DNA of 64,000 nt from Alphaproteobacteria bacterium (lineage in GTDB: Bacteria > Pseudomonadota > Alphaproteobacteria > Sphingomonadales > Sphingomonadaceae), in NCBI GenBank assembly GCA_030424845.1, contig JAUHWC010000001.1:1-64000 (forward strand), read 5' to 3'. Within the stretch, counting starts at the first letter, position 1. Every line of letters begins with the position of its first letter. Made by a program: the position numbers and the translations under genes. The notes beneath the pieces were generated by a model. It was not told the DNA's origin and did no database searches. It worked only from the letters and a program-made list of their open reading frames with translations. Of this stretch, positions 1 through 64,000 are shown piece after piece.

Positions 1-209
1 GCGTGGAGCATGATGACGAGGTGATCCATGTGATCGCGCACCACATGACTGATGCAACGCATGAACTGCACCGCCTGTCTGACGACCTGCTGCAGGCCCC
101 CGTCGCACGGGCAGACCATGTTACCAGCCTGATTGGCAATCGCGCACCCTCGATGCGCAGCCACCCGCGCCATCACCGCACCATTCCCAAATCGCGCGAT
201 TTCCACTGA
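1..209 (+). CDS. dnaE2: Error-prone DNA polymerase DnaE2 (ImuC), C-terminal end, partial
   Basis: This reading frame enters from the left edge and stops at 209, so only about 68 residues are visible. The last residues, IPKSRDFH, match the ending typical of DnaE2/ImuC proteins, and the stretch before it (VIHVIAHHMTD...L) resembles the final OB-type segment of that family. DnaE2 is the alpha-subunit-like translesion polymerase that works with ImuA and ImuB in SOS mutagenesis; those genes would lie to the left, outside this window. A bidirectional hairpin terminator follows at 261-291. The call rests on a short tail, so it is a motif-level identification. Confidence 0.7.
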   Translation, partial: VEHDDEVIHVIAHHMTDATHELHRLSDDLLQAPVARADHVTSLIGNRAPSMRSHPRHHRTIPKSRDFH

Positions 210-260
210 CAGCCGGAGTCCTGCCAGGACACCAATTGGCCACTGGCTATATGGCGCATA

Positions 261-291
261 AAAAAAGCCCCCGCCGGAGCAGGGGCTTTTT
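261..291. terminator. Bidirectional intrinsic terminator
   Basis: An AGCCCC / GGGGCT stem is flanked by an A-run on the left and a T-run on the right, so it can terminate both dnaE2 (plus strand) and the small membrane-protein gene at 312-554 (minus strand), which converge here. Confidence 0.85.
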
Positions 292-311
292 GAATTCGTA
301 TCAGCCGGCGA

Positions 312-554
312 TTACGGGCTGGCGGGCAGATCGTCCACATTGCCGTCGCTGTCTTCAGCAAGTACGATAACCCCCGCTGCAACCAGCGCGCCGAGGATGA
401 CAATCCACAGACTGCCTCCGACCAATTCTTCCGCAGCGCCCAAAGCGGACGCCTTACGGTCAGCCGACTGAGATGTCGTAGGGGCAGCAGCAGCGGCAAC
501 CGACGAGATGGCCAGCGTGCCTGCAACAGCGCTTGCGATAAATTTCTTCAACAT
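312..554 (-). CDS. Small secreted/membrane protein of unknown function (80 aa)
   Basis: The protein begins with a signal-like segment (MLKKFIASAVAGTLAISSVAAAAA) followed by a short polar stretch, then a single hydrophobic helix (about residues 48-66, LWIVILGALVAAGVIVLA) and an acidic tail ending DDLPASP. This suggests a small inner-membrane or exported protein. No catalytic motif is visible and I cannot assign a function. A credible promoter lies at 600-629 and a terminator at 261-291, so it looks like a single-gene unit, separate from the phosphate operon upstream. Confidence 0.75.
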   Translation of the reverse strand: MLKKFIASAVAGTLAISSVAAAAAPTTSQSADRKASALGAAEELVGGSLWIVILGALVAAGVIVLAEDSDGNVDDLPASP

Positions 555-599
555 CCTATCTCACTCGCTTCGTAAAGATTAATCAAAATAGTCATCCGA

Positions 600-629
600 C
601 GCATAGTGCAATGCACAAGGAGCCGTCAA
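600..629 (-). promoter_or_regulatory. Candidate sigma-70 promoter for the 80-aa protein
   Basis: On the minus strand TTGACG (624-629) is followed after 18 bp by TATGCG (600-605). It lies 46 bp upstream of the start codon at 554. The spacer contains the small palindrome GTGCATTGCAC. Confidence 0.45.
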
Positions 630-744
630 GTTCCAAACATCGCTAAAAATGCAGCGTTGGTCTGTCTGGTGCAAAATGGTCACTTTATCGGCTGACAGTT
701 CAACACCATGAATATGGGGCAAAACTTTTCAACTACGTATCCAC

Positions 745-1434
745 TCATACCGGTTCGAGCGCGTAACCTGCCGAACGGACCGTGCGAATGGGATCGCGCG
801 CGTTGTCGACGGTGATGGCCTTGCGCAAGCGGCGGATATGGACATCGACGGTGCGTTCCTCGATCTCGCTTCCGGTTCCCCAGACGGCATCAAGCAACTG
901 CCCGCGCGAGAACACGCGGCGCGGATGTTCCATGAAAAACTTGATCAGGCGGTATTCCGTGGGGCCGATCTGCAACTGCCGACCACGCCGTTCCACGCGG
1001 TGCGCCACCGGGTCCAGCTTCAGGTCTCCAACCTCGATCGTTTCGCCGGCAAGCGCCGGGCGCACGCGGCGCAGAACGGCAGAGACGCGCGCCAGCAACT
1101 CGCGGGGGGAAAACGGTTTTGTGACGTAATCGTCGGCACCGGTTTCCAGTCCGCGCACGCGGTCATCCTCGGCCTCGCGCGCGGTCAGCATGATGATCGG
1201 GACGTGTGCCGTTTCCTTCTCGCGCCGCAAACGACGGCAGACCTCGATGCCGCTGACGCCTTCGATCATCCAGTCCAGGATCACCAGGTCGGGCGTGTCT
1301 TCTGCGGCCAGCATCATCGCCTCCTCGCCATCAGCGGTAACGCGAACGTCATAGCCTTCGCTCTCGAAACGGTATTTCAGCAGTTCGGCCAGTGCCGAGT
1401 CGTCTTCCACCAGCAACAGCTTTGGGGCGGACAT
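745..1434 (-). CDS. phoB: Phosphate regulon response regulator PhoB
   Basis: This is a 229-residue OmpR-family regulator. It has an N-terminal receiver domain with the acidic pair E10/D11, the phospho-acceptor D54 (ILDWM) and the conserved Lys of the TKPF motif. A C-terminal winged-helix DNA-binding domain carries the typical GPTEYRLIKFFMEHPRRVFSR and VDVHIRRLRKAI elements. It is phosphorylated by PhoR in low phosphate and binds Pho boxes. It sits at the distal end of the pst cluster, 80 bp after phoU, with an AGGA-type ribosome site (CGGAGGATAAGACT) and a Pho-box-like sequence at 1490-1507, which suggests autoregulated expression. Length and context make the PhoB assignment firm. Confidence 0.95.
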   Translation of the reverse strand: MSAPKLLLVEDDSALAELLKYRFESEGYDVRVTADGEEAMMLAAEDTPDLVILDWMIEGVSGIEVCRRLRREKETAHVPIIMLTAREAEDDRVRGLETGADDYVTKPFSPRELLARVSAVLRRVRPALAGETIEVGDLKLDPVAHRVERRGRQLQIGPTEYRLIKFFMEHPRRVFSRGQLLDAVWGTGSEIEERTVDVHIRRLRKAITVDNARDPIRTVRSAGYALEPV

Positions 1435-1489
1435 AGTCTTATCCTCCGGGCCGGCGACTATCGCTGCCCTACGATTCGACCCTCGTAAT

Positions 1490-1507
1490 ATTACAAGTAT
1501 GTGTCAG
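1490..1507 (-). promoter_or_regulatory. Candidate Pho box upstream of phoB
   Basis: On the minus strand the sequence reads CTGACAC-ATAC-TTGTAAT, two 7-bp half sites 11 bp apart, close to the PhoB consensus CTGTCAY-N4-CTGTCAY (6/7 and 5/7). It lies between the phoU stop codon and phoB and would allow phoB to be driven by its own product in addition to read-through from pst. Confidence 0.55.
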
Positions 1508-1514
1508 AAATGTT

Positions 1515-2183
1515 TCAACGCTCAACGTCGGTCGGATAGGAACCGAGCGCGGCGAAATGAACCATCTCCGCGACATTGGTGGCGTGGTCACCGATGCGTT
1601 CGATATTCCGGGCAACGAACAGCAACTGGGCAGCGCTGCTGATGGTGGCCGGGTTCTCGACCATGTGGCTCACCAGGTTGCGGAAGATGCTGTCATAGAA
1701 GGCATCGACCTTGGCATCGCGCTCGATCACCTCGCGGGCAACGATCGGATCGCGCGCGGCATAGGCCGTGAGGACATCGTGCACCATTTCCGCTGCAACC
1801 TCACCCATGGCAGGCAGCAGCGTGAGCGGTTCGAAGCGCGCGCGCCCCTCTATCCGGCCGGTCCGCTTGGCGATGTTCTTGGCATAGTCGCCGATGCGCT
1901 CGACCACGCCGGCGATCTTCAGCGCGGCGATGATTTCCCGCAGGTCGTCCGCCATCGGCGCGCGCAGGGCCAGCATGCGCACGGCCATCGCGTCCACTTC
2001 GGCTTCCAGCGCGTCCATCTTGGGGTCGCGTTCCACCACTTCGCGGGCCAGTTCCTCGTCACCGGTGACGATGGCTTCCAGCGATTGCTGGATGGCAAGT
2101 TCGGCCAGCCCGCCAAGCTCCGCAATCAGGCCGCGAAGGCGAGTGATGTCTTCATCGAATGCTTTAACCGTATGTTCTGCCAC
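1515..2183 (-). CDS. phoU: Phosphate transport system regulator PhoU
   Basis: This 222-residue all-helical protein has the tandem three-helix PhoU repeats, each with the motif LR.D..AR.V.ERD / ER.GD.A.N-A (ERIGDYAKNIAKR and ERIGDHATNVAEM). PhoU links the PstSCAB transporter to PhoR and shuts off PhoB signalling when phosphate is plentiful. I chose the GTG at 2183 (protein starting VAEHTVKAFDED) because homologues begin there; the open frame runs 38 residues further upstream into pstB. The gap to pstB is 19 bp, so it is co-transcribed with the transporter. Confidence 0.93.
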   Translation of the reverse strand: MAEHTVKAFDEDITRLRGLIAELGGLAELAIQQSLEAIVTGDEELAREVVERDPKMDALEAEVDAMAVRMLALRAPMADDLREIIAALKIAGVVERIGDYAKNIAKRTGRIEGRARFEPLTLLPAMGEVAAEMVHDVLTAYAARDPIVAREVIERDAKVDAFYDSIFRNLVSHMVENPATISSAAQLLFVARNIERIGDHATNVAEMVHFAALGSYPTDVER

Positions 2184-2202
2184 TGGATTGCTGTCTTTCT
2201 GG

Positions 2203-3018
2203 CTATCCGTATCGCCCGGTGATGTAATCCTGGGTCTTCTTTTCCCGGGGATTGGTGAAGATGTCCGAAGTATGTCCGTATTCCACCAGGTTTCCAAGGT
2301 GGAAAAAGGCCGTGCGCTGCGACACGCGAGCCGCCTGCTGCATGGAATGGGTGACGATCACGATGGCATAGCGCCCGCGCAGTTCATCGATCAGCTCCTC
2401 GATCTTTGCCGTGGCGATAGGATCGAGTGCGGAGCACGGTTCGTCCATGAGGATGACTTCGGGGTCAACGGCAATCGCGCGGGCGATGCACAGGCGCTGC
2501 TGCTGGCCGCCGGAAAGCGCGGTGCCGGAATCCTCCAGGCGATCCTTCACCTCCTCCCACAGGCCGGCGCGGTGCAGGCTCCGCTCCACGATCTGGTCGA
2601 GTTCGTTCTTGCCTTGCGCAAGCCCGTGGATGCGCGGGCCATAGGCGATGTTCTCGTAGATCGACTTGGGAAAGGGATTGGGCTTCTGGAACACCATGCC
2701 GACGCGCGCGCGCAATTGCACCACGTCCATGCCGGAATGGTAGATATCCTCGCCATCGAGTTCGATCGTGCCTTCGACACGGGCCGAAGGGATGGTGTCG
2801 TTCATGCGGTTGAGCGTGCGCAGGAAGGTGGACTTGCCGCAACCCGAGGGGCCGATGAAGGCCGTCACATGCTCCGTGTGGACATTGATCGAGACGTCAT
2901 CGATGGCTTTCTTGTCGCCATAGAAGACGGATACGCCCTTGGCGCTGATCTTGGGGGCAGAGGTGGCATCAGCCTCCGCCTCGAGGCTCTTGCCGCCGGC
3001 CAGATCGGTCTGTTCCAT
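2203..3018 (-). CDS. pstB: Phosphate ABC transporter ATP-binding protein PstB
   Basis: The protein has the full ABC ATPase set: Walker [11 protein letters not shown]-loop ([10 protein letters not shown]), signature LSGGQQQR, Walker B VILMDEP and the H-loop (VTHSMQQA). The FQKPNPFP motif is typical of PstB. It powers PstA/PstC import of phosphate. The ATG at 3018 overlaps the pstA stop as TGATG and has GAGAAG 8 bp upstream; an ATG two codons earlier (3024) is an alternative. About 271 residues, with an N-terminal extension of about 30 residues before the core. Confidence 0.96.
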
Positions 3019-4265
3019 CACCATTTCTTCTCGAACTTGTTGCGCAGGTAAATGGCCAGGCCATTCATCAGCAGGAGGAATATCAGTAGCACAATAATGG
3101 CCGCGCTGGTGCGCTCCACGAAACCGCGGTCAATCTGGTCGGACCACAGGAAGATCTGCATCGGCAACACGGTGGCGTTGTCGGTAAAGCCATCGGGCGG
3201 CGTGGAAACGAAAGCGCGCATGCCGATCAGCAGCAACGGCGCCGTTTCGCCCAGAGCGCGGGCCATGCCGATGATCGTGCCGGTCAGGATGCCGGGCAGG
3301 GCAAGCGGCAAGACGTGGTGGAACACCACCTGCACCGGCGATGCGCCGATGGCCAGCGCGCCGTCGCGGATCGATGGCGGCACGGCCTTGATGGCGTTGC
3401 GTCCCGAAATCACGATGACCGGCATGGTCATCAGGGCAAGCGTCATGCCGCCGATCAGCGGGGCAGAGCGATAGCCCGGAAAGATCGTGAGGAAGACAGC
3501 GAGGCCAAGCAGGCCGAAGATGATCGATGGAACGGCCGCCAGGTTGTTGATCGACACCTCGATGATGTCCGTCCAGCGGTTCCGCGGAGCATATTCCTCA
3601 AGGTAGAGCGCCGCCAGCACGCCGACCGGGAAAGCCAGCAACAGGGTGACGATCATGGTCAGGATCGATCCCTTCAAGGCACCCCAGATGCCGGCCAGCT
3701 GCGGGTCGGTGGCATCCGAGCGCTGGAGGAAACCGGTATCCAGCCCGTCACGCAGCAGGCCCTTTTCCGTTAGTTCCCGGGCCAATGGCTGCAAGGCAGC
3801 CTGCCCGTCACCGGCATAGGCGGAGGCCAGGTCCTCGCTGGTGACGAGGGAAAAAGTATGCGTGCCTTGCAGCAGGCTGCGGTCTTCCACCAGTTGTTCT
3901 GCAACATCGCGCCATGCTTCGGAGTTGACATGCGCCGCACCTGCCTCGCCCAACGCCTCTTCGGCCGCGAACTGGACGATTTCGGGCAAGCCCTGCGATT
4001 GCAGCGAGCGGATGGCCGAGGTGGTGTTCTCGGTATCGGGAATGGACAGAGCCATGCGCGACATGTCGATCGGCACGTCCAGCACGGTGCGCTGGAAGCC
4101 GCCGAGGCCGTTCATCAGCATCGTGCCGAGAAGGAATACCAGCACCGCCACGGCAAAGACCACGGCGCTCAGACCCGCCAGCTTGAAACGCTTTTCCGCA
4201 GCATAGCGCTTCTTCAGGCGCGCCTCGAATTCCGGCGTGCGGGTGGGGGTGATGACCTCACTCAT
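3018..4265 (-). CDS. pstA: Phosphate ABC transporter permease PstA
   Basis: At 415 residues this is longer than the classic PstA (about 280-300). One N-terminal membrane helix (about 27-50) is followed by a periplasmic segment of roughly 150 residues, resembling the DUF3333-type extension of alphaproteobacterial PstA, then the six-helix permease domain with the EAA-like loop ([15 protein letters not shown]). It forms the membrane channel with PstC. Its start overlaps the pstC end by 8 bp and its stop overlaps pstB, showing tight translational coupling. Confidence 0.94.
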
Positions 4266-5643
4266 AGGCTTCGCGGAACCTCTTCACCACGCGCAGGGCG
4301 ATCACGTTCAGGATAAGGGTGATGATGAACAGCACGAACCCAAGGGCAAAGGCGCTGAGCGTTGCCGGATGGTCGAGGCTGGCTTCACCCGTCAGCATGG
4401 CCACGATCTGCACCGTCACCGTGGTCATCGCCTCTAGCGGATTGCCGGACAGGTTGGCGGCATAGCCTGCCGCCATCACCACGATCATGGTCTCGCCGAT
4501 GGCGCGGCTGACAGCGAGCATGATACCGGCCACGATGCCGGGCAGGGCGGCCGGCACCAGCACGCGGCGGATCGTCTCGTTCGTTGTTGCGCCCATCGCC
4601 AGCGATCCGTCGCGCATGGCTTGCGGCACGGCGGCAATCGAATCGTCGGCCATCGAGGAGACGAACGGAATGATCATCACGCCCATCACCAGGCCCGCGG
4701 CCAGGGCGCTTTCGCTGGAGGCGTTGGCAATGCCCACGGAGATGGCGATATCGCGAATGGCCGGGGCAATCGTCAGTGCAGCGAAATAGCCGTAGACCAC
4801 GGTCGGCACGCCGGCGAGGATCTCCAGCGCGGGCTTAATCCAGCTGCGCAGTTTGGCCGGTGCATATTGGGTCAGGTAGATGGCGCTCATCAGGCCGACC
4901 GGGATCGCCACGGTCATGGCGATGATCGCGCCGATGAAGATCGTGCCCCAGAACAGCGGGATGGCGCCGTATCGGCTGCCGTCGGGGTTCTGGGCATTGG
5001 CCATCGGGTCCGGCGCCCAGTGCGTTCCGAACAGGAAATCGATGGGAGAGACCATCTCGAAGAAGCGATAGGTCTCGAAAATCAGCGTCAGGAAGATGCC
5101 GAAGGTGGTCAGGATTGCGACGAGTGATGCCACGAACAGCACGAACAAGACGCCCTTTTCCACCCGTGTACGGGCTCCGAAATCGGGCTTGAGGCGCAGG
5201 AAGGCCCAGGCCGCGCCGATCACGGCCAGGATCAGGACGATCGCGATGCCGACCCAGGTGTAGAGGGTTATTGCTTCGCGGAATGGCTCGACCAGCGCCT
5301 GCGCTTCGGGGGAAAGCGCGCGGTCAGCCGCGCCTGTCGCAACATTGCGGGCTTCGTTGATGATCGCATCGCGGCGCATGCCGAATGCCGGCAGGCCTGT
5401 TGCGCCTGAGGAAGACAGCACGTGCTGGAGAATCAGGTTGTCACTGATGACACTCCAGAGCGCGCCCCACAGGAACGCGGGAAGGCCCACCCACAGCCCG
5501 GCATACCAGGCGTGGTAGTTGGGAAGCGAGGCGAGGCGACCGTCGGCCGCCTCGCGCTTGAACTTCCATGCGCGCGAGCGGGCCACCAGCCAGCCGGCAA
5601 GCCCAAGCCCGATGGCGAGGAGAAGCGGTATGGCTGATGACAT
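4258..5643 (-). CDS. pstC: Phosphate ABC transporter permease PstC
   Basis: This 461-residue membrane protein has two N-terminal helices, an extended soluble segment (about residues 75-115), and a C-terminal binding-protein-dependent permease domain with the EAA loop MRDGSLAMGATTNETIRRV and the GVPTVVYG motif seen in PstC. It pairs with PstA. Like PstA here it is much longer than the enterobacterial protein, because of the N-terminal region. It begins 17 bp after pstS and overlaps pstA. Confidence 0.94.
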   Translation of the reverse strand: MSSAIPLLLAIGLGLAGWLVARSRAWKFKREAADGRLASLPNYHAWYAGLWVGLPAFLWGALWSVISDNLILQHVLSSSGATGLPAFGMRRDAIINEARNVATGAADRALSPEAQALVEPFREAITLYTWVGIAIVLILAVIGAAWAFLRLKPDFGARTRVEKGVLFVLFVASLVAILTTFGIFLTLIFETYRFFEMVSPIDFLFGTHWAPDPMANAQNPDGSRYGAIPLFWGTIFIGAIIAMTVAIPVGLMSAIYLTQYAPAKLRSWIKPALEILAGVPTVVYGYFAALTIAPAIRDIAISVGIANASSESALAAGLVMGVMIIPFVSSMADDSIAAVPQAMRDGSLAMGATTNETIRRVLVPAALPGIVAGIMLAVSRAIGETMIVVMAAGYAANLSGNPLEAMTTVTVQIVAMLTGEASLDHPATLSAFALGFVLFIITLILNVIALRVVKRFREAYE

Positions 5644-5660
5644 TGCTCGCGATGCTTACC

Positions 5661-6707
5661 TTATTCGAAATCAGCGGCCGTCAGTGCCGGAAGTTCCGTC
5701 ACGGCAGCGTTGTTACGCGCCATAACGTCGTCTGGGCTGGCGACAAGACCGATCTGGGCCAGCGGGCCGCCCACTCCCCAACTTTCTGCCCAGGTGGCGA
5801 GAAATTCACGCAGGCCCGGGATGGCATCGACATGCTCGTTCTTGACGTAGACATAGAGCGGACGTGCGCCGGGATAGGCAAAGCTGGAAATGTTCTCGTA
5901 GGTCGGCTCGACACCGTTCACGGTGAGGCCGTGCACGCGGTCGATATTCTCTTCCAGATAGGAGTAGCCGAACACGCCGACGGCGTTCGAATTGCTCTCG
6001 ATCTTCTGCACGATCAGGTTGTCCTGCTCGCCCTGGTCGACGAAAGCGCCATCGGTGCGCACTTCGGTGCAGATCTGGTCGTAGCGGTCCTCATCCTCTT
6101 CCTTGATGGCTTCCATCGCAGGGTTGGCTGCGCAGCCGACTTCAAGGACGAGTTCCTTCAGCGCATCGCGCGTGCCGGAAGTCGACGGCGGGCCATAGAC
6201 CAGGATCGGCAGGTTCGGCAGCGAAGGATCGATGTCGGACCAGTTCGTCGCGGTCTGCTCTTCACCATAGGGAGCAGCAGCCAGCGCACGATAGACGATC
6301 TCGGGCGTCAGGTTCATGTCGATGCCGCCGTTCGCCGAAGCAAAGGCGATGCCGTCCAGGCCCACCTGGAGTTCGGTCACCGTCACGGCATTCGCGGTGC
6401 AATCCGCGAATTCGGAGGCCTTCATGCGGCGCGATGCGTTGGCAAGGCTCGGCGTATCCGGTCCGGCGCCTGCACAGAACAGCGCCATGCCGCCACCCGT
6501 GCCGGTCGATTCGATCAGCGGCGAGGGGAAGTCGGGATAGTTGCGGGCGAAGGTTTCGGAAACGACCGTGGCAAAGGGATAGACAGTGGACGAACCGACC
6601 GCGCGGATCGCCTGCTCGCTGCCGGAGCTGCCGCTGCCACCGCAAGAGGCGAGGGTCAGTGCGCCAAGGGCAACCGCTGCGTATTTGAAGGTCTTGGTCA
6701 TTCTCAT
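5661..6707 (-). CDS. pstS: Phosphate-binding periplasmic lipoprotein PstS
   Basis: The 348-residue protein opens with a lipoprotein signal peptide and lipobox LASC, so Cys22 should be lipidated. Phosphate-contact motifs of the PstS family are visible: VGSSTVYPFA, STGTGGGM and SGTRDALKELV. It delivers phosphate to PstC/PstA. It is the first gene of pstSCAB-phoU and is preceded by two Pho-box-like sites (6745-6762 and 6790-6807). Four Cys residues in the mature chain (CAGAG, DCTAN, GCAAN, ICTE) may form disulfides. Confidence 0.95.
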   Translation of the reverse strand: MRMTKTFKYAAVALGALTLASCGGSGSSGSEQAIRAVGSSTVYPFATVVSETFARNYPDFPSPLIESTGTGGGMALFCAGAGPDTPSLANASRRMKASEFADCTANAVTVTELQVGLDGIAFASANGGIDMNLTPEIVYRALAAAPYGEEQTATNWSDIDPSLPNLPILVYGPPSTSGTRDALKELVLEVGCAANPAMEAIKEEDEDRYDQICTEVRTDGAFVDQGEQDNLIVQKIESNSNAVGVFGYSYLEENIDRVHGLTVNGVEPTYENISSFAYPGARPLYVYVKNEHVDAIPGLREFLATWAESWGVGGPLAQIGLVASPDDVMARNNAAVTELPALTAADFE

Positions 6708-6744
6708 TTTCCACTTCAGACATTGGATGGGTTAGATGCGGTCT

Positions 6745-6762
6745 GTTACAAGACCGCGACAG
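6745..6762 (-). promoter_or_regulatory. Candidate Pho box, pstS-proximal
   Basis: The minus strand reads CTGTCGC-GGTC-TTGTAAC, two PhoB-like half sites with 11-bp spacing, 38 bp before the pstS start codon. The right half is also part of a perfect 7-bp inverted repeat (GCGGTCT / AGACCGC, 6738-6757). Confidence 0.5.
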
Positions 6763-6789
6763 GAAGCGGACACGCCATGATCACCAAAT

Positions 6790-6807
6790 GTGACAGGCTT
6801 GTGTCTG
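6790..6807 (-). promoter_or_regulatory. Candidate Pho box, pstS-distal
   Basis: The minus strand reads CAGACAC-AAGC-CTGTCAC; the second half matches the consensus half site 7/7. It continues into TGTCACATTTGG (6784-6795), a 12-mer found again upstream of the porin gene at 8214-8225. Confidence 0.5.
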
Positions 6808-6822
6808 TTTCCACATGGCTGC

Positions 6823-8193
6823 TCAGAAGTCCACCTGCCCGCGCACGCCGAAGACATCGGCGCTGTAGGAGGTGCTGCCACCCGGCAGGGCGAAAACGGC
6901 GTTGTCGTATTGCAGGTGGCCGTAGTTCAGCATGAAGCGGGTATAGTCTGTCGGGACCCACACCAGCGAGGCGAAGAATGCGTCCTGCGAACCGCCGATG
7001 AAGGGGCCGTCTGTCAGGTCCAGGTGGTCGTAACGGACGATCGCCTGGATCGCGCCGATACCGCCTTCGCCCACGGGCGATGCGGGACGGGTGCGTTCGA
7101 ACTTGCCGCCCCTGTAGCCACGGCTGTCACCCTCGGTGAGGAAATAGCCTGCCTCGATGTAGCCGCCGAAGAAGCCCGGATCCATCGCCGCCGGTCCGAG
7201 CATGTCGACGTTCTGCCAGAAGGCTTCGCCAACGGCGTGGAACGGACCTGCGATCACGGCAGCCTCGACACCGACGCCGAATTCGCTGTCAGCTGCGATA
7301 TTGCCGGTGTTGATCAGGCGTTCGGAGGTGAAGTGAACCAGCGGGCGCTGGCGATAGCGAACGGTATCACCCGATTCGAGATTGGTCAGGTGGACGGATC
7401 CGCCCAGGTGCAGCTGCGCGTCGCCGATTTCCGGGGCATAGACAACGCGGCCATCCACGCTCCAGCTCTTGTTGGAAAGATCGCCAAGGTTGTCCGTGAA
7501 GATACCGGCCTGGACCAGCACGTCCCCACCGGAATATTCGGCCGATACGCCAAGTCGACGCTCGAAGCCGAAAGCATCGGTGAAGGCCGCGCGTTCAATG
7601 AAGGATGACCAACGGCTGCTGGTCAGTTCTTCGAGCGACTGGAAGGTGTTGTGCTGGCCTACGGTCAGCTTGATGTCGCCATCCTCGTAGGTCATCAGCG
7701 CATCGGTCAGTTCAGCCGAACCGTCTGCAAAATCGACCTCGAACTTGTAGCCGAAACCGCCGGGGATATCGCCCGACATGCCGATGCGGGCACGGCGCAT
7801 CTCGCTGCCGAAGCCCTCGCTACGACCGAGCGAATCAGGCAGGTTGACCGTGCCGGCGTCCATCATCAGGCGGCCGAAGGGCTTGAAGGACCAGCCACCG
7901 GGGGCTTCGATCTCCGGTGCGCCGGAGAAGCTGATGGTCACGCCGTCATCTTCGGATGCTGCAGGGATCGAGGCCGCGGTGGATTCGATTGCGGCTGCAT
8001 TGGCGACCACGGCGGCCTGGGTGCTGTCCGCTTCCTGCTCCATTTCGCCAAGGCGACTGGACAGGGCATCGATCTGTGCCTGCAGCGCCTCGATCTGCGC
8101 GCGCAGCATGCTGACTTCGTCTTCCTGGGCCTGTGCTGCAGGGGCAACGAGCGAAGTCCCTGTCAAGAGCACTGTAATTATTGTCTTTTTCAT
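6823..8193 (-). CDS. OprP/OprO-type phosphate-selective porin
   Basis: This 456-residue outer-membrane protein has a signal peptide (MKKTIITVLLTGTSLVAPAAQAQ), a short N-terminal coiled coil (about residues 28-55, heptads of Leu/Ile in LRAQIEALQAQIDALSSRL), and a long beta-barrel region ending in the terminal Phe required for barrel assembly (RGQVDF). The fold and the RRARIGMSGDIPGGFGYKFEVDF segment match the phosphate-selective porin O/P family. It should let phosphate through the outer membrane when PhoB is active. The ATG at 8193 has GGAG six bases upstream. Placement between phoR and pstS supports a Pho-regulated role. Confidence 0.88.
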   Translation of the reverse strand: MKKTIITVLLTGTSLVAPAAQAQEDEVSMLRAQIEALQAQIDALSSRLGEMEQEADSTQAAVVANAAAIESTAASIPAASEDDGVTISFSGAPEIEAPGGWSFKPFGRLMMDAGTVNLPDSLGRSEGFGSEMRRARIGMSGDIPGGFGYKFEVDFADGSAELTDALMTYEDGDIKLTVGQHNTFQSLEELTSSRWSSFIERAAFTDAFGFERRLGVSAEYSGGDVLVQAGIFTDNLGDLSNKSWSVDGRVVYAPEIGDAQLHLGGSVHLTNLESGDTVRYRQRPLVHFTSERLINTGNIAADSEFGVGVEAAVIAGPFHAVGEAFWQNVDMLGPAAMDPGFFGGYIEAGYFLTEGDSRGYRGGKFERTRPASPVGEGGIGAIQAIVRYDHLDLTDGPFIGGSQDAFFASLVWVPTDYTRFMLNYGHLQYDNAVFALPGGSTSYSADVFGVRGQVDF

Positions 8194-8213
8194 GATTCGC
8201 TCCGTTATTTGTC

Positions 8214-8225
8214 CCAAATGTGACA
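8214..8225 (-). promoter_or_regulatory. TGTCACATTTGG element shared with pstS upstream region
   Basis: The 12-mer TGTCACATTTGG on the minus strand is identical to the one at 6784-6795 ahead of pstS. It lies 20 bp before the porin start codon and contains a near-perfect Pho half site (TTGTCAC). Confidence 0.4.
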
Positions 8226-8251
8226 ACTATGGGGCGCACCTATGTCCGCAA

Positions 8252-8270
8252 GTTTACACTTTTGTGACGT
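8252..8270 (-). promoter_or_regulatory. Candidate Pho box upstream of the porin gene
   Basis: The minus strand reads ACGTCAC-AAAA-GTGTAAAC. The half sites match the PhoB consensus 5/7 and 4/7 with the A/T-rich 4-bp spacer expected of such boxes. It sits about 60 bp before the start codon, a normal activator position. Confidence 0.4.
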
Positions 8271-8343
8271 ATGGGGGCAGTTTGTCGCGAATTCGCAAGG
8301 AAGCTGTGGGTAAGTCCCGAACAAGGCGGCTCGCAGGGCCGGC

Positions 8344-9531
8344 TCAGCTGTCCGTGTCGACCAGCGGAATGCGCACGCTGACAGTGGTTCCCTTGCCCAG
8401 CTTGCTGTCGATATCCAGCCGTCCCCGATGGCGCTCGACGATGTGCTTGACGATCGCAAGGCCCAGGCCCGTGCCACCGGCAGCGCGGCTGCGGCTGGGG
8501 TCGGTGCGATAGAAACGCCGGGTCAAGTGGGGCAGGTGTTCCTCGGGAATGCCTTCGCCGCGATCCTCGACCGTCAAAACGGCCATGTCGCGCTGGCCAC
8601 GGGTGAGGGTGACGGTCACATCTTCATCGAGGCTGCCATACTTCAGCGCATTATCGACCAGGTTGCGGACAAGCTGTTCCAATTGCCGATGATCGCCGCG
8701 AACCATCATTGGCTCTTCAGGCAGGGCAAAGATCACGCGCTCTGTCCGGTCCGGACCGGCGCCGTCCCGCCCGGCTTGTTGCACGATCTTGCCAAAATCG
8801 ACGAGCTCGCGCGGCTGGTCGTGCTTTTCGGCCTCGACCCTGCTCAGGGACATGAGGTCATCCACAAGCGATTGCAGCCGGCGCGCTTCGCGCAGGACAG
8901 TGGCAAAGAACTTCTCGGCCTGTTTCGGCGGCAGGTCGTCCCGCGCCTCGGCCAAGGTCTCGATATAGCCGATGATGGATGCAAGCGGCGTGCGCAGCTC
9001 GTGGCTGGCATTGGCCACGAAATCGGTATGCGCGCGGCTGACATCGGCTTCGGATGTGCGGTTTATCAGCTCGATCAGGCTGTATCGCTCGTCAATCGGC
9101 TGGCTCGACATCTGCCACGAACTGCGCGGGCCGGTCAGCCCTTGCACGGTGGTGGTGCCTCCGCCCTTGCGGCCCAGCAGGTCAACCGCCGCGGGATGGC
9201 GCAAGGCAACGCGCGCGTCCTGGCCGACGATATGCGCGCCGATGGCATCGCGTGCCGCGCGGTTGGCCACGATGATGCGATTCGTATCCAGCATCAGCAT
9301 CGGCAGGCCGGAATGTTCGATGAGGTCGCGCATGCCCGAACGGGTCAACTGCACACCTTCGAGCTTGGGTGGGGGCGGCTCCTGCGGCGGCGGCATGGCG
9401 AGCCAGAAGGAGGTGCACCAGACCAGCAGGATACCCAGGATGATGGGAATCTCGATTCCGGCAACAACCAGCACGATGCCGGTCAAAAGGGCAATGGCAA
9501 TGCCCCCGTATGGGATGTGCTTCCCCTCCAT
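8344..9531 (-). CDS. phoR: Phosphate regulon sensor histidine kinase PhoR
   Basis: The protein has two adjacent N-terminal membrane helices (GIAIALLTGIVLVVAG and IPIILGILLVWCTSFWLAM), a PAS-like domain, a HisKA domain with the phospho-acceptor His in NASHELRTPL, and an HATPase domain with the N box (LVRNLVDNALKYG), G1 (VEDRGEGIP) and G2 (GGTGLGLAIVKHI). It phosphorylates PhoB in low phosphate. The start is uncertain: I chose ATG 9531 (AAGG nine bases upstream); ATG 9552 is in frame, and the frame stays open to 9672. It lies at the head of the phosphate cluster, the reverse of the usual phoB-phoR adjacency. Confidence 0.92.
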   Translation of the reverse strand: MEGKHIPYGGIAIALLTGIVLVVAGIEIPIILGILLVWCTSFWLAMPPPQEPPPPKLEGVQLTRSGMRDLIEHSGLPMLMLDTNRIIVANRAARDAIGAHIVGQDARVALRHPAAVDLLGRKGGGTTTVQGLTGPRSSWQMSSQPIDERYSLIELINRTSEADVSRAHTDFVANASHELRTPLASIIGYIETLAEARDDLPPKQAEKFFATVLREARRLQSLVDDLMSLSRVEAEKHDQPRELVDFGKIVQQAGRDGAGPDRTERVIFALPEEPMMVRGDHRQLEQLVRNLVDNALKYGSLDEDVTVTLTRGQRDMAVLTVEDRGEGIPEEHLPHLTRRFYRTDPSRSRAAGGTGLGLAIVKHIVERHRGRLDIDSKLGKGTTVSVRIPLVDTDS

Positions 9532-9719
9532 GCCGGGCAGCCTTACCGCCATCGCGATAGGCGCACCACAGGCAAAATGCAGCTTGGCGCGAGAAAGTTT
9601 CCGATCCTGCGCGGGACGCAGAAAATGTGTCCGCCACAAGACCGCCAAAGGGTATTCGCACAACCGCACCAAGCGGCTGCGCCAACTGTTTTCCGGTGTT
9701 AGGGGAAAATCCGCACCGC

Positions 9720-9794
9720 TGGTGACCCCTACGGGAATCGAACCCGTGTTTCAGCCGTGAAAGGGCCGCGTCCTAACCGCTAGACGAAGGGGCC
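9720..9794 (-). tRNA. tRNA-Glu (anticodon TTC)
   Basis: The minus strand folds as a cloverleaf: acceptor GGCCCCT paired with AGGGGTC, discriminator A and encoded CCA; D-arm TCTAGCGGTTAGGA; anticodon stem CGGCC/GGCTG around loop CTTTCAC; T-arm CGGGTTCGATTCCCG. The anticodon TTC reads GAA/GAG. It lies between phoR and recJ. Confidence 0.97.
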
Positions 9795-9875
9795 ATCTGC
9801 GGTGCGAGCGGCGCACTTAGGGGGGCATTTGCAAACGGTCAAGCCCTGCAAGCAGCTAAAATGCAGCAAAGTGCA

Positions 9876-11657
9876 TTAATCTGCCCAGGCGGCATCTTCC
9901 AGGTGTAGTTCCGCGGCTCGCCTGGGGCCCCAGTCATCGATCTTTGCGCGCCCTGCGAGATAGACCTTCCGGCCGCGCGAACCGTGCAGCAACGCCTGTC
10001 CCATGTCGCTTTCCGCAGCGCGAAAGGCGATGGCCTTGAGCGAGCGGCCGTCATCTCCCGCAGCGATCAGGCGCAAGTGGTCCTGGCCGACGATATCGGC
10101 CTTCACGATCCGTACCGGTCCCACGGCGATGCGCGGTCCGGGCCAGCCAACGCCGAACGGGCCGGCCTTCTCCAGCGTTTCGACCAGCTCCGGGGTGAGG
10201 CCGCCCGGTGCCAGGGACAGGTCCAGCTTCAGGACCTGGTTGGCCGCGGCGCGGGAAACCACCGTCGCCAGCCTGTCGTCCATCCAGTCGGCAAAGGCAT
10301 CGAGCTTGTCCGATTCGATGGTGAGCCCCGCTGCCATGGCATGGCCGCCGCCTGCAACCAGCAGGCCCGATTCGCGCGCACCGATGATGGCTGCGCCAAG
10401 GTCCACGCCCGAAATCGACCGGCCGGAACCCTTGCCCTGGCCGCTCTCCTCGTCGAGTGCGATCACGATGGCCGGCTTGCCGGTCTTTTCCTTGATGCGT
10501 CCGGCGACGATGCCGATCACTCCGGGATGCCACCCCTTGCCGGCCACAAGCTGGACGGCGCGGTTGTGCTGGCCTGCCAATTGTTCCTCGGCCGCTTCCT
10601 GCACCGCCGCCTCGATGGCGCGTCGCTCGTCATTGAGGATGGAGAGCTTCTCCGCGATCTCGCGCGCTTCGTCCGGGTCCTCGGTGGTCAGCAAGCGCAC
10701 GCCCAGGGTCGATTCGCCCACACGACCACCGGCGTTTATGCGCGGCCCCAGCGCAAAGCCGCAATCGCTGCAAGTCGGGGAACGGGTCAGACGCGAGGCA
10801 TCGATCAGCGCCGCCATGCCGATGTTGCGGCGATGCGCCATCACCTTCAGGCCCTGCGCCACGAACGCACGATTCAGCCCGCGGATGGCGGCGACATCGG
10901 CAACCGTGCCCAGCGCGACAAGGTCAAGCAGCGCAAAAAGGTCCGGCTCCTTGCGACCGTCGAAATAGCCGCGCTGGCGCAGCGTCCGGGTGACTGCCAC
11001 GGCCAGCAGGAAGGCCACGCCCACTGCGGCAAGGTGGCCATGCGATGCCGCAAGGTCGCTCTCATCAAGCCTGTTGGGGTTCACCAGCGCCAATGCGCGC
11101 GGCAGTTCCGGTGCGCATTTGTGATGGTCCACGACGATCACGTCCACCCCGGCATCATTGGCCATCGCCAGGGCATCATGCGCCATCGCGCCGCAATCGA
11201 CGGTAACGATCAGGCTGGAGCCCTGTTTACCAATTTTGACAAGGGCCTCGCCCGATGGTCCGTATCCCTCCAGCAGGCGGTCCGGTATATAGTATTCGGC
11301 ATCATGACTCAGCATTCGCAGGAACCTGATTAGCAAGGCCGAACTTGTTGCTCCGTCCACATCATAGTCACCATAAACAGTAACCTTTTCGGAGCTTATT
11401 ATTGCTTCACTAATTCTTTCAGCCGCCAGGTCCATGTCCCTGAATTCGGAAGGGTCGGGCAGGAAGCTGCGGAGGCTCGGGTCCCTGTGCAGGGGCAGGT
11501 CTTCGCGGGAGGCACCGCGGGCCAGCAGAAGCTGGTCAACGATGTCGTTTCCGCTGGTATCCATGGAGGAAGACAACTGCATATTGCCGCCCAGCCACTG
11601 CCAGCAGCGACCGCTCAACGAGGCTTCGATGCCCAACACGGCGGAGGTGGATTGCAT
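9876..11657 (-). CDS. recJ: Single-stranded-DNA-specific exonuclease RecJ
   Basis: This 593-residue protein shows the DHH phosphoesterase motifs: VYGDYDVDGATSSALL, VTVDCGAMA, VVDHHKCAPELP and the DHHA1 domain with GKGSGRSISGVDLGAAI and GGGHAMAAGLT. RecJ degrades single-stranded DNA 5'-to-3' in recombination and repair. Length is normal for the family. The ATG at 11657 gives the usual N-terminus (AVLGIEASLSG.W.W). No ribosome site is strong. The upstream 235 bp to the divergent gene at 11894 probably holds both promoters; I see no clear hexamers there. Confidence 0.96.
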   Translation of the reverse strand: MQSTSAVLGIEASLSGRCWQWLGGNMQLSSSMDTSGNDIVDQLLLARGASREDLPLHRDPSLRSFLPDPSEFRDMDLAAERISEAIISSEKVTVYGDYDVDGATSSALLIRFLRMLSHDAEYYIPDRLLEGYGPSGEALVKIGKQGSSLIVTVDCGAMAHDALAMANDAGVDVIVVDHHKCAPELPRALALVNPNRLDESDLAASHGHLAAVGVAFLLAVAVTRTLRQRGYFDGRKEPDLFALLDLVALGTVADVAAIRGLNRAFVAQGLKVMAHRRNIGMAALIDASRLTRSPTCSDCGFALGPRINAGGRVGESTLGVRLLTTEDPDEAREIAEKLSILNDERRAIEAAVQEAAEEQLAGQHNRAVQLVAGKGWHPGVIGIVAGRIKEKTGKPAIVIALDEESGQGKGSGRSISGVDLGAAIIGARESGLLVAGGGHAMAAGLTIESDKLDAFADWMDDRLATVVSRAAANQVLKLDLSLAPGGLTPELVETLEKAGPFGVGWPGPRIAVGPVRIVKADIVGQDHLRLIAAGDDGRSLKAIAFRAAESDMGQALLHGSRGRKVYLAGRAKIDDWGPRRAAELHLEDAAWAD

Positions 11658-11893
11658 GGGAATGTGATTAGCTGCACAGCGTCGAAACCGGAAGGGTGCG
11701 AAGAACTAATTCATCCACTCTGTAACAACAGAATTACACAAAAGGCACCATTTCGGTCGCTTCGCCTTGCCTTGGCCTGAAATATCCATAGGCACGTAAG
11801 GCTTGAGCCGGGATTTCAAGGGTCCAGCACAAGGGATTGGGGAAGATTTCAACAGAAGCTCGCCCTGCCAGCCACCAGCTGGATAACGCTGTC

Positions 11894-12616
11894 ATGTTGC
11901 TGTTCGCAGCAGGTGAGCGGCCGTGTGTGGATGATATCCAGCGCTTGTCGCGCTCCGGTGGCCAGTTTGCCGTCACCCTTGAATGTTCCGACACCGGCGA
12001 ACCGGACCAATGGGCCGAACTGCTGGCCAACGGTCTGACGTTCGATATGTCGGGCCTTTCCCCGGGAAGGGCATGCCGCCCCCAGGAGGATGCCAGCCAC
12101 CTTTACGGCTATGAAGGTGACTTCGATCCCGCAGCCTGCGAAGGAGTGATGCTGGCTCCCGGCCCACACCTGGTCAGCGGCGGCCCGATGGTTCCGGTAC
12201 TCCGGTGTCTTGCCTGGCTGGCGGCGGAACTGGCTGCCCTGTCGGGCGTCCGCGGCATCGGTTGGCCACCGGCTGCCTCGATCTGCGAGCCGTCCTATTT
12301 CCGTGAAGCGGTCACCCGCTGGCTGGGCGGTGGAGCATTTCCCGGCTTTGGCCTCACCAGCCTGGAAAGCCAGGCGGACGGTGCACTGCGCAGCCGGGGG
12401 CTGGCGCTCTTCACCGGTCAGGAGCTGGTGCTCGATGCCGATCTTGCGCTGGACAAGTCGCAAGGCGCGAAGATTGCCCTTCGCCTGCTGCACTGGCTGG
12501 TCGAGAATGGCCGGATCACCGAAACCATGTCTCTGACCGGGCCTTCGGGAGACACTTTGATCTTGGAGCCGCACGATGATCAGGGCATTGTGTCGGTGTG
12601 GAGAGGATCAAGATAG
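11894..12616 (+). CDS. Conserved protein of unknown function, paired with an AHH nuclease gene
   Basis: I do not recognise this 240-residue protein with certainty. It has no signal peptide or membrane helix and looks cytosolic. Visible segments include HLVSGGPMVPVLRCLAWLAAEL, a WPPA...YFREAVTRWLGGGAFPGFG region and GLALFTGQELVLDADL, an arrangement that loosely recalls DUF4261-type proteins; this is an impression, not an alignment. The ATG at 11894 (protein starting MLLFAAGERP) is preferred; a TTG at 11837 is in frame but has no spaced ribosome site. It overlaps the downstream AHH-nuclease gene by 19 bp, so the two are co-translated. Confidence 0.7.
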   Translation: MLLFAAGERPCVDDIQRLSRSGGQFAVTLECSDTGEPDQWAELLANGLTFDMSGLSPGRACRPQEDASHLYGYEGDFDPAACEGVMLAPGPHLVSGGPMVPVLRCLAWLAAELAALSGVRGIGWPPAASICEPSYFREAVTRWLGGGAFPGFGLTSLESQADGALRSRGLALFTGQELVLDADLALDKSQGAKIALRLLHWLVENGRITETMSLTGPSGDTLILEPHDDQGIVSVWRGSR

Positions 12617-13188
12617 AAAGCAGCCGCACGTGGGTGGCGGCCAATCCTGCCTGCCCCGGTGGACGCAGGCGGCTTTCCTTTCGCCGGATCAACGTGCCGG
12701 GCAAGCCGGCCTATCAGAAGGGGGTGCAACGACACCACTTGCTGCCTCGCCAACTTGTCTCTGCCGGGCATTTCTCCCGCCTGTTCGATTTTGTCGGACG
12801 CGAGCGGATCGGCTTTGACGACTTCCGGTACAACGGCCTTTTGTTGCCCGCGCTGGAGAAGGCGGCAATTGTGCTGGGCCTTCCGCTGCACCGTGGGCCG
12901 CACAGGCGTTACAACGAGGTGGTGTGCGCGCGCGTTTCTCAGATCGAGGCAGACTGGAACCGCAAGCGCAAGCAGGACGAGGACCTGGCCGCAGAGGAAG
13001 TCCTGATGCGTATGCGATTGTTGCAGGCGGCCCTTCGACGCAGCCTGTTGCAGCCGGCTGCACGCAGGATAACGCTCAACAAGAACGATCCGCTGGGCAA
13101 TGGCGTGGACTTTGCGGAGCTCGATGCAATGGCGGACAATATCTGGGCCGATACCGATGTCGAGGCATCGATCAGGCCGGCGCGCTGA
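12598..13188 (+). CDS. AHH-domain putative nuclease
   Basis: The 196-residue product contains an HNH/endonuclease-VII-like AHH signature: QRHHLLPRQL (about residues 44-53), then YNGLLLPALE and, about 50 residues after the His pair, LPLHRGPHRRYNEVV. In the AHH family these His residues form the metal/catalytic site. The C-terminal half is helical and rich in Arg/Leu and may bind nucleic acid. The GTG start at 12598 overlaps the upstream gene by 19 bp; a GTG at codon 13 is an alternative. AHH domains occur as toxins in polymorphic systems, but here there is no secretion or prePAAR/Rhs part, so a cytosolic nuclease role is inferred. Confidence 0.75.
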   Translation: MERIKIESSRTWVAANPACPGGRRRLSFRRINVPGKPAYQKGVQRHHLLPRQLVSAGHFSRLFDFVGRERIGFDDFRYNGLLLPALEKAAIVLGLPLHRGPHRRYNEVVCARVSQIEADWNRKRKQDEDLAAEEVLMRMRLLQAALRRSLLQPAARRITLNKNDPLGNGVDFAELDAMADNIWADTDVEASIRPAR

Positions 13189-13204
13189 TGTGAAGGCGGA
13201 TGGC

Positions 13205-14839
13205 TCAACCGGTCTTGCACATTTCGGCATAGGCGCGTGAGAGGCGCAACTGGCGTGCCCGGGGGTTCTGTGTCTGGCGGATTTCCCGGCTGGTCCGGCG
13301 AGACAGATCGCCCAGTTCCGCTTCGCCGAAATTGGCGGCGCTCCCGGCGAGCTTGTGCAGTTCGCGCAGGAGACTGTCCCAATCGACCTCCTCCGGTTCC
13401 TCGCACAACTGGCGGCGGATCATGCGGAACAGCTCGGCCTTGCGGGCGGAAAACTTGTCCTCGAGGCCGGGTATCGAGGAGCCCAGTTTCGCATCGACAG
13501 TGCGGATATCGAGGTCCGCCGCCTGGCGTGTTTGCAGCAGAACCGGATGCTCGATCGCGCTTGCGGTCTTGCGGTTCGCTGCGATCTGAGCGGAAAGGTC
13601 GGCCAATTGCACGGGCTTGGCGATATGGCCCTGCATGCCTGCATCGCGGCATGCGACGATATCGTCTGCAAAACAGTTTGCGGTGAGGGCGAGGATCGGA
13701 AGCTCGCTTGCCTCGATGCCGGACTGGCGGATCAGGCGCGTGGTTTCCAGTCCGTCCAGTCCGGGCATCTGCAGGTCCATCAGCACGAGATCGAAGCCTT
13801 CGCCTTCGCACCGGGCCATGTCGACGGCCGCGATGGCCTGCATGCCGTCCCCGACCAGGACCGTTTGGATACCCAGCTTTTCCAGCATGGCGAGGATCAA
13901 CTGCTGGTTGATCGGATTGTCTTCCACCACCAGCAGGCGTGTGCCGGACAGGTCGTCGTCAGGAACAGGCCTGTCTGTTGGTTTGCCCGGAATTCCCTGG
14001 GTAACGATGATCGGGAGATTGACGGTGAATGTAATTCCGGCGCCGGGGGTGCTCTCCAACACGATATCGCCACCCATCCGGCGAACTGTCTGAAGGGCAA
14101 TGGCAAGTCCCAGGCCCCGTGCTGTCTCCGCGTCATCGCAATCGTAGAAGGGCTCGAAGATGTTATCGCGTTCTGCTCTCGCAATGGCCGGTCCATTGTC
14201 GCTGACGCCGATACGCAAGGTTTCGCCACTCAAGCTGACGTTGACTTCGATCATCGATACCCCGCGTCGCTTCAAGGCGTTGCCCATCAGGTTCAGCAGG
14301 ATATCGCGCAGGCGCAAGTGATCGAGCGTGAGCATTTCCGGCAGGTCTGGCGGGACGGTGGTTCGCAAGGAAATGCCGCGATCGCTGGCTGGAGGCTCCA
14401 TCAGCCGTGTGCAGAAGGCAATGTCCTCGCGCAGGTCGGCGGCCTCCGGAACCAGCCGGATATCGCCCCGCTCGAGCCGGTTGAGGTCCAGGATGTCATT
14501 CAACAGGCGCATCATCGTGCGGCCTGATTCCGAAATGAGCTGCACCTGGGCGCGATGCGGTTCCTCCATATCCCCGGCCAGCAGCAGTTCGGCAAAGCCC
14601 AGCACGCCGTTGAGCGGAGTGCGCAATTCGTGGCTCAGGCGGGCGAGGGCGCGTGGATCCGCCCTTGCTTCAGGTGTCGGGCGCGCTCCCTGCGTCAAGC
14701 ACAAGCCTTCATCGGTTCCGCTCGAGCCAGCCGCCGGTTCCCGTGCAGGTGCCGAGCGGCGAGGGCGCAGCGCCAGCCGATGACCGGCCAGCAGGACGAC
14801 AAGCAGCGCAATTACGATCGAAGGGGCGAGTTCAAGCAT
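13205..14839 (-). CDS. Hybrid sensor histidine kinase (HisKA-HATPase-REC-Hpt)
   Basis: The product has one N-terminal membrane helix (about residues 7-25), a linker of about 40 residues, a HisKA domain with His70 in LSHELRTPLNG, an HATPase domain (LMGNALKR, VSDNGPAI, ARGLGLAIALQTV), a receiver domain with phospho-acceptor D355 (LVLMDLQMPG), and a C-terminal Hpt domain with His495 in ELHKLAGSA. All phosphorelay modules are in one chain, as in ArcB/BarA-type kinases, but no periplasmic sensor domain is present. No cognate response regulator gene is adjacent. ATG 14839 is chosen; an in-frame GTG at 14878 is possible. The ATP lid is short. Confidence 0.88.
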   Translation of the reverse strand: MLELAPSIVIALLVVLLAGHRLALRPRRSAPAREPAAGSSGTDEGLCLTQGARPTPEARADPRALARLSHELRTPLNGVLGFAELLLAGDMEEPHRAQVQLISESGRTMMRLLNDILDLNRLERGDIRLVPEAADLREDIAFCTRLMEPPASDRGISLRTTVPPDLPEMLTLDHLRLRDILLNLMGNALKRRGVSMIEVNVSLSGETLRIGVSDNGPAIARAERDNIFEPFYDCDDAETARGLGLAIALQTVRRMGGDIVLESTPGAGITFTVNLPIIVTQGIPGKPTDRPVPDDDLSGTRLLVVEDNPINQQLILAMLEKLGIQTVLVGDGMQAIAAVDMARCEGEGFDLVLMDLQMPGLDGLETTRLIRQSGIEASELPILALTANCFADDIVACRDAGMQGHIAKPVQLADLSAQIAANRKTASAIEHPVLLQTRQAADLDIRTVDAKLGSSIPGLEDKFSARKAELFRMIRRQLCEEPEEVDWDSLLRELHKLAGSAANFGEAELGDLSRRTSREIRQTQNPRARQLRLSRAYAEMCKTG

Positions 14840-14936
14840 GAAGACCGGTCGCAGTGTTTCCTGCAACCGGTCTTGCACATGCAGCGATTGGCAAAGCGCT
14901 GGTCGGCCGGCCCGTAATGCTACCTAGTCGAGCGGG

Positions 14937-16619
14937 CTACTGGCGTGCGGTGGCGGAATTGGCCGCCGACAGGATGGCGCGAACGCTTGCAGTTGCCACG
15001 TCCTCGTCAATCCCCACGCCCCAGACGATCTCGCCGTCGGGAAGGGCGCATTGGGCATAGGCTGCCGCTTGTGCATCCGTCCCCGCACCAAGCGCGTGTT
15101 CCGAATAATCGAGCACTTCCAGCTCTACCCCGAAGGATTCCCTCAGCGTGGCGGCGACAGACGAAATCAGGCCCTTGCCGCGACCCGAAACGCTTTGCGC
15201 GTGCCCATCAACCTCGATCGTGCCGGCGAAGATACGCGTGCCGTCGCTGCCCTTCGATTCCTCGAAATCGACGAGCCGGAAGTGGCGCTTGTCCACCTTC
15301 ACGTAATATGCCTGCTTGAAGCAGGTCCAGATGTCGGCCGCATTGAGCTCGCGGCCCAGTTCGTCGGCCATCACCTGGACATGGCGAGAGAAGTCTGCCT
15401 GCAGCTTCTTGGGCAGCTTCAGGCCCTGGTCCTGCTCCAGAACCCAGGCAAAACCGCCTTTGCCGCTTTGCGAATTGACGCGGATGACAGCTTCGTAGCT
15501 GCGGCCAAGGTCCGCCGGATCGATCGGCAGGTAGGGCACGCGCCACAATTCGTCATTGCGCTGTTCCTGTGCTTCGAAGCCCTTCTTGATTGCATCCTGG
15601 TGGCTGCCGGAAAAGGCGGTGAACACCAGGTCGCCGCCATAAGGGTGGCGCGGATGGACGGGCAGCTGGTTGCAATATTCGACAGTCTCGATGACCTTGT
15701 CGATATCGCTGAAGTCCAGCTTGGGATCGATGCCCTGCGTGTAGAGGTTCATGGCGACCGTAACGAGGCAGCAGTTGCCCGTGCGTTCGCCATTGCCGAA
15801 CAGGCAGCCTTCCACACGGTCGGCACCGGCCATCATGCCCAGTTCCGCAGCCGCGACACCGGTGCCGCGGTCATTATGCGTGTGCAGGCTGATCACGGCG
15901 CTGTCGCGGTTCGGCAGGGTGCGGCAGAAATACTCGATCTGGTCGGCATAGATGTTGGGCGTTGCCGCCTCCACCGTGGCCGGCAGGTTCAGGATGACGG
16001 GATGCTCGGGCGTGGGCTGGAGCACATCCATTACCGCCTCGCAAACCTCCAGGCTGAAATCGAGTTCCGCCGTGGAGAAGGTTTCCGGCGAATACTGGAA
16101 ATGCCAGTCCGTCTCGGGGCGCTTGGCCGCTTCATCGCGCAGCAGCTTGGCGCCGTTGATGGCGATCTGGCGCACTTCGTCACGGCTCATGCGGAACACG
16201 ATATCGCGCCAGGCCGGACTGACGGCATTGTAGAGATGGACGATCGCCTGCTTCGCGCCTTCAAGGCTCTCGAAGCTGCGCTTGATCAGGTCTTCGCGGG
16301 ACTGGGTCAGGACCTGCACGGTCACATCGTCGGGAATGGTCCCCGAACGCACGAGGCCGGAAATGAAATCGAACTCGGTCTGGCCCGCGCTGGGAAAGCC
16401 GACCTCGATTTCCTTCACGCCCACTTCAACCAGCAGGTCGAAGAAGCGCTTCTTCTTCACGCCGTCCATCGGATCGATGATCGACTGGTTGCCATCGCGC
16501 AGGTCTGTCGAGAGCCAGCGGGGCGGGGCGGTGATGGTGCGCGAAGGCCATTGCCGGTCAGGCAGGTTCACCTGCGGGAACGGCTGGTATTTTCGGCTCG
16601 GATCTTTGAGCATTGGCAT
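14937..16619 (-). CDS. leuA: 2-isopropylmalate synthase
   Basis: This 560-residue enzyme condenses acetyl-CoA with 2-oxoisovalerate, the first committed step of leucine synthesis. The N-terminal HMGL-like TIM barrel shows [15 protein letters not shown] (metal-binding Asp) and the late [13 protein letters not shown] and GNGERTGN motifs; the C-terminal domain carries the leucine-feedback LeuA dimer region ([17 protein letters not shown]). Sequence type matches the long 'type 2' LeuA of actinobacteria and many proteobacteria. It is preceded by a Leu-rich leader peptide and attenuator (16691-16804). ATG 16619 is used; ATG 16613 is two codons in. Confidence 0.96.
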
Positions 16620-16690
16620 GGCGTGAAGCCCTTATCGCTTATTGCGCGCACGGCAAGGCCTGTGCGCCGAATTCAACTGTCGTCTGGAGG

Positions 16691-16751
16691 AAGAAAACCC
16701 TTAGGCGGGTTGCCCGTGCGCCGCGCGCAGGGCCTTTGCCACGCCTAAGGG
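16691..16751 (-). terminator. Leucine attenuator terminator upstream of leuA
   Basis: On the minus strand CCCTTAGGCG (16742-16751) and CGCCTAAGGG (16698-16707) form a perfect 10-bp stem followed by TTTTCTT. Inside the loop a second stem forms (GCCC.TGCGC with GCGCA.CGGGC, one bulge, GCG loop), giving one long hairpin. The left arm overlaps the stop region of the Leu-rich leader peptide, which is the geometry of ribosome-mediated attenuation. Confidence 0.85.
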
Positions 16752-16804
16752 CGTGTAAGTCGAAGCAGCGATAGGATCGTGCGACTGTGCATGGTGAGCA
16801 GCAT
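16745..16804 (-). CDS. leuL: leuA leader peptide (19 aa, six leucines)
   Basis: The minus strand encodes MLLTMHSRTILSLLRLTRP, with Leu codons CTG, CTC, CTA, CTG, CTT and CTT, six in 19 residues and four within six codons. The stop codon lies inside the left arm of the attenuator stem at 16742-16751. An in-frame TAA just upstream limits the frame to this start, or to the internal ATG at 16792 (15 aa). The ribosome site is weak. When charged Leu-tRNA is scarce, a ribosome stalled on the Leu codons should prevent the terminator from forming; this is inferred from known attenuators. Too short for ordinary gene finding. Confidence 0.8.
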   Translation of the reverse strand: MLLTMHSRTILSLLRLTRP

Positions 16805-16840
16805 ATGGGCACATGCTTAACGAAAGTCTAGCCCGCGCAT

Positions 16841-16882
16841 AAAGAAAGCGCGCGGCACCGCCTGGATGCCGCGCGCTTCTTC
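16841..16882 (-). terminator. Intrinsic terminator after the yceI gene
   Basis: The minus strand reads a GC-rich stem GAAGCGCGCGGCA / TGCCGCGCGCTTTC with a short loop and TTTCTTT tail. It closes the YceI gene (stop at 16906) and separates it from the leuA leader. Confidence 0.75.
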
Positions 16883-16905
16883 AAGCGGATTATCGCCGCG
16901 AGGTC

Positions 16906-17544
16906 TTACTTTTCGAATGCGACCGAGATTTCCAGCGGCACCTGGTCCGGGATGCCGAAGGGGATGCCGAAGCTTACACCGAACTGCGAGCGGGTGATGG
17001 TGGCCGTGCCGTGGAAGCCCAGCGTCGCCTTCTGGTTCATCGGGTTGTTGCCGAGGCCCGAAAGTTCGGCGTGGATCTTAACCGAATGGGTTTCGCCGTT
17101 CATGGTCAGGTTGCCCATGATCTCGGCCGTGGTGTCGCCGGTGGAATGCACCATGGTGGACACGAAGCGTGCGGGTTCGGGATCCGGACCCCAGAAATCG
17201 GGAGCACCGCCGTTTGCGCCGGCGCGGAAGAAGTGATCCTTCAGGCCTTGGCTCGGCACCACCACCGAAGAGATCGGAATGGTCACGTCCACGGAGGAGT
17301 TCGAGATGTTGTCGACATCCAGTTCCAGCGTGCCGGAAACATCGCCGAAGATCCCGAAATAGTCGTTGAAGCCAAGGTGGCTGACGCTCCAGCTGACCAT
17401 CGAATGGCCGGCATCGGCGACATAGGTGCCCGATTCAACGGAGCTGGTGTCGAGCGCGGGTGCGCCACCCTGGGCGTTGAGTGCGCCGAAGGTGAGTGCG
17501 GTGACGCCAGCGGCACCGGCAATGGTCAGGACAGTCTTGCGCAT
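16906..17544 (-). CDS. YceI family periplasmic protein
   Basis: The 212-residue protein starts with a signal peptide (MRKTVLTIAGAAGVTALTFGALNAQ) followed by the YceI lipocalin-like barrel. The usual features are present: YVADAGHSMVSWSVSHLGF near the N-terminus, the VDVTIPISSV strand, DFWGPDPEPARFVSTMVHS and the ending FGVSFGIPFG...PLEISVAFE. YceI proteins bind polyisoprenoid/isoprenoid-type lipids in the periplasm; the exact ligand here is unknown. ATG 17544 has GGGAG eight bases upstream. It forms its own unit between the ilvC terminator (17677-17710) and its own terminator. Confidence 0.9.
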   Translation of the reverse strand: MRKTVLTIAGAAGVTALTFGALNAQGGAPALDTSSVESGTYVADAGHSMVSWSVSHLGFNDYFGIFGDVSGTLELDVDNISNSSVDVTIPISSVVVPSQGLKDHFFRAGANGGAPDFWGPDPEPARFVSTMVHSTGDTTAEIMGNLTMNGETHSVKIHAELSGLGNNPMNQKATLGFHGTATITRSQFGVSFGIPFGIPDQVPLEISVAFEK

Positions 17545-17676
17545 TGAGGGGTCTCCCATTGGATAAACTTCGCCGCGCAATGTGGCGAGCGAAGGTGCTA
17601 ATGTCTAGCATTCGCGGTGGTTGATACGAGAAGTTACAATTTCGGCAGATACGTCCAAAGGGGGGCGTTGTTTTAC

Positions 17677-17710
17677 AAAAAAGGGGGAGCGGTTTGCGCC
17701 GCTCCCCCTG
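17677..17710 (-). terminator. Intrinsic terminator after ilvC
   Basis: The minus strand has a 10-bp stem GGGGGAGCGG / CCGCTCCCCC with a CGCAAA loop and six T residues, 25 bp past the ilvC stop. Confidence 0.92.
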
Positions 17711-17735
17711 CATTTCGTCCGGGCGGATGACCCGA

Positions 17736-18844
<1,109 letters not shown>

Positions 18845-18846
<2 letters not shown>

Positions 18847-18891
18847 CAAAAGAACCGGTTCCGCCTGAAACAGGCGCATTTGCAACCGGTT
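18845..18891 (-). terminator. Terminator after ilvN
   Basis: On the minus strand AACCGGTT (18884-18891) pairs with AACCGGTT (18853-18860), with an inner stem CGCCTG-TTT-CAGGCG, followed by CTTTTGTT. It ends the ilvB-ilvN unit and directly abuts the ilvC -35 element. Confidence 0.75.
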
Positions 18892-18907
18892 TGGCGCGCC
18901 GTCCGGA

Positions 18908-19423
18908 TCAGGCCGGCTCGGCCCCGCGCATCATGCCGACGATGCCGGTGCGGCCGACTTCGACGAGCCCCAGTTCGCGCATCAGGGCGATGAAGCTGTC
19001 GATCTTGTCGGGTGGCCCGGTGATCTCGAAAACGAAGCTCTCCGTCGTGGTGTCGACCGGGCGTGCGCGGAAGATATCCGCCAGTCGCAGCGCTTCCACG
19101 CGCTTTTCACCGGTTCCTGCCACTTTCACCAGCGCCAGCTCGCGTTCCACATGCGGGCCGGCCTGGGTCAGGTCCACCACCTTGTGTACCGGTACGAGGC
19201 GTTCGAGCTGTGCCTCGATCTGGTCGATCACCTCCGGCGGACCGTTGGTGACGATGGTGATGCGGCTGACCGAGTGGTTCTCGGCAATGTCGGCCACGGT
19301 CAGGCTGTCGATATTGTAGCCGCGCGCGGTGAATAGGCCGGCGATCTTGGCAAGGATGCCTGCCTCGTTGTCGACGGTGATCGCCAGGACGTGGCGTTCG
19401 GATTCCCTGTGCTGGATTTTCAT
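18908..19423 (-). CDS. ilvN: Acetolactate synthase small (regulatory) subunit
   Basis: The 171-residue protein has the N-terminal ACT domain (HVLAITVDNEAGILAKIAGLFTARGYNIDSLTV) and the C-terminal small-subunit domain, the normal layout for IlvH/IlvN. It binds IlvB and gives valine feedback sensitivity. The ATG at 19423 shares its A with the ilvB stop (TGATG), so the two subunits are translationally coupled. Stops at 18908 and is followed by a hairpin terminator. Confidence 0.96.
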   Translation of the reverse strand: MKIQHRESERHVLAITVDNEAGILAKIAGLFTARGYNIDSLTVADIAENHSVSRITIVTNGPPEVIDQIEAQLERLVPVHKVVDLTQAGPHVERELALVKVAGTGEKRVEALRLADIFRARPVDTTTESFVFEITGPPDKIDSFIALMRELGLVEVGRTGIVGMMRGAEPA

Positions 19424-21165
19424 CACACCAGTGCCTTTGCTTCGTCTTCCATGGTTCCGGCGTGCTGGTCGCCATAGAGCAGCATTTCGGTATGCGCCGC
19501 GCCCGAGGGGATCATCGGGAAGCAGTTGGCTTCCTTCGACACCTGGCAATCGACGATCACCGGGCCGTCATGCTCCATCATCGCGATGATCCCGGCATCG
19601 AGATCGGCCTCGTCGGTAATGCGGATACCCTTCCAGCCATAGGCCTCCGCCAGCTTCACGAAATCGGGCAGGCTGTCGGAATAGCTGTTGGAGTAGCGGC
19701 TTTCATAGGTCAGTTCCTGCCACTGGCGGACCATGCCCATGTATTCGTTGTTGAGGATGAACACCTTCACCGGCAGGCGGAACTGGCTGGCGGTGCCCAG
19801 TTCCTGGATGTTCATCTGGATCGATGCCTCGCCGGCCACGTCGATCACCAGCGAATCCGGGTTGCCCAGTTGCGCACCGATGGCGGCGGGCAGGCCATAG
19901 CCCATCGTGCCGAGACCGCCTGAGGTGAGCCACTTGTTGGGCCCCATGAAGCCGAAATACTGTGCCGCCCACATCTGGTGCTGGCCAACTTCGGTGGTGA
20001 TGATGGGGTCCTTGTCGCGGGTGAGGGCGAACAGCCGCTCGATTGCAAGCTGCGGCATGATCTCGTCATCGCGGGCCGGGTAGGCCAGGCTTTCGCGCGC
20101 ACGCCAGCTCTCGATCCGGGCCTTCCATTCGCCCAGTTCCAGCTTCTGGCGCTTGCCCCAGGCCTCGATCAACTGTTCGAGCACGGTCGCGCAATCGCCG
20201 ACGATGCCGAGGTCCACCGGCACCACCTTGTTGATGCTGGAACGGTCGATATCGATGTGGATCTTCTTCGATCCCGGCGAGAATGCGTCAAGGCGGCCGG
20301 TCACGCGGTCATCGAAGCGCGCGCCGATGTTCACCATCACGTCGCACTGGTTCATCGCCATGTTGGCTTCCAGCGTGCCGTGCATGCCCAGCATGCCAAG
20401 CCAGTCGGGATGATCGGCAGGGAAGGCACCAAGGCCCATCAGCGTCGAGGTGACCGGCGCGCCCGTCAATTCCTGCAACTTGCGCAACAGCTCGGTGGCA
20501 CGCGGCCCGGAATTGATCACGCCGCCACCGGTGTAGAAGATCGGTGCCTTGGCGTTGGCGATCATGTCCACGGCCTCGCCGATCTCGTCCGCGGCGGCAA
20601 CCGTGCGCGGGTGATAGCGCCTGGGACGCTGCACCGGCCCATCGGGCAGCAGTGCGGTGGCGACCTGGACGTTCTTGGGAATGTCGATCACGACCGGCCC
20701 CGGGCGACCGGTGGTGGCGATCTCGAAAGCCTCTTCCACCGTGGCGGCCAGCTCATTGGGGTCCTTCACCAGGTAGTTGTGCTTGGTGCAGTGGCGGGTC
20801 AGGCCGACGGTGTCCGCTTCCTGGAAGGCATCGGTGCCGATCAGGTTGGTTGCCACCTGGCCGGTGATCACCACCAGCGGAATGGAATCGAGGAAAGCAT
20901 CGGCAATGCCCGTGAGCGCGTTGGTCGCGCCGGGGCCGGACGTGACGAGCACCACGCCCGGCTTGCCGGTGGAGCGGGCATAGCCTTCGGCCGCGTGGGC
21001 AGCGCCGGCCTCGTGGCGCACGAGGATATGGCGGATGCGATCATCCGAGAACAACTCGTCGTAAATCGGCAGAACGGCACCACCGGGATAGCCGAAGACG
21101 AATTCGACCCCCTGTCGCACCAGTGTTTCGCACAAGATGGCAGCGCCGCTGCGTTCCTCAGTCAC
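19423..21165 (-). CDS. ilvB: Acetolactate synthase large (catalytic) subunit
   Basis: This 580-residue thiamine-diphosphate enzyme has the catalytic Glu in [17 protein letters not shown], the FAD-binding middle domain, and the TPP motif [11 protein letters not shown]...[10 protein letters not shown]...NN, where GE replaces the commoner GD as in other alphaproteobacterial enzymes. It makes acetolactate from pyruvate. The GTG at 21165 with GGAGAAGG just upstream is the likely start; the frame is open 25 codons further. Its leader contains a 12-bp hairpin (21211-21238) and a promoter-proximal palindrome (21283-21300). Confidence 0.96.
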
Positions 21166-21210
21166 TTTTACCTTCTCCCGGAATGGCCGGTCGTTTGCCG
21201 GAAAATGATT

Positions 21211-21238
21211 GACCCGGCACGATTGCTCGCGCCGGGTC
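21211..21238 (-). other. 12-bp perfect hairpin with GCAA tetraloop in the ilvB leader
   Basis: On the minus strand GACCCGGCGCGA pairs fully (one G.U) with TCGTGCCGGGTC across a GCAA loop of the GNRA class. It is followed by AATCATTTTCC, only a weak U tract. It lies about 45 bp before the ilvB start codon and could act as an attenuator or a protein/RNA binding hairpin. Confidence 0.55.
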
Positions 21239-21273
21239 ACTCCTGCCCAACTGGAAAACTCGATGTGGGCGCC

Positions 21274-21302
21274 TAGCTATGCGACAGGAAATGTCCTGTC
21301 AA
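21274..21302 (-). promoter_or_regulatory. Candidate ilvB promoter with overlapping palindrome
   Basis: TTGACA (21297-21302) is a perfect -35; the -10 about 17 bp downstream (TAGCTA, 21274-21279) is weak. The spacer and -35 overlap the perfect palindrome GACAGGA-AATG-TCCTGTC (21283-21300), a position expected for a repressor or activator that controls ilvB. Confidence 0.5.
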
Positions 21303-21305
21303 CCC

Positions 21306-22265
21306 CTAAGAATGGAATAAAGTTTCAAACTGTGACCTAATTTCGACATTTTCGGGCGTTGTTCGTGGCCATTCTTGCGGGAACTGGTTCCTGAGCCACG
21401 TAAACTGCCGTTTGGCATAGTTTCGCGTCGCCTGCTGGCCGCGCTCGAGCGATTCTTCGCGGGTGATCTCGCCGCGCAGCAGGGCGGCAACTTCCGGCAC
21501 GCCGATGGCGCGCATCACGGGCAGGTCCGGATCCAGATTGCGGGCGAGCAGGGCCTCGACTTCCTCCAGTGCGCCATGGTCCAGCATCCATGCAAAGCGC
21601 CTGTCGCACCTTGCATATACATCTTCCCGGTCCGGCAGGAGGACCAGCGGACACAGGGTTATGGCACCGCCGATCCCCCCGGTCTTGACCTGCTGCCAGT
21701 GGGAAAGCGGCTTGCCGGTTGATCGGACAACTTCCAGCGATCGGGCGATGCGCTGGGAATCGCCGGGTGCCAGCATGGCGGCGCGTTCCGGGTCTTCCTG
21801 TTGCAGGGCGGCGTAGGCGGCGGGCGTATCCATTGCACGCACCTCGGCACGCACACCGTCATCAATGGGGGGAATGGGGGAAATCCCATCCAGCAAGGTG
21901 CCGATATACATGCCGGTCCCGCCCACTAGGATCGGCACCACGCCGTTTGCGTGACAGTCGGCGATTCGAACCCTTGTCGCAGCCGCCCAGTCCGCAGCGG
22001 AGCAGGGCCGAGAGCCGTCCCATTCGCCGAACAGAGTGTGCGGCACGCCGGCCATCTCCGCGTCTGCCGGGCGCGCGCTAAGGATGCGCAGATCGGCATA
22101 GACCTGCGCACTGTCGGCATTGATGACCTCGGCCGGTTGGCCCTCCTCGCGCAGGGCCACTGCCAGCTTCACGGCGAGATCGCTCTTGCCGCTGGCGGTT
22201 GGCCCTGCAATGAGCGCGACCGAGTTTCTTGGCGGATTCGCCACTGGAGAAATACCCTTGCTCAT
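21306..22265 (-). CDS. miaA: tRNA dimethylallyltransferase MiaA
   Basis: The protein (about 319 residues) carries the P-loop LIAGPTASGKSDLAV, the DSAQVYADLRILSARP region that binds tRNA/substrate, and VGGTGMYIGTLLDG. It adds a dimethylallyl group to A37 of tRNAs reading UNN codons. Start choice affects the boundary: ATG 22265 overlaps the divergent serB start by 8 bp, while a GTG at 22244 with AAGGG nine bases upstream would leave 13 bp. The C-terminal QATRNYAKRQFTWLRNQFP motif is typical. Its stop lies 4 bp before the ilvB -35. Confidence 0.95.
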   Translation of the reverse strand: MSKGISPVANPPRNSVALIAGPTASGKSDLAVKLAVALREEGQPAEVINADSAQVYADLRILSARPADAEMAGVPHTLFGEWDGSRPCSAADWAAATRVRIADCHANGVVPILVGGTGMYIGTLLDGISPIPPIDDGVRAEVRAMDTPAAYAALQQEDPERAAMLAPGDSQRIARSLEVVRSTGKPLSHWQQVKTGGIGGAITLCPLVLLPDREDVYARCDRRFAWMLDHGALEEVEALLARNLDPDLPVMRAIGVPEVAALLRGEITREESLERGQQATRNYAKRQFTWLRNQFPQEWPRTTPENVEIRSQFETLFHS

Positions 22266-23142
22266 TGCCCGCCTGATAGCAGACGCAGACACGCTGGAAA
22301 CACGCATCGATGCAGCAAGCGCCGCCTTGCAGGAAGCCGGCCTTCCGCTGGCTGGGGCGCGGATGCTGGAATTCCACGGCGATGTGGTGCAGCTGGAACT
22401 GCCGGGCGATGATGCGGAGACGCTGCGCCGCGTGATCGACTCCCATTTCGCCCCATCCGACGCCATTATCGCCCGGCACGAGATCGCCGTGCCGCAGGTC
22501 TTCGTATCGGACATGGATTCCACCATGATCGGGCAGGAATGCATTGACGAGCTGGCCGATTTTGCCGGCCTGAAGCCGCAGATCGCCGCGATCACGGAGC
22601 GGGCGATGCTGGGTGAGCTGGATTTCGAAAGCGCCTTGCGAGAACGGGTCGGGCTGCTTGAAGGCTTGCGCGAAAGCGCGATCCAGCAGTGCCTTGATGA
22701 GCGTATCCGTCCCAATCCCGGCGCTCGCGTCCTGGTCGAAACCCTCAAGTCACGCGGCTGCCGCACGGTGCTGGTGACGGGCGGTTTCCATCATTTTGCC
22801 GATGTCGTGGCGCAGCAGATCGGATTCGAGAGGGTGGTCGGAAACCGGCTGGAAGTGGCCGGAGGCAGGATGACCGGCGGGCTCGTCGGCGAAATCTGTG
22901 ACAGTTCCACCAAGGAGAGCGTGCTGCGCGAAGAGGTGGCGGCGCTGGGTGATGGTGCGCACAGCATGGCCGCCGGAGACGGCGCGAACGACATTCCGAT
23001 GTTGCAGGCTTCGAGTTACGGCATCGCCTATTACGCCAAGCCCAAGGCGCGGCTGGCTGCAAATGGCTGGATCGATCGCGGCGACCTGACGGCGCTGCTC
23101 AAGCTGTTCGATATTCCCGAAACGGACTGGGTGGCAGGCTAG
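22258..23142 (+). CDS. serB: Phosphoserine phosphatase SerB
   Basis: This HAD-family enzyme makes serine from phosphoserine. The 294-residue form has an N-terminal ACT-like region (1-80), the catalytic D85-x-D87-S-T motif (VSDMDSTMIGQECIDELADFAG), the substrate Arg/Ser region VTGGFHHFAD and the late GDGANDIPML motif. A TTG start at 22258 is chosen because GGAGA stands seven bases upstream and homologues start at this L-I-A-R segment; an in-frame ATG 48 bp upstream has no ribosome site. It diverges from miaA with practically no intergenic space. Confidence 0.93.
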   Translation: MLIARLIADADTLETRIDAASAALQEAGLPLAGARMLEFHGDVVQLELPGDDAETLRRVIDSHFAPSDAIIARHEIAVPQVFVSDMDSTMIGQECIDELADFAGLKPQIAAITERAMLGELDFESALRERVGLLEGLRESAIQQCLDERIRPNPGARVLVETLKSRGCRTVLVTGGFHHFADVVAQQIGFERVVGNRLEVAGGRMTGGLVGEICDSSTKESVLREEVAALGDGAHSMAAGDGANDIPMLQASSYGIAYYAKPKARLAANGWIDRGDLTALLKLFDIPETDWVAG

Positions 23143-23150
23143 GGCAGTCC

Positions 23151-25385
23151 TCAGCCTTCCATCCAGTCGCGGAAGAAGGAGGCGTGGGCTTCCTTCATCT
23201 CGGCAATGCTGACGCCCAGCAGGCTGTCTCCACCCGTGGTGCCGAGGCGGAAGAAGCCGGCGGAGGCAGTGTCCGCATCCTCGGTGCCCTTGGCCATCTG
23301 GGCGTTGAGCGCTTCGACATCGGGCACGGTGATGATGTAGCGGCCCTGGTCCTCACCAAACCACCAGCGCGCCGGAGAATAGCCTTCGCGCGGCTTCACA
23401 TCGGCACCGATGCCGCCCTTCATCGCCATTTCGGCCAGCGCCACAGCGATCCCGCCATCGGACACGTCATGGACTGCCGAGACAAGGCCAGCCGCGATCA
23501 GTTCGCGGACCAGCTCGCCGGCTTTCTTTTCCAGGGTCAGGTCCACCGGCGGGGCATTGCCTTCCTCGCGGCCGTGCAGTTCGCGCAGCCACAATGACTG
23601 GCCCAGGTGGCCGCGCATGTGTTCCGGCGTGGCCCAGGTCTCGGCGCCGATCAGGTAGATTGCCTCGCCTTCGGCCTTGAAGCCCATCGTGGCCATCAGG
23701 CTGCTGTCCTCCAGCACGCCCACGCCACCGATGGCAGGGGTGGGCAGGATCGCCGAGCCACCGCCCGTCGCCTTGCTTTCGTTGTAGAGCGAGACGTTGC
23801 CCGAGACGATCGGGAAATCGAGCACGCGGCAAGCATTGCCCATACCTTCCAGCGCATGGACGAACTGGCTCATGATTTCCGGGCGCTGCGGATTGGCGAA
23901 ATTCAGGCAGTTGGTGACCGCGAGCGGCTTGCCGCCGACCGCGCAGATGTTGCGATAGGCCTCCGCAATCGCCTGCTTGCCGCCTTCATAGGGGTCTGCA
24001 TAGCAATAGCGCGGGGTGCAATCGGTGCTGATCGCCAGGGCCTTGCTTGTGCCATGGACGCGGACCACCGCCGCATCGCCGCCGGTCTGCATCGTGTCGG
24101 CCATCACCTGGCTGTCATACTGCTGGGCAATCCAGCTGCGGCTTGCCAGGTCGGGGCTGGCGAGCAGCTTCAGCAGGTCGGCACCGGGATCTTCGGTTTC
24201 CGGCGGGTTGCTGACAGGCTTGATGCCGGCCCAGGCCTTGTACTCGTCCTGGCTGATATAGGGCCTGTCATATTCCGGTGCGTCTGCGGCAAGCGGGTCC
24301 AGCGGAATATCGCAGACCACTTCGCCGTTGAATTCGAGGATCATGTGGCGGGTATCGGTCACCTCGCCGATCACGGCGAAATCGAGCTCCCACTTGCGGA
24401 AGATCTCTTCCGCCATCGCTTCCTTGCTGGGCTTCAAAACCATGAGCATGCGCTCCTGGCTTTCGCTCAGCATCATTTCGTAAGGTGTCATGCCTTCTTC
24501 GCGGCAGGGCACCTTGTTCATGTCGAGCCGGATGCCCGTCTCGCCATTGGTGGCCATCTCGACCGAGCTGGAGGTGAGGCCGGCCGCGCCCATGTCCTGG
24601 ATGGCGACGATCGCATCGGTGGCCATCAGTTCGAGGCATGCCTCGATCAGCAGCTTCTCGGTGAAGGGGTCACCCACCTGCACCGTGGGGCGCTTCTCTT
24701 CGGAATCCTCGCCGAAATCGGCACTCGCCATCGTGGCACCGTGAATGCCGTCACGCCCGGTCTTGGAGCCGACGTAGACGATGGGATTGCCCACACCCGT
24801 GGCCGCCGAATAGAAGATCTTGTCCGTATCGGCGATGCCGACGGTCATGGCGTTGACGAGGATGTTGCCGTCATAGGCGCGATGGAAATTGGTCTCGCCC
24901 CCCACGGTCGGCACGCCCACGCAATTGCCGTAGCCACCGATGCCGGCAACCACGCCCTGCACGAGGTGCTTCATCTTGGGATGGTCGGGACGGCCGAAGC
25001 GCAGCGCGTTCATGTTCGCCACCGGACGAGCACCCATGGTGAACACGTCGCGCAGGATGCCGCCAACGCCCGTTGCCGCGCCCTGGTAGGGTTCGATGTA
25101 GCTGGGGTGGTTGTGGCTCTCCATCTTGAAGATGCAGGCCTGCCCGTCGCCGATATCGATCACGCCGGCATTCTCGCCCGGGCCGCAAATCACCCACGGA
25201 GCTTCGGTCGGCAGCTTCTTCAGGTGCAGGCGCGAAGACTTGTAGGAACAATGCTCGGACCACATGACCGAAAAGATGCCCAGCTCGACAAGGTTGGGCT
25301 CGCGGCCCAGCGCGTGCAGGACGCGGTCATATTCTTCGCAACTGAGGCCGTGCGCCTCGACGACTTCGGGAGTGATTTCGGACAT
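23151..25385 (-). CDS. purL: Phosphoribosylformylglycinamidine synthase subunit PurL
   Basis: At 744 residues this is the 'small' PurL that works with PurS and PurQ. The N-terminal [14 protein letters not shown] holds the catalytic His; two PurM-like halves carry [41 protein letters not shown] and the late [16 protein letters not shown]. It converts FGAR to FGAM in purine synthesis. The ATG at 25385 ([15 protein letters not shown]) is the family start. purS and purQ are not in the window. It is convergent with serB, 8 bp apart, and divergent from xseB. Confidence 0.97.
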
Positions 25386-25470
25386 GGCAATGGCCCTTAG
25401 CGAGCAAGTTGGGGAGTCGCTAGTCCCGCCGTGCTTGACCACGCGCGCTGTCCCCGCCAAACCGTGGCTC

Positions 25471-25719
25471 ATGGACCAACAGGCCCCCAATCTGGACGAA
25501 ATGTCCTTCGAACAGGCGCTCAAGGCGCTCGAACAGGTCGTGCAGCAGCTCGAAAGCGGCGAAGTGCCGCTGGACGAATCGATTGCACTGTATGAACGCG
25601 GCGAGAAGTTGCGCAGCCACTGCCAGGCGCGGCTTCATGCGGCGCAGGCGCGGATCGAGAAGATCGTGGCCGGGCCGGACGGCAAGGCTGCCGGCACCGA
25701 ACCGTTCGACGCGGGATAG
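25471..25719 (+). CDS. xseB: Exodeoxyribonuclease VII small subunit
   Basis: The 82-residue protein matches Xse[56 protein letters not shown], two antiparallel helices that bind the XseA nuclease. ATG 25471 is the natural start. It is followed within 9 bp by ispA, the xseB-ispA order common in proteobacteria. Confidence 0.95.
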
Positions 25720-25728
25720 GATCGGGCG

Positions 25729-26634
25729 ATGGGGCTTACCTTGGCTGATGACCTGCTGGGCCGCGGCCTGCAACGTATCCAGCGCGAGATCGACGCTGCC
25801 TTCGATGCCGTGCTGCCGGTGCCGGACGATGCGCGCGCGCCGCTGGTGGAGGCAATGCGCTATGCCGCCATCGGCGGAGGCAAGCGCGTGCGGCCGCTGC
25901 TGCTGGTAACGGTCGCCGAGATGTATGGCGGCTCGCGCACAGCGGCTGTCAGGGCCGGTTGCGCGCTGGAGGCGATCCACGTCTATTCGCTGATCCATGA
26001 CGACCTGCCGTGCATGGACGATGACGACATGCGCCACGGCAAGCCCACGCTGCACAAGGTCTTTGACGAGGCGATTGCGGTCCTGGCTGGCGATTCGCTT
26101 CATGCGCTGTCCTTCGAGCTGCTTTCGAGCCGGGAGATCAGCCCTGATCCCTTCATCCGCGCCGAGCTTGTATCCGCGCTAGCCATTGCCAGCGGGCACA
26201 ACGGCATGGCCGGCGGGCAGGTGATGGACATGGCGGCGGACGAGGAGGAATTCGACCTCCACACCGTCACCCGCCTGCAGCAACTGAAAACCGGCGCATT
26301 GCTGGGTGCGGCGGTGGAGATGGGCGCGATCCTGGGCAAGGTGCCCGAGGAAGCACGCGGCCACCTGCGCAACTATGCGCGTGATATCGGGCTGGCTTTC
26401 CAGATCGCCGACGACCTTCTCGATTACGAGGGGGACGAGGAAAAGGCGGGCAAGGCGCTGCGCAAGGACGAGGAGCAGGGCAAGGCCACCTTCGTGAGCC
26501 TTATGGGGCCGGAAAAGGCCCGCGAGCAGGCGCGCGCACTGTCCGAACAGGCGATCGGCCATCTCGTCCAGCATGGCAAGGAGGCAGACCTGCTGCGCGA
26601 ATTGGCCCGCTTCATCGTGGAGCGTGATCGCTGA
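25729..26634 (+). CDS. ispA: Farnesyl/geranyl diphosphate synthase (polyprenyl synthetase)
   Basis: This 301-residue all-helical enzyme has the first Asp-rich motif DDLPCMDDDDMRHG and the second DDLLDYEGDEEKAGK, plus GGGKRVRP near the N-terminus for diphosphate binding. It makes farnesyl diphosphate from IPP and DMAPP for quinones, undecaprenyl phosphate and carotenoids. A Ser/Tyr pair (VYSLIHDD) ahead of the first motif fits an FPP synthase. It overlaps coaD as TGATG. Confidence 0.94.
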   Translation: MGLTLADDLLGRGLQRIQREIDAAFDAVLPVPDDARAPLVEAMRYAAIGGGKRVRPLLLVTVAEMYGGSRTAAVRAGCALEAIHVYSLIHDDLPCMDDDDMRHGKPTLHKVFDEAIAVLAGDSLHALSFELLSSREISPDPFIRAELVSALAIASGHNGMAGGQVMDMAADEEEFDLHTVTRLQQLKTGALLGAAVEMGAILGKVPEEARGHLRNYARDIGLAFQIADDLLDYEGDEEKAGKALRKDEEQGKATFVSLMGPEKAREQARALSEQAIGHLVQHGKEADLLRELARFIVERDR

Positions 26635-27149
26635 TGGGCGAGCGTGTCGGCCTTTATCCCGGGACGTTCGATCCCTTCACGCTTGGCCATGCCGATATCA
26701 TGCGGCGCGGATCAAAGCTGGTCGACCGACTGATCATCGGGGTGACCACCAACCCTTCCAAGAACCCCATGTTCACGCCGGCCGAGCGCATGGAGATGGT
26801 GGCCAGCGAAGTGGCCCGGCTCGGTCTCGACAATGTCGAGATCAAGGGGTTCGATGCGCTGCTCATGGATGTGGCAGAGCGCGAAGGAGCGAGCATCATC
26901 ATTCGCGGTTTGCGCGCCGTCGCGGATTTTGAATACGAATACCAGATGGCCGGCATGAACCAGCAACTGAATGCCGGGATCGAGACAGTCTTCCTGATGG
27001 CGGACATCTCGCTCCAGCCCATCGCTTCCAAGCTGGTGAAGGAAATTGCCTTTTACGGCGGGGATATTTCCCGCTTCGTCAGCCCGCCCATCCGCGAAAA
27101 GGTGGTTGCGCGGGTAGAACAGGTCGGCCGCAAGGGCGATGGCCGGTGA
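26634..27149 (+). CDS. coaD: Phosphopantetheine adenylyltransferase CoaD
   Basis: The 171-residue nucleotidyltransferase has GLYPGTFDPFTLGH (the T/HxGH ATP motif) and the ISSTKVR-equivalent segment ASKLVKEIAFYGGDISRFVSP. It makes dephospho-CoA, the penultimate CoA step. The start overlaps the ispA stop (TGATG). A little longer than the E. coli enzyme (159) at the C-terminus. Confidence 0.96.
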   Translation: MGERVGLYPGTFDPFTLGHADIMRRGSKLVDRLIIGVTTNPSKNPMFTPAERMEMVASEVARLGLDNVEIKGFDALLMDVAEREGASIIIRGLRAVADFEYEYQMAGMNQQLNAGIETVFLMADISLQPIASKLVKEIAFYGGDISRFVSPPIREKVVARVEQVGRKGDGR

Positions 27150-27250
27150 CGGTAACCCTGTGGGCTGCGGGTGCCATGTTCATTGAACTGTCAGCGGCAA
27201 GCCACTAGGGCATCAGCCAAGAGATTTTCCAGGATAGTTCGAACAGACCC

Positions 27251-27928
27251 ATGAAAAAGCTTTTCGCCACTTGCCTTGCCATCGCTGCCGGTGCCGCCCT
27301 GGCCGCACCCGCCCTGGCGCAGGATGCAACTGCCGAGCCGCCGCAGCAGCAGCGCATACCGATTGCCGCCAATTACGATGTCACGGAAGATCTGGAGAAC
27401 ATTCTCTATCTCGACCTGTCCAATGGCACGCGCGTGGCCATCCGCCTGGTTCCCGAATGGGCTCCCAGCCATGTCGAACGCGTCAAGCAACTGACCCGCT
27501 CCGGCTTCTACAACGGCGTGATCTTCCATCGCGTGATCGATGGCTTCATGGCGCAGACGGGGGACCCCACCGGAACCGGGCAGGGCGGCTCCACGCTTCC
27601 CGACCTGGAGGAGGAGTTCAACCAGTTCCCCCATGTGCGCGGTTCGGTTTCCATGGCCCGCGCGCAGGATGAGAACAGCGCCAATTCGCAGTTCTTCATC
27701 GTCTTCTACCCGCGTTTCGCTCTGGACCGGAACTACACCAATTTCGGCCGCGTGATCGATGGCATGGAAGGTGTGGATGCGATTTCCCGGGGCGAGCCGC
27801 CGGCAAACCCCACGCGCATCCTGCAGGCCTCGATTGCCGCGGACAACGTGCCCCAGCTGATGCCGCAGGCACCCCGGCAGCAGCAGGTGTTCACCGCCGA
27901 CATGCTGAGCAACTCGCAAAGCAACTGA
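27251..27928 (+). CDS. Periplasmic peptidyl-prolyl cis-trans isomerase (cyclophilin)
   Basis: The 225-residue protein has a signal peptide (MKKLFATCLAIAAGAALAAPALAQ) followed by a cyclophilin core with FHRVIDGFMAQTGDPTGTGQGG, GSVSMARA...NSANSQFFI and FGRVIDGMEGVDAI. The catalytic Arg (FHRV) and the SQFFI strand are intact. It should assist folding of exported proteins. A Gln/Pro-rich tail (PQAPRQQQVF) is not part of the fold. It starts 101 bp after coaD, so it probably has its own promoter, and is followed 47 bp later by queA. Confidence 0.93.
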   Translation: MKKLFATCLAIAAGAALAAPALAQDATAEPPQQQRIPIAANYDVTEDLENILYLDLSNGTRVAIRLVPEWAPSHVERVKQLTRSGFYNGVIFHRVIDGFMAQTGDPTGTGQGGSTLPDLEEEFNQFPHVRGSVSMARAQDENSANSQFFIVFYPRFALDRNYTNFGRVIDGMEGVDAISRGEPPANPTRILQASIAADNVPQLMPQAPRQQQVFTADMLSNSQSN

Positions 27929-27975
27929 GCCGCTTTCCCGTTGGCGCGGCTGCATCGAGCGGATAAGGGCCGCCC

Positions 27976-29013
27976 ATGCGTGTTGACCTGTTCGACTTCC
28001 ACCTGCCGCAAGAACGCATAGCGCTGCGCCCCGTGCGGCCGCGCGATGCTGCACGCATGCTGGTGGTGAAGGGCAGCGACGCCCCGTTCGAGGACAGGGG
28101 CGTGCGCGACCTGCCGCAGCTGTTGCGGGCGGGCGATGTCATGGTCTTCAACGATACCCGCGTCATACCCGCACAGCTCGAAGGCCGGCGGGGCGAGGCG
28201 CGCATCGGTGTGACATTGCACAAGCGGGTGGACCTTCGCCGTTGGCAAGCCTTCGTCCGCAACGCCAAGCGCGTGAGGGAAGGAGACCTGCTGGAATTCG
28301 CCGCGGATGTGTCCGCCCTGGCGGAACGCCGCCATGAGGACGGCAGCTTCACCATTGCCTTTGCAGGCGACGAGCCGGTGGAGGTGCTGCTGGAGAGGGC
28401 CGGGCGCATGCCGTTGCCGCCCTATATCGCCGGCAAGCGCGAAACCGATGCGGAAGACCGCAAGGATTACCAGACGATCTTCGCCAAGGAGGATGGTGCG
28501 GTTGCTGCACCCACCGCATCGCTGCATTTCACCGATCGCTTGCTGCAAGAGCTGGACGATGCAGGAGTGATCCGCACCACGCTCACCCTGCATGTGGGAG
28601 CCGGAACTTTTCTGCCGGTGAAGGCGGACGACACTGCCGACCACCAGATGCATGCCGAATTCGGGCGGATCGATGCGCAAACAGCCGCCCTGCTGAACGA
28701 GGCGCGGGCGAAGGGCGGGCGGATCATTGCCGCGGGCACCACGGCCTTGCGGTTGCTGGAGAGCGCGGCTGACGAGGACGGCGTGATCCACCCGTTCGAG
28801 GGCGACACCTCCATCTTCATCACGCCGGGCTACACTTTCCGCGCGGTCGATGGCCTGATGACCAATTTCCACCTGCCCAAGTCCACGCTGTTCATGCTGG
28901 TCAGCGCGCTGATGGGGCTGGACCGGATGCAGGCGGCCTATGCCCATGCGATCGAGCACGAATACCGCTTCTACAGTTACGGTGACAGCTCGCTGTTGCT
29001 GCCGGAGCGCTAG
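27976..29013 (+). CDS. queA: S-adenosylmethionine:tRNA ribosyltransferase-isomerase QueA
   Basis: The 345-residue protein shows the QueA features: [57 protein letters not shown] and [16 protein letters not shown]. It transfers ribose from SAM to preQ1-modified tRNA, making epoxyqueuosine. tgt, which inserts preQ1, lies 3.2 kb downstream on the same strand. Its stop is 3 bp from the stop of the convergent cupin gene. Confidence 0.97.
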
Positions 29014-29016
29014 GGC

Positions 29017-29412
29017 CTACTCGGTCGTTTTCCCGTCGAAATGCTCGTGCGCCGCTTCTGCTTCGGCGCAGGTCTTGTGGATCGTGCCGTCGATATGTTC
29101 GGGCGGGCCGTAGATGGTGTAGAGCTTGAGCGGTTCGGAGCCGGTGCAACGCACATTATGGTTGGCCCCTTGGGGCACGATCACGGCATCGTCCGCCTTC
29201 ACGGCATAGACGTTGTCATCCACGGTGACTTCCCCTTCGCCTGCCTCGAAACGGAAGAACTGGTCGCGATCATCGTGCACTTCCGCACCGATTTCCTCGC
29301 CGGGCTGGATCGTCATCAGCACCAGTTGCAGGTTGTGCCCGGTGTAGAGCACCTTGCGGAAAAGCGCGTTTTCCTCGGTCGCTTTCTCGATGTTGTCGAA
29401 ATAGCCTTTCAT
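29017..29412 (-). CDS. Cupin-domain protein
   Basis: The 131-residue protein is a single cupin. Motif 1 reads GEEIGAEVHDDRDQFFRFEAGEGEV, with His/Asp/Glu metal-ligand positions, and motif 2 VIVPQGANHNVRCTG. It resembles mannose-6-phosphate isomerase-like cupins of unknown substrate. The ATG at 29412 has AGGAGAAGG directly upstream, so the earlier in-frame starts can be ruled out. Enzyme activity is not predictable from the sequence. Confidence 0.88.
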   Translation of the reverse strand: MKGYFDNIEKATEENALFRKVLYTGHNLQLVLMTIQPGEEIGAEVHDDRDQFFRFEAGEGEVTVDDNVYAVKADDAVIVPQGANHNVRCTGSEPLKLYTIYGPPEHIDGTIHKTCAEAEAAHEHFDGKTTE

Positions 29413-29542
29413 GTGCCTTCTCCTGCCTGTTGGGTCGATAACGGGATGATTTCCCGATGAACCCGATGACGCAAGCAATCATTGGGGCACATCAAAAACA
29501 GTTCGCTTGTAAAACCTTTTTCCCTGGCCAACAGTCCCGCGC

Positions 29543-30502
29543 ATGGTCACGAAAACTCCTGAAACGATTCTCGACATCCGCGGTCTTGAAAAGACCTACA
29601 AGGGCGGTGTGCAGGCGCTGGCCGGTGTCGACCTGCAGATCCGCAAGGGCGAGATTTTCGCGCTGCTCGGCCCCAATGGTGCCGGCAAGACGACGCTGAT
29701 CGGCTCTGTCTGCGGGCTGGTGAACCCCACCGGCGGAACGATCACCGCATTCGGCAGCGACATCCGCAGCAACTGGCGCGAGGCGCGTCGCCGGATCGGC
29801 CTGGTGCCGCAGGAACTCAGTTTCGACATGTTCGACAAGGTGATCCGGCAGGTGCGCTATTCGCGCGGCATGTTCGGTTGCGCGCCGGACGAGGCAAGGA
29901 TCGAGGAAGTGCTGCGTTCGCTCAGCCTTTGGGACAAGCGCAACGAACCGATCCGCAAGCTTTCCGGCGGGATGAAGCGCCGGGTGATGATTGCCAAGGC
30001 GCTGAGCCACGAGCCTGACCTGCTGTTCCTCGATGAACCCACGGCGGGCGTGGACGTGGAACTGCGCCGGGACATGTGGAAGCAGATCGAGGCTCTGCGC
30101 GAGCGCGGCACCACCATCATCCTGACCACCCACTATATCGAGGAAGCCGAAGAGATTGCCGACCGCGTGGGTGTGATCAACAAGGGCCAGATCCTGCTGA
30201 CGGACGACAAGGCCGCCATCATGGCGCAGCTTGGCCGGACAGAGGCGGTCTTTGAACTGGCACACCCGATGAGCGAGATTCCCGCTGCCATTGCCAGCTA
30301 TCCGGTGGTGCTGGAGGACGATGGCCGCAAGCTCGTGTACCGCGGCGGGGACGGAACCGGGCAGGGCAAGCGCGACGTGGCCGAACTGGCGCAGGACCTG
30401 ACGCGCAACGGCATCGCCTTTACCGGGCTCGATGCCCACGAATCCTCGCTGGAGGAGATTTTCGTCGGCCTCCTGGAAGACCGCCAGGAGGAAGCGGCAT
30501 GA
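29543..30502 (+). CDS. ABC transporter ATP-binding protein (ABC-2 exporter family)
   Basis: The 319-residue ATPase has Walker A GPNGAGKTT, signature LSGGMKRRVMIAKAL, Walker B LLFLDEPTAGVD and the H-loop TTHYIEEAEEIADRV. Sequence type is that of drug/polysaccharide-like ABC-2 exporters (YadG/NodI-like). A C-terminal 85-residue domain after the ATPase is typical. It overlaps the permease gene as ATGA. Substrate unknown. No good ribosome site precedes the ATG. Confidence 0.92.
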   Translation: MVTKTPETILDIRGLEKTYKGGVQALAGVDLQIRKGEIFALLGPNGAGKTTLIGSVCGLVNPTGGTITAFGSDIRSNWREARRRIGLVPQELSFDMFDKVIRQVRYSRGMFGCAPDEARIEEVLRSLSLWDKRNEPIRKLSGGMKRRVMIAKALSHEPDLLFLDEPTAGVDVELRRDMWKQIEALRERGTTIILTTHYIEEAEEIADRVGVINKGQILLTDDKAAIMAQLGRTEAVFELAHPMSEIPAAIASYPVVLEDDGRKLVYRGGDGTGQGKRDVAELAQDLTRNGIAFTGLDAHESSLEEIFVGLLEDRQEEAA

Positions 30503-31266
30503 ACATTCGCGGTGCCATCGCCATCCTCAAGAACGAATTGCAGCGCTTCTTCCGCACGGCTTTCGGATCGATCCTATCACCGGTGCTCACCACATCGCTC
30601 TACATCGTGGTGTTCGGGGCTGCGATCGGCGGGCGCATGGATCCGTCCCTGTTCGGCGGTGCCACCTATGGCGCGTTCCTCGTGCCAGGCCTGATCATGC
30701 TGACGCTGCTCTCCGAAAGCACGTCCAATGCCAGCTTCGGCATCTACATGCCCAAGTTCACCGGCGCGATCTACGAGTTGCTGTCCGCGCCTGTCGGGGT
30801 GGCGGAAACCATCATCGGTTTCGTGGGCGCGGCGGCGATGAAATCGCTGATCATCGCCGGGATCATCCTGCTGACTGCGCGGGTATTCGTCGATTACTCG
30901 ATTGCCCATCCCTTGCTCGCCATCGGCTATATCGTCCTGGTGGCGGCAGCCTTCGCGCTGTTCGGCTTCATCCTTGGCCTGTGGGCGGACGGGTTCGAGA
31001 AGCTGCAGATCGTGCCGATGCTGATCCTGATGCCGCTCACCTTCCTTGGCGGCACTTTCTATTCGATCGAGATGCTGGCCGAGCCTTGGCGCACCGTCGC
31101 CCAGTTCAACCCCATTTTCTACCTGATCAATGGCCTGCGCTGGACTTTCACGGGTTCGTCTGACGTGCCCATCGGTATCGCCTTCGGCTTCACGCTGGCC
31201 TTCCTCGCGTTGTGCGTGGCCATTATCGCCTGGATCTTCAGGACAGGGTGGCGATTGCGCGAATGA
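30499..31266 (+). CDS. ABC-2 type transporter permease
   Basis: The 255-residue membrane protein has six predicted helices and the ABC-2 signature region around MLILMPLTFLGGTFYSIEMLAEPWRTVAQFNPIFYLINGLRW, as in YadH/NodJ-type permeases. It pairs with the ATPase upstream (4-bp overlap). The exported compound is unknown. Confidence 0.92.
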   Translation: MNIRGAIAILKNELQRFFRTAFGSILSPVLTTSLYIVVFGAAIGGRMDPSLFGGATYGAFLVPGLIMLTLLSESTSNASFGIYMPKFTGAIYELLSAPVGVAETIIGFVGAAAMKSLIIAGIILLTARVFVDYSIAHPLLAIGYIVLVAAAFALFGFILGLWADGFEKLQIVPMLILMPLTFLGGTFYSIEMLAEPWRTVAQFNPIFYLINGLRWTFTGSSDVPIGIAFGFTLAFLALCVAIIAWIFRTGWRLRE

Positions 31267-31284
31267 GCCGCTAACGCGGCGCGC

Positions 31285-32229
31285 ATGAGGATCACGAGTA
31301 CAATCATTCCGCTTGCGGCGTTGGTTGCAACGCCCGCCCACGCCCAACTTCCCGAGCCCGTTCGCGCCATGATCGAGGCTGCCGTCGAAACCGGCGATGC
31401 CGACACGGTGAAAGCCGTGGTGGACGTGGCCCGCACGACCAATCCCGATGACGTGGCAGAGATCGATGCCATGTTCGCGTCCTTCGAGGCCGAACAGGCG
31501 GAACTCGCTGCAGCAGAGGCCGAAGCCGAGGAAATGGCCATTCGCGAGGCCGGCCTCCTCGACAACTGGAACGGGCAGGGCCAGATCGGCTTCTTCCAGT
31601 CTTCCGGCAACACCGACAGCGTCGGCCTGACCGCGCAGGTGGAACTCAACCGCGAGGGCATCGACTGGGAGCACAAGTTCCGCGCCGCCGTGGATTATCG
31701 CCGCAACAACGGTGCGACCGATCGCGAGCAGTTCCTGGCGGTCTACGAACCGCGCTACCAGATCAGCGATCGCCTCTTCGCCTATGCCCTTGGACAGTAC
31801 GAGCGGGACAGGTTCCAGGGCTTTTCCGCCCGCTATTCCTTCTCTGGCGGCCTTGGCTACCGGGTGATCGATGGAGAGAACCTGCGCCTTGCCGTGAAGG
31901 CCGGCCCCGCATGGCGCCGCACGCAGCTGGTCAATGGCCAGTCGGAAAGCAACTTCGCGGCCCTGGCAGGCCTCGATTTCGATTGGCAGATCAGTGACCG
32001 GATCAAGGTGACGCAGGACACCAACGCCGTCGCCGATGCCGGTGGCAGCGCCCTTGCGATCGTGGACAGCAACAATGTCACGCTGAACCTGGTCACCGGG
32101 CTGGAAGGCAAGATCAACGATTCCCTTACAGCGCGCCTGGGCTATACGATCGAGTATGACAGCAACCCGCCCGCCGGAGCTGTCTCCACCGACACAATGA
32201 CACGGTTCACGCTGATCTATGGCTTCTGA
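31285..32229 (+). CDS. DUF481 (YdiY-like) outer-membrane barrel protein
   Basis: The 314-residue protein has a signal peptide ([21 protein letters not shown]), an acidic Ala/Glu-rich helical region (about 35-90, possibly coiled coil), and a beta-rich DUF481 barrel ([25 protein letters not shown] ... [12 protein letters not shown]) ending in the C-terminal Phe (LIYGF). DUF481 proteins are salt- or alkali-induced outer-membrane proteins of unclear function. It follows the ABC permease by 18 bp and overlaps the tgt start by 11 bp, so it is likely in one transcript with both. Confidence 0.87.
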
Positions 32230-33352
32230 CAAACCGCGCTTCGCCTTCACGCTGAAGGCCACTGACGGCAAGGCCCGCACAGGCGAAATTGCCATGAAGC
32301 GCGGCACCATCCGCACGCCTGCCTTCATGCCCGTGGGAACGGCGGCAACGGTGAAGGCGATGAAGCCGGAAACGGTGCGGGCGCTGGGTGCGGATATCAT
32401 CCTTGGCAATACCTACCACCTGATGCTGCGCCCCGGCGCGGAGCGGGTGGCGAAGCTGGGCGGGTTGCACAAGTTCATGAACTGGCACCGCCCGATCCTG
32501 ACCGATAGCGGCGGGTACCAGGTGATGAGCCTGTCGGACCTGCGCAAGCTCACCGAAGAAGGGGTGGAGTTCAAGAGCCACCTCGACGGCAGCCGTCACA
32601 TGCTCACCCCTGAACGCAGCATGGAAATCCAGCGCCTTCTGGGTTCCGATATCGTGATGGCGTTTGACGAATGTCCGCGTGCTGACCGCCCGCTGGACGA
32701 GATCAAGGCGAGCATGGAACTGTCCATGCGCTGGGCCAGGCGCAGCCGCGACGGGTTCGACAGCGGCGAGGAACATGCGGCGCGCAGTGCGCTGTTCGGC
32801 ATCCAGCAGGGCTGCCTTGACGAGGAGCTGCGTCGCCATTCGGCACAGGCACTGCGCGAGATCGGCTTTGACGGATATGCCATCGGCGGGCTTGCCGTGG
32901 GCGAAGGGCAGGAGGCAATGTTCGCCACGCTTGATTTCGCACCCGGCATGCTGCCCGAAAATGCGCCGCGCTACCTGATGGGCGTGGGCAAGCCGGATGA
33001 CCTGGTCGGCGCGGTGGAGCGCGGGGTGGACATGTTCGATTGCGTGCTGCCGACGCGATCAGGCCGCAATGGGCAGGCCTTCACCTGGAACGGCCCGGTA
33101 AACCTGCGCAATGCCCGCCATGCAGAAGACACAGCGCCACTCGACGAGAGCTGCCACTGCTCTGCCTGCACCAGCTATTCCCGCGCCTACCTCAACCATC
33201 TCGTCAAATCAGGAGAGATCCTGGGTGCCATGCTGGTGACCGAACACAACCTCACCTTCTACCAGCAATTGATGCAGGCCATGCGCGATGCCATTGCCGA
33301 AGGGCGCTTCGCCGCCTTTGCCAGCGACTTCCGGCGCAACTATTTGGGATGA
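32219..33352 (+). CDS. tgt: Queuine tRNA-ribosyltransferase Tgt
   Basis: The 377-residue TIM-barrel enzyme has the catalytic Asp in [11 protein letters not shown], the second Asp region [20 protein letters not shown], and the zinc site [17 protein letters not shown]. It exchanges guanine-34 for preQ1 in tRNAs with GUN anticodons. The ATG overlaps the upstream gene by 11 bp and its stop overlaps the M50-like gene (ATGA). Confidence 0.97.
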
Positions 33353-34062
33353 GCGCGATCCGCCGGGAAGAGGAACGGTCCGAGAGCCTGAAGTGGCTTG
33401 CCCTGTTCGTGGCGGTCACGATTGCCCTGTGGCATTCGCCCTTCGCCATCGTTCTCTATCCCTTCACCCTGCTGGCGACGTGGTTTCACGAGATGGGCCA
33501 CGGGCTTGCCGGCATGATGGTGGGGGCGGATTTCGTCAGCCTGGTGATCCTGCCGGACGGGTCGGGTTACACCACCAGCATGCGCAGCACGGAGTTCTCC
33601 TCTGCGGCTGCGGCCTTCGTCAGCGCAGGTGGGCCGTTGGGGCCGGCAATTGCGGGCGGGGCGCTGATCATTGCCTCCCGCTGGCGCAAGGGCAGCGTCT
33701 GGGCACTGGTCATGCTGGCTGCGGCCTTGCTGGTTTCGACCCTCGTGGTGGTCGATGGCCTGACGGGCTGGATCGTGTTGCCGGCACTGGCGCTGGTTCT
33801 CCTGTGGTTTGCCCGTTTCGCCTCGGTCCAGCATCGTCAGCTGGCCTTGAAGTTCTGCGGAATACAGGGCTGCATCTCGACCTACGTCAGCCTCGATTAC
33901 CTGTTCTCGCGCGGCGGCGTGATGGTGGCAGGCGCGCAGTATTCCGATACCGAGCAGATGGCCCGGGCGCTGTTCCTGCCTTACTGGTTCTGGGGCATCG
34001 TGCTCACCGCCATGATCGCGGCGATCATCGCCGGCAGCCTGTGGATCGCCTACCGCCGCTGA
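33349..34062 (+). CDS. M50-family membrane metallopeptidase-like protein
   Basis: The 237-residue membrane protein has the zinc motif H47-E48-M-G-H51 at the end of a helix ([13 protein letters not shown]), about six transmembrane segments and a second conserved Gly-rich segment ([13 protein letters not shown]), matching the M50B-like peptidase group. It may cleave proteins inside the membrane or be an inactive relative. Its ATG overlaps the tgt stop (ATGA), which fixes the start. Substrate unknown. Confidence 0.85.
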
Positions 34063-34077
34063 GGCCCCGGGGCGCAC

Positions 34078-34110
34078 AAACAAAAAGGGCGGCCACGAAA
34101 GGCCGCCCCG
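34078..34110. terminator. Intrinsic terminator between the M50-like gene and rpsD
   Basis: GGGCGGCC and GGCCGCCC form a strong stem. On the minus strand it is followed by TTTTTGTTTG and ends rpsD; on the plus strand CGTTTGCTT follows, a weaker tail for the upstream operon. Confidence 0.9.
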
Positions 34111-34134
34111 TTTGCTTGGTGATGTCCCGCAGGA

Positions 34135-34749
34135 TCAGCGCGAGTAGAACTCGACCACCAGGTTCGGTTCCATCGTCACCGGATAGGGCACCTCGTCCAG
34201 CGTGGGAACGCGGGTGTAGGTAACCTTGTCGGTGCCATCGGGAACGACATAGTCGGGGATGTCGCGCTCGGGCAGGCTCTGTGCTTCGATGACGAGAGCC
34301 ATTTCCTTGGCCTTGTCACCCAGCGAGATCACGTCACCCACGTTGATGCGACGGCTTGCGATGTTGCACTTCACGCCGTTCACGCGGATGTGGCCGTGCG
34401 AAACGATCTGGCGGGCAGCGAAGATCGTCGGTGCGAACTTGGCGCGGTAAACGATCATGTCGAGGCGGCGCTCGAGCAGGCCGATCAGGTTCTGGCTGGT
34501 GTCACCCTTCATCGCAGCCGCTTCCTTGTAGGTGCGGCGGAACTGCTTTTCGGTCACGTCGCCGTAATAGCCCTTCAGCTTCTGCTTGGCGCGCAGCTGC
34601 AGGCCATAGTCGGACATCTTGCCCTTGCGGCGCTGGCCGTGCTGGCCGGGGCCATAGGAACGCTTGTTGACCGGGGAATTCGGGCGACCCCAGATGTTTT
34701 CGCCCATGCGGCGGTCGAGCTTGTGCTTGGCGCTGGTGCGCTTCGTCAT
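34135..34749 (-). CDS. rpsD: 30S ribosomal protein S4
   Basis: The 204-residue protein has the S4 N-terminus ([21 protein letters not shown]), the RNA-binding S4 domain ([32 protein letters not shown]) and the usual C-terminus (VVEFYSR). It is a primary 16S rRNA binder. ATG 34749 has GGAG seven bases upstream. It is a single-gene transcript with a strong promoter at 34903-34930, which implies a leader of about 150 nt. Confidence 0.98.
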
Positions 34750-34902
34750 TGTCTTTCTCCAATTTGCATCGCCACCCCGTCGGTGGCGCTTCAACCCGGC
34801 ATTGCACCGCCATGGCAGTTCCATGACGCGGCCACCGCTTCACCGGGATGCGGGGCCAATCGAAAGCCCGCCTTGCAGACGGTCAGACGAAGTGAAGGCG
34901 CG

Positions 34903-34930
34903 CGTTTAGCTGCGCGTGCCGTTATGTCAA
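34903..34930 (-). promoter_or_regulatory. rpsD promoter
   Basis: TTGACA (34925-34930) and TAAACG (34903-34908) stand 16 bp apart on the minus strand, one of the best -35 boxes in the window. The leader to the rpsD start contains two hairpins: CATGG/CCATG (34811-34825) and CGCCACC/GGTGGCG (34770-34788). Confidence 0.6.
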
Positions 34931-34944
34931 GGCAATTACGCTGT

Positions 34945-35277
34945 TCAGCAGCCGCCGAACTGGTCCTGGTTGCAGGACTTGCCACCCGAGGCATTGCGAC
35001 CCATGCGGTTCATCTCGTCACGGGTGCGTGCTTCCACTGCGGCCCATTCGTCGCGGGTCAGGCAGGTGCGGGTGCGGCGGGTCAGCGACCCGGTCACGCG
35101 TTCTGTCCGGCAAACGACTTCGCTGCCGCGGTCATCCTCTTCCTCTGCCGCCTGTTCTTCCTGCTGGGAAGCCTGGGCAACCTGGGTAACCATGGCCTCC
35201 TCATCGCGATCCTGCGCGATGGCGGCGGTGGCGCCCAGAACCAGAGTGGCAGCGGCAACAATATGCAATTTCATCAA
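34945..35277 (-). CDS. Small secreted protein with CR..VTGSLTRR..C.TRDEW motif (copy 1)
   Basis: The 110-residue protein has a signal peptide (KLHIVAAATLVLGATAAIAQ), an acidic Gln/Glu linker and a compact motif: VCRTERVTGSLTRRTRTC, LTRDEWAAVEARTRDEMNRMGRNASG, ending CNQDQFGGC. Four Cys residues suggest two disulfides. It is paralogous to the next gene; the motif class is common in small periplasmic proteins of Sphingomonadales but has no function I know. A perfect -10 TATAAT lies at 35309-35314. Confidence 0.8.
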   Translation of the reverse strand: MMKLHIVAAATLVLGATAAIAQDRDEEAMVTQVAQASQQEEQAAEEEDDRGSEVVCRTERVTGSLTRRTRTCLTRDEWAAVEARTRDEMNRMGRNASGGKSCNQDQFGGC

Positions 35278-35308
35278 TTCTCTCCCTCGCTTGGAGGCTC
35301 GCTACATG

Positions 35309-35314
35309 ATTATA
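35309..35314 (-). promoter_or_regulatory. Consensus -10 element of copy 1
   Basis: TATAAT on the minus strand in an A/T-rich patch, 31 bp before the start codon of the small secreted protein at 34945-35277; the -35 is not obvious (TTGG about 16 bp upstream). Confidence 0.4.
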
Positions 35315-35340
35315 ATTTGTAAGGAAATCACCAATCCGAT

Positions 35341-35381
35341 GAACCGTTGCTGAAAAGCTGCAAAACCGTCAGCAACGGTTC
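35341..35381. repeat. 13-bp perfect inverted repeat at the 3' end of copy 2
   Basis: GAACCGTTGCTGA (35341-35353) and TCAGCAACGGTTC (35369-35381) flank a 15-bp loop. The arm at 35369-35381 encodes the last residues and stop (NRC-stop) of the gene at 35369-35686. There is no T-run on either side, so it is more a transcript-end stabiliser or Rho-dependent structure than a classic terminator. Confidence 0.7.
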
Positions 35382-35686
35382 TGGAAAGGGTTGTCCGGAA
35401 TACACTGGCTGCCCGAAGCGTTGCGCCCCATGCGGTCCAGGTGATCCTTGGTACGTGCTTCGACGATGTCCCACTCGTCGCGGGTAAGGCAGGTGCAGGT
35501 GCGGCGGGTCAGCGACCCGGTCACGCGTTCGGTCCGGCAAAGGACTTCGCTGCCGCGATCGTCCTCTTCCTGTTGCTGGGTTGCCTGGACGGCCTGCGTT
35601 TCGGCGGCTTCTTCATCCTGGTCCTGCGCCCATGCGGCGGAGGTTCCAAGAGCCAGTGCAGCAGCGGCAAGAATATGGATTCTCAT
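35369..35686 (-). CDS. Small secreted protein with CR..VTGSLTRR..C.TRDEW motif (copy 2)
   Basis: The 105-residue protein has a signal peptide (MRIHILAAAALALGTSAAWAQ), a Gln/Glu-rich linker and the same core as its neighbour: LCRTERVTGSLTRRTCTC, LTRDEWDIVEARTKDHLDRMGRNASG, with a different tail (QCIPDNPFQNRC). It has two extra Cys residues relative to copy 1. The pair came from tandem duplication. Function unknown; a periplasmic disulfide-stabilised protein is likely. Confidence 0.8.
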   Translation of the reverse strand: MRIHILAAAALALGTSAAWAQDQDEEAAETQAVQATQQQEEDDRGSEVLCRTERVTGSLTRRTCTCLTRDEWDIVEARTKDHLDRMGRNASGSQCIPDNPFQNRC

Positions 35687-35784
35687 CGAATTTCCTCTCT
35701 CACTTGCCTGCCTGCCTACACGAAAGTTGGCGGGAGCGGGAGAAAGAATGTGTCGCGACTTGTCGCCGCAAAGGGTGCTGGCGC

Positions 35785-36516
35785 CTATTCCGGCTTGCGC
35801 GCCTCACGCTCAAGGCTGCTTAGCACCCCGCGCAGGGTGCGCACTTCCAGGTGGTTCCACGCCGGCTTCGTCAGCAACGAGCGAAGAGTGCGTCGAGTGG
35901 AATCCGCGCGGGCTTCCGGCAGGAAATAGCCTTTTGGTTCCAGCATCCGGTCCAGATGTTCGATCAGCCCTTCAAGCTCCTCCTGCGGGGCAGGGGGAAG
36001 CAGCTCTTCCTGCGTGGGCTGGGCGAGGTCGCAGTGCTTGGACCATTCATATGCGCACAGGATCACCGCTTGCGCCAGGTTGAGCGAACCGAATTCGGGA
36101 TTGATCGGCACGGTCAGGATTGAGCGCGCCAAGGCCACGTCAGCGGTTTCGAGGCCGGAACGCTCAGGTCCGAACAGGATCGCGCTGCGGCCCTCCTGCA
36201 CGGCAATTTCCTTCGCGGCTTCCTCGGGCGTGACGACAGGCTTTGTCACCCCGCGCTTGCGTACCGTGGTGGCGTAGACATGGGCGCAATCGGCCACGGC
36301 ATCGGCAGTTGTCTCGAACACCTGCGCTGCATCCAGCACATTGTCGGCTCCGGCAGCAGCAGGTCCGGCAGATGGGTTGGGCCAGCCATCGCGGGGCGCG
36401 ACAAGGCGCAACTCGGTGAGCCCGAAATTGAGCATTGCGCGAGCCGCCTTGCCGATGTTCTCGCCCAGTTGCGGGCGAACAAGGACGATGATGGGGTTCC
36501 TATTCGCTCCCGGCAT
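35785..36516 (-). CDS. trmJ: TrmJ-type tRNA (cytidine/uridine-2'-O)-methyltransferase
   Basis: The 243-residue SpoU/TrmH-family enzyme has the three knot motifs: [22 protein letters not shown] (motif 1), [11 protein letters not shown] (motif 2) and [16 protein letters not shown] (motif 3). It methylates the 2'-OH of residue 32 in tRNAs by comparison with TrmJ. The ATG at 36516 lies 17 bp inside the nrdR 3' end, so it is coupled to nrdR. The C-terminal extension of about 80 residues fits TrmJ rather than TrmL. Confidence 0.85.
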
Positions 36517-36961
36517 CGCGAACCTGGATGGCAAAGGCCTCGAAATCCTTGGCCTCGCTGAAATCGCGATAGACCGATGCAAAGCGGATGTAGGCCACGG
36601 AATCGATCTGGCGCAGGCCTTCCATGACCATTTCACCGATCCGGTCTGATTTCACTTCGCTTTCGCCGGCCGTTTCGACCTGCCGCTGGATGCCGGAGAC
36701 GAGCTGGTCAATCCGTTCCTGGTCGATCCCGCGCTTGCGGCAGGCCAGGGCAACCGATTTCTCGATCTTGCTGCGCTCGAAACTCTCGCGCTTGCCATCG
36801 CTCTTCACCACCGAAACATCGCGCAACTGCACCCGCTCGAAGGTTGTGAAGCGCGCGCCGCAGCTCTCGCACTGGCGGCGGCGGCGGATGGCTGTGTTGT
36901 CCTCGGTCGGACGCGAGTCCTTTACCTGGCTGTCATCGTGGGCGCAGAAGGGGCAACGCAT
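36500..36961 (-). CDS. nrdR: Transcriptional repressor NrdR
   Basis: The 153-residue protein begins with a zinc ribbon ([15 protein letters not shown], then [14 protein letters not shown]) and continues as an ATP-cone ([20 protein letters not shown]). NrdR represses ribonucleotide reductase genes in response to dATP/ATP. It is in the rpiB-glyA-74aa-nrdR-trmJ operon; glyA-nrdR proximity is common in proteobacteria. Confidence 0.96.
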
Positions 36962-36967
36962 GGCAGG

Positions 36968-37192
36968 TCAGGGTCGCACGCGCTTGTAAAGCATGAAACC
37001 CGCACCGGCGATGCCGCCGATGACCGGGCCGACGACCGGCAGGATCCAGCCCGCCACCGCACCAACGGCAACGCCGGTCAACACAGGAGCGGTGGAGGGA
37101 TGCGCCATCCCTTCTCGGCCGATCTGCTTCGCCTCGTCGATCGCATCCACGAGGATGCGGCTGTCGATCGGCTTGTCCTGCTTGTCAGTCAT
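36968..37192 (-). CDS. Small membrane protein of unknown function (74 aa)
   Basis: A short charged N-terminus (MTDKQDKPIDSRILVDAIDEAKQIGREG) is followed by one or two Gly/Val-rich hydrophobic segments (about 37-66) and a basic tail (YKRVRP). ATG 37192 is 5 bp after the glyA stop and the stop is 6 bp before nrdR, so it belongs to the operon. Function unknown. Confidence 0.75.
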   Translation of the reverse strand: MTDKQDKPIDSRILVDAIDEAKQIGREGMAHPSTAPVLTGVAVGAVAGWILPVVGPVIGGIAGAGFMLYKRVRP

Positions 37193-37197
37193 GGCTG

Positions 37198-38511
37198 TTA
37201 CCTTCCGGGATAGACGGGAAACGCCTCGCACAATTCGGCCACCTGGCGACGCACGCGCTCTTCGACCTGGGCATCGCCTTCTTCGCCATTGCGGCTCATG
37301 CCATCGACCACTTCGGCGATCATCTGGCCAACCTTGCGGAATTCCGCCGGGCCGAAACCGCGCGTGGTGCCGGCCGGCGTGCCGAGGCGGACACCGGAAG
37401 TCACAAAGGGCGACTTGGTGTCGAAGGGGATACCGTTCTTGTTGCAGGTTAGGAAGGCGCGGTCGAGGCCATGTTCGGCAGCCTTGCCGGTCACGTCCTT
37501 CGGGCTCAGGTCCACCAGCATCAGGTGATTGTCCGTACCGCCGGAAACCACGCGCAGGCCGGATTCCTCGAGGCTGGCAGCCAGCGCCTTTGCGTTCTCC
37601 ACGATGGAAGCGGCATAGGTCTTGAACTCGGGCCGCAGCGCCTCGCCGAAGGCCACGGCCTTGCCGGCGATGACATGCATCAGCGGGCCGCCCTGCAATC
37701 CCGGGAACACCGCCATGTTGAGCCGCTTGGTCAGTTCCTCGTCATTCCACAGGATGATACCGGAGCGCGGGCCGCGCAGGCTCTTGTGCGTGGTGCTGGT
37801 GACGATGTGGGCATGCGGGAAGGGGCTGGGGTGTGCACCGCCCGCCACGAGGCCGGAGAAGTGCGACATGTCTGCCAGCAGATATGCGCCCACTTCATCG
37901 GCAATCTCGCGGAAAGCGGCGAAATCCCAGGTGCGCGGATAGGCGGTGGCCCCGGAAATGATCAGCTTGGGCTTGTGCTTGCGGGCAAGGTCACGAACCT
38001 GGTCCATGTCCAGGCGCTCGTCCTCGCGGCGCACGCCATAAGGCACGGCGTTGAACCACTTTCCGCTCATGTTGACGGGTGATCCGTGGGTCAGGTGCCC
38101 GCCGCTGGCGAGGTCGAGGCCCATGAAGGTATCACCGGGGTTGAGCAGGGCCAGGAACACGGCCTGGTTCATCTGGCTGCCCGAATTAGGCTGCACATTG
38201 GCGAAGTTGCAACCGAACAGCTGCTTGGCGCGTGCGATGGCGAGGTTCTCGACCTCGTCGGCATAGTCGCAGCCGCCGTAATAGCGCTTGCCGGGATAGC
38301 CTTCGGCATACTTGTTGGTGAACACGCTGCCTGTGGCTTCGAGCACGGCCGGGCTGGTGATGTTCTCGCTGGCGATCAGCTCGATACGGTCCCGTTGGCG
38401 ACCCAGTTCACGACCGATGATGGCATGCACCTCGGGATCGGATTGCTCGAGGCTTTCCTGCCAGAAACGGTTGAGCGCGTCGGACTGGGCGGGAGTGGAG
38501 GCAGTGGACAT
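37198..38511 (-). CDS. glyA: Serine hydroxymethyltransferase GlyA
   Basis: The 437-residue PLP enzyme shows [18 protein letters not shown], the [11 protein letters not shown] segment, and the PLP lysine in [14 protein letters not shown]. It interconverts serine and glycine with THF. ATG 38511 overlaps the rpiB stop (TGATG). Normal length for the family. Confidence 0.98.
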
Positions 38512-38972
38512 CAGGCACTTTCCTGCTGCGTGGTGGACTTGGGCGGGTTTGTAAGCTTTGCAACCCGCCCTGCGTGACGGCCACCTTCAAACTCGGCGAC
38601 CAGGAATGTCTGCAGGCAAGTGCGCGCCATGTCGGGGCCGATCAGGCGCGCGCCCATTGCGATGACATTGGCATCATTATGCTCACGCGAAAGCGCGGCG
38701 GAATATGGATCATTGACCAGTGCGCAGCGTGCCCCTGGATGGCGGTTCACGGCCATCGAAATACCGATCCCCGAACCGCACAGCGCAACTCCGCGCTCTG
38801 CCTCGCCGGTGGCGACGGCCTCGGCCAGCTTGTACCCGAAATCGGGATAATCGACGCGGTCCGCGCTGTCCGGGCCGAGGTCGATAACCTCATGCCCCCA
38901 CTCGCGCAGGTTCCGGGCCAGTTCCTGTTTCAGGTCGAAAGCGGCGTGATCCGATGCAATCGCTATCTTCAT
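38511..38972 (-). CDS. rpiB: Ribose-5-phosphate isomerase B
   Basis: The 153-residue protein starts [18 protein letters not shown] and has [20 protein letters not shown] and the loop [14 protein letters not shown]. These are RpiB landmarks (catalytic Cys in LCGSG). It interconverts ribose- and ribulose-5-phosphate. ATG 38972 is the family start; an ATG four codons earlier is possible. It heads the five-gene operon. Confidence 0.95.
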
Positions 38973-39067
38973 GGTGGCGCACATAGGGACTAGCGCCGCA
39001 GGATGCTACCGCAAAAACGGACCAATCAGGGGTTTCTCCCCCACTGGTGTGCCTATAGCACATCGCC

Positions 39068-39490
39068 ATGACCGAAGACGATTATCACCGCTACATCACG
39101 GCCTTCAACGCGTGCGACTATGACACGCTTGAAACGTTCTTTGCCGATGACTTCGTGCTGGAGAACGCCGGCTTTGCCGTGCGGGGCAAGAAGGCGTTTC
39201 GCGACTTCTATGCCTTCTTTCACCAGTTCTGCCGCGAAGAAGTTGAATTCAGGCAGTTCTTCCCCGGGAAGAACGGGTTTGTGGCGAATGTGGCGATCCA
39301 CTTCACCGGACTTAAGGAGCTTTCACAGGCCGAGCTCGACGCCCGCGGCTATCCCGGAATGACACCGATCCCCGTGGGCATGACGGTGCCGGTGGAGTTC
39401 TACATCCACTACAAACTCGATGCCGCGGGGCTGGTGAAGCACATCAAGGGCGCCGTGTGGGTGCCCGAGGCGACGCCTGCCGGTCAGTAA
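39068..39490 (+). CDS. NTF2/SnoaL-like protein
   Basis: The 140-residue protein fits the NTF2-like cone fold: YITAFNACDYDTLETFFADDFVLEN, then GKKAFRDFYAFFH and a sheet region, ending GLVKHIKGAVWVPE. Members include polyketide cyclases and steroid isomerase-like proteins; no specific activity is evident. Its 3' end overlaps by 7 bp the 3' end of the convergent secreted-protein gene. Confidence 0.82.
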   Translation: MTEDDYHRYITAFNACDYDTLETFFADDFVLENAGFAVRGKKAFRDFYAFFHQFCREEVEFRQFFPGKNGFVANVAIHFTGLKELSQAELDARGYPGMTPIPVGMTVPVEFYIHYKLDAAGLVKHIKGAVWVPEATPAGQ

Positions 39491-40368
39491 AGGCGAGGCA
39501 CGGGATCTTCCGAAGGCCAGCCACGGCCACGGCCGATGGGCAGGAAATCGAAGAAGGCGTTGATCGCGTGGATCGAACCGCCCCAGATCTTGAATGCCTC
39601 CATGGTGACGAGTGCATTTCCCGGACCGTAGGAATCGGTGTAGCCGAAGTTCATCCACAACAGCACGGTGCCGTTCTCCTCATCCACGGCGACCACGCTG
39701 GGAATAAGGCCGGGGTGAACCATGATCCGCTGGCGGGCAGGGTCACACGGTGCAAACCCGCAGCCGTTGCCAGCGGTAATCACGCCATTTTCCACCCGGT
39801 AGGCCTCGGGCGCGAAAGGCACACCTGCATCGATGAAATTGCCCAGCCGCAGGCCTTCGGCATAGCGGTAGGCGATGTCCACCATGTCCTCGCGCGACTG
39901 GCGCATGCCGTCGGGCACAGGGCTGTCCATGCCGCGCACGGGCTGGTCCAGAACGGCAGGCTGGAAGGGCGACGCCGGCGTGACGCGGTGGACGATTGTC
40001 TCGATGCCGGAAATCTCGCCGTCGTCGACATGCAGGGCTAGCGAGATGAGGACGGGAGTTTCCCCTTCCAGGAAGTCGACATGGGCCGCCGCGACCTGCC
40101 GCGATGTATCGAGGTAATCGTGGCGGAAGGTGCCACGCGCCGTGATCGTTTGCCAGGCACCTTCACCCAGCGGCACGGCACGGCCACCCTCGGTATATTC
40201 GGCACCGTCGGCCAGAGGCAGCATGGTGTGATCATGCGCGATGACGGCATCGACATAGCGCGTCACGAGATCGCCCAGGCAAGCGCGGTCGCAATGCCGA
40301 CCCTGCGCCATGGCAGGCGTTGTGAGCATTGCCAGGCAGGAAATGGCCAAGGCCATGATGATACGCAT
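39484..40368 (-). CDS. Secreted protein of unknown function (294 aa)
   Basis: A signal peptide (MRIIMALAISCLAMLTTPAMA) precedes a domain starting CDRACLGDLVTRYVDAVIAHD, which resembles DUF8021-like or NTF2-like beta/alpha domains, repeated weakly around FIDAGVPFAPEAYRVENG. Cys residues (CDRAC, GCGFAPC) may form disulfides. I could not identify a catalytic motif. It is a monocistronic gene between two GMC-cluster and NTF2-like units. Confidence 0.75.
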   Translation of the reverse strand: MRIIMALAISCLAMLTTPAMAQGRHCDRACLGDLVTRYVDAVIAHDHTMLPLADGAEYTEGGRAVPLGEGAWQTITARGTFRHDYLDTSRQVAAAHVDFLEGETPVLISLALHVDDGEISGIETIVHRVTPASPFQPAVLDQPVRGMDSPVPDGMRQSREDMVDIAYRYAEGLRLGNFIDAGVPFAPEAYRVENGVITAGNGCGFAPCDPARQRIMVHPGLIPSVVAVDEENGTVLLWMNFGYTDSYGPGNALVTMEAFKIWGGSIHAINAFFDFLPIGRGRGWPSEDPVPRLY

Positions 40369-40415
40369 AAAAACCCTCCCGAAATATCCCCAGGTTACTC
40401 TCTCACCCAGGCTTT

Positions 40416-42020
40416 TCAGCCTGTATTCCTGATCATGTCTGCCGCCTTTTCGCCGATCATCAGGCAGGCAAGGTTCGGATTGCCGCGCGGCAGGGCGGGC
40501 ATGATCGAAGCGTCAGCCACGCGCAGCCCCTCGATCCCGTGAACCCGCAGTTGCGGATCGACCACGGCCATCTCGTCCTTGCCCATGCGGCACGAACAGG
40601 CCGGATGCGCGCGGTGCGTGGCATTCGCGCGGACGAAGGTTTCCAGCTGCGCGTCGCTTTGCAAGCCCTCGCCGGGCTCGGTCTCGCGCGAGATCAGCCG
40701 GGCCAGCGGCTCCTGCGCATAGATATCGCGCGTCAGGCGGATCGAGCGAACCATGCCTTCCATGTCGCCCGCGGCGGAGAACATGTTGAGGAAGATGCGC
40801 GGCGGATCACGCGGATCGGCGCTGCGCAGCTTGACCCAACCGCGAGACTTCAACGGCAGGTATCCCGTGCGCACGGACAGGAAACTCTCGGGCTTGCGTT
40901 GCAGGCCGGGGACCCACAGGCGGGCGTTGCCGCTCATCGGCAGGCACATCAACTGCATGTCGGGCCGGTCGATTCCGGGCTCGGAGCGCATGAAAACATT
41001 GGCGAGGGTGCCTGTATAGGCGAAGGGACCGCTGCCGTTCACGAACCAGCGTGCCGCGGCGAACGCCGCCCGGTCGATCCGCAAGTGGCGCGTGAGCCCG
41101 AGGTCCTCCTTGAGGGCATATTCGTGGATCACCACCGGATGGTCTGCCAGATCGCTGCCGACGCCGGGCAGGGCATGCACCGGTTCGATCCCCAAGGTGC
41201 GCAGTTCGTTGGGGTTGCCGATGCCGGACAGCATCAGCACTTGCGGAGAGCCATAGGCACCGGCACTCAGGATCACTTCGCTCTGCGCGCAGATCTGTTC
41301 CTTCGAACCGCCGCGGGCGATCTCGATCCCGCTGGCCCGCCCGTTCTCAACCACGATGCGCGTCACCAGCGCCCCGGTCATGATGGTGAGGTTGGCGCGC
41401 GCCCTTGCAGGTTCGAGATAAGCCCGCGCGGAGCTCGACCGCCTGCCGGCCGCCACGGTCGATTCCATGTGGCTGATGCCGTCCTGTTCGGCCGCGTTTG
41501 GATCATCGCAATAGGGAATGCCCGCGAGTTCCGCAGCCTTGCGGTGCGCTTCGAACAGCAGGTCCGGCCCCTGCATGCGGGTGATGCCGATAGGGCCATC
41601 CCCGCCGTGCCATTCATTCGCGCCGCGCCAGTGGCTTTCGAGCTTCCTGAACCACGGCAGCACGTCCTCGAAGGCCCAGCCGTCGCAGCCAGCCTTGGCC
41701 CAGTCATCGAAATCGCGCCTGTTCCCGCGCACCGCGATCATGGCGTTGATCGAGCTTGTTCCGCCCAACGTCCTGCCGCGCGGCAAGCCGAGCGTGCGGT
41801 TGTCGAGAGCGATTTCCGGCTCGCTTTCAAACTGCCAGGTGCCGATCCTGCCCAGGGCCACGCGCGGGAATGCCAGCGGCATCAATTGCAGCGGGTGGCG
41901 ATTGGGTCCTCCCGCCTCGACCAGCAGCACCGAACAGGTCGGATCCTCGCTCAAGCGAGCCGCCACCACGGCCCCGGACGAACCGGCACCGATCACGATG
42001 TAATCGTAACCCCTCTCCAT
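40416..42020 (-). CDS. GMC-family oxidoreductase (choline dehydrogenase-like)
   Basis: The 534-residue flavoenzyme has the N-terminal FAD motif DYIVIGAGSSGAVVAARL, the GMC signature PRGRTLGGTSSINAM, the second signature GAYGSPQVLMLSGIG and the C-terminal AHPACSCRMG...LRVADASIMP...NPNLACLMIGEKAADMI. It oxidises an alcohol using FAD; the substrate is not known. ATG 42020 gives the standard N-terminus. It is 45 bp downstream of a second GMC gene. Confidence 0.9.
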   Translation of the reverse strand: MERGYDYIVIGAGSSGAVVAARLSEDPTCSVLLVEAGGPNRHPLQLMPLAFPRVALGRIGTWQFESEPEIALDNRTLGLPRGRTLGGTSSINAMIAVRGNRRDFDDWAKAGCDGWAFEDVLPWFRKLESHWRGANEWHGGDGPIGITRMQGPDLLFEAHRKAAELAGIPYCDDPNAAEQDGISHMESTVAAGRRSSSARAYLEPARARANLTIMTGALVTRIVVENGRASGIEIARGGSKEQICAQSEVILSAGAYGSPQVLMLSGIGNPNELRTLGIEPVHALPGVGSDLADHPVVIHEYALKEDLGLTRHLRIDRAAFAAARWFVNGSGPFAYTGTLANVFMRSEPGIDRPDMQLMCLPMSGNARLWVPGLQRKPESFLSVRTGYLPLKSRGWVKLRSADPRDPPRIFLNMFSAAGDMEGMVRSIRLTRDIYAQEPLARLISRETEPGEGLQSDAQLETFVRANATHRAHPACSCRMGKDEMAVVDPQLRVHGIEGLRVADASIMPALPRGNPNLACLMIGEKAADMIRNTG

Positions 42021-42065
42021 TTGCGCAGACTGCCACCGGGCGCGGCACAGGTCCAGCAAATGGCG

Positions 42066-43604
42066 CTATCGCTTGTCCGGCAGTTGCCCGATCGAACGCA
42101 GGGCCAGCAACAGCATCATCATCGTAGGGTTGGCGCCGCCGCTGGTGGGCAGGACCGAGGTTGAGAAGAGCCGCAGGTTGTCCACCCCGAAGACGCGGCA
42201 ATGATCGTCGACCAAACCATCCTTTGCGCTCGTGCCCATGCGCGTTGACCCGCAAGGTTGATAGATACCGTGCGCATCGCCCAGCTCGGCCTCGATCCTG
42301 GCATCGCCGTAAAGGTTGAGGTCGGCCAGTTGAGCGAAGCGGGATGATCGCCAGCATTCGGCAAAGGCCTGGGCGCTTTCCTTCAACCTCGCCACATCGC
42401 CGGGCGACCATGACCAGTGGAGCTGCGCCTTGGGTATGCCGAAGCTGTCCGTTTCGTCCCCTGACAGGGTGATCCGGTTCGATGACAGCGGTTCCTGTTG
42501 GGTCACGGTTACCAAGCGGACCTCGCCATCATTGGGGGCGAGCACGCGCTTTTCAACCGCGCGCCACCAGGCCGCGCGGATCAGCCACGGCATGTTCATG
42601 GCAAACCGCCCGAGCAGCGCAGGCGAGGGCGGCTTGTGCTGCTGCACATCGCGCAGCAGGTCACGCAGGACGGCAAAGCCGCCTTCCTCCCCCGGCACGA
42701 AGGCAATGTGCGCAAATTGCGGCGGGAGCGATTGTCGCAAGGGGCTGTGCGGTGAAAGCTCGAAACGCAGGTTGCGCATGGTTTCGCCCTCAAAGCGGAA
42801 ACCCGCGAGCCTGTTGAAGGCCTTGGGTTGGCGGATCGCGATCCGGCCCGTGGCGCAGGACAGGTGATCGTGGAAATAGCGACCGGTGATCTCGTCCGCA
42901 TGCGGCAGGCGGTTGCTTAGCTGTCGATCAAGCAGCAGCAGCAGGCGGGTGCTCTCGATCGCCCCTGCGCAGATGAAGACATGCGGTGCCAACAGGCGAT
43001 GTTCCGTGCCGTTGGAACTGCCCAATGTAATCCCGGCGAGTCTGCCGTCCTGCCGGATGAAGCCTGTGACATGCGCATCCAGCAGCACGTCGATCGGCCC
43101 CGTGGCGGAAATCTCGGCTTCCAGCAGCCGGGCGACATTGCGACGCTTGAAAGTTGGCCACTTGGCAAGGCGGGCGAGGAAATCGGGGTTCTCAGCGTTC
43201 CCCAGCAAGTCCGGGTCATCATAGGCCCCGGGAGCAAGGCCGAACAACTCCTCCACCTTGCCGATGTAGGGGGAAAGGTCGTCCATGGTGACAGGCCAGC
43301 CGGCTTCGTTCAGGTCGGCATCAAGGAAAGGGATCAACGCGCCACCCCAGCGGGTGGAAGTGCCGCCAAGGCAGCGGAACCGCCCGGCCTGCACGCCGCC
43401 ATAGTCGCGGCCGGTCGATACCACTTCATTGAGGGGGTGGCTGTCATCGTCCTGCGAGCGCCCACCCGACTCCAGGACCAGCACGCGATAGCCCTTGCGG
43501 GCCAGTTCGCGGGCCGTGACAAGACCGGCAATGCCGGCACCGATGACAAGGGCATCGGCCTGCGCCAGATCCGCTGGGTCAATGTCATCGAGTGACCGGA
43601 TCAC
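42066..43604 (-). CDS. GMC-family oxidoreductase
   Basis: The 512-residue protein has ALVIGAGIAGLVTARELARKG, a GGTSTRWGGALIPF segment, the C-terminal region SVLPTSGGANPTMMM and a PCGSTRMG motif in which Gln replaces the usual His of HPxGTxRM. It resembles GMC enzymes acting on sugars or aliphatic alcohols. Its GTG start overlaps the stop of the aldo/keto reductase frame (GTGA), so they were co-translated. Confidence 0.88.
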   Translation of the reverse strand: MIRSLDDIDPADLAQADALVIGAGIAGLVTARELARKGYRVLVLESGGRSQDDDSHPLNEVVSTGRDYGGVQAGRFRCLGGTSTRWGGALIPFLDADLNEAGWPVTMDDLSPYIGKVEELFGLAPGAYDDPDLLGNAENPDFLARLAKWPTFKRRNVARLLEAEISATGPIDVLLDAHVTGFIRQDGRLAGITLGSSNGTEHRLLAPHVFICAGAIESTRLLLLLDRQLSNRLPHADEITGRYFHDHLSCATGRIAIRQPKAFNRLAGFRFEGETMRNLRFELSPHSPLRQSLPPQFAHIAFVPGEEGGFAVLRDLLRDVQQHKPPSPALLGRFAMNMPWLIRAAWWRAVEKRVLAPNDGEVRLVTVTQQEPLSSNRITLSGDETDSFGIPKAQLHWSWSPGDVARLKESAQAFAECWRSSRFAQLADLNLYGDARIEAELGDAHGIYQPCGSTRMGTSAKDGLVDDHCRVFGVDNLRLFSTSVLPTSGGANPTMMMLLLALRSIGQLPDKR

Positions 43605-44385
43605 GGCACCAACCCGGCCATCTCGGTGATCCGCTGCGGCTTGCGCGAGGAATAGATCACGCTGCCGGAGCGGTTGCGTTCCAGCGCGCCCTTGATTGCG
43701 GCCGTTGCATCCAGCCCCTGGCTGCCGCGCACATAGCCGAAGCTGATCTGCATTTCTCGATCATGGACCCTGAGCATGTCAGCCTCTCGCCCGGTCACGC
43801 TATCGGCAATCTGGATGACCTCGGCAAGCGGGGAAGAGGCTTTCAGGAACGGTTCCACCAGCTCCGGCGTGGCGGCAATCCCGATATGGCGGACCTTGCC
43901 GGCCGTGCGGATGTCTTCCATCCAGCGCGCCCATTCATCCAGCTCGAGCATGGCGATATCCGGTTCATGCAGCAGGTAGAGGTCGATCTGCTCGTGGCCC
44001 AGCCGCTCAAGGCTGCCTTCAAGGCTCTGCCTTGCCCATTCTAGCGAATAATCGCGCCAATGCCGCGACAGCTTGCCGATGAAACGCCCCGCGGCCTTGC
44101 GCAGCACGGTTTCGGCCACGCTCTGGTCCTCGTGGCCGGGAGAGCGCAGGCCCACCTTGGTGGCAATAGTCACATCGTGGCGTTTGCCGATCACACGGCC
44201 AAGGTCGCGTTCGGAATTGCCGAAGCCATAGATCGGCGCTGTATCGAAGTGCGTGATACCGGCTCAAGGGCGGCGTGCAGCACGGCTTCGCGCGCCTTGC
44301 GCGAGCCTGCGGAAACAAGCGATGCAGTGCCCAGCGAGAGCCGGGAAACAGACAGGTCGGTGCCCGCAAGCTGGACTTGTTGCAC
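43601..44385 (-). pseudogene. Aldo/keto reductase, disrupted by one-base frameshift
   Basis: Two frames together make one reductase of about 260 residues. The N-terminal frame (from GTG 44385, MQQVQLAGTDLSVSRLSLG...HAALE) should continue as AGITHFDTAPIYGFGNSERDLG, but that follows in the -1 frame. The break is at about 44262-44264, where GAGCC replaces an expected GAGGCC. The C-terminal frame (from about 44260 to 43601) is intact, with GSVIYSSRKPQRI at its end. It may be a true pseudogene or a base-call error. It sits 15 bp after rpoD and is coupled to the GMC gene. Confidence 0.8.
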
Positions 44386-44400
44386 CGGCCTTGTCCTGTC

Positions 44401-46416
44401 TTACTGGTCGAGGAAGCTGCGCATCTTCCTTGAACGGCTCGGGTGCTTCAGCTTGCGCAGGGCCTTCGCCTCGATCTGGCGGATACGTTCGCGCGTCACG
44501 CTGAACTGCTGGCCCACTTCCTCCAGCGTATGATCGGTGTTCATGCCGATGCCAAAGCGCATGCGCAGCACACGCTCCTCACGCGGGGTGAGCGATGCCA
44601 GCACGCGGGTGACGGTTTCCTTCAGGTTCGCCTGGATCGCGGCATCGACCGGGATAACGGCGTTCTTGTCCTCGATGAAATCGCCCAGGTGGCTGTCTTC
44701 CTCGTCCCCGATCGGGGTTTCGAGGCTGATCGGTTCCTTGGCGATCTTCATCACCTTGCGCACCTTCTCCAGCGGCATGGAGAGGCGCTCGGCCATTTCT
44801 TCGGGCGTGGGTTCGCGGCCCTGTTCGTGCAGGAACTGGCGGGACGTGCGGACCAGCTTGTTGATCGTCTCGATCATGTGGACCGGGATGCGGATCGTGC
44901 GCGCCTGGTCTGCAATCGAGCGGGTGATCGCCTGGCGGATCCACCACGTCGCGTAGGTGGAGAACTTGTAGCCGCGACGATACTCGAACTTGTCGACTGC
45001 CTTCATCAGGCCGATGTTGCCTTCCTGGATCAGGTCCAGAAATTGCAGGCCGCGGTTGGTGTATTTCTTGGCAATGGAGATCACCAGGCGAAGGTTGGCT
45101 TCCACCATTTCCTTCTTGGCGATGCGTGCCTCGCGCTCACCCTTCTGCACCATGTTCACGATGCGGCGAAATTCGTTGAGGCTCATGCCGGTCTGGCTGG
45201 CGATATCGGCGATTTCCGCGCGGATACGCTCCACCGCGTCGGCTTCCTTCTCGGCGAAGGCGGCCCACTTCTTGTCTTTCTTGGCGTTTGCGGTCAGCCA
45301 GTTGTCGTCCATCTCGTTGCCGACATAGGCATTTAGGAAGTCCGCACGCTTCACCTTGTGGCGTTCGGCCAGGCGCAGCATCTGGCCGCCAAGCGCGGTG
45401 AGGCGGCGATTGAAGGCGTAGAGGTTGTCCACCAGGTATTCGATCTTGGTGGCATGGAACTGGACGGATTCGACCTCTGCGGTCAGCTCCTCGCGCAGCT
45501 TCTCGTACTTGTTTTCCTTGGCCTTGGGGAATTCGTCACCGTTGGCGAGCACTTCAACGCGCTCGGCCTGCAGCTTCTCGAACTTCTTGAACAGGTCCGT
45601 GATGCGGGCGAAGCGTTCGAGCGCATCAGGCTTCAGTGCGGCTTCCATCTGGGCGAGGGACATGGTGTTGTCCTCTTCCTCGTCGTCATCGCGACGGCGG
45701 GAGGAACCTTCTTCACCATCTTCGCCTTCTTCATCTTCCTCATTATCCATGTCGTCATCGTCGTCGCGGATGGTCGGGCCGGCGGTTTCTTCCGAAATCT
45801 CGCCATCGTCATCGTCCTCGGCGCCTTCCTCCATCTTGTCGACGGGCGGTTCCTTGGAGAGCATGGCATCAAGGTCGAGGATTTCGCGCAGCTGCATTTC
45901 CTCGTTGTTGAGCGCTTCGGACCACATGATGATGGCGTGGAAGGTGATCGGGCTTTCGCACAGGCCCATGATCATCGTGTCGCGGCCGGCCTCGATGCGT
46001 TTGGCGATGGCGATTTCGCCTTCGCGGCTGAGCAGTTCCACCGCGCCCATTTCGCGCAGGTACATGCGCACCGGGTCATCCGTGCGTTCTCCGGTGGCTG
46101 CCGACTTCTTCTTTTCCGGGACGTTCTTCTTGTCATCCGGAGAGGAATCGTCCGCCGAAATTTCCTCGACACCGCCGTCCTCGTCCTGGGCATCCTCGTC
46201 ATTCTCGACGATCTGCACGCCCATTTCGGAAATGGCCGTCTGGATATCCTCGATCTGGTCGCTTCCCAAGGTGTCGGGCAGCGCTTCGTTCAGCTCATCA
46301 TAGGTGATGTAGCCCTTGCGCCTGGCCTTCGCGATCATCTTCTTGATCGATGCCTCGTTGAGGTCGATCAGGGGGGCGTCATCGTTGTCTTTGCTGGTCT
46401 TGGCGTCCGAGGCCAT
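44401..46416 (-). CDS. rpoD: RNA polymerase primary sigma factor RpoD
   Basis: The 671-residue sigma-70 has region 1.1 ([14 protein letters not shown]), 1.2 ([21 protein letters not shown]), region 2 ([42 protein letters not shown]) and region 4 (VLRMRFGIG...[27 protein letters not shown]). The non-conserved region carries a very acidic run (about residues 195-250). ATG 46416 is chosen; a TTG at 46428 overlaps the dnaG stop and has AGGAAG upstream. It is cotranscribed with dnaG. Confidence 0.98.
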
Positions 46417-46424
46417 AATGGTGT

Positions 46425-48314
46425 TCAATCCGCTTCCTGTTCGCCGATAGTGCTTCCTGCACCATCGGGAGAATGTCCTTCTGCCACCGCAGATGCGGCG
46501 CGTTTACGTGCCATTTGCCCGAGTCGCGACTCGATTTCCAGCTTTCGTTTGCGCAACCTTTGCTGCTCCGCAAACGCACCTTCCGGGTCACTGTCGAAAC
46601 GGGCTGTGGCCGCAGCAATTGCCGCCTCAAGCTCTGGCCTTTCGACCAGCAGGGCAATTGCTTCAGCCAGATCCTCCCTCGCGTCGTCCGGATCGGAGCC
46701 TTCCATCAGGAAGGAGAAACGGGTGTTATCCGGCGGCGGCGGCAGGATGCCTTGAGCGAATATGGGCGAGTTTTCGCCGTCTTCAAGTGTTTCGCTTGCA
46801 TCCAGCAGATAATCCACTGCTGGCGCGCTTTCGGGCACCAGCCGGGCAAGGCGCAGCAACTTCTCCGCATGGTTTTCGACCTGGTCGGGATGGCGGGCGA
46901 GACCAGCCAGCACGGCCTGCACCAGCTTGTCGCGCAGGTTGACCGAAGCGGAGCGGCGCAGGCTGTCCGTCAATTGTGCAGAATGTGCTTCGCCAAAGCG
47001 CTTCGTCGGCCTGCCGGGTTGCCATTTGGCACGCGGTTGGAACTCGCGCTTGGGGAAGGCGAACCCGGAATATCGGTCCATCAGTTCGCGGCGATAGAGC
47101 GCACGGATATCGGGATGCTCGATCGTATCGACATGGTCGAGCAGGCGCTGCTTGAGCCCTGCCTTGTCCTCGGGCGAGGAGAGGGGGAGGGCATCGCGTT
47201 CATGCTCCCACAGCAGGTCCAGCATCGGTTTGGGACTGGCGAGCAGCTTGTCCATTGCGCCCGCGCCCTGCTGGCGGATCAGGTCATCCGGGTCCACCCC
47301 GGCAGGCAACTGGACGATCTGCATCGAATGGCCGGGGCGAAGCTGGGGCAGGGTGCGCGCGATGGCTTTCATCGCTGCCCGCTTGCCCGCGGCGTCGCCA
47401 TCGAAACACAGCACGGGCTTGTCCACCATGCGCCACAGCAGTTCGATCTGGTTTTCGGTAAGCGCGGTTCCCATCGGGGCCACGGCATCCTCGAAACCGG
47501 CCGCGGCAAGGGCGATCACGTCCATGTAGCCTTCGACCACGACCACGCGATCGGACTTGCGGCTTGCCGGGCCCGCGCGGTGGATATTGTAGAGTGTGCG
47601 TCCCTTGTCGAACAAAGGCGTGTCGGGACTGTTGAGATACTTGGGCGCGCCGTCGCGATCTTCGAGGATGCGGCCGCCGAATGCGATCACCCGTTCGCGG
47701 GCATCCTGGATTGGCAGCATCAGGCGGCCGCGGAACCGGTCATAGGGCTGCTTGTCATCCACCGCGATCAGCAGGCCGGCCTCGACCAGCATCGGCAGCT
47801 CGAAGCGGGAAAGAGCGGTTTTCAGTGCCCCGCGATCATCGGGGGCAAAGCCGAAGCCGAAACGCTCGATGGTCCGCTGGTTGAAGCCGCGCCTCTTCAG
47901 GTAATCGCGGGCCTGCTCGCCTTGCGGGGAATTGAGGTTCTGCACGAACCAGTCCTGAGCGGCCTGCATCACGTCATGCAGTCCGGCACGTTCCTCGGCC
48001 CGCTGGCGCTCGCGCGGATCGGGCTGCGGCACTTCCATGCCCGCTTCCGCCGCCAGTTCCTTCACCGCATCCATGAAGGACAGGCCGCGCTGGTCGGTCA
48101 TCCAGCTGATCACGTCGCCATGCGCCTGGCAGCCGAAACAGTGATAGAAGCCCTTCTGGTCATTGACCGTGAAGCTGGGCGTCTTTTCATTGTGGAACGG
48201 GCAGCAGGCCTTCCATTCACGCCCCGCGCGCTGCAGCTTGGTGGTGCGCATGATCACGCTGGACAGCGTGACGCGCGACCTCAGTTCATCCAGCCATTGC
48301 GGGGAAAGTGCCAT
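46425..48314 (-). CDS. dnaG: DNA primase DnaG
   Basis: The 629-residue primase has the N-terminal CHC2 zinc finger ([26 protein letters not shown]), the TOPRIM core with [12 protein letters not shown] and [13 protein letters not shown], and a C-terminal helicase-interaction region (about 430-600). It synthesises RNA primers. The stop overlaps the rpoD upstream start (TTGA). rpsU, which often precedes dnaG, is absent; a YqeY gene stands upstream instead. Confidence 0.98.
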
Positions 48315-48371
48315 AACCGCCTGACCCTACACCGCGCAGCGATTCGCGGCGAGCGGGGCCTGTGCATGAAT

Positions 48372-48824
48372 TCAGGAGAACGAGGCCTTCACCAGCCCGC
48401 TGGCCTTGCTCATGTCCAGCACGGCGCCGTGGCGGCTCTTCAGTTCGGCCATCACCTTGCCCATGTCCTTCATGCTGTCGGCACCGATATCGGCCTTCAC
48501 CTGCTCGATGGCGGCCCTGGTTTCTTCTTCGGACATCATCTGCGGCAGGAATTCCTCGATCACCGCCAGTTCGCCCTTTTCCTGGTCAGCGAGTTCCTGG
48601 CGGCCGCCGTCCACGTACATCTGGATCGATTCGCGGCGCTGCTTGGCCATCTTCTGCAGCACCTCGATCACCAGGTCGTCATCATTGTCCGGCGCCTTGC
48701 CGGTGCGCAGTTCGATGTCACGATCCTTGATCTTCGCCCCGATCAGGCGCAGCGCGGCGGTGCGCGGCTTGTCGCCTGCCTTCATGGCGGCGATGGTTTC
48801 GGTCTTGATGGTTTCGCGGAGCAT
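48372..48824 (-). CDS. GatB/YqeY-domain protein
   Basis: The 150-residue helical protein matches YqeY: MLRETIKTETIAAMKAGDKPRTAALRLIGAKIKD at the start, then LQKMAKQRRESIQMYVDGGRQELADQE and the tail VMAELKSRHGAVLDMSKASGLVK. It resembles the tRNA-binding tail of GatB and may be linked to tRNA-dependent amidation. Upstream of dnaG-rpoD on the same strand, as in many proteobacteria. Promoter candidate at 48869-48896. Confidence 0.9.
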   Translation of the reverse strand: MLRETIKTETIAAMKAGDKPRTAALRLIGAKIKDRDIELRTGKAPDNDDDLVIEVLQKMAKQRRESIQMYVDGGRQELADQEKGELAVIEEFLPQMMSEEETRAAIEQVKADIGADSMKDMGKVMAELKSRHGAVLDMSKASGLVKASFS

Positions 48825-48868
48825 GACGAGGCTTTCCTTCGGGACTTTCCTGTGGATGTTTTGCGGCT

Positions 48869-48896
48869 GCGTTACGCAAACCCGCGACTTAGTCAA
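48869..48896 (-). promoter_or_regulatory. Candidate promoter of the YqeY gene (dnaG-rpoD region)
   Basis: TTGACT (48891-48896) and TAACGC (48869-48874) lie 16 bp apart on the minus strand, 45 bp before the start codon. Confidence 0.45.
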
Positions 48897-48915
48897 ATAA
48901 CATGGCCCAAGCGGG

Positions 48916-48944
48916 TTGACGGAATCAGGCGCGGGGTCTAGCCG
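48916..48944 (+). promoter_or_regulatory. Candidate carA promoter
   Basis: TTGACG (48916-48921) and TAGCCG (48939-48944) lie 17 bp apart, 47 bp before the carA start; it diverges from the YqeY promoter. Confidence 0.4.
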
Positions 48945-48991
48945 CCACCCCTTAGCAACATCGCCGGTAACACTTTTCACGGGAGCCTATC

Positions 48992-50173
48992 ATGGCCTTT
49001 TCCGCCTCTTCGTCTGCGCAACCAAAAGACGCGACGGGGGTATTGGTTCTGGCCGATGGCACGGTGATCTGGGGCAAGGGCTTTGGCGCCACCGGTTCGC
49101 AGGTCGGCGAAGTCTGCTTCAACACCTCGATGACCGGATACCAGGAGGTGATGACCGATCCCTCCTACGCGGCGCAGATCGTCACCTTCACCTTCCCGCA
49201 TATCGGCAATGTCGGCACCAATGCCGAGGACGTCGAGAGCGCGGTGGAAAGCGCCGTGGGCTGCGTCGTGCGCGAGGAAGTGACGAAGCATTCCAACTTC
49301 CGTGCAGAGCGCGATTTCGTCGACTGGATGCGCGGACATGACAAGATCGGGATTTCCGGTGTCGATACGCGCGCACTCACCCGCCGGATCCGCCAGTTGG
49401 GCGCGCCCAATGCCGTGATCGCGCATGATCCGGGTGGCAAGTTCGATATCGATGCCTTGCTGCAACGCGCACAGGAATGGCCGGGCCTTGAAGGCATGGA
49501 CCTTGCCCAGCGCGTGACCCGTCCGAAGCAGGAAAGCTGGGAAGGCGGTTACTGGCAGCTGGGCCACGGCTATGGCCGCGCCGCCCGCGATGCCAAGCCG
49601 CATGTGGTGGCGATCGATTACGGCGCGAAGGACAATATCTTCCGCAACCTCGTGCGCGCCGGTGCCCGCGTCACCGTAGTGCCCGCCAAGACCTCGCTCG
49701 AGGATATCCTCGTGCTCAAGCCCGATGGCGTATTCCTGTCGAATGGCCCGGGCGATCCGGCGGCAACGGGCGTTTATGCCGTGCCGGTGATCAAGGCGCT
49801 GCTGGAGCGTGACATGCCGATGTTCGGCATCTGCCTCGGCCACCAGATGCTGGCACTGGCTGCCGGCGCGAAGACGGTGAAGATGCACCAGGGCCACCGC
49901 GGCGCGAACCATCCCGTCCAGCGCGTTGGCGGTGACTGGGGGGAGAGCGAAGGCCTCGTCGAAATCACCAGCATGAACCACGGCTTCGCGGTCGATGCCG
50001 CCACGCTGCCCGATAACGTGGTGGAAACGCACAAGTCGCTGTTCGACGGTTCCAACTGCGGGATTTCGATCACCGGCAAGAAGGCCTTTGGCGTGCAGTA
50101 CCACCCCGAAGCATCGCCCGGCCCGCAGGACAGCTTCTACCTGTTCGAGAAATTCGTGGGGATGTTGGGGTGA
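48992..50173 (+). CDS. carA: Carbamoyl-phosphate synthase small subunit
   Basis: The 393-residue glutaminase subunit has the N-terminal CPSase domain (GEVCFNTSMTGYQEVMTDPSYA) and the C-terminal class I amidotransferase with the nucleophile Cys in MFGICLGHQML and the His/Glu pair in GVQYHPEASPGPQD. It passes ammonia to CarB for arginine and pyrimidine synthesis. ATG 48992 has GGGAG upstream. Followed by carB 53 bp later. Confidence 0.97.
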   Translation: MAFSASSSAQPKDATGVLVLADGTVIWGKGFGATGSQVGEVCFNTSMTGYQEVMTDPSYAAQIVTFTFPHIGNVGTNAEDVESAVESAVGCVVREEVTKHSNFRAERDFVDWMRGHDKIGISGVDTRALTRRIRQLGAPNAVIAHDPGGKFDIDALLQRAQEWPGLEGMDLAQRVTRPKQESWEGGYWQLGHGYGRAARDAKPHVVAIDYGAKDNIFRNLVRAGARVTVVPAKTSLEDILVLKPDGVFLSNGPGDPAATGVYAVPVIKALLERDMPMFGICLGHQMLALAAGAKTVKMHQGHRGANHPVQRVGGDWGESEGLVEITSMNHGFAVDAATLPDNVVETHKSLFDGSNCGISITGKKAFGVQYHPEASPGPQDSFYLFEKFVGMLG

Positions 50174-50226
50174 GAGACCTGATCGCCGCCATTCCTGCCC
50201 CCAATACCCAGTCCAACGGATAGCCG

Positions 50227-53553
<3,327 letters not shown>

Positions 53554-53653
53554 CCAGAAAACGCTTTCCCGACATCAGTGACCGCAGCCATCGCCCGCAA
53601 CAGGGGCGGGCAGGGTGGTCTTGACGGGATTGCAGGCAGAGACAGGGAATACG

Positions 53654-54121
53654 ATGGAAAAAGTGCCCATGCTGGCGGAAGGCTATGAAAAGCTGACTGC
53701 CGAGTTGAAGCTGCTGCGGGAAGAACGCCCCAAGATCGTGGAGGCGATCGAGGAAGCGCGCGCGCATGGCGACCTGTCGGAAAACGCCGAATATCACGCT
53801 GCCAAGGAGCGTCAGGGCCAGGTAGAGGCACAGATCGGCGATCTTGAAAGCAAGATCAGCCGCGCGCAGATCATCGATCCCACCACGCTGTCGGGCAATC
53901 GCGTTGTGTTCGGCGCTACCGTCACCGTGCTGGACGAGGATGACAAGCCGCTGCGCTACCAGATCGTGGGGCAGGCGGAGAGCGATGCCAAGAACGGCCG
54001 CATTTCCTTCGATTCCCCGCTGGGGCGCGCCTTGATTGGCAAGTCCGTGGGTGACGAAGTGGAAGTGACTGTGCCTTCTGGCGAGAAGTTCTTCCTGATC
54101 GAGAAGGTCGAATTCATCTGA
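53654..54121 (+). CDS. greA: Transcription elongation factor GreA
   Basis: The 155-residue protein has the N-terminal coiled coil ([19 protein letters not shown]) with the acidic tip [15 protein letters not shown] and the C-terminal globular domain ([12 protein letters not shown]-like, [15 protein letters not shown]). It rescues backtracked RNA polymerase. ATG 53654 is the family start. A strong terminator follows at 54146-54180. TTGACG lies 35 bp before the start codon, so it may have a promoter of its own. Confidence 0.97.
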
Positions 54122-54145
54122 CCTTGAGCCGCAGGTCCGGAAAAT

Positions 54146-54180
54146 GAAAAACCCCCGCTTCGGCGGGGGTTTTCTTTTTC
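54146..54180 (+). terminator. Intrinsic terminator after greA
   Basis: ACCCCCGC-TTCG-GCGGGGGT with a UUCG tetraloop, followed by TTTCTTTTT. It is preceded by an A-run and could also end transcription from the minus strand. Confidence 0.95.
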
Positions 54181-54183
54181 GTC

Positions 54184-54411
54184 TCAGGCGCCCGGAAGAT
54201 TGGGTTCCAGCAGCTTGTGAAGGTGGACGATGACGTATTTCATCTCGGCATCGTCCACGGTGCGCTGGGCCCAGCCACGCCAGGCTTCCTCAGCCTCGGC
54301 GTAAGAAGGGTAGAAACCCACCACATGGATGTCCTTCAGGTCCTGGAAATCGGTTCCCTGCGGATCGACAACGCGACCGCCCATGACCAGGTGAAGGAGC
54401 TGCTTGTCCAT
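54184..54411 (-). CDS. DUF4170 protein
   Basis: The 75-residue protein (MDKQLLHLVMGGRVVDPQGTDFQDL) matches the DUF4170 family, a small cytosolic alphaproteobacterial domain of unknown function (conserved FYPSYAEAEEAWRGWAQRTVDDAEMKYVIVHLH). It lies alone between the greA terminator and the YqjD-like cluster. Confidence 0.88.
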   Translation of the reverse strand: MDKQLLHLVMGGRVVDPQGTDFQDLKDIHVVGFYPSYAEAEEAWRGWAQRTVDDAEMKYVIVHLHKLLEPNLPGA

Positions 54412-54490
54412 ATCGGTGATCCTTTGAAGCTGAGGATGGTTTCAGCCGCTACTTACTGTTTTGCGCGTCCTTCGCAAGTGCGAAAGATGC

Positions 54491-54997
54491 TCAATGACGG
54501 CGCAGGGAGCGCGCGATGGTCTTGCCCAGATCCCGGGCCGAGGTGCGCGCATGATCGCTGGCCCCGCCGACGCGGTAGCTGGCTTCCCGGCGCACCTTGC
54601 GGGCGGTATCGCCCACGGCATCGCCGATATCCTCGATCTTGTCGGCACCGGCCCGGCGGGCATCTGCGGTGTTTTCCATCACCTGCTGGGCGAAGGCTGC
54701 CGCCATTTCGCTTCCCAAGGCTGCCAGGCCGGCGGCCTTGGCTCCGGCGATACGGCCGGCCTTGCGGGTGGGAGAGTTCTTGAACATGGCGGAAATCAGC
54801 ACGCCGATGGCAAGCCCGCCGGCAACGGTGGCCACCGGGTGTTCCTTGGCAAAGCTGGTGAAACCGTCCTTCGCCGCCACGGCCTTCTCGCTCACGCGCT
54901 CTCCCAGGCTCGGCACCTGGCGGGCCTTGTTGCGTTCCTGCGCGGCGGTGATGCGGTCCTTGATTTCCTGGCGCTTGCTGTCCTGGACGTCGCTCAT
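54491..54997 (-). CDS. Envelope-associated protein of unknown function (168 aa)
   Basis: The protein has a charged N-terminus rich in Lys/Glu, one hydrophobic stretch (about 53-70, VATVAGGLAIGVLISAMF), and a long Ala/Arg-rich helical tail ending RSLRRH. This resembles the YqjD/YqjK class. It is the last gene of a four-gene minus-strand cluster (55845, 55380, 55001, 54491). No specific function can be given. Confidence 0.72.
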   Translation of the reverse strand: MSDVQDSKRQEIKDRITAAQERNKARQVPSLGERVSEKAVAAKDGFTSFAKEHPVATVAGGLAIGVLISAMFKNSPTRKAGRIAGAKAAGLAALGSEMAAAFAQQVMENTADARRAGADKIEDIGDAVGDTARKVRREASYRVGGASDHARTSARDLGKTIARSLRRH

Positions 54998-55000
54998 GTC

Positions 55001-55378
55001 TCAATCTGCTCCGGATAAGGTGTGTTCGGGTGTTGTTTGTGAAACGTCCGGCGAGGCGCCCGGTTCCGGATCGCCTTGCTCGTCATCATGAAGGAACGAG
55101 CCTATCAGTTCGGCGATCTCGTCGCGGAAGATCCATGCAGCCACGGCGGCAATGCCCAGTGCTGCGGCACCTGCGGCTCTGCCCTTGTTCTCCTGCACCA
55201 CGTCCATCGCCCCGTCTGCAAGGATGCGAGCATAATCCGCGCCGGTTTCGGCAAGACGCTTGCCCGGGCCTTCCTCCTCGATATCGGCCTTGATCAGTTC
55301 CACGTCCGTCATGACATTCAGCCGCGCGGCATCGCGCATCGCCTTGTCTTCCAGGAAGCGGAGTTTCTGCGGCGACAT
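55001..55378 (-). CDS. Membrane-anchored protein of unknown function (125 aa)
   Basis: A helical N-terminus (MSPQKLRFLEDKAMRDAARLNVMTDVELIKADIEEEGPGKRLAETGADYA) leads to a hydrophobic segment (about 69-86) and an acidic tail. ATG 55378 is 1 bp from the preceding stop (TGAGATG). It may play the part of YqjK in the cluster, but this is a positional guess. Confidence 0.72.
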   Translation of the reverse strand: MSPQKLRFLEDKAMRDAARLNVMTDVELIKADIEEEGPGKRLAETGADYARILADGAMDVVQENKGRAAGAAALGIAAVAAWIFRDEIAELIGSFLHDDEQGDPEPGASPDVSQTTPEHTLSGAD

Positions 55379-55379
55379 C

Positions 55380-55838
55380 TCAGGCTTCGTCCTCTTGCAT
55401 CGCGCCATCGTCCTTGTCGTTGATGGCTGACATCATCTCGCGCCAACTGCTGGCTGCGCCGCGCACCAGCAGGAAAACCACCAGCAGCATCACGCCGACC
55501 ACGATGGCCGTTGCGCCCCAGGCTGTGACGAGCGGGGTCAGCGCGATGATCAGGCCCACCGTCAAGGCGCCGAAGGCAAACAGCGCCAGCACCAGCGCAG
55601 CGATGCCGAAGGCGATCATCCGCTTGAGATTGTGGCCGACATAGGCCGCGCGCGACTTCTGGTAGGTCAGCTCCGCATCGACATAGGTGCGGGCATCGCT
55701 GATCAGGTCCTCGATATCGTCCACCAGCGAACACGTTGCGCCGGGCGAGGGATCATCTCCCCCGTCCGGCGTACCGGGTTCTGACCCGTTGCCACTTCCG
55801 GGCTGGCTTGCGGGGCCTTCCACCCGCTCCTCGCTCAA
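55380..55838 (-). CDS. YqjE-like holin-superfamily membrane protein
   Basis: The 152-residue protein has a Gly/Pro/Ser-rich acidic N-terminus, a charged helix (VDDIEDLISDARTYVDAELTYQK) and two close transmembrane helices (IAFGIAALVLALFAFGALTVGLI and GATAIVVGVMLLVVFLLVRGA). This is the 'phage holin family / YqjE' layout; there is no lysis gene nearby and it is chromosomal. The start is TTG 55838 with AGG upstream. Confidence 0.82.
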   Translation of the reverse strand: MSEERVEGPASQPGSGNGSEPGTPDGGDDPSPGATCSLVDDIEDLISDARTYVDAELTYQKSRAAYVGHNLKRMIAFGIAALVLALFAFGALTVGLIIALTPLVTAWGATAIVVGVMLLVVFLLVRGAASSWREMMSAINDKDDGAMQEDEA

Positions 55839-55844
55839 GGTGTC

Positions 55845-56372
55845 CTACCTGCGGAACAGGCGCGACAGCAGGTATCCGACGACCACGGCGATACCGACAG
55901 ACTTGCCGGGGTTCTGGCGCACGTATTCGCGGGCATTCTCACCAAGTTCCTCCACGCTCTTTTCCTGGAGCGTGTTAGCAGTGTTCTGCATCGAGCGCGA
56001 CGCGCTGCGCGCATAATCGCCGTATTTTTCACCCAGCTTCTCGTCGATCGCAGCGGCATTTTCCTCCACTACGCGCGACAGGTTGCCGAGTGCTTCACCG
56101 GCCTTGTTCTTGCCTTCGGTGGCAAGCTCGCCAGCCTTTACCTTGGCCTCTGCTGCCCAGTCTTCACCGCGCGCCTTGGCATCGTCGGCATAGGCAGTGG
56201 CCTTCTGGCGCGTTTCGTCGCGCAGGGCGGCGGCGCCGGCCTTCGCCTCGTCAAGCGCGGCATTGAAGCGCGAACGGGCTTCCGAGGTGGTCGCTTCGCC
56301 AGCGCCAGTAACTTCGGGTTCCGGTGTGGGAGCGGGCTTGGCCGCGGCGGGTTTTGCAGTCTTTCCAGCCAT
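55845..56372 (-). CDS. YqjD/ElaB-like (DUF883-type) membrane-anchored protein
   Basis: The 175-residue protein has an Ala/Pro/Lys-rich start, a long amphipathic helical region with repeated Ala/Lys/Asp (possible coiled coil, about 30-140), and a C-terminal hydrophobic anchor ending VGYLLSRLFRR. This matches YqjD/ElaB, inner-membrane proteins reported to bind ribosomes in stationary phase. It heads the cluster; the gap of 190 bp to the divergent eno contains the promoters. Confidence 0.82.
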   Translation of the reverse strand: MAGKTAKPAAAKPAPTPEPEVTGAGEATTSEARSRFNAALDEAKAGAAALRDETRQKATAYADDAKARGEDWAAEAKVKAGELATEGKNKAGEALGNLSRVVEENAAAIDEKLGEKYGDYARSASRSMQNTANTLQEKSVEELGENAREYVRQNPGKSVGIAVVVGYLLSRLFRR

Positions 56373-56454
56373 GTTTTGTGTACCCCTTCCTTGATTTCCG
56401 GGGCATCCTGCCCCGCAATTTCCATCGATGCGAAGATTTTCGCACCACTTGTAA

Positions 56455-57849
<1,395 letters not shown>

Positions 57850-57866
57850 TCGCGATCGGCGGCTCG

Positions 57867-57883
57867 TCCCGATGTGATCGGGA
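57867..57883. other. 7-bp hairpin after eno
   Basis: TCCCGAT-GTG-ATCGGGA forms a perfect stem 18 bp past the eno stop. No T-run follows (AGGGGCC), so it is not a classic terminator. Confidence 0.6.
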
Positions 57884-57891
57884 GGGGCCGC

Positions 57892-57952
57892 AAATCCAAC
57901 AGAAATCCAACTCTTCCAACAATTCGCACATTCCAGTGTGATGCTGTTGGAA
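57892..57952. repeat. 11-bp periodic TCCAAC repeats and inverted repeat downstream of eno
   Basis: AATCCAAC-type units begin at 57892, 57903 and 57914 (third copy TTCCAAC), exactly 11 bp apart, and an inverted copy GTTGGAA ends at 57952. The third unit plus the inverted copy make an 8-bp inverted repeat TTCCAACA / TGTTGGAA (57914-57952) with an inner CACA/TGTG stem. This lies between the convergent ends of eno and the aldo/keto reductase. Confidence 0.6.
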
Positions 57953-58072
57953 AAGGCGGATCGGGTGGATCCTCGGCGGAAAGCCGGGTTTGCCCCGCAT
58001 CAACGCGTCGCATGGTCTGGTTGCGTGTGCTTCGAGCGTGTTCAGCGGGCTTTGGGTGCCTTCAGGTGCTTT

Positions 58073-58999
58073 TCAGTTCCCGGCCGCAGTCAGGCGCGCA
58101 AGCTGGTCTTCACTCAGTGCCAGATTGATTGCGGCAAACTGCACGTCAAGCTGCTCGGGCTTGCTGGCACTGGCAATCGGCGCGGTGATGCCGGGCTGGG
58201 CCAGCAGCCAGGCCAGGGCGACAGTTGCATGTGCCGCGCCTGTTTCCGCGGCGACTTCATCCAGCACGGGAAGCACCTCCAACCCGCGGTCGAAGAAGCG
58301 TTGCACGGTCGAGCCACGGGTGAATTTCTCGAGGTCCTCAGGAGTGCGGTACTTGCCCGTCAGGAAGCCGGCAGCAAGTCCGAACCACGGGAAATGGGCA
58401 ATATCCTGCTTGGCACACAGTGCTTGTAAATCAGCAGGAAAAGCATCGCGCGAGACGAGGTTGTACTCGTTCTGCAGGACGGTGAAACGTGCATGCCCGC
58501 CCGCGTCAGCCGCCGCGTTCAGGGACGCAAGGCGTGCAGCATCGAAGTTTGATGCGCCCAGTTCTCGCACCTTTCCCGCTTTGACCAAGGCATCGAAACC
58601 GGCGGCGACATCACCTTGCGGTGTCTCCTCTTCGTCCCGGTGGGCGTAATAGAGATCGACATAATCGGTGCGCAGGCGTTCGAGCGATTTCTCCAGCTCT
58701 TCCGCCACTTTCTCGGGTGCAAGGTCGCCCGGGTTGCCGAACATTCCGGTCTTGGTGGCGATCTTCATGTCGGCCCGCACACCGCGTGCGTCCAGCCATT
58801 TGCCGATTACGGCCTCGCTCTCACCGCCGACATGGCCTTCCACCCACACGGAATAGCCCTGCGCGGTATCGACCATCCGACCGCCGGCTTCGTAGAATCT
58901 GTCGAGCACGGCAGAGCTGGTCGCCTCGTCAGCGGTAAAACCGAAGACGTTCCCGCCCAGCACCAGCGGGATACCGGCGATCGATGGGTGTTGCGTCAT
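58073..58999 (-). CDS. Aldo/keto reductase
   Basis: The 308-residue TIM-barrel oxidoreductase has the catalytic-tetrad context [14 protein letters not shown] (Asp, Tyr), IATKTGMFG (Lys) and [10 protein letters not shown] (His), and the NADPH-binding C-terminus ([14 protein letters not shown]). The physiological substrate is unknown. It overlaps the ribH stop as ATGA, so it follows ribB-ribH in one transcript, an unusual partner for riboflavin genes. Confidence 0.9.
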
Positions 59000-59415
59000 G
59001 CAAACCTTTCCCTGAGCGCGAGCAGTGTCATCGCGGCTTCGGCAGCGCCTGCGCCCTTGTTGCCCTGGGCCGGGTCAGCACGATAGATCGCCTGCGCCTC
59101 GTTTTCCGTGGTGAGGATGCCGTTGCCGATGGCAACGCCGTCCATCGTCAGTGCCATGATCCCGCGCGCACTCTCCCCGGCAACGATTTCAAAATGATAG
59201 GTCTCGCCGCGGATAACCACGCCAATGGCGACGAAGCCATCGTAGCGGCCGCTGTCAGCTGCCATGGCGATGGCTCCGGGAACCTCCAGCGCGCCGGGAA
59301 CGGTGAGTATCTCCACCTCATGACCGGCCGCCTCCAAAGCGCCTTTTGCACCGGCGATCAGCATATCGTTGAGATGGGTGTAGAAGCGGGCTTCCACGAT
59401 CAGGAAACGGGCCAT
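58996..59415 (-). CDS. ribH: 6,7-dimethyl-8-ribityllumazine synthase
   Basis: The 139-residue enzyme shows the RibH features: [25 protein letters not shown], the [17 protein letters not shown] strand and the [17 protein letters not shown] segment. It condenses ArP with DHBP in riboflavin synthesis. ATG 59415 shares its A with the ribB stop (TGATG). Within the usual length of the family (about 140-160). Confidence 0.95.
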
Positions 59416-60725
59416 CAGTTCTTTCCTTCAAGGGTAATGGGGCGTTCGCCGACAATCGACAAACCGTAGCCTTCGAGGCCGACAAGCGAGTGGCGCGTGT
59501 TGGTCAGCAGGATCATGTCGCGCACGCCCAGGTCGGTAAGGATTTGCGCGCCGACGCCGTAATCGCGCTGCTCGGGCTGGGCTTCGGAAGTCTCGACGCG
59601 CGGCGGGCGCTGCGGGGCAAGGTTGCGGATCGCGCGCGAGGCGAAATCGCGGGAGGGGCGGTTGATCAGCACCACTACGCCTGCGCCTTCTTCGCCGATC
59701 ATGCGCATCGCGCCTTCCAGCAGGGTGTTCCGCTGTGTCTTGCGGGCAAAGATATCATCAAAGATGGACAGCGAGTGCATGCGCACCAGCGTGGGTTTCT
59801 CGGGGTCGACATGGCCCTTGACCAGCGCCATCGCCTCGCCCTGTGTAGCCTTGTTGTAGAAGCTGAGAACGCGCCATTCGCCGCCCCAATGGCTGTCAAA
59901 CCGGGCTTCCTCGCGGATTTGCACCAAATGGTCATGCTTGCGGCGATAGGCGATCAGATCGCGGATGGTGCCAACTTTCAGGCCGTGCTTGCGGGCAAAG
60001 GCCATCAGGTCGTCGAAGCGGGCCATCGTCCCGTCCTCGTTCATGATTTCGCAGATCACGCCGGCGGGATTGAGGCCGGCGAGGCGCGAGATATCCACCG
60101 CAGCTTCGGTATGGCCCGCCCGCACCAGCACGCCGCCTTCGCGGGCGACAAGGGGGAAGACGTGCCCCGGGGTGACTATGTCGTCAGCACCCTTGCTGGC
60201 ATCGATCGCGACGGAAACCGTGCGCGCGCGGTCGGCAGCGCTGATCCCGGTGGTCACGCCTTCGCGCGCCTCGATGGCGACGGTAAAGGCGGTTTCGTGC
60301 CGCGTTCGGTTCTTGCGGCTCATCAGGTCCAGCCCGAGCGTTTCGACACGTTGCTTGGTCAGGGCGAGACAGATCAGTCCGCGGCCGTGGGTTGCCATGA
60401 AGTTGATCGCATCAGGTGTCGCCATCTGTGCCGGGATAATCAGGTCCCCCTCGTTCTCCCGGTCTTCGTCATCCACGAGGATATACATGCGGCCGTTGCG
60501 GGCCTCGTTGATGATGTCCTCGATCGGCACGAGGACCGGCGTATCGTCATTGTCGGTCAGGAACCGGTCGAGCTTGCCCAGCGTTTCGGCGGTTGGGTTC
60601 CACGCGTCCTCCATGCAGTCACGCAAGGTGTTGACATGCAGGCCCGCAGCGCGTGCCAGCCCGGCCTTGGTCATCTTGCCCTCAGCCAGATAGCTGCGGA
60701 CTCGTTCAATGGTGCCTTCAAACAT
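59415..60725 (-). CDS. ribB: 3,4-dihydroxy-2-butanone-4-phosphate synthase with N-terminal HTH and degenerate RibA domain
   Basis: Three parts are seen in 436 residues. Residues 1-58 look like an XRE-type helix-turn-helix ([20 protein letters not shown]). Residues 60-260 are the RibB domain with [11 protein letters not shown] and [11 protein letters not shown]. The C-terminal part (about 275-436) aligns with GTP cyclohydrolase II, but the Cys ligands of GSLRCDCG are gone (ARKTQRNT) and the HRQEGR motif is absent, so it should be inactive, as in RibBX-type proteins. It makes DHBP from ribulose-5-phosphate. ATG 60725 has no clear ribosome site; TTG 60761 and GTG 60743 are alternatives. Confidence 0.93.
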
Positions 60726-60737
60726 GACGCGGCTGAT

Positions 60738-60780
60738 ATTCACATTAAAATGTGATTGCAAGGACGAGAATCACATTCTC
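60738..60780. promoter_or_regulatory. TCACATT repeat/palindrome array in the ribB-flavin reductase intergenic region
   Basis: Three 9-bp copies of A(A/T)TCACATT are seen: at 60738-60746 (direct), 60749-60757 (inverted) and 60769-60777 (direct). Two pair into the perfect palindrome TCACATT-AA-AATGTGA (60740-60755) and the last sits in GAGAAT-CAC-ATTCTC (60766-60780). Centres are 11 and 20 bp apart. The array lies just upstream of the ribB ATG (60725) and about 65 bp before the divergent flavin reductase. Confidence 0.6.
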
Positions 60781-60844
60781 AAAATTCCCCTTGCCTCTTG
60801 AACTCTGTCCAGTGGCATCGCATGGATGATCGCCAGGAGGGCCT

Positions 60845-61357
60845 GTGACCGAATCCAGCCAGAGTAGGAAAGAGCTTCTCGAAGCCTATCGCAATGCCAT
60901 GCGGCATGTCGCGGCCACGGTCTATGCCGTGACTACCCGCCATGAAGGCAAGCGATACGGTATCCTGGCGACCGCGGTAAACTCGCTCAGTTTTGATCCG
61001 CCTTCGCTCTTGGTGTGCATTAATCGCTCTGCTTCACTGCACGATCCGCTGTTTGCGCAGCAGGTATTCGCCGTAAACGTGCTCGGCATGGGCAACCGCA
61101 ATGTGGCTGACAATTTCATGAACCCCGATGTCCCGGACCGTTTTTCTGTCGGCGCGTGGGAGGATGTGCAAGGCGTCCCGGTCCTGGCTGACGGACAATC
61201 CAGCTTCGTGTGCCGGGTGGCCGATCGCCATGAGTTCGGCACGCACAGCCTGTTTATCGGGGAACTGCTGGAAGCCTGCCATCGCCAGGATGCCACGCCC
61301 CTGACCTATTTCGATCGCGCCTATATCGATATCAGCCAGGCACCTGAGCGATCCTAG
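60845..61357 (+). CDS. Flavin reductase family protein
   Basis: The 170-residue protein has the FMN-binding DIM6/NTAB-type fold: RHVAATVYAVTT, YGILATAVNSLSFDPPSLLVCINRSASLH, FAVNVLG and the late GTHSLFIGELLEA. It reduces free flavin with NAD(P)H and may feed a monooxygenase. The GTG at 60845 is backed by AGGAGGG. It is divergent from ribB, which makes a flavin-linked pair. Confidence 0.9.
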   Translation: MTESSQSRKELLEAYRNAMRHVAATVYAVTTRHEGKRYGILATAVNSLSFDPPSLLVCINRSASLHDPLFAQQVFAVNVLGMGNRNVADNFMNPDVPDRFSVGAWEDVQGVPVLADGQSSFVCRVADRHEFGTHSLFIGELLEACHRQDATPLTYFDRAYIDISQAPERS

Positions 61358-62340
61358 TCTGCAAAGGGCAGGTCGCGCCTCGACAGGAGGTGGGGAGCCA
61401 TCGAAAGGCCGTCCGGCCCCTCTCGATAGGCGGCGATCTCTCTTTCCATCATTTCCGCACGTCTTTCCGGTGAGTGGTAACGTCTGCTGCGCAGCAATCC
61501 ACCACCCAGGCTGCGGCTGACATCGGATCGCCAGAAGTGCGGTGCGATAGCGGGATCGAAACCGGCGTTGGCGAGAAGGTGTACAGAGAGCAGGTCCGCT
61601 TCAGCTTCGACCTCGCGGCCCAGCCTGCGGTTGCGCCCGAATTCGCCAAAGAATCCCCCATCGACGCCAGCATCGGAAAGACGCCGCCGATGTTCCAGCA
61701 CGGAGTGGGCAAGTTCGTGGGCAAAGACCACGGCCAATTGGTCATCATCGAGAATTGTGGCCATGCCGTAGCTGATCTGGATCACCCTTCCGTTGGATCG
61801 CGCGACACGGTCATTATCGGCCAGGACTTCAACCAGCGCGCGGCACCCTTGTGGAGCATCCAGTTCGACACTTTGCTGCTCTCCTGCGCGGCGATAGCTG
61901 AATCGCGGTGGCGAGGTAGAGTCACGCTGGGAGATGAGGTCGAAAATCGTGTCTCGCCGCGGCTCTCCATCCACCATGGCGAGGGCACTGAAGGGCACGC
62001 CATCAAGACCGATGATGCCATCATCGGGCATCAGCCCTGCCGCTTCAGCAGCCGAGCCGGGAACGATGGACAAGATGGCGACGCTGCCATCGGCAAACCA
62101 CCCGTCGAGCGGTGCTGAATACTGGTCCGAGCTATGCAGGATCATACCGGTCAAGGGCATGGTATTGCGACAAAGCTGCGCGTTGGCTTGCAGCATCCTG
62201 TCAGCGATCAGGGCCAGTCGCACATCCTGTGCTTGCAGCGCCGCATAACTTTGCGCGCGGGCATCGTCTTCCTGGGCACCCGCCGCACGGGGGAGGACGA
62301 TCAGCATGAGGCCGAGCAGGAGAACGCGCAGGAATTTCAC
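61354..62340 (-). CDS. M48-family metallopeptidase with PDZ domain
   Basis: The 328-residue secreted protein has a signal peptide (MKFLRVLLLGLMLIVLPRAAGAQ), a PDZ-like segment (about 75-150, VPGSAAEAAGLMPDDGIIGLDGVPF), and an M48 zinc protease domain with HELAHSVLEH and the third ligand EAEADLLSVHLL. It should act in periplasmic quality control. The start is GTG 62340. The PDZ domain stands before the protease domain. It is convergent with the flavin reductase (4 bp overlap). Confidence 0.87.
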   Translation of the reverse strand: MKFLRVLLLGLMLIVLPRAAGAQEDDARAQSYAALQAQDVRLALIADRMLQANAQLCRNTMPLTGMILHSSDQYSAPLDGWFADGSVAILSIVPGSAAEAAGLMPDDGIIGLDGVPFSALAMVDGEPRRDTIFDLISQRDSTSPPRFSYRRAGEQQSVELDAPQGCRALVEVLADNDRVARSNGRVIQISYGMATILDDDQLAVVFAHELAHSVLEHRRRLSDAGVDGGFFGEFGRNRRLGREVEAEADLLSVHLLANAGFDPAIAPHFWRSDVSRSLGGGLLRSRRYHSPERRAEMMEREIAAYREGPDGLSMAPHLLSRRDLPFAD

Positions 62341-62506
62341 GAGCGGATAGTGGCCTTTGTCTCAACGGGCTTCAAGATTGCTCACCTTACTTGCACTAGG
62401 AGCTGGTGGCGAAACCTAGGGACAGTGCGGCAAGCGCGCTTTCCTGCGGCTGAATATGCTGTAGGACAAGCCTCATCGACCGCGAGGCGAGCAGACAGGG
62501 GATGGC

Positions 62507-63505
62507 ATGCGATACCTGGTAACCGGCGCTGCAGGCTTTATCGGTGCTGCCGTATCGGACGCCCTGTTGGCGCGCGGGGATAGCGTCGTCGGGATCGATA
62601 ACCTCAATCACTACTACCAGGTTTCACTGAAGGAGGCGCGGCGCGACCGGTTGAATCGCCTTCATCCCGCCAATTTTGCCTTCATCAAGGTCGATTTTGC
62701 CGATCACGAGGCTCTGGAATCTGCCCTTGGGGACGAAGAGTTCGACCGGATCATCCATCTCGGTGCGCAACCGGGGGTGCGCTATTCGCTGGAGAATCCG
62801 CGCGCCTATATCGAGGCGAACATAAGCGGGCACCTGAATATCCTTGAACTGGCGCGCGCGCGGCAGGTGCAGCACATGGTCTATGCCAGTTCCAGTTCCG
62901 TCTATGGCGGGGCAGAGAAAGTGCCGTTCTCGGTCGAGGACCGGGTCGACCATCCGCTATCGCTCTACGCTGCAACCAAGAAGGCGGACGAGTTGATGAG
63001 CGAAACCTACGCCCATCTCTATCGCGTGCCGCAGACCGGCCTGCGCTTTTTCACGGTCTACGGGCCGTGGGGCAGGCCGGACATGATGGTGTGGATCTTC
63101 ACCCAGAAGATCCTGGCCGGCGAGCCGATCCCCGTCTTCAATGCGGGCGAGGTCTGGCGCGATTTCACCTATATCGATGATATTGTGGCAGGGGTGCTCG
63201 CAGCTGTTGATCATCCTCCGGCCGATGATGGCACGACAAAGGCGGGTGGTTCGACAAAGCCCCACGCAATCTACAACATCGGCAATCACATGTGCGAGAA
63301 ATTGCCTGACGTGATCGCCGTTCTGGAACAGGCATGTGGTCGCAAGGCCGAGATGCAGATGCTGCCTATGCAGCCTGGCGACGTGCCGCGCACCTATGCC
63401 GATATCGATGCGATCCAGCGCGACCTTGGCTATCGTCCGACAACCTCTGTCCATGTCGGTGTGCCGCGCTTCGTCGACTGGTTCCGCGAATTCCACGGAA
63501 TTTGA
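62507..63505 (+). CDS. NAD-dependent epimerase/dehydratase (UDP-glucuronate 4-epimerase-like)
   Basis: The 332-residue SDR has the NAD motif TGAAGFIGAAV, the catalytic Ser region MVYASSSSVYGG, the YAATKKADELMSETYAHLY motif (Tyr, Lys) and FFTVYGPWGRPDMMVWIFTQKIL, typical of UDP-glucuronate 4-epimerases. It makes UDP-galacturonate for surface polysaccharide. No polysaccharide genes are adjacent. ATG 62507. Confidence 0.9.
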   Translation: MRYLVTGAAGFIGAAVSDALLARGDSVVGIDNLNHYYQVSLKEARRDRLNRLHPANFAFIKVDFADHEALESALGDEEFDRIIHLGAQPGVRYSLENPRAYIEANISGHLNILELARARQVQHMVYASSSSVYGGAEKVPFSVEDRVDHPLSLYAATKKADELMSETYAHLYRVPQTGLRFFTVYGPWGRPDMMVWIFTQKILAGEPIPVFNAGEVWRDFTYIDDIVAGVLAAVDHPPADDGTTKAGGSTKPHAIYNIGNHMCEKLPDVIAVLEQACGRKAEMQMLPMQPGDVPRTYADIDAIQRDLGYRPTTSVHVGVPRFVDWFREFHGI

Positions 63506-63520
63506 AGAAGTCTCTCAGGC

Positions 63521-64000
63521 TCAGGATTGGCGCAAGGCTTCCGGCCCGATCTGGTCGATCGCGGTGAGACCCAGCATCGCCATGACCCGGGCTATCTCGG
63601 CCTGCAGCAGTTCCAGCGCGCGGGCGACGCCGGGCTCTCCTGCGGCTGCGAGGCCATAAAGAGTTGCCCTGCCGACCAAGACAAGGTCCGCACCTAGCGC
63701 AATCGCCTTCACCACGTCGCTGCCCCGGCGAACTCCGCTGTCCAGCATGATCGTCAGCTTGCCGCTGACAGCATCCGCGATGGCCGGCAAGGCGTCGATG
63801 GAGGCAATCGAGCCGTCGAGCGATCGCGCACCGTGGTTGGACACCACGATGGCATCAGCGCCCATCTCCACGGCCCTCACGGCATCTTCCGGATGAAGGA
63901 TGCCCTTGAGGACGAACTTGCCCTGCCACCGATCACGCAGCAGTTTCACGCCATCCCAATCGAGATCGTCCTGCTTGAACAGCGCGCCGGGCTTTGCACC
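63521..64000 (-). CDS. FMN-dependent alpha-hydroxy-acid dehydrogenase, partial (L-lactate dehydrogenase-like)
   Basis: Only the C-terminal part (about 160 residues) is in the window; the gene runs off the right edge. The visible motif VVSNHGARSLDGSIASIDALP carries the active-site His and Arg, followed by IMLDSGVRRGSDVVKAIALGADLVLVGR, the FMN phosphate site. Substrate (lactate, glycolate, mandelate) cannot be decided. It is convergent with the epimerase, 15 bp apart. Confidence 0.9.
   Translation of the reverse strand, partial: GAKPGALFKQDDLDWDGVKLLRDRWQGKFVLKGILHPEDAVRAVEMGADAIVVSNHGARSLDGSIASIDALPAIADAVSGKLTIMLDSGVRRGSDVVKAIALGADLVLVGRATLYGLAAAGEPGVARALELLQAEIARVMAMLGLTAIDQIGPEALRQS

Follow-up and report, generated by a model that had tools for sequence, protein, structure and literature searches.

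What does a short leucine-rich reading frame that runs into a strong hairpin upstream of leuA do for the expression of this gene? The locus lies in a 64,000-nucleotide stretch (hereafter, the window) of a Sphingomonadaceae genome, with leuA and its leader on the minus strand (Table 1). In the first-pass annotation, it was described as a leucine attenuator in which a 19-codon Leu-rich frame ends inside one arm of a perfect terminator stem. Direct reading of the minus strand bears out a Leu-rich frame upstream of leuA that ends within the 5' arm of the stem denoted P2, and the stem itself is indeed perfect over 10 bp and is followed by TTTTCTT.

Table 1. Coordinates of the leuA leader features in the window, in the order of transcription
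Feature	Positions	Strand	Basis and remarks
Putative promoter: TAGACT (16830-16825), 17-nt spacer, CATATG (16807-16802)	16802..16830	-	Sequence; candidate site
Leader ORF, MHSRTILSLLRLTRP and stop, probably leaderless	16745..16792	-	Conserved ATG position; leaderless from promoter position
P1a, 5' strand, CCTATCGCT (Leu codons)	16767..16775	-	Own folds; pairs with 16639-16630
CTT CGA CTT (Leu-Arg-Leu) core	16757..16765	-	First base of second CTT (16759) is 8 nt before P2 5' arm
P1b, 5' strand, TTCGACT	16758..16764	-	Three own folds; partner strand 16678-16672
P2' local hairpin, CACGCC-CTTA-GGCGTG	16740..16755	-	Covariation, 57 sequences; mutually exclusive with P2
P2, 5' arm, CCCTTAGGCG, holds stop TAG 16747-16745	16742..16751	-	Covariation, 57 sequences
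P3, inner hairpin enclosed by P2	16712..16733	-	Own minimum-energy fold; sequence varies in relatives
P2, 3' arm, CGCCTAAGGG	16698..16707	-	Covariation
U-run TTTTCTT after P2	16691..16697	-	Present in window, not conserved
P1b, 3' strand, AGTTGAA	16672..16678	-	Three own folds
P1a, 3' strand, AGCGATAAGG, likely leuA Shine-Dalgarno AAGG	16630..16639	-	Own folds; Shine-Dalgarno assignment predicted
leuA, 2-isopropylmalate synthase, 560 aa	14937..16619	-	TIGR00970, 825 bits (cut-off 697); TIGR00970/PRK03739

If the locus is a leader of this kind, the Leu-codon cluster and the stem are expected to recur in relatives, as the first-pass annotation had anticipated, and both do. This LeuA is encoded, at E 1e-150 or better, in 92 of the 149 genomes of the family; upstream regions were fetched for 80 of these 92, and all 80 carry the element, 78 by a core pattern that allows up to 6 substitutions in 27, and two (L074 and L081) by a covariance model, R1, built without these two loci. 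The pattern is also present in 29 of 30 loci collected by DNA likeness (window included), a collection biased towards the element. These 29 loci and the 78 found through the LeuA protein make up the set of 107 leaders used below, from which three loci missed by the pattern (L009, L074 and L081) were left out; R1 recovers the latter two.

The extent of the leader frame differs from the first description. Read from ATG 16804, the frame gives MLLTMHSRTILSLLRLTRP, with six Leu codons and the stop TAG at 16747-16745, but an ATG at this place occurs in only 15 of the 107 leaders and in 6 of the 26 of the genus set, to which the window belongs. ATG 16804 was rejected as the leader start because it is not conserved; it also overlaps the putative -10 box. 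The conserved start is ATG 16792, which yields a frame of 15 codons, and an ATG 7-9 codons before the CTN-CTN-CGA core is present in 98 of the 107 leaders. In the window, the putative promoter ends 9 nt before this ATG, and because of the promoter position relative to the conserved start, the leader is probably leaderless. In the ATG-anchored profile of 105 of the 107 leaders, there are weak promoter-like signals at about -36 to -31 and -13 to -11 and no Shine-Dalgarno signal upstream of the ATG. The TAGACT-17-CATATG arrangement is absent from the promoter list of the pattern tool, where the sole promoter-like site is 16916-16889. In Caulobacter, 375 leaderless mRNAs have been reported (PMC4117421).

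Leucine makes up, on average, 28% of the residues in the 107 leaders, compared with 9.3% in 54 ORFs of the window. The family core reads CTN CTN CGA CTT AYN CGC CCY TRG, without indels between the CTT and P2 under the pattern, which allows substitutions only. The peptide mostly ends in LRLTRP-stop or, where TAG is changed to TGG and the stop comes two codons further on, in LRLTRPWA-stop, so that the stop codon falls within the P2 arm in 68 of the 107 leaders and just past it in the other 39. Across these leaders, the Leu codons are kept, with the exact number of Leu codons and the flanking codons being variable, and in the family the synonymous positions of CGA CTT AYN CGC are constrained. Between the Leu codons, nearly all family leaders have the Arg codon CGA, and in several loci of other families a Leu codon takes its place. 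CGA is a rare codon in the 54 ORFs of the window, with 4% of the Arg codons, as is CTA, with 1% of the Leu codons. One natural variant (L009) has lost three codons and with them CTT CGA CTT; P2 and the frame are kept, with CTG at the fixed position.

The leader is strongly folded: the region 16792-16690 reaches -46.1 kcal/mol, with none of 200 shuffled sequences as good (z -3.7). Covariation in 57 non-redundant sequences points to two helices that share bases and hence exclude each other. P2 is paired in 98.6% of the cells and has 32 double-change cells, compared with 9.2 in shuffles, and P2' is paired in 96.8% and has 23, compared with 2.2; in both cases none of 500 shuffles gave as high a count, with the reservations that these shuffles leave the relatedness among the sequences in place and that the double changes of P2' are confined to two of its six pairs. 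Two weaker measures separate the helices less well from the shuffles: the observed number of pairs with a double change was reached by 16 of 500 shuffles for P2 and 110 of 500 for P2', and the observed number of further pair types by 149 and 88 of 500, respectively. When the arms are slid, pairing drops to 26-61% for P2 and 20-48% for P2'. Whole-leader consensus folds recover P2 in all four subsets of sequences, and a class-wide sample of 35 sequences has 97.4% of the P2 cells paired.

The element extends well beyond the family. At E 0.1, there is an R1 match in 153 of the 246 genomes searched from the order and in 52 of the 240 from the class. Loci were fetched for 20 of these hits (19 from the class, one from the order), and in each the element stands before a leuA of the other type (TIGR00973, with FDTTLRDGEQ or a close variant); endings such as CTT AYN CGC CCC TGA are found among them. 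A leuA of this other type is present in 76 of 152 genomes of the class sample. Of 78 places, the 30 with the best scores, which are not a random draw, were searched upstream: 23 have a sense-strand R1 match at E 0.05, one has the core pattern, three match the second model, R2 (E 9e-6, 0.018 and 0.032), and three have no match to R1, the core pattern or R2. A pattern scan of species genomes found at least 119 loci; among the matches listed, 115 are followed within less than 900 nt by a leuA of one or the other type, and the remaining four are truncated by the end of the locus. The titles of these listed matches are alphaproteobacterial or simply 'Proteobacteria', with the exception of L187, a metagenome-assembled genome titled Actinobacteria bacterium whose element resembles that of Novosphingobium (L166); this is probably a misnamed or mixed bin. 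Among 299 genomes of the phylum, 58 have an R2 match at E 0.01; the class accounts for 55 of these matches, and the three outside it are weak. In the genome of the window, a search of both strands with R1 at E 0.1 gives no copy other than this one. In six loci from other alphaproteobacteria (L128, L136, L137, L138, L139 and L141), two leader-like Leu-Arg-Leu cores stand in tandem upstream of leuA, about 140-190 nt apart, at about 1130-1390 in leuA orientation.

Against Rfam release 15 at the gathering score, the window gives only a tRNA elsewhere and eight relatives give nothing. We found no report of the element in Alphaproteobacteria in the openly licensed PMC literature searched; the work on attenuation by Vitreschak (2004) and Lopatovskaya (2010) might hold a prior description. 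The element appears to be a widely conserved, testable candidate RNA for leucine control in Alphaproteobacteria, with no Rfam match and a reading frame so short that it is easily overlooked.

Over the set, the codons of the leader are complementary to the start region of leuA, as in the LEU element, which Seliverstov et al. (2005, PMC1262725) described as a leuA leader of most Actinobacteria with pairing between its Leu codons and the Shine-Dalgarno box of leuA. In the 107 loci, the mean energy of the duplexes between leaders and their own leuA start regions is -19.05, compared with -16.12 (sd 0.30) for permuted partners, the lowest of 2000 permutations being -17.03; a leader's own start region ranks 33rd (median) among 106 others. 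Relative to dinucleotide shuffles, the mean z is -1.21, with 85 of the 107 duplexes below 0. A larger collection was obtained by adding pattern and model hits, after dropping 24 hits, which were cut off or did not pass a stricter search for a leuA motif, and one duplicate; codon counts in this collection are partly built in by the search pattern. With shuffled start regions, its 168 TIGR00970-type loci give a mean z of -1.19 (44 below -2), compared with +0.37 (2 of 168 below -2) for a control placed in leuA codons; its 42 TIGR00973-type loci give -0.62 (5 of 42 below -2), compared with +0.18 (0 of 42) for the control. A 43-nt upstream control pairs with the leader as well as the start region does (-19.8 versus -19.0).

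The specific pairing P1 appears in folds of the window's own sequence, where the P1a strands CCTATCGCT and AGCGATAAGG form 9 bp with one bulged base in two of three folds and 7 bp in the third. In this locus alone, the duplex between the leader and the leuA start is no better than that of shuffled sequence (z about 0). Of the four consensus-fold subsets, P1 appears in one, which consists of 17 loci chosen for GTCGAA in the start region, a motif that favors P1. Folding under a ribosome mask was tried as support for a translational output and set aside as weak over the set and contrary at the window locus. In the window, the accessibility of the leuA start falls at every Leu stall tried, from 0.62 to 0.45, 0.47 and 0.49, and to 0.33 at the fixed CTT. 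Among the 107 leaders, accessibility rises by more than 0.1 in 43, 32, 27 and 17 (the last for the fixed CTT) and falls in 7, 9, 6 and 19, respectively, so that rises outnumber falls when the stall is placed before the fixed CTT and not when it is placed at the CTT itself.

We consider it slightly better than an even bet that the element is a leucine-sensing, ribosome-controlled leuA leader RNA that works like the LEU element, with P2 as the OFF state and with the translation of leuA as the main output. The 15-codon, probably leaderless leader would be translated. When leucine is plentiful, the ribosome would reach the stop codon inside P2 and leave, P2 would re-form, and P2 and P1 together would tie the Leu-codon stretch to the translation start of leuA, keeping its expression low. 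In a shortage of charged tRNA-Leu, the ribosome would stall on the Leu codons and leuA would be expressed: in a stall on the fixed CTT, the front edge of the ribosome would cover part of the P2 5' arm, and in a stall further upstream, P2' would be free to form in place of P2, and P1 would be blocked. According to PMC4833913, ribosome coverage extends about 12 nt past the codon. A ribosome whose A site holds the fixed CTT would cover about half of the P2 5' arm, which would make P2 the OFF state and a stall the ON state whether the output is translational or terminational.

The main competitor, which we regard as rather unlikely, is transcription attenuation as proposed in the first-pass annotation: P2 and the U-run would be an intrinsic terminator, and a stall on the Leu codons would prevent termination. 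P2' as antiterminator could do the same; neither this competing hairpin nor the complementarity between leader and leuA start had been noticed in that annotation. In favor of termination, the locus in the window has a 10-bp stem, a strong fold, a TTTTCTT tail and a terminator-like site (16711-16696) listed by the pattern tool, and P2', a competing helix that does covary, would make a classical antiterminator. The tail, present in the window, is not conserved in relatives, even though P2 itself is conserved: TTTT within 10 nt after P2 is found in 8 of the 107 leaders and in 2 of the 26 of the genus set, namely, the window and its best DNA match (L003), and at least four T in the 8 nt after P2 are found in 15 of the 107. 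As a decisive argument against termination, the missing U-run is weakened by a crude control: a search of 191 convergent gene ends yielded 49 strong hairpins, of which only 12 show four or more T in 8 nt. Since these control hairpins mostly lack a U-run, and given the site at 16711-16696, intrinsic termination retains part of its probability. The position of the stop codon counts against it. In a classical attenuator, the terminating ribosome does not hold the terminator stem open; here, with the stop codon within or just past the P2 5' arm, it would. Termination also leaves the complementarity between the leader and the leuA start unexplained. Occlusion of the leuA start is favored over termination because of this set-wide complementarity, the non-conserved U-run and the analogy to the LEU element, a preference that rests on the set; at the window's own locus, where shuffled sequences form an equally good duplex and the modeled stalls make the leuA start less accessible, the output can equally be read as translational or terminational.

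Rho-dependent attenuation, with P2 or the ribosome deciding whether Rho can reach the RNA between P2 and leuA, would do without a U-run, and in several relatives this stretch is, by eye, C-rich and G-poor; yet a ribosome stalled upstream would not alone shield it, and we consider this mechanism improbable. A regulatory protein that binds the structured leader was the proposal favored for Actinobacteria by the authors of the LEU study (PMC1262725), and the constraint on synonymous positions in CGA CTT AYN CGC would agree with it; however, the retention of Leu codons while their number and flanks vary, and the replacement of CGA by Leu codons, fit codon reading better, which makes a protein a very improbable regulator here. 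An action in trans of the leader RNA or peptide, with control in cis being secondary, is similarly far-fetched: the leader looks leaderless and is close in size to the 14-aa peTrpL of the rnTrpL/peTrpL system of Sinorhizobium (PMC10117765), but it adjoins leuA in all 115 uncut pattern loci among the matches listed.

Among known systems, the classical leu and trp attenuators of proteobacteria share with this element a leader rich in Leu, in the case of leu, and competing helices near the stop codon, and differ in that here there is no conserved U-run, the stop lies in or just past the 5' arm, and the leader is complementary to the start region of the structural gene. In translational attenuation of the erm type, a ribosome stalled on the leader frees a downstream start region, as it would here, the signal there being an antibiotic rather than an amino acid. 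The trpL/rnTrpL leader of Sinorhizobium meliloti, another alphaproteobacterium, also precedes a biosynthesis gene and is short and leaderless, as the leader here probably is, but it responds to Trp, is a transcription attenuator and has a role in trans (PMC10117765).

The closest parallel is the LEU element itself, for which a pseudoknot or alternative hairpin has also been described (PMC1262725). According to the same source, mutants of the Streptomyces coelicolor leuA leader do not fit classical attenuation, and its authors considered both this mechanism and direct ligand binding by a riboswitch unlikely when they proposed a regulatory protein. Both elements lie upstream of leuA and have a leader ORF with a run of Leu codons, and neither would need a terminator. 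Complementarity of the Leu run to the leuA Shine-Dalgarno region and alternative structures would be further shared features: over the set, the pairing exceeds that of permuted and shuffled partners, and in the window it is present in own folds with z about 0; of the alternative structures, the hairpins P2 and P2' covary. Two actinobacterial leaders read CTT CTT CTT AGC TGC CGC (L312) and CTC CTT CTT AGC TGC CGC (L311), and an alphaproteobacterial one (L151) reads CTT CTT AGC TGC CCC TAG. In both L312 (GCCGCGACGAG/CTCGTCGCGGC) and L311, a long hairpin follows the Leu codons, its arm at about the same spacing from CTT as in Alphaproteobacteria, and GAAGAAG precedes leuA in L312. R2, which was built without Actinobacteria, weakly matches L312 and L311 at the expected place (E 0.0043 and 0.005, respectively; these E-values are rough). 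R1 does not match L311 or L312, R2 does not match a Streptomyces plasmid copy (L317), and the LEU base stem is absent from the minimum-energy folds of L311 and L312. The alphaproteobacterial form differs in having Leu-Arg-Leu (CTN CGA CTT) or Leu-Leu-Leu, in usually ending, within the P2 arm or just after it, with Leu-x-x-Pro-stop (or ..PWA-stop), and in that it has P2', is probably leaderless and precedes both types of leuA; the register of the base stem varies.

We regard homology of the alphaproteobacterial element and the LEU element as likely. The broader proposal, for which we see somewhat less than an even chance, is that of a single ancient family of leucine-sensing leader RNAs in Actinobacteria and Alphaproteobacteria, which would have been kept with leuA despite the exchange of the enzyme between TIGR00970 and TIGR00973, and in which a starved ribosome would free the leuA start through two mutually exclusive helices at the leader stop. 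If the link to the LEU element is real, the alphaproteobacterial loci could serve as models for the mode of action that PMC1262725 leaves undecided for Actinobacteria.

Other leuA leaders have a different form of Leu run. The leaders of S. meliloti (L313), Rhizobium leguminosarum (L318) and Cupriavidus (L319) encode LLLLGL(I/T)RGCRV.. and LLLSLPIGCRA, and R2 matches none of them; the fold of the S. meliloti leader shows the Leu run paired to GAAGAGAAG, which stands before leuA, and this speaks for a LEU-like arrangement.

Upstream of leuA in the window, the minus-strand ORFs in 17736-21240 read, by eye from their translations, as ilvC, ilvN and ilvB, with a YceI-family gene (16906-17580, minus strand) standing between them and leuA. 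Right after the YceI-family gene, at 16841-16889, there is a GC-rich hairpin with a T-rich tail, which is probably the terminator of this gene and would separate it from the leuA unit.
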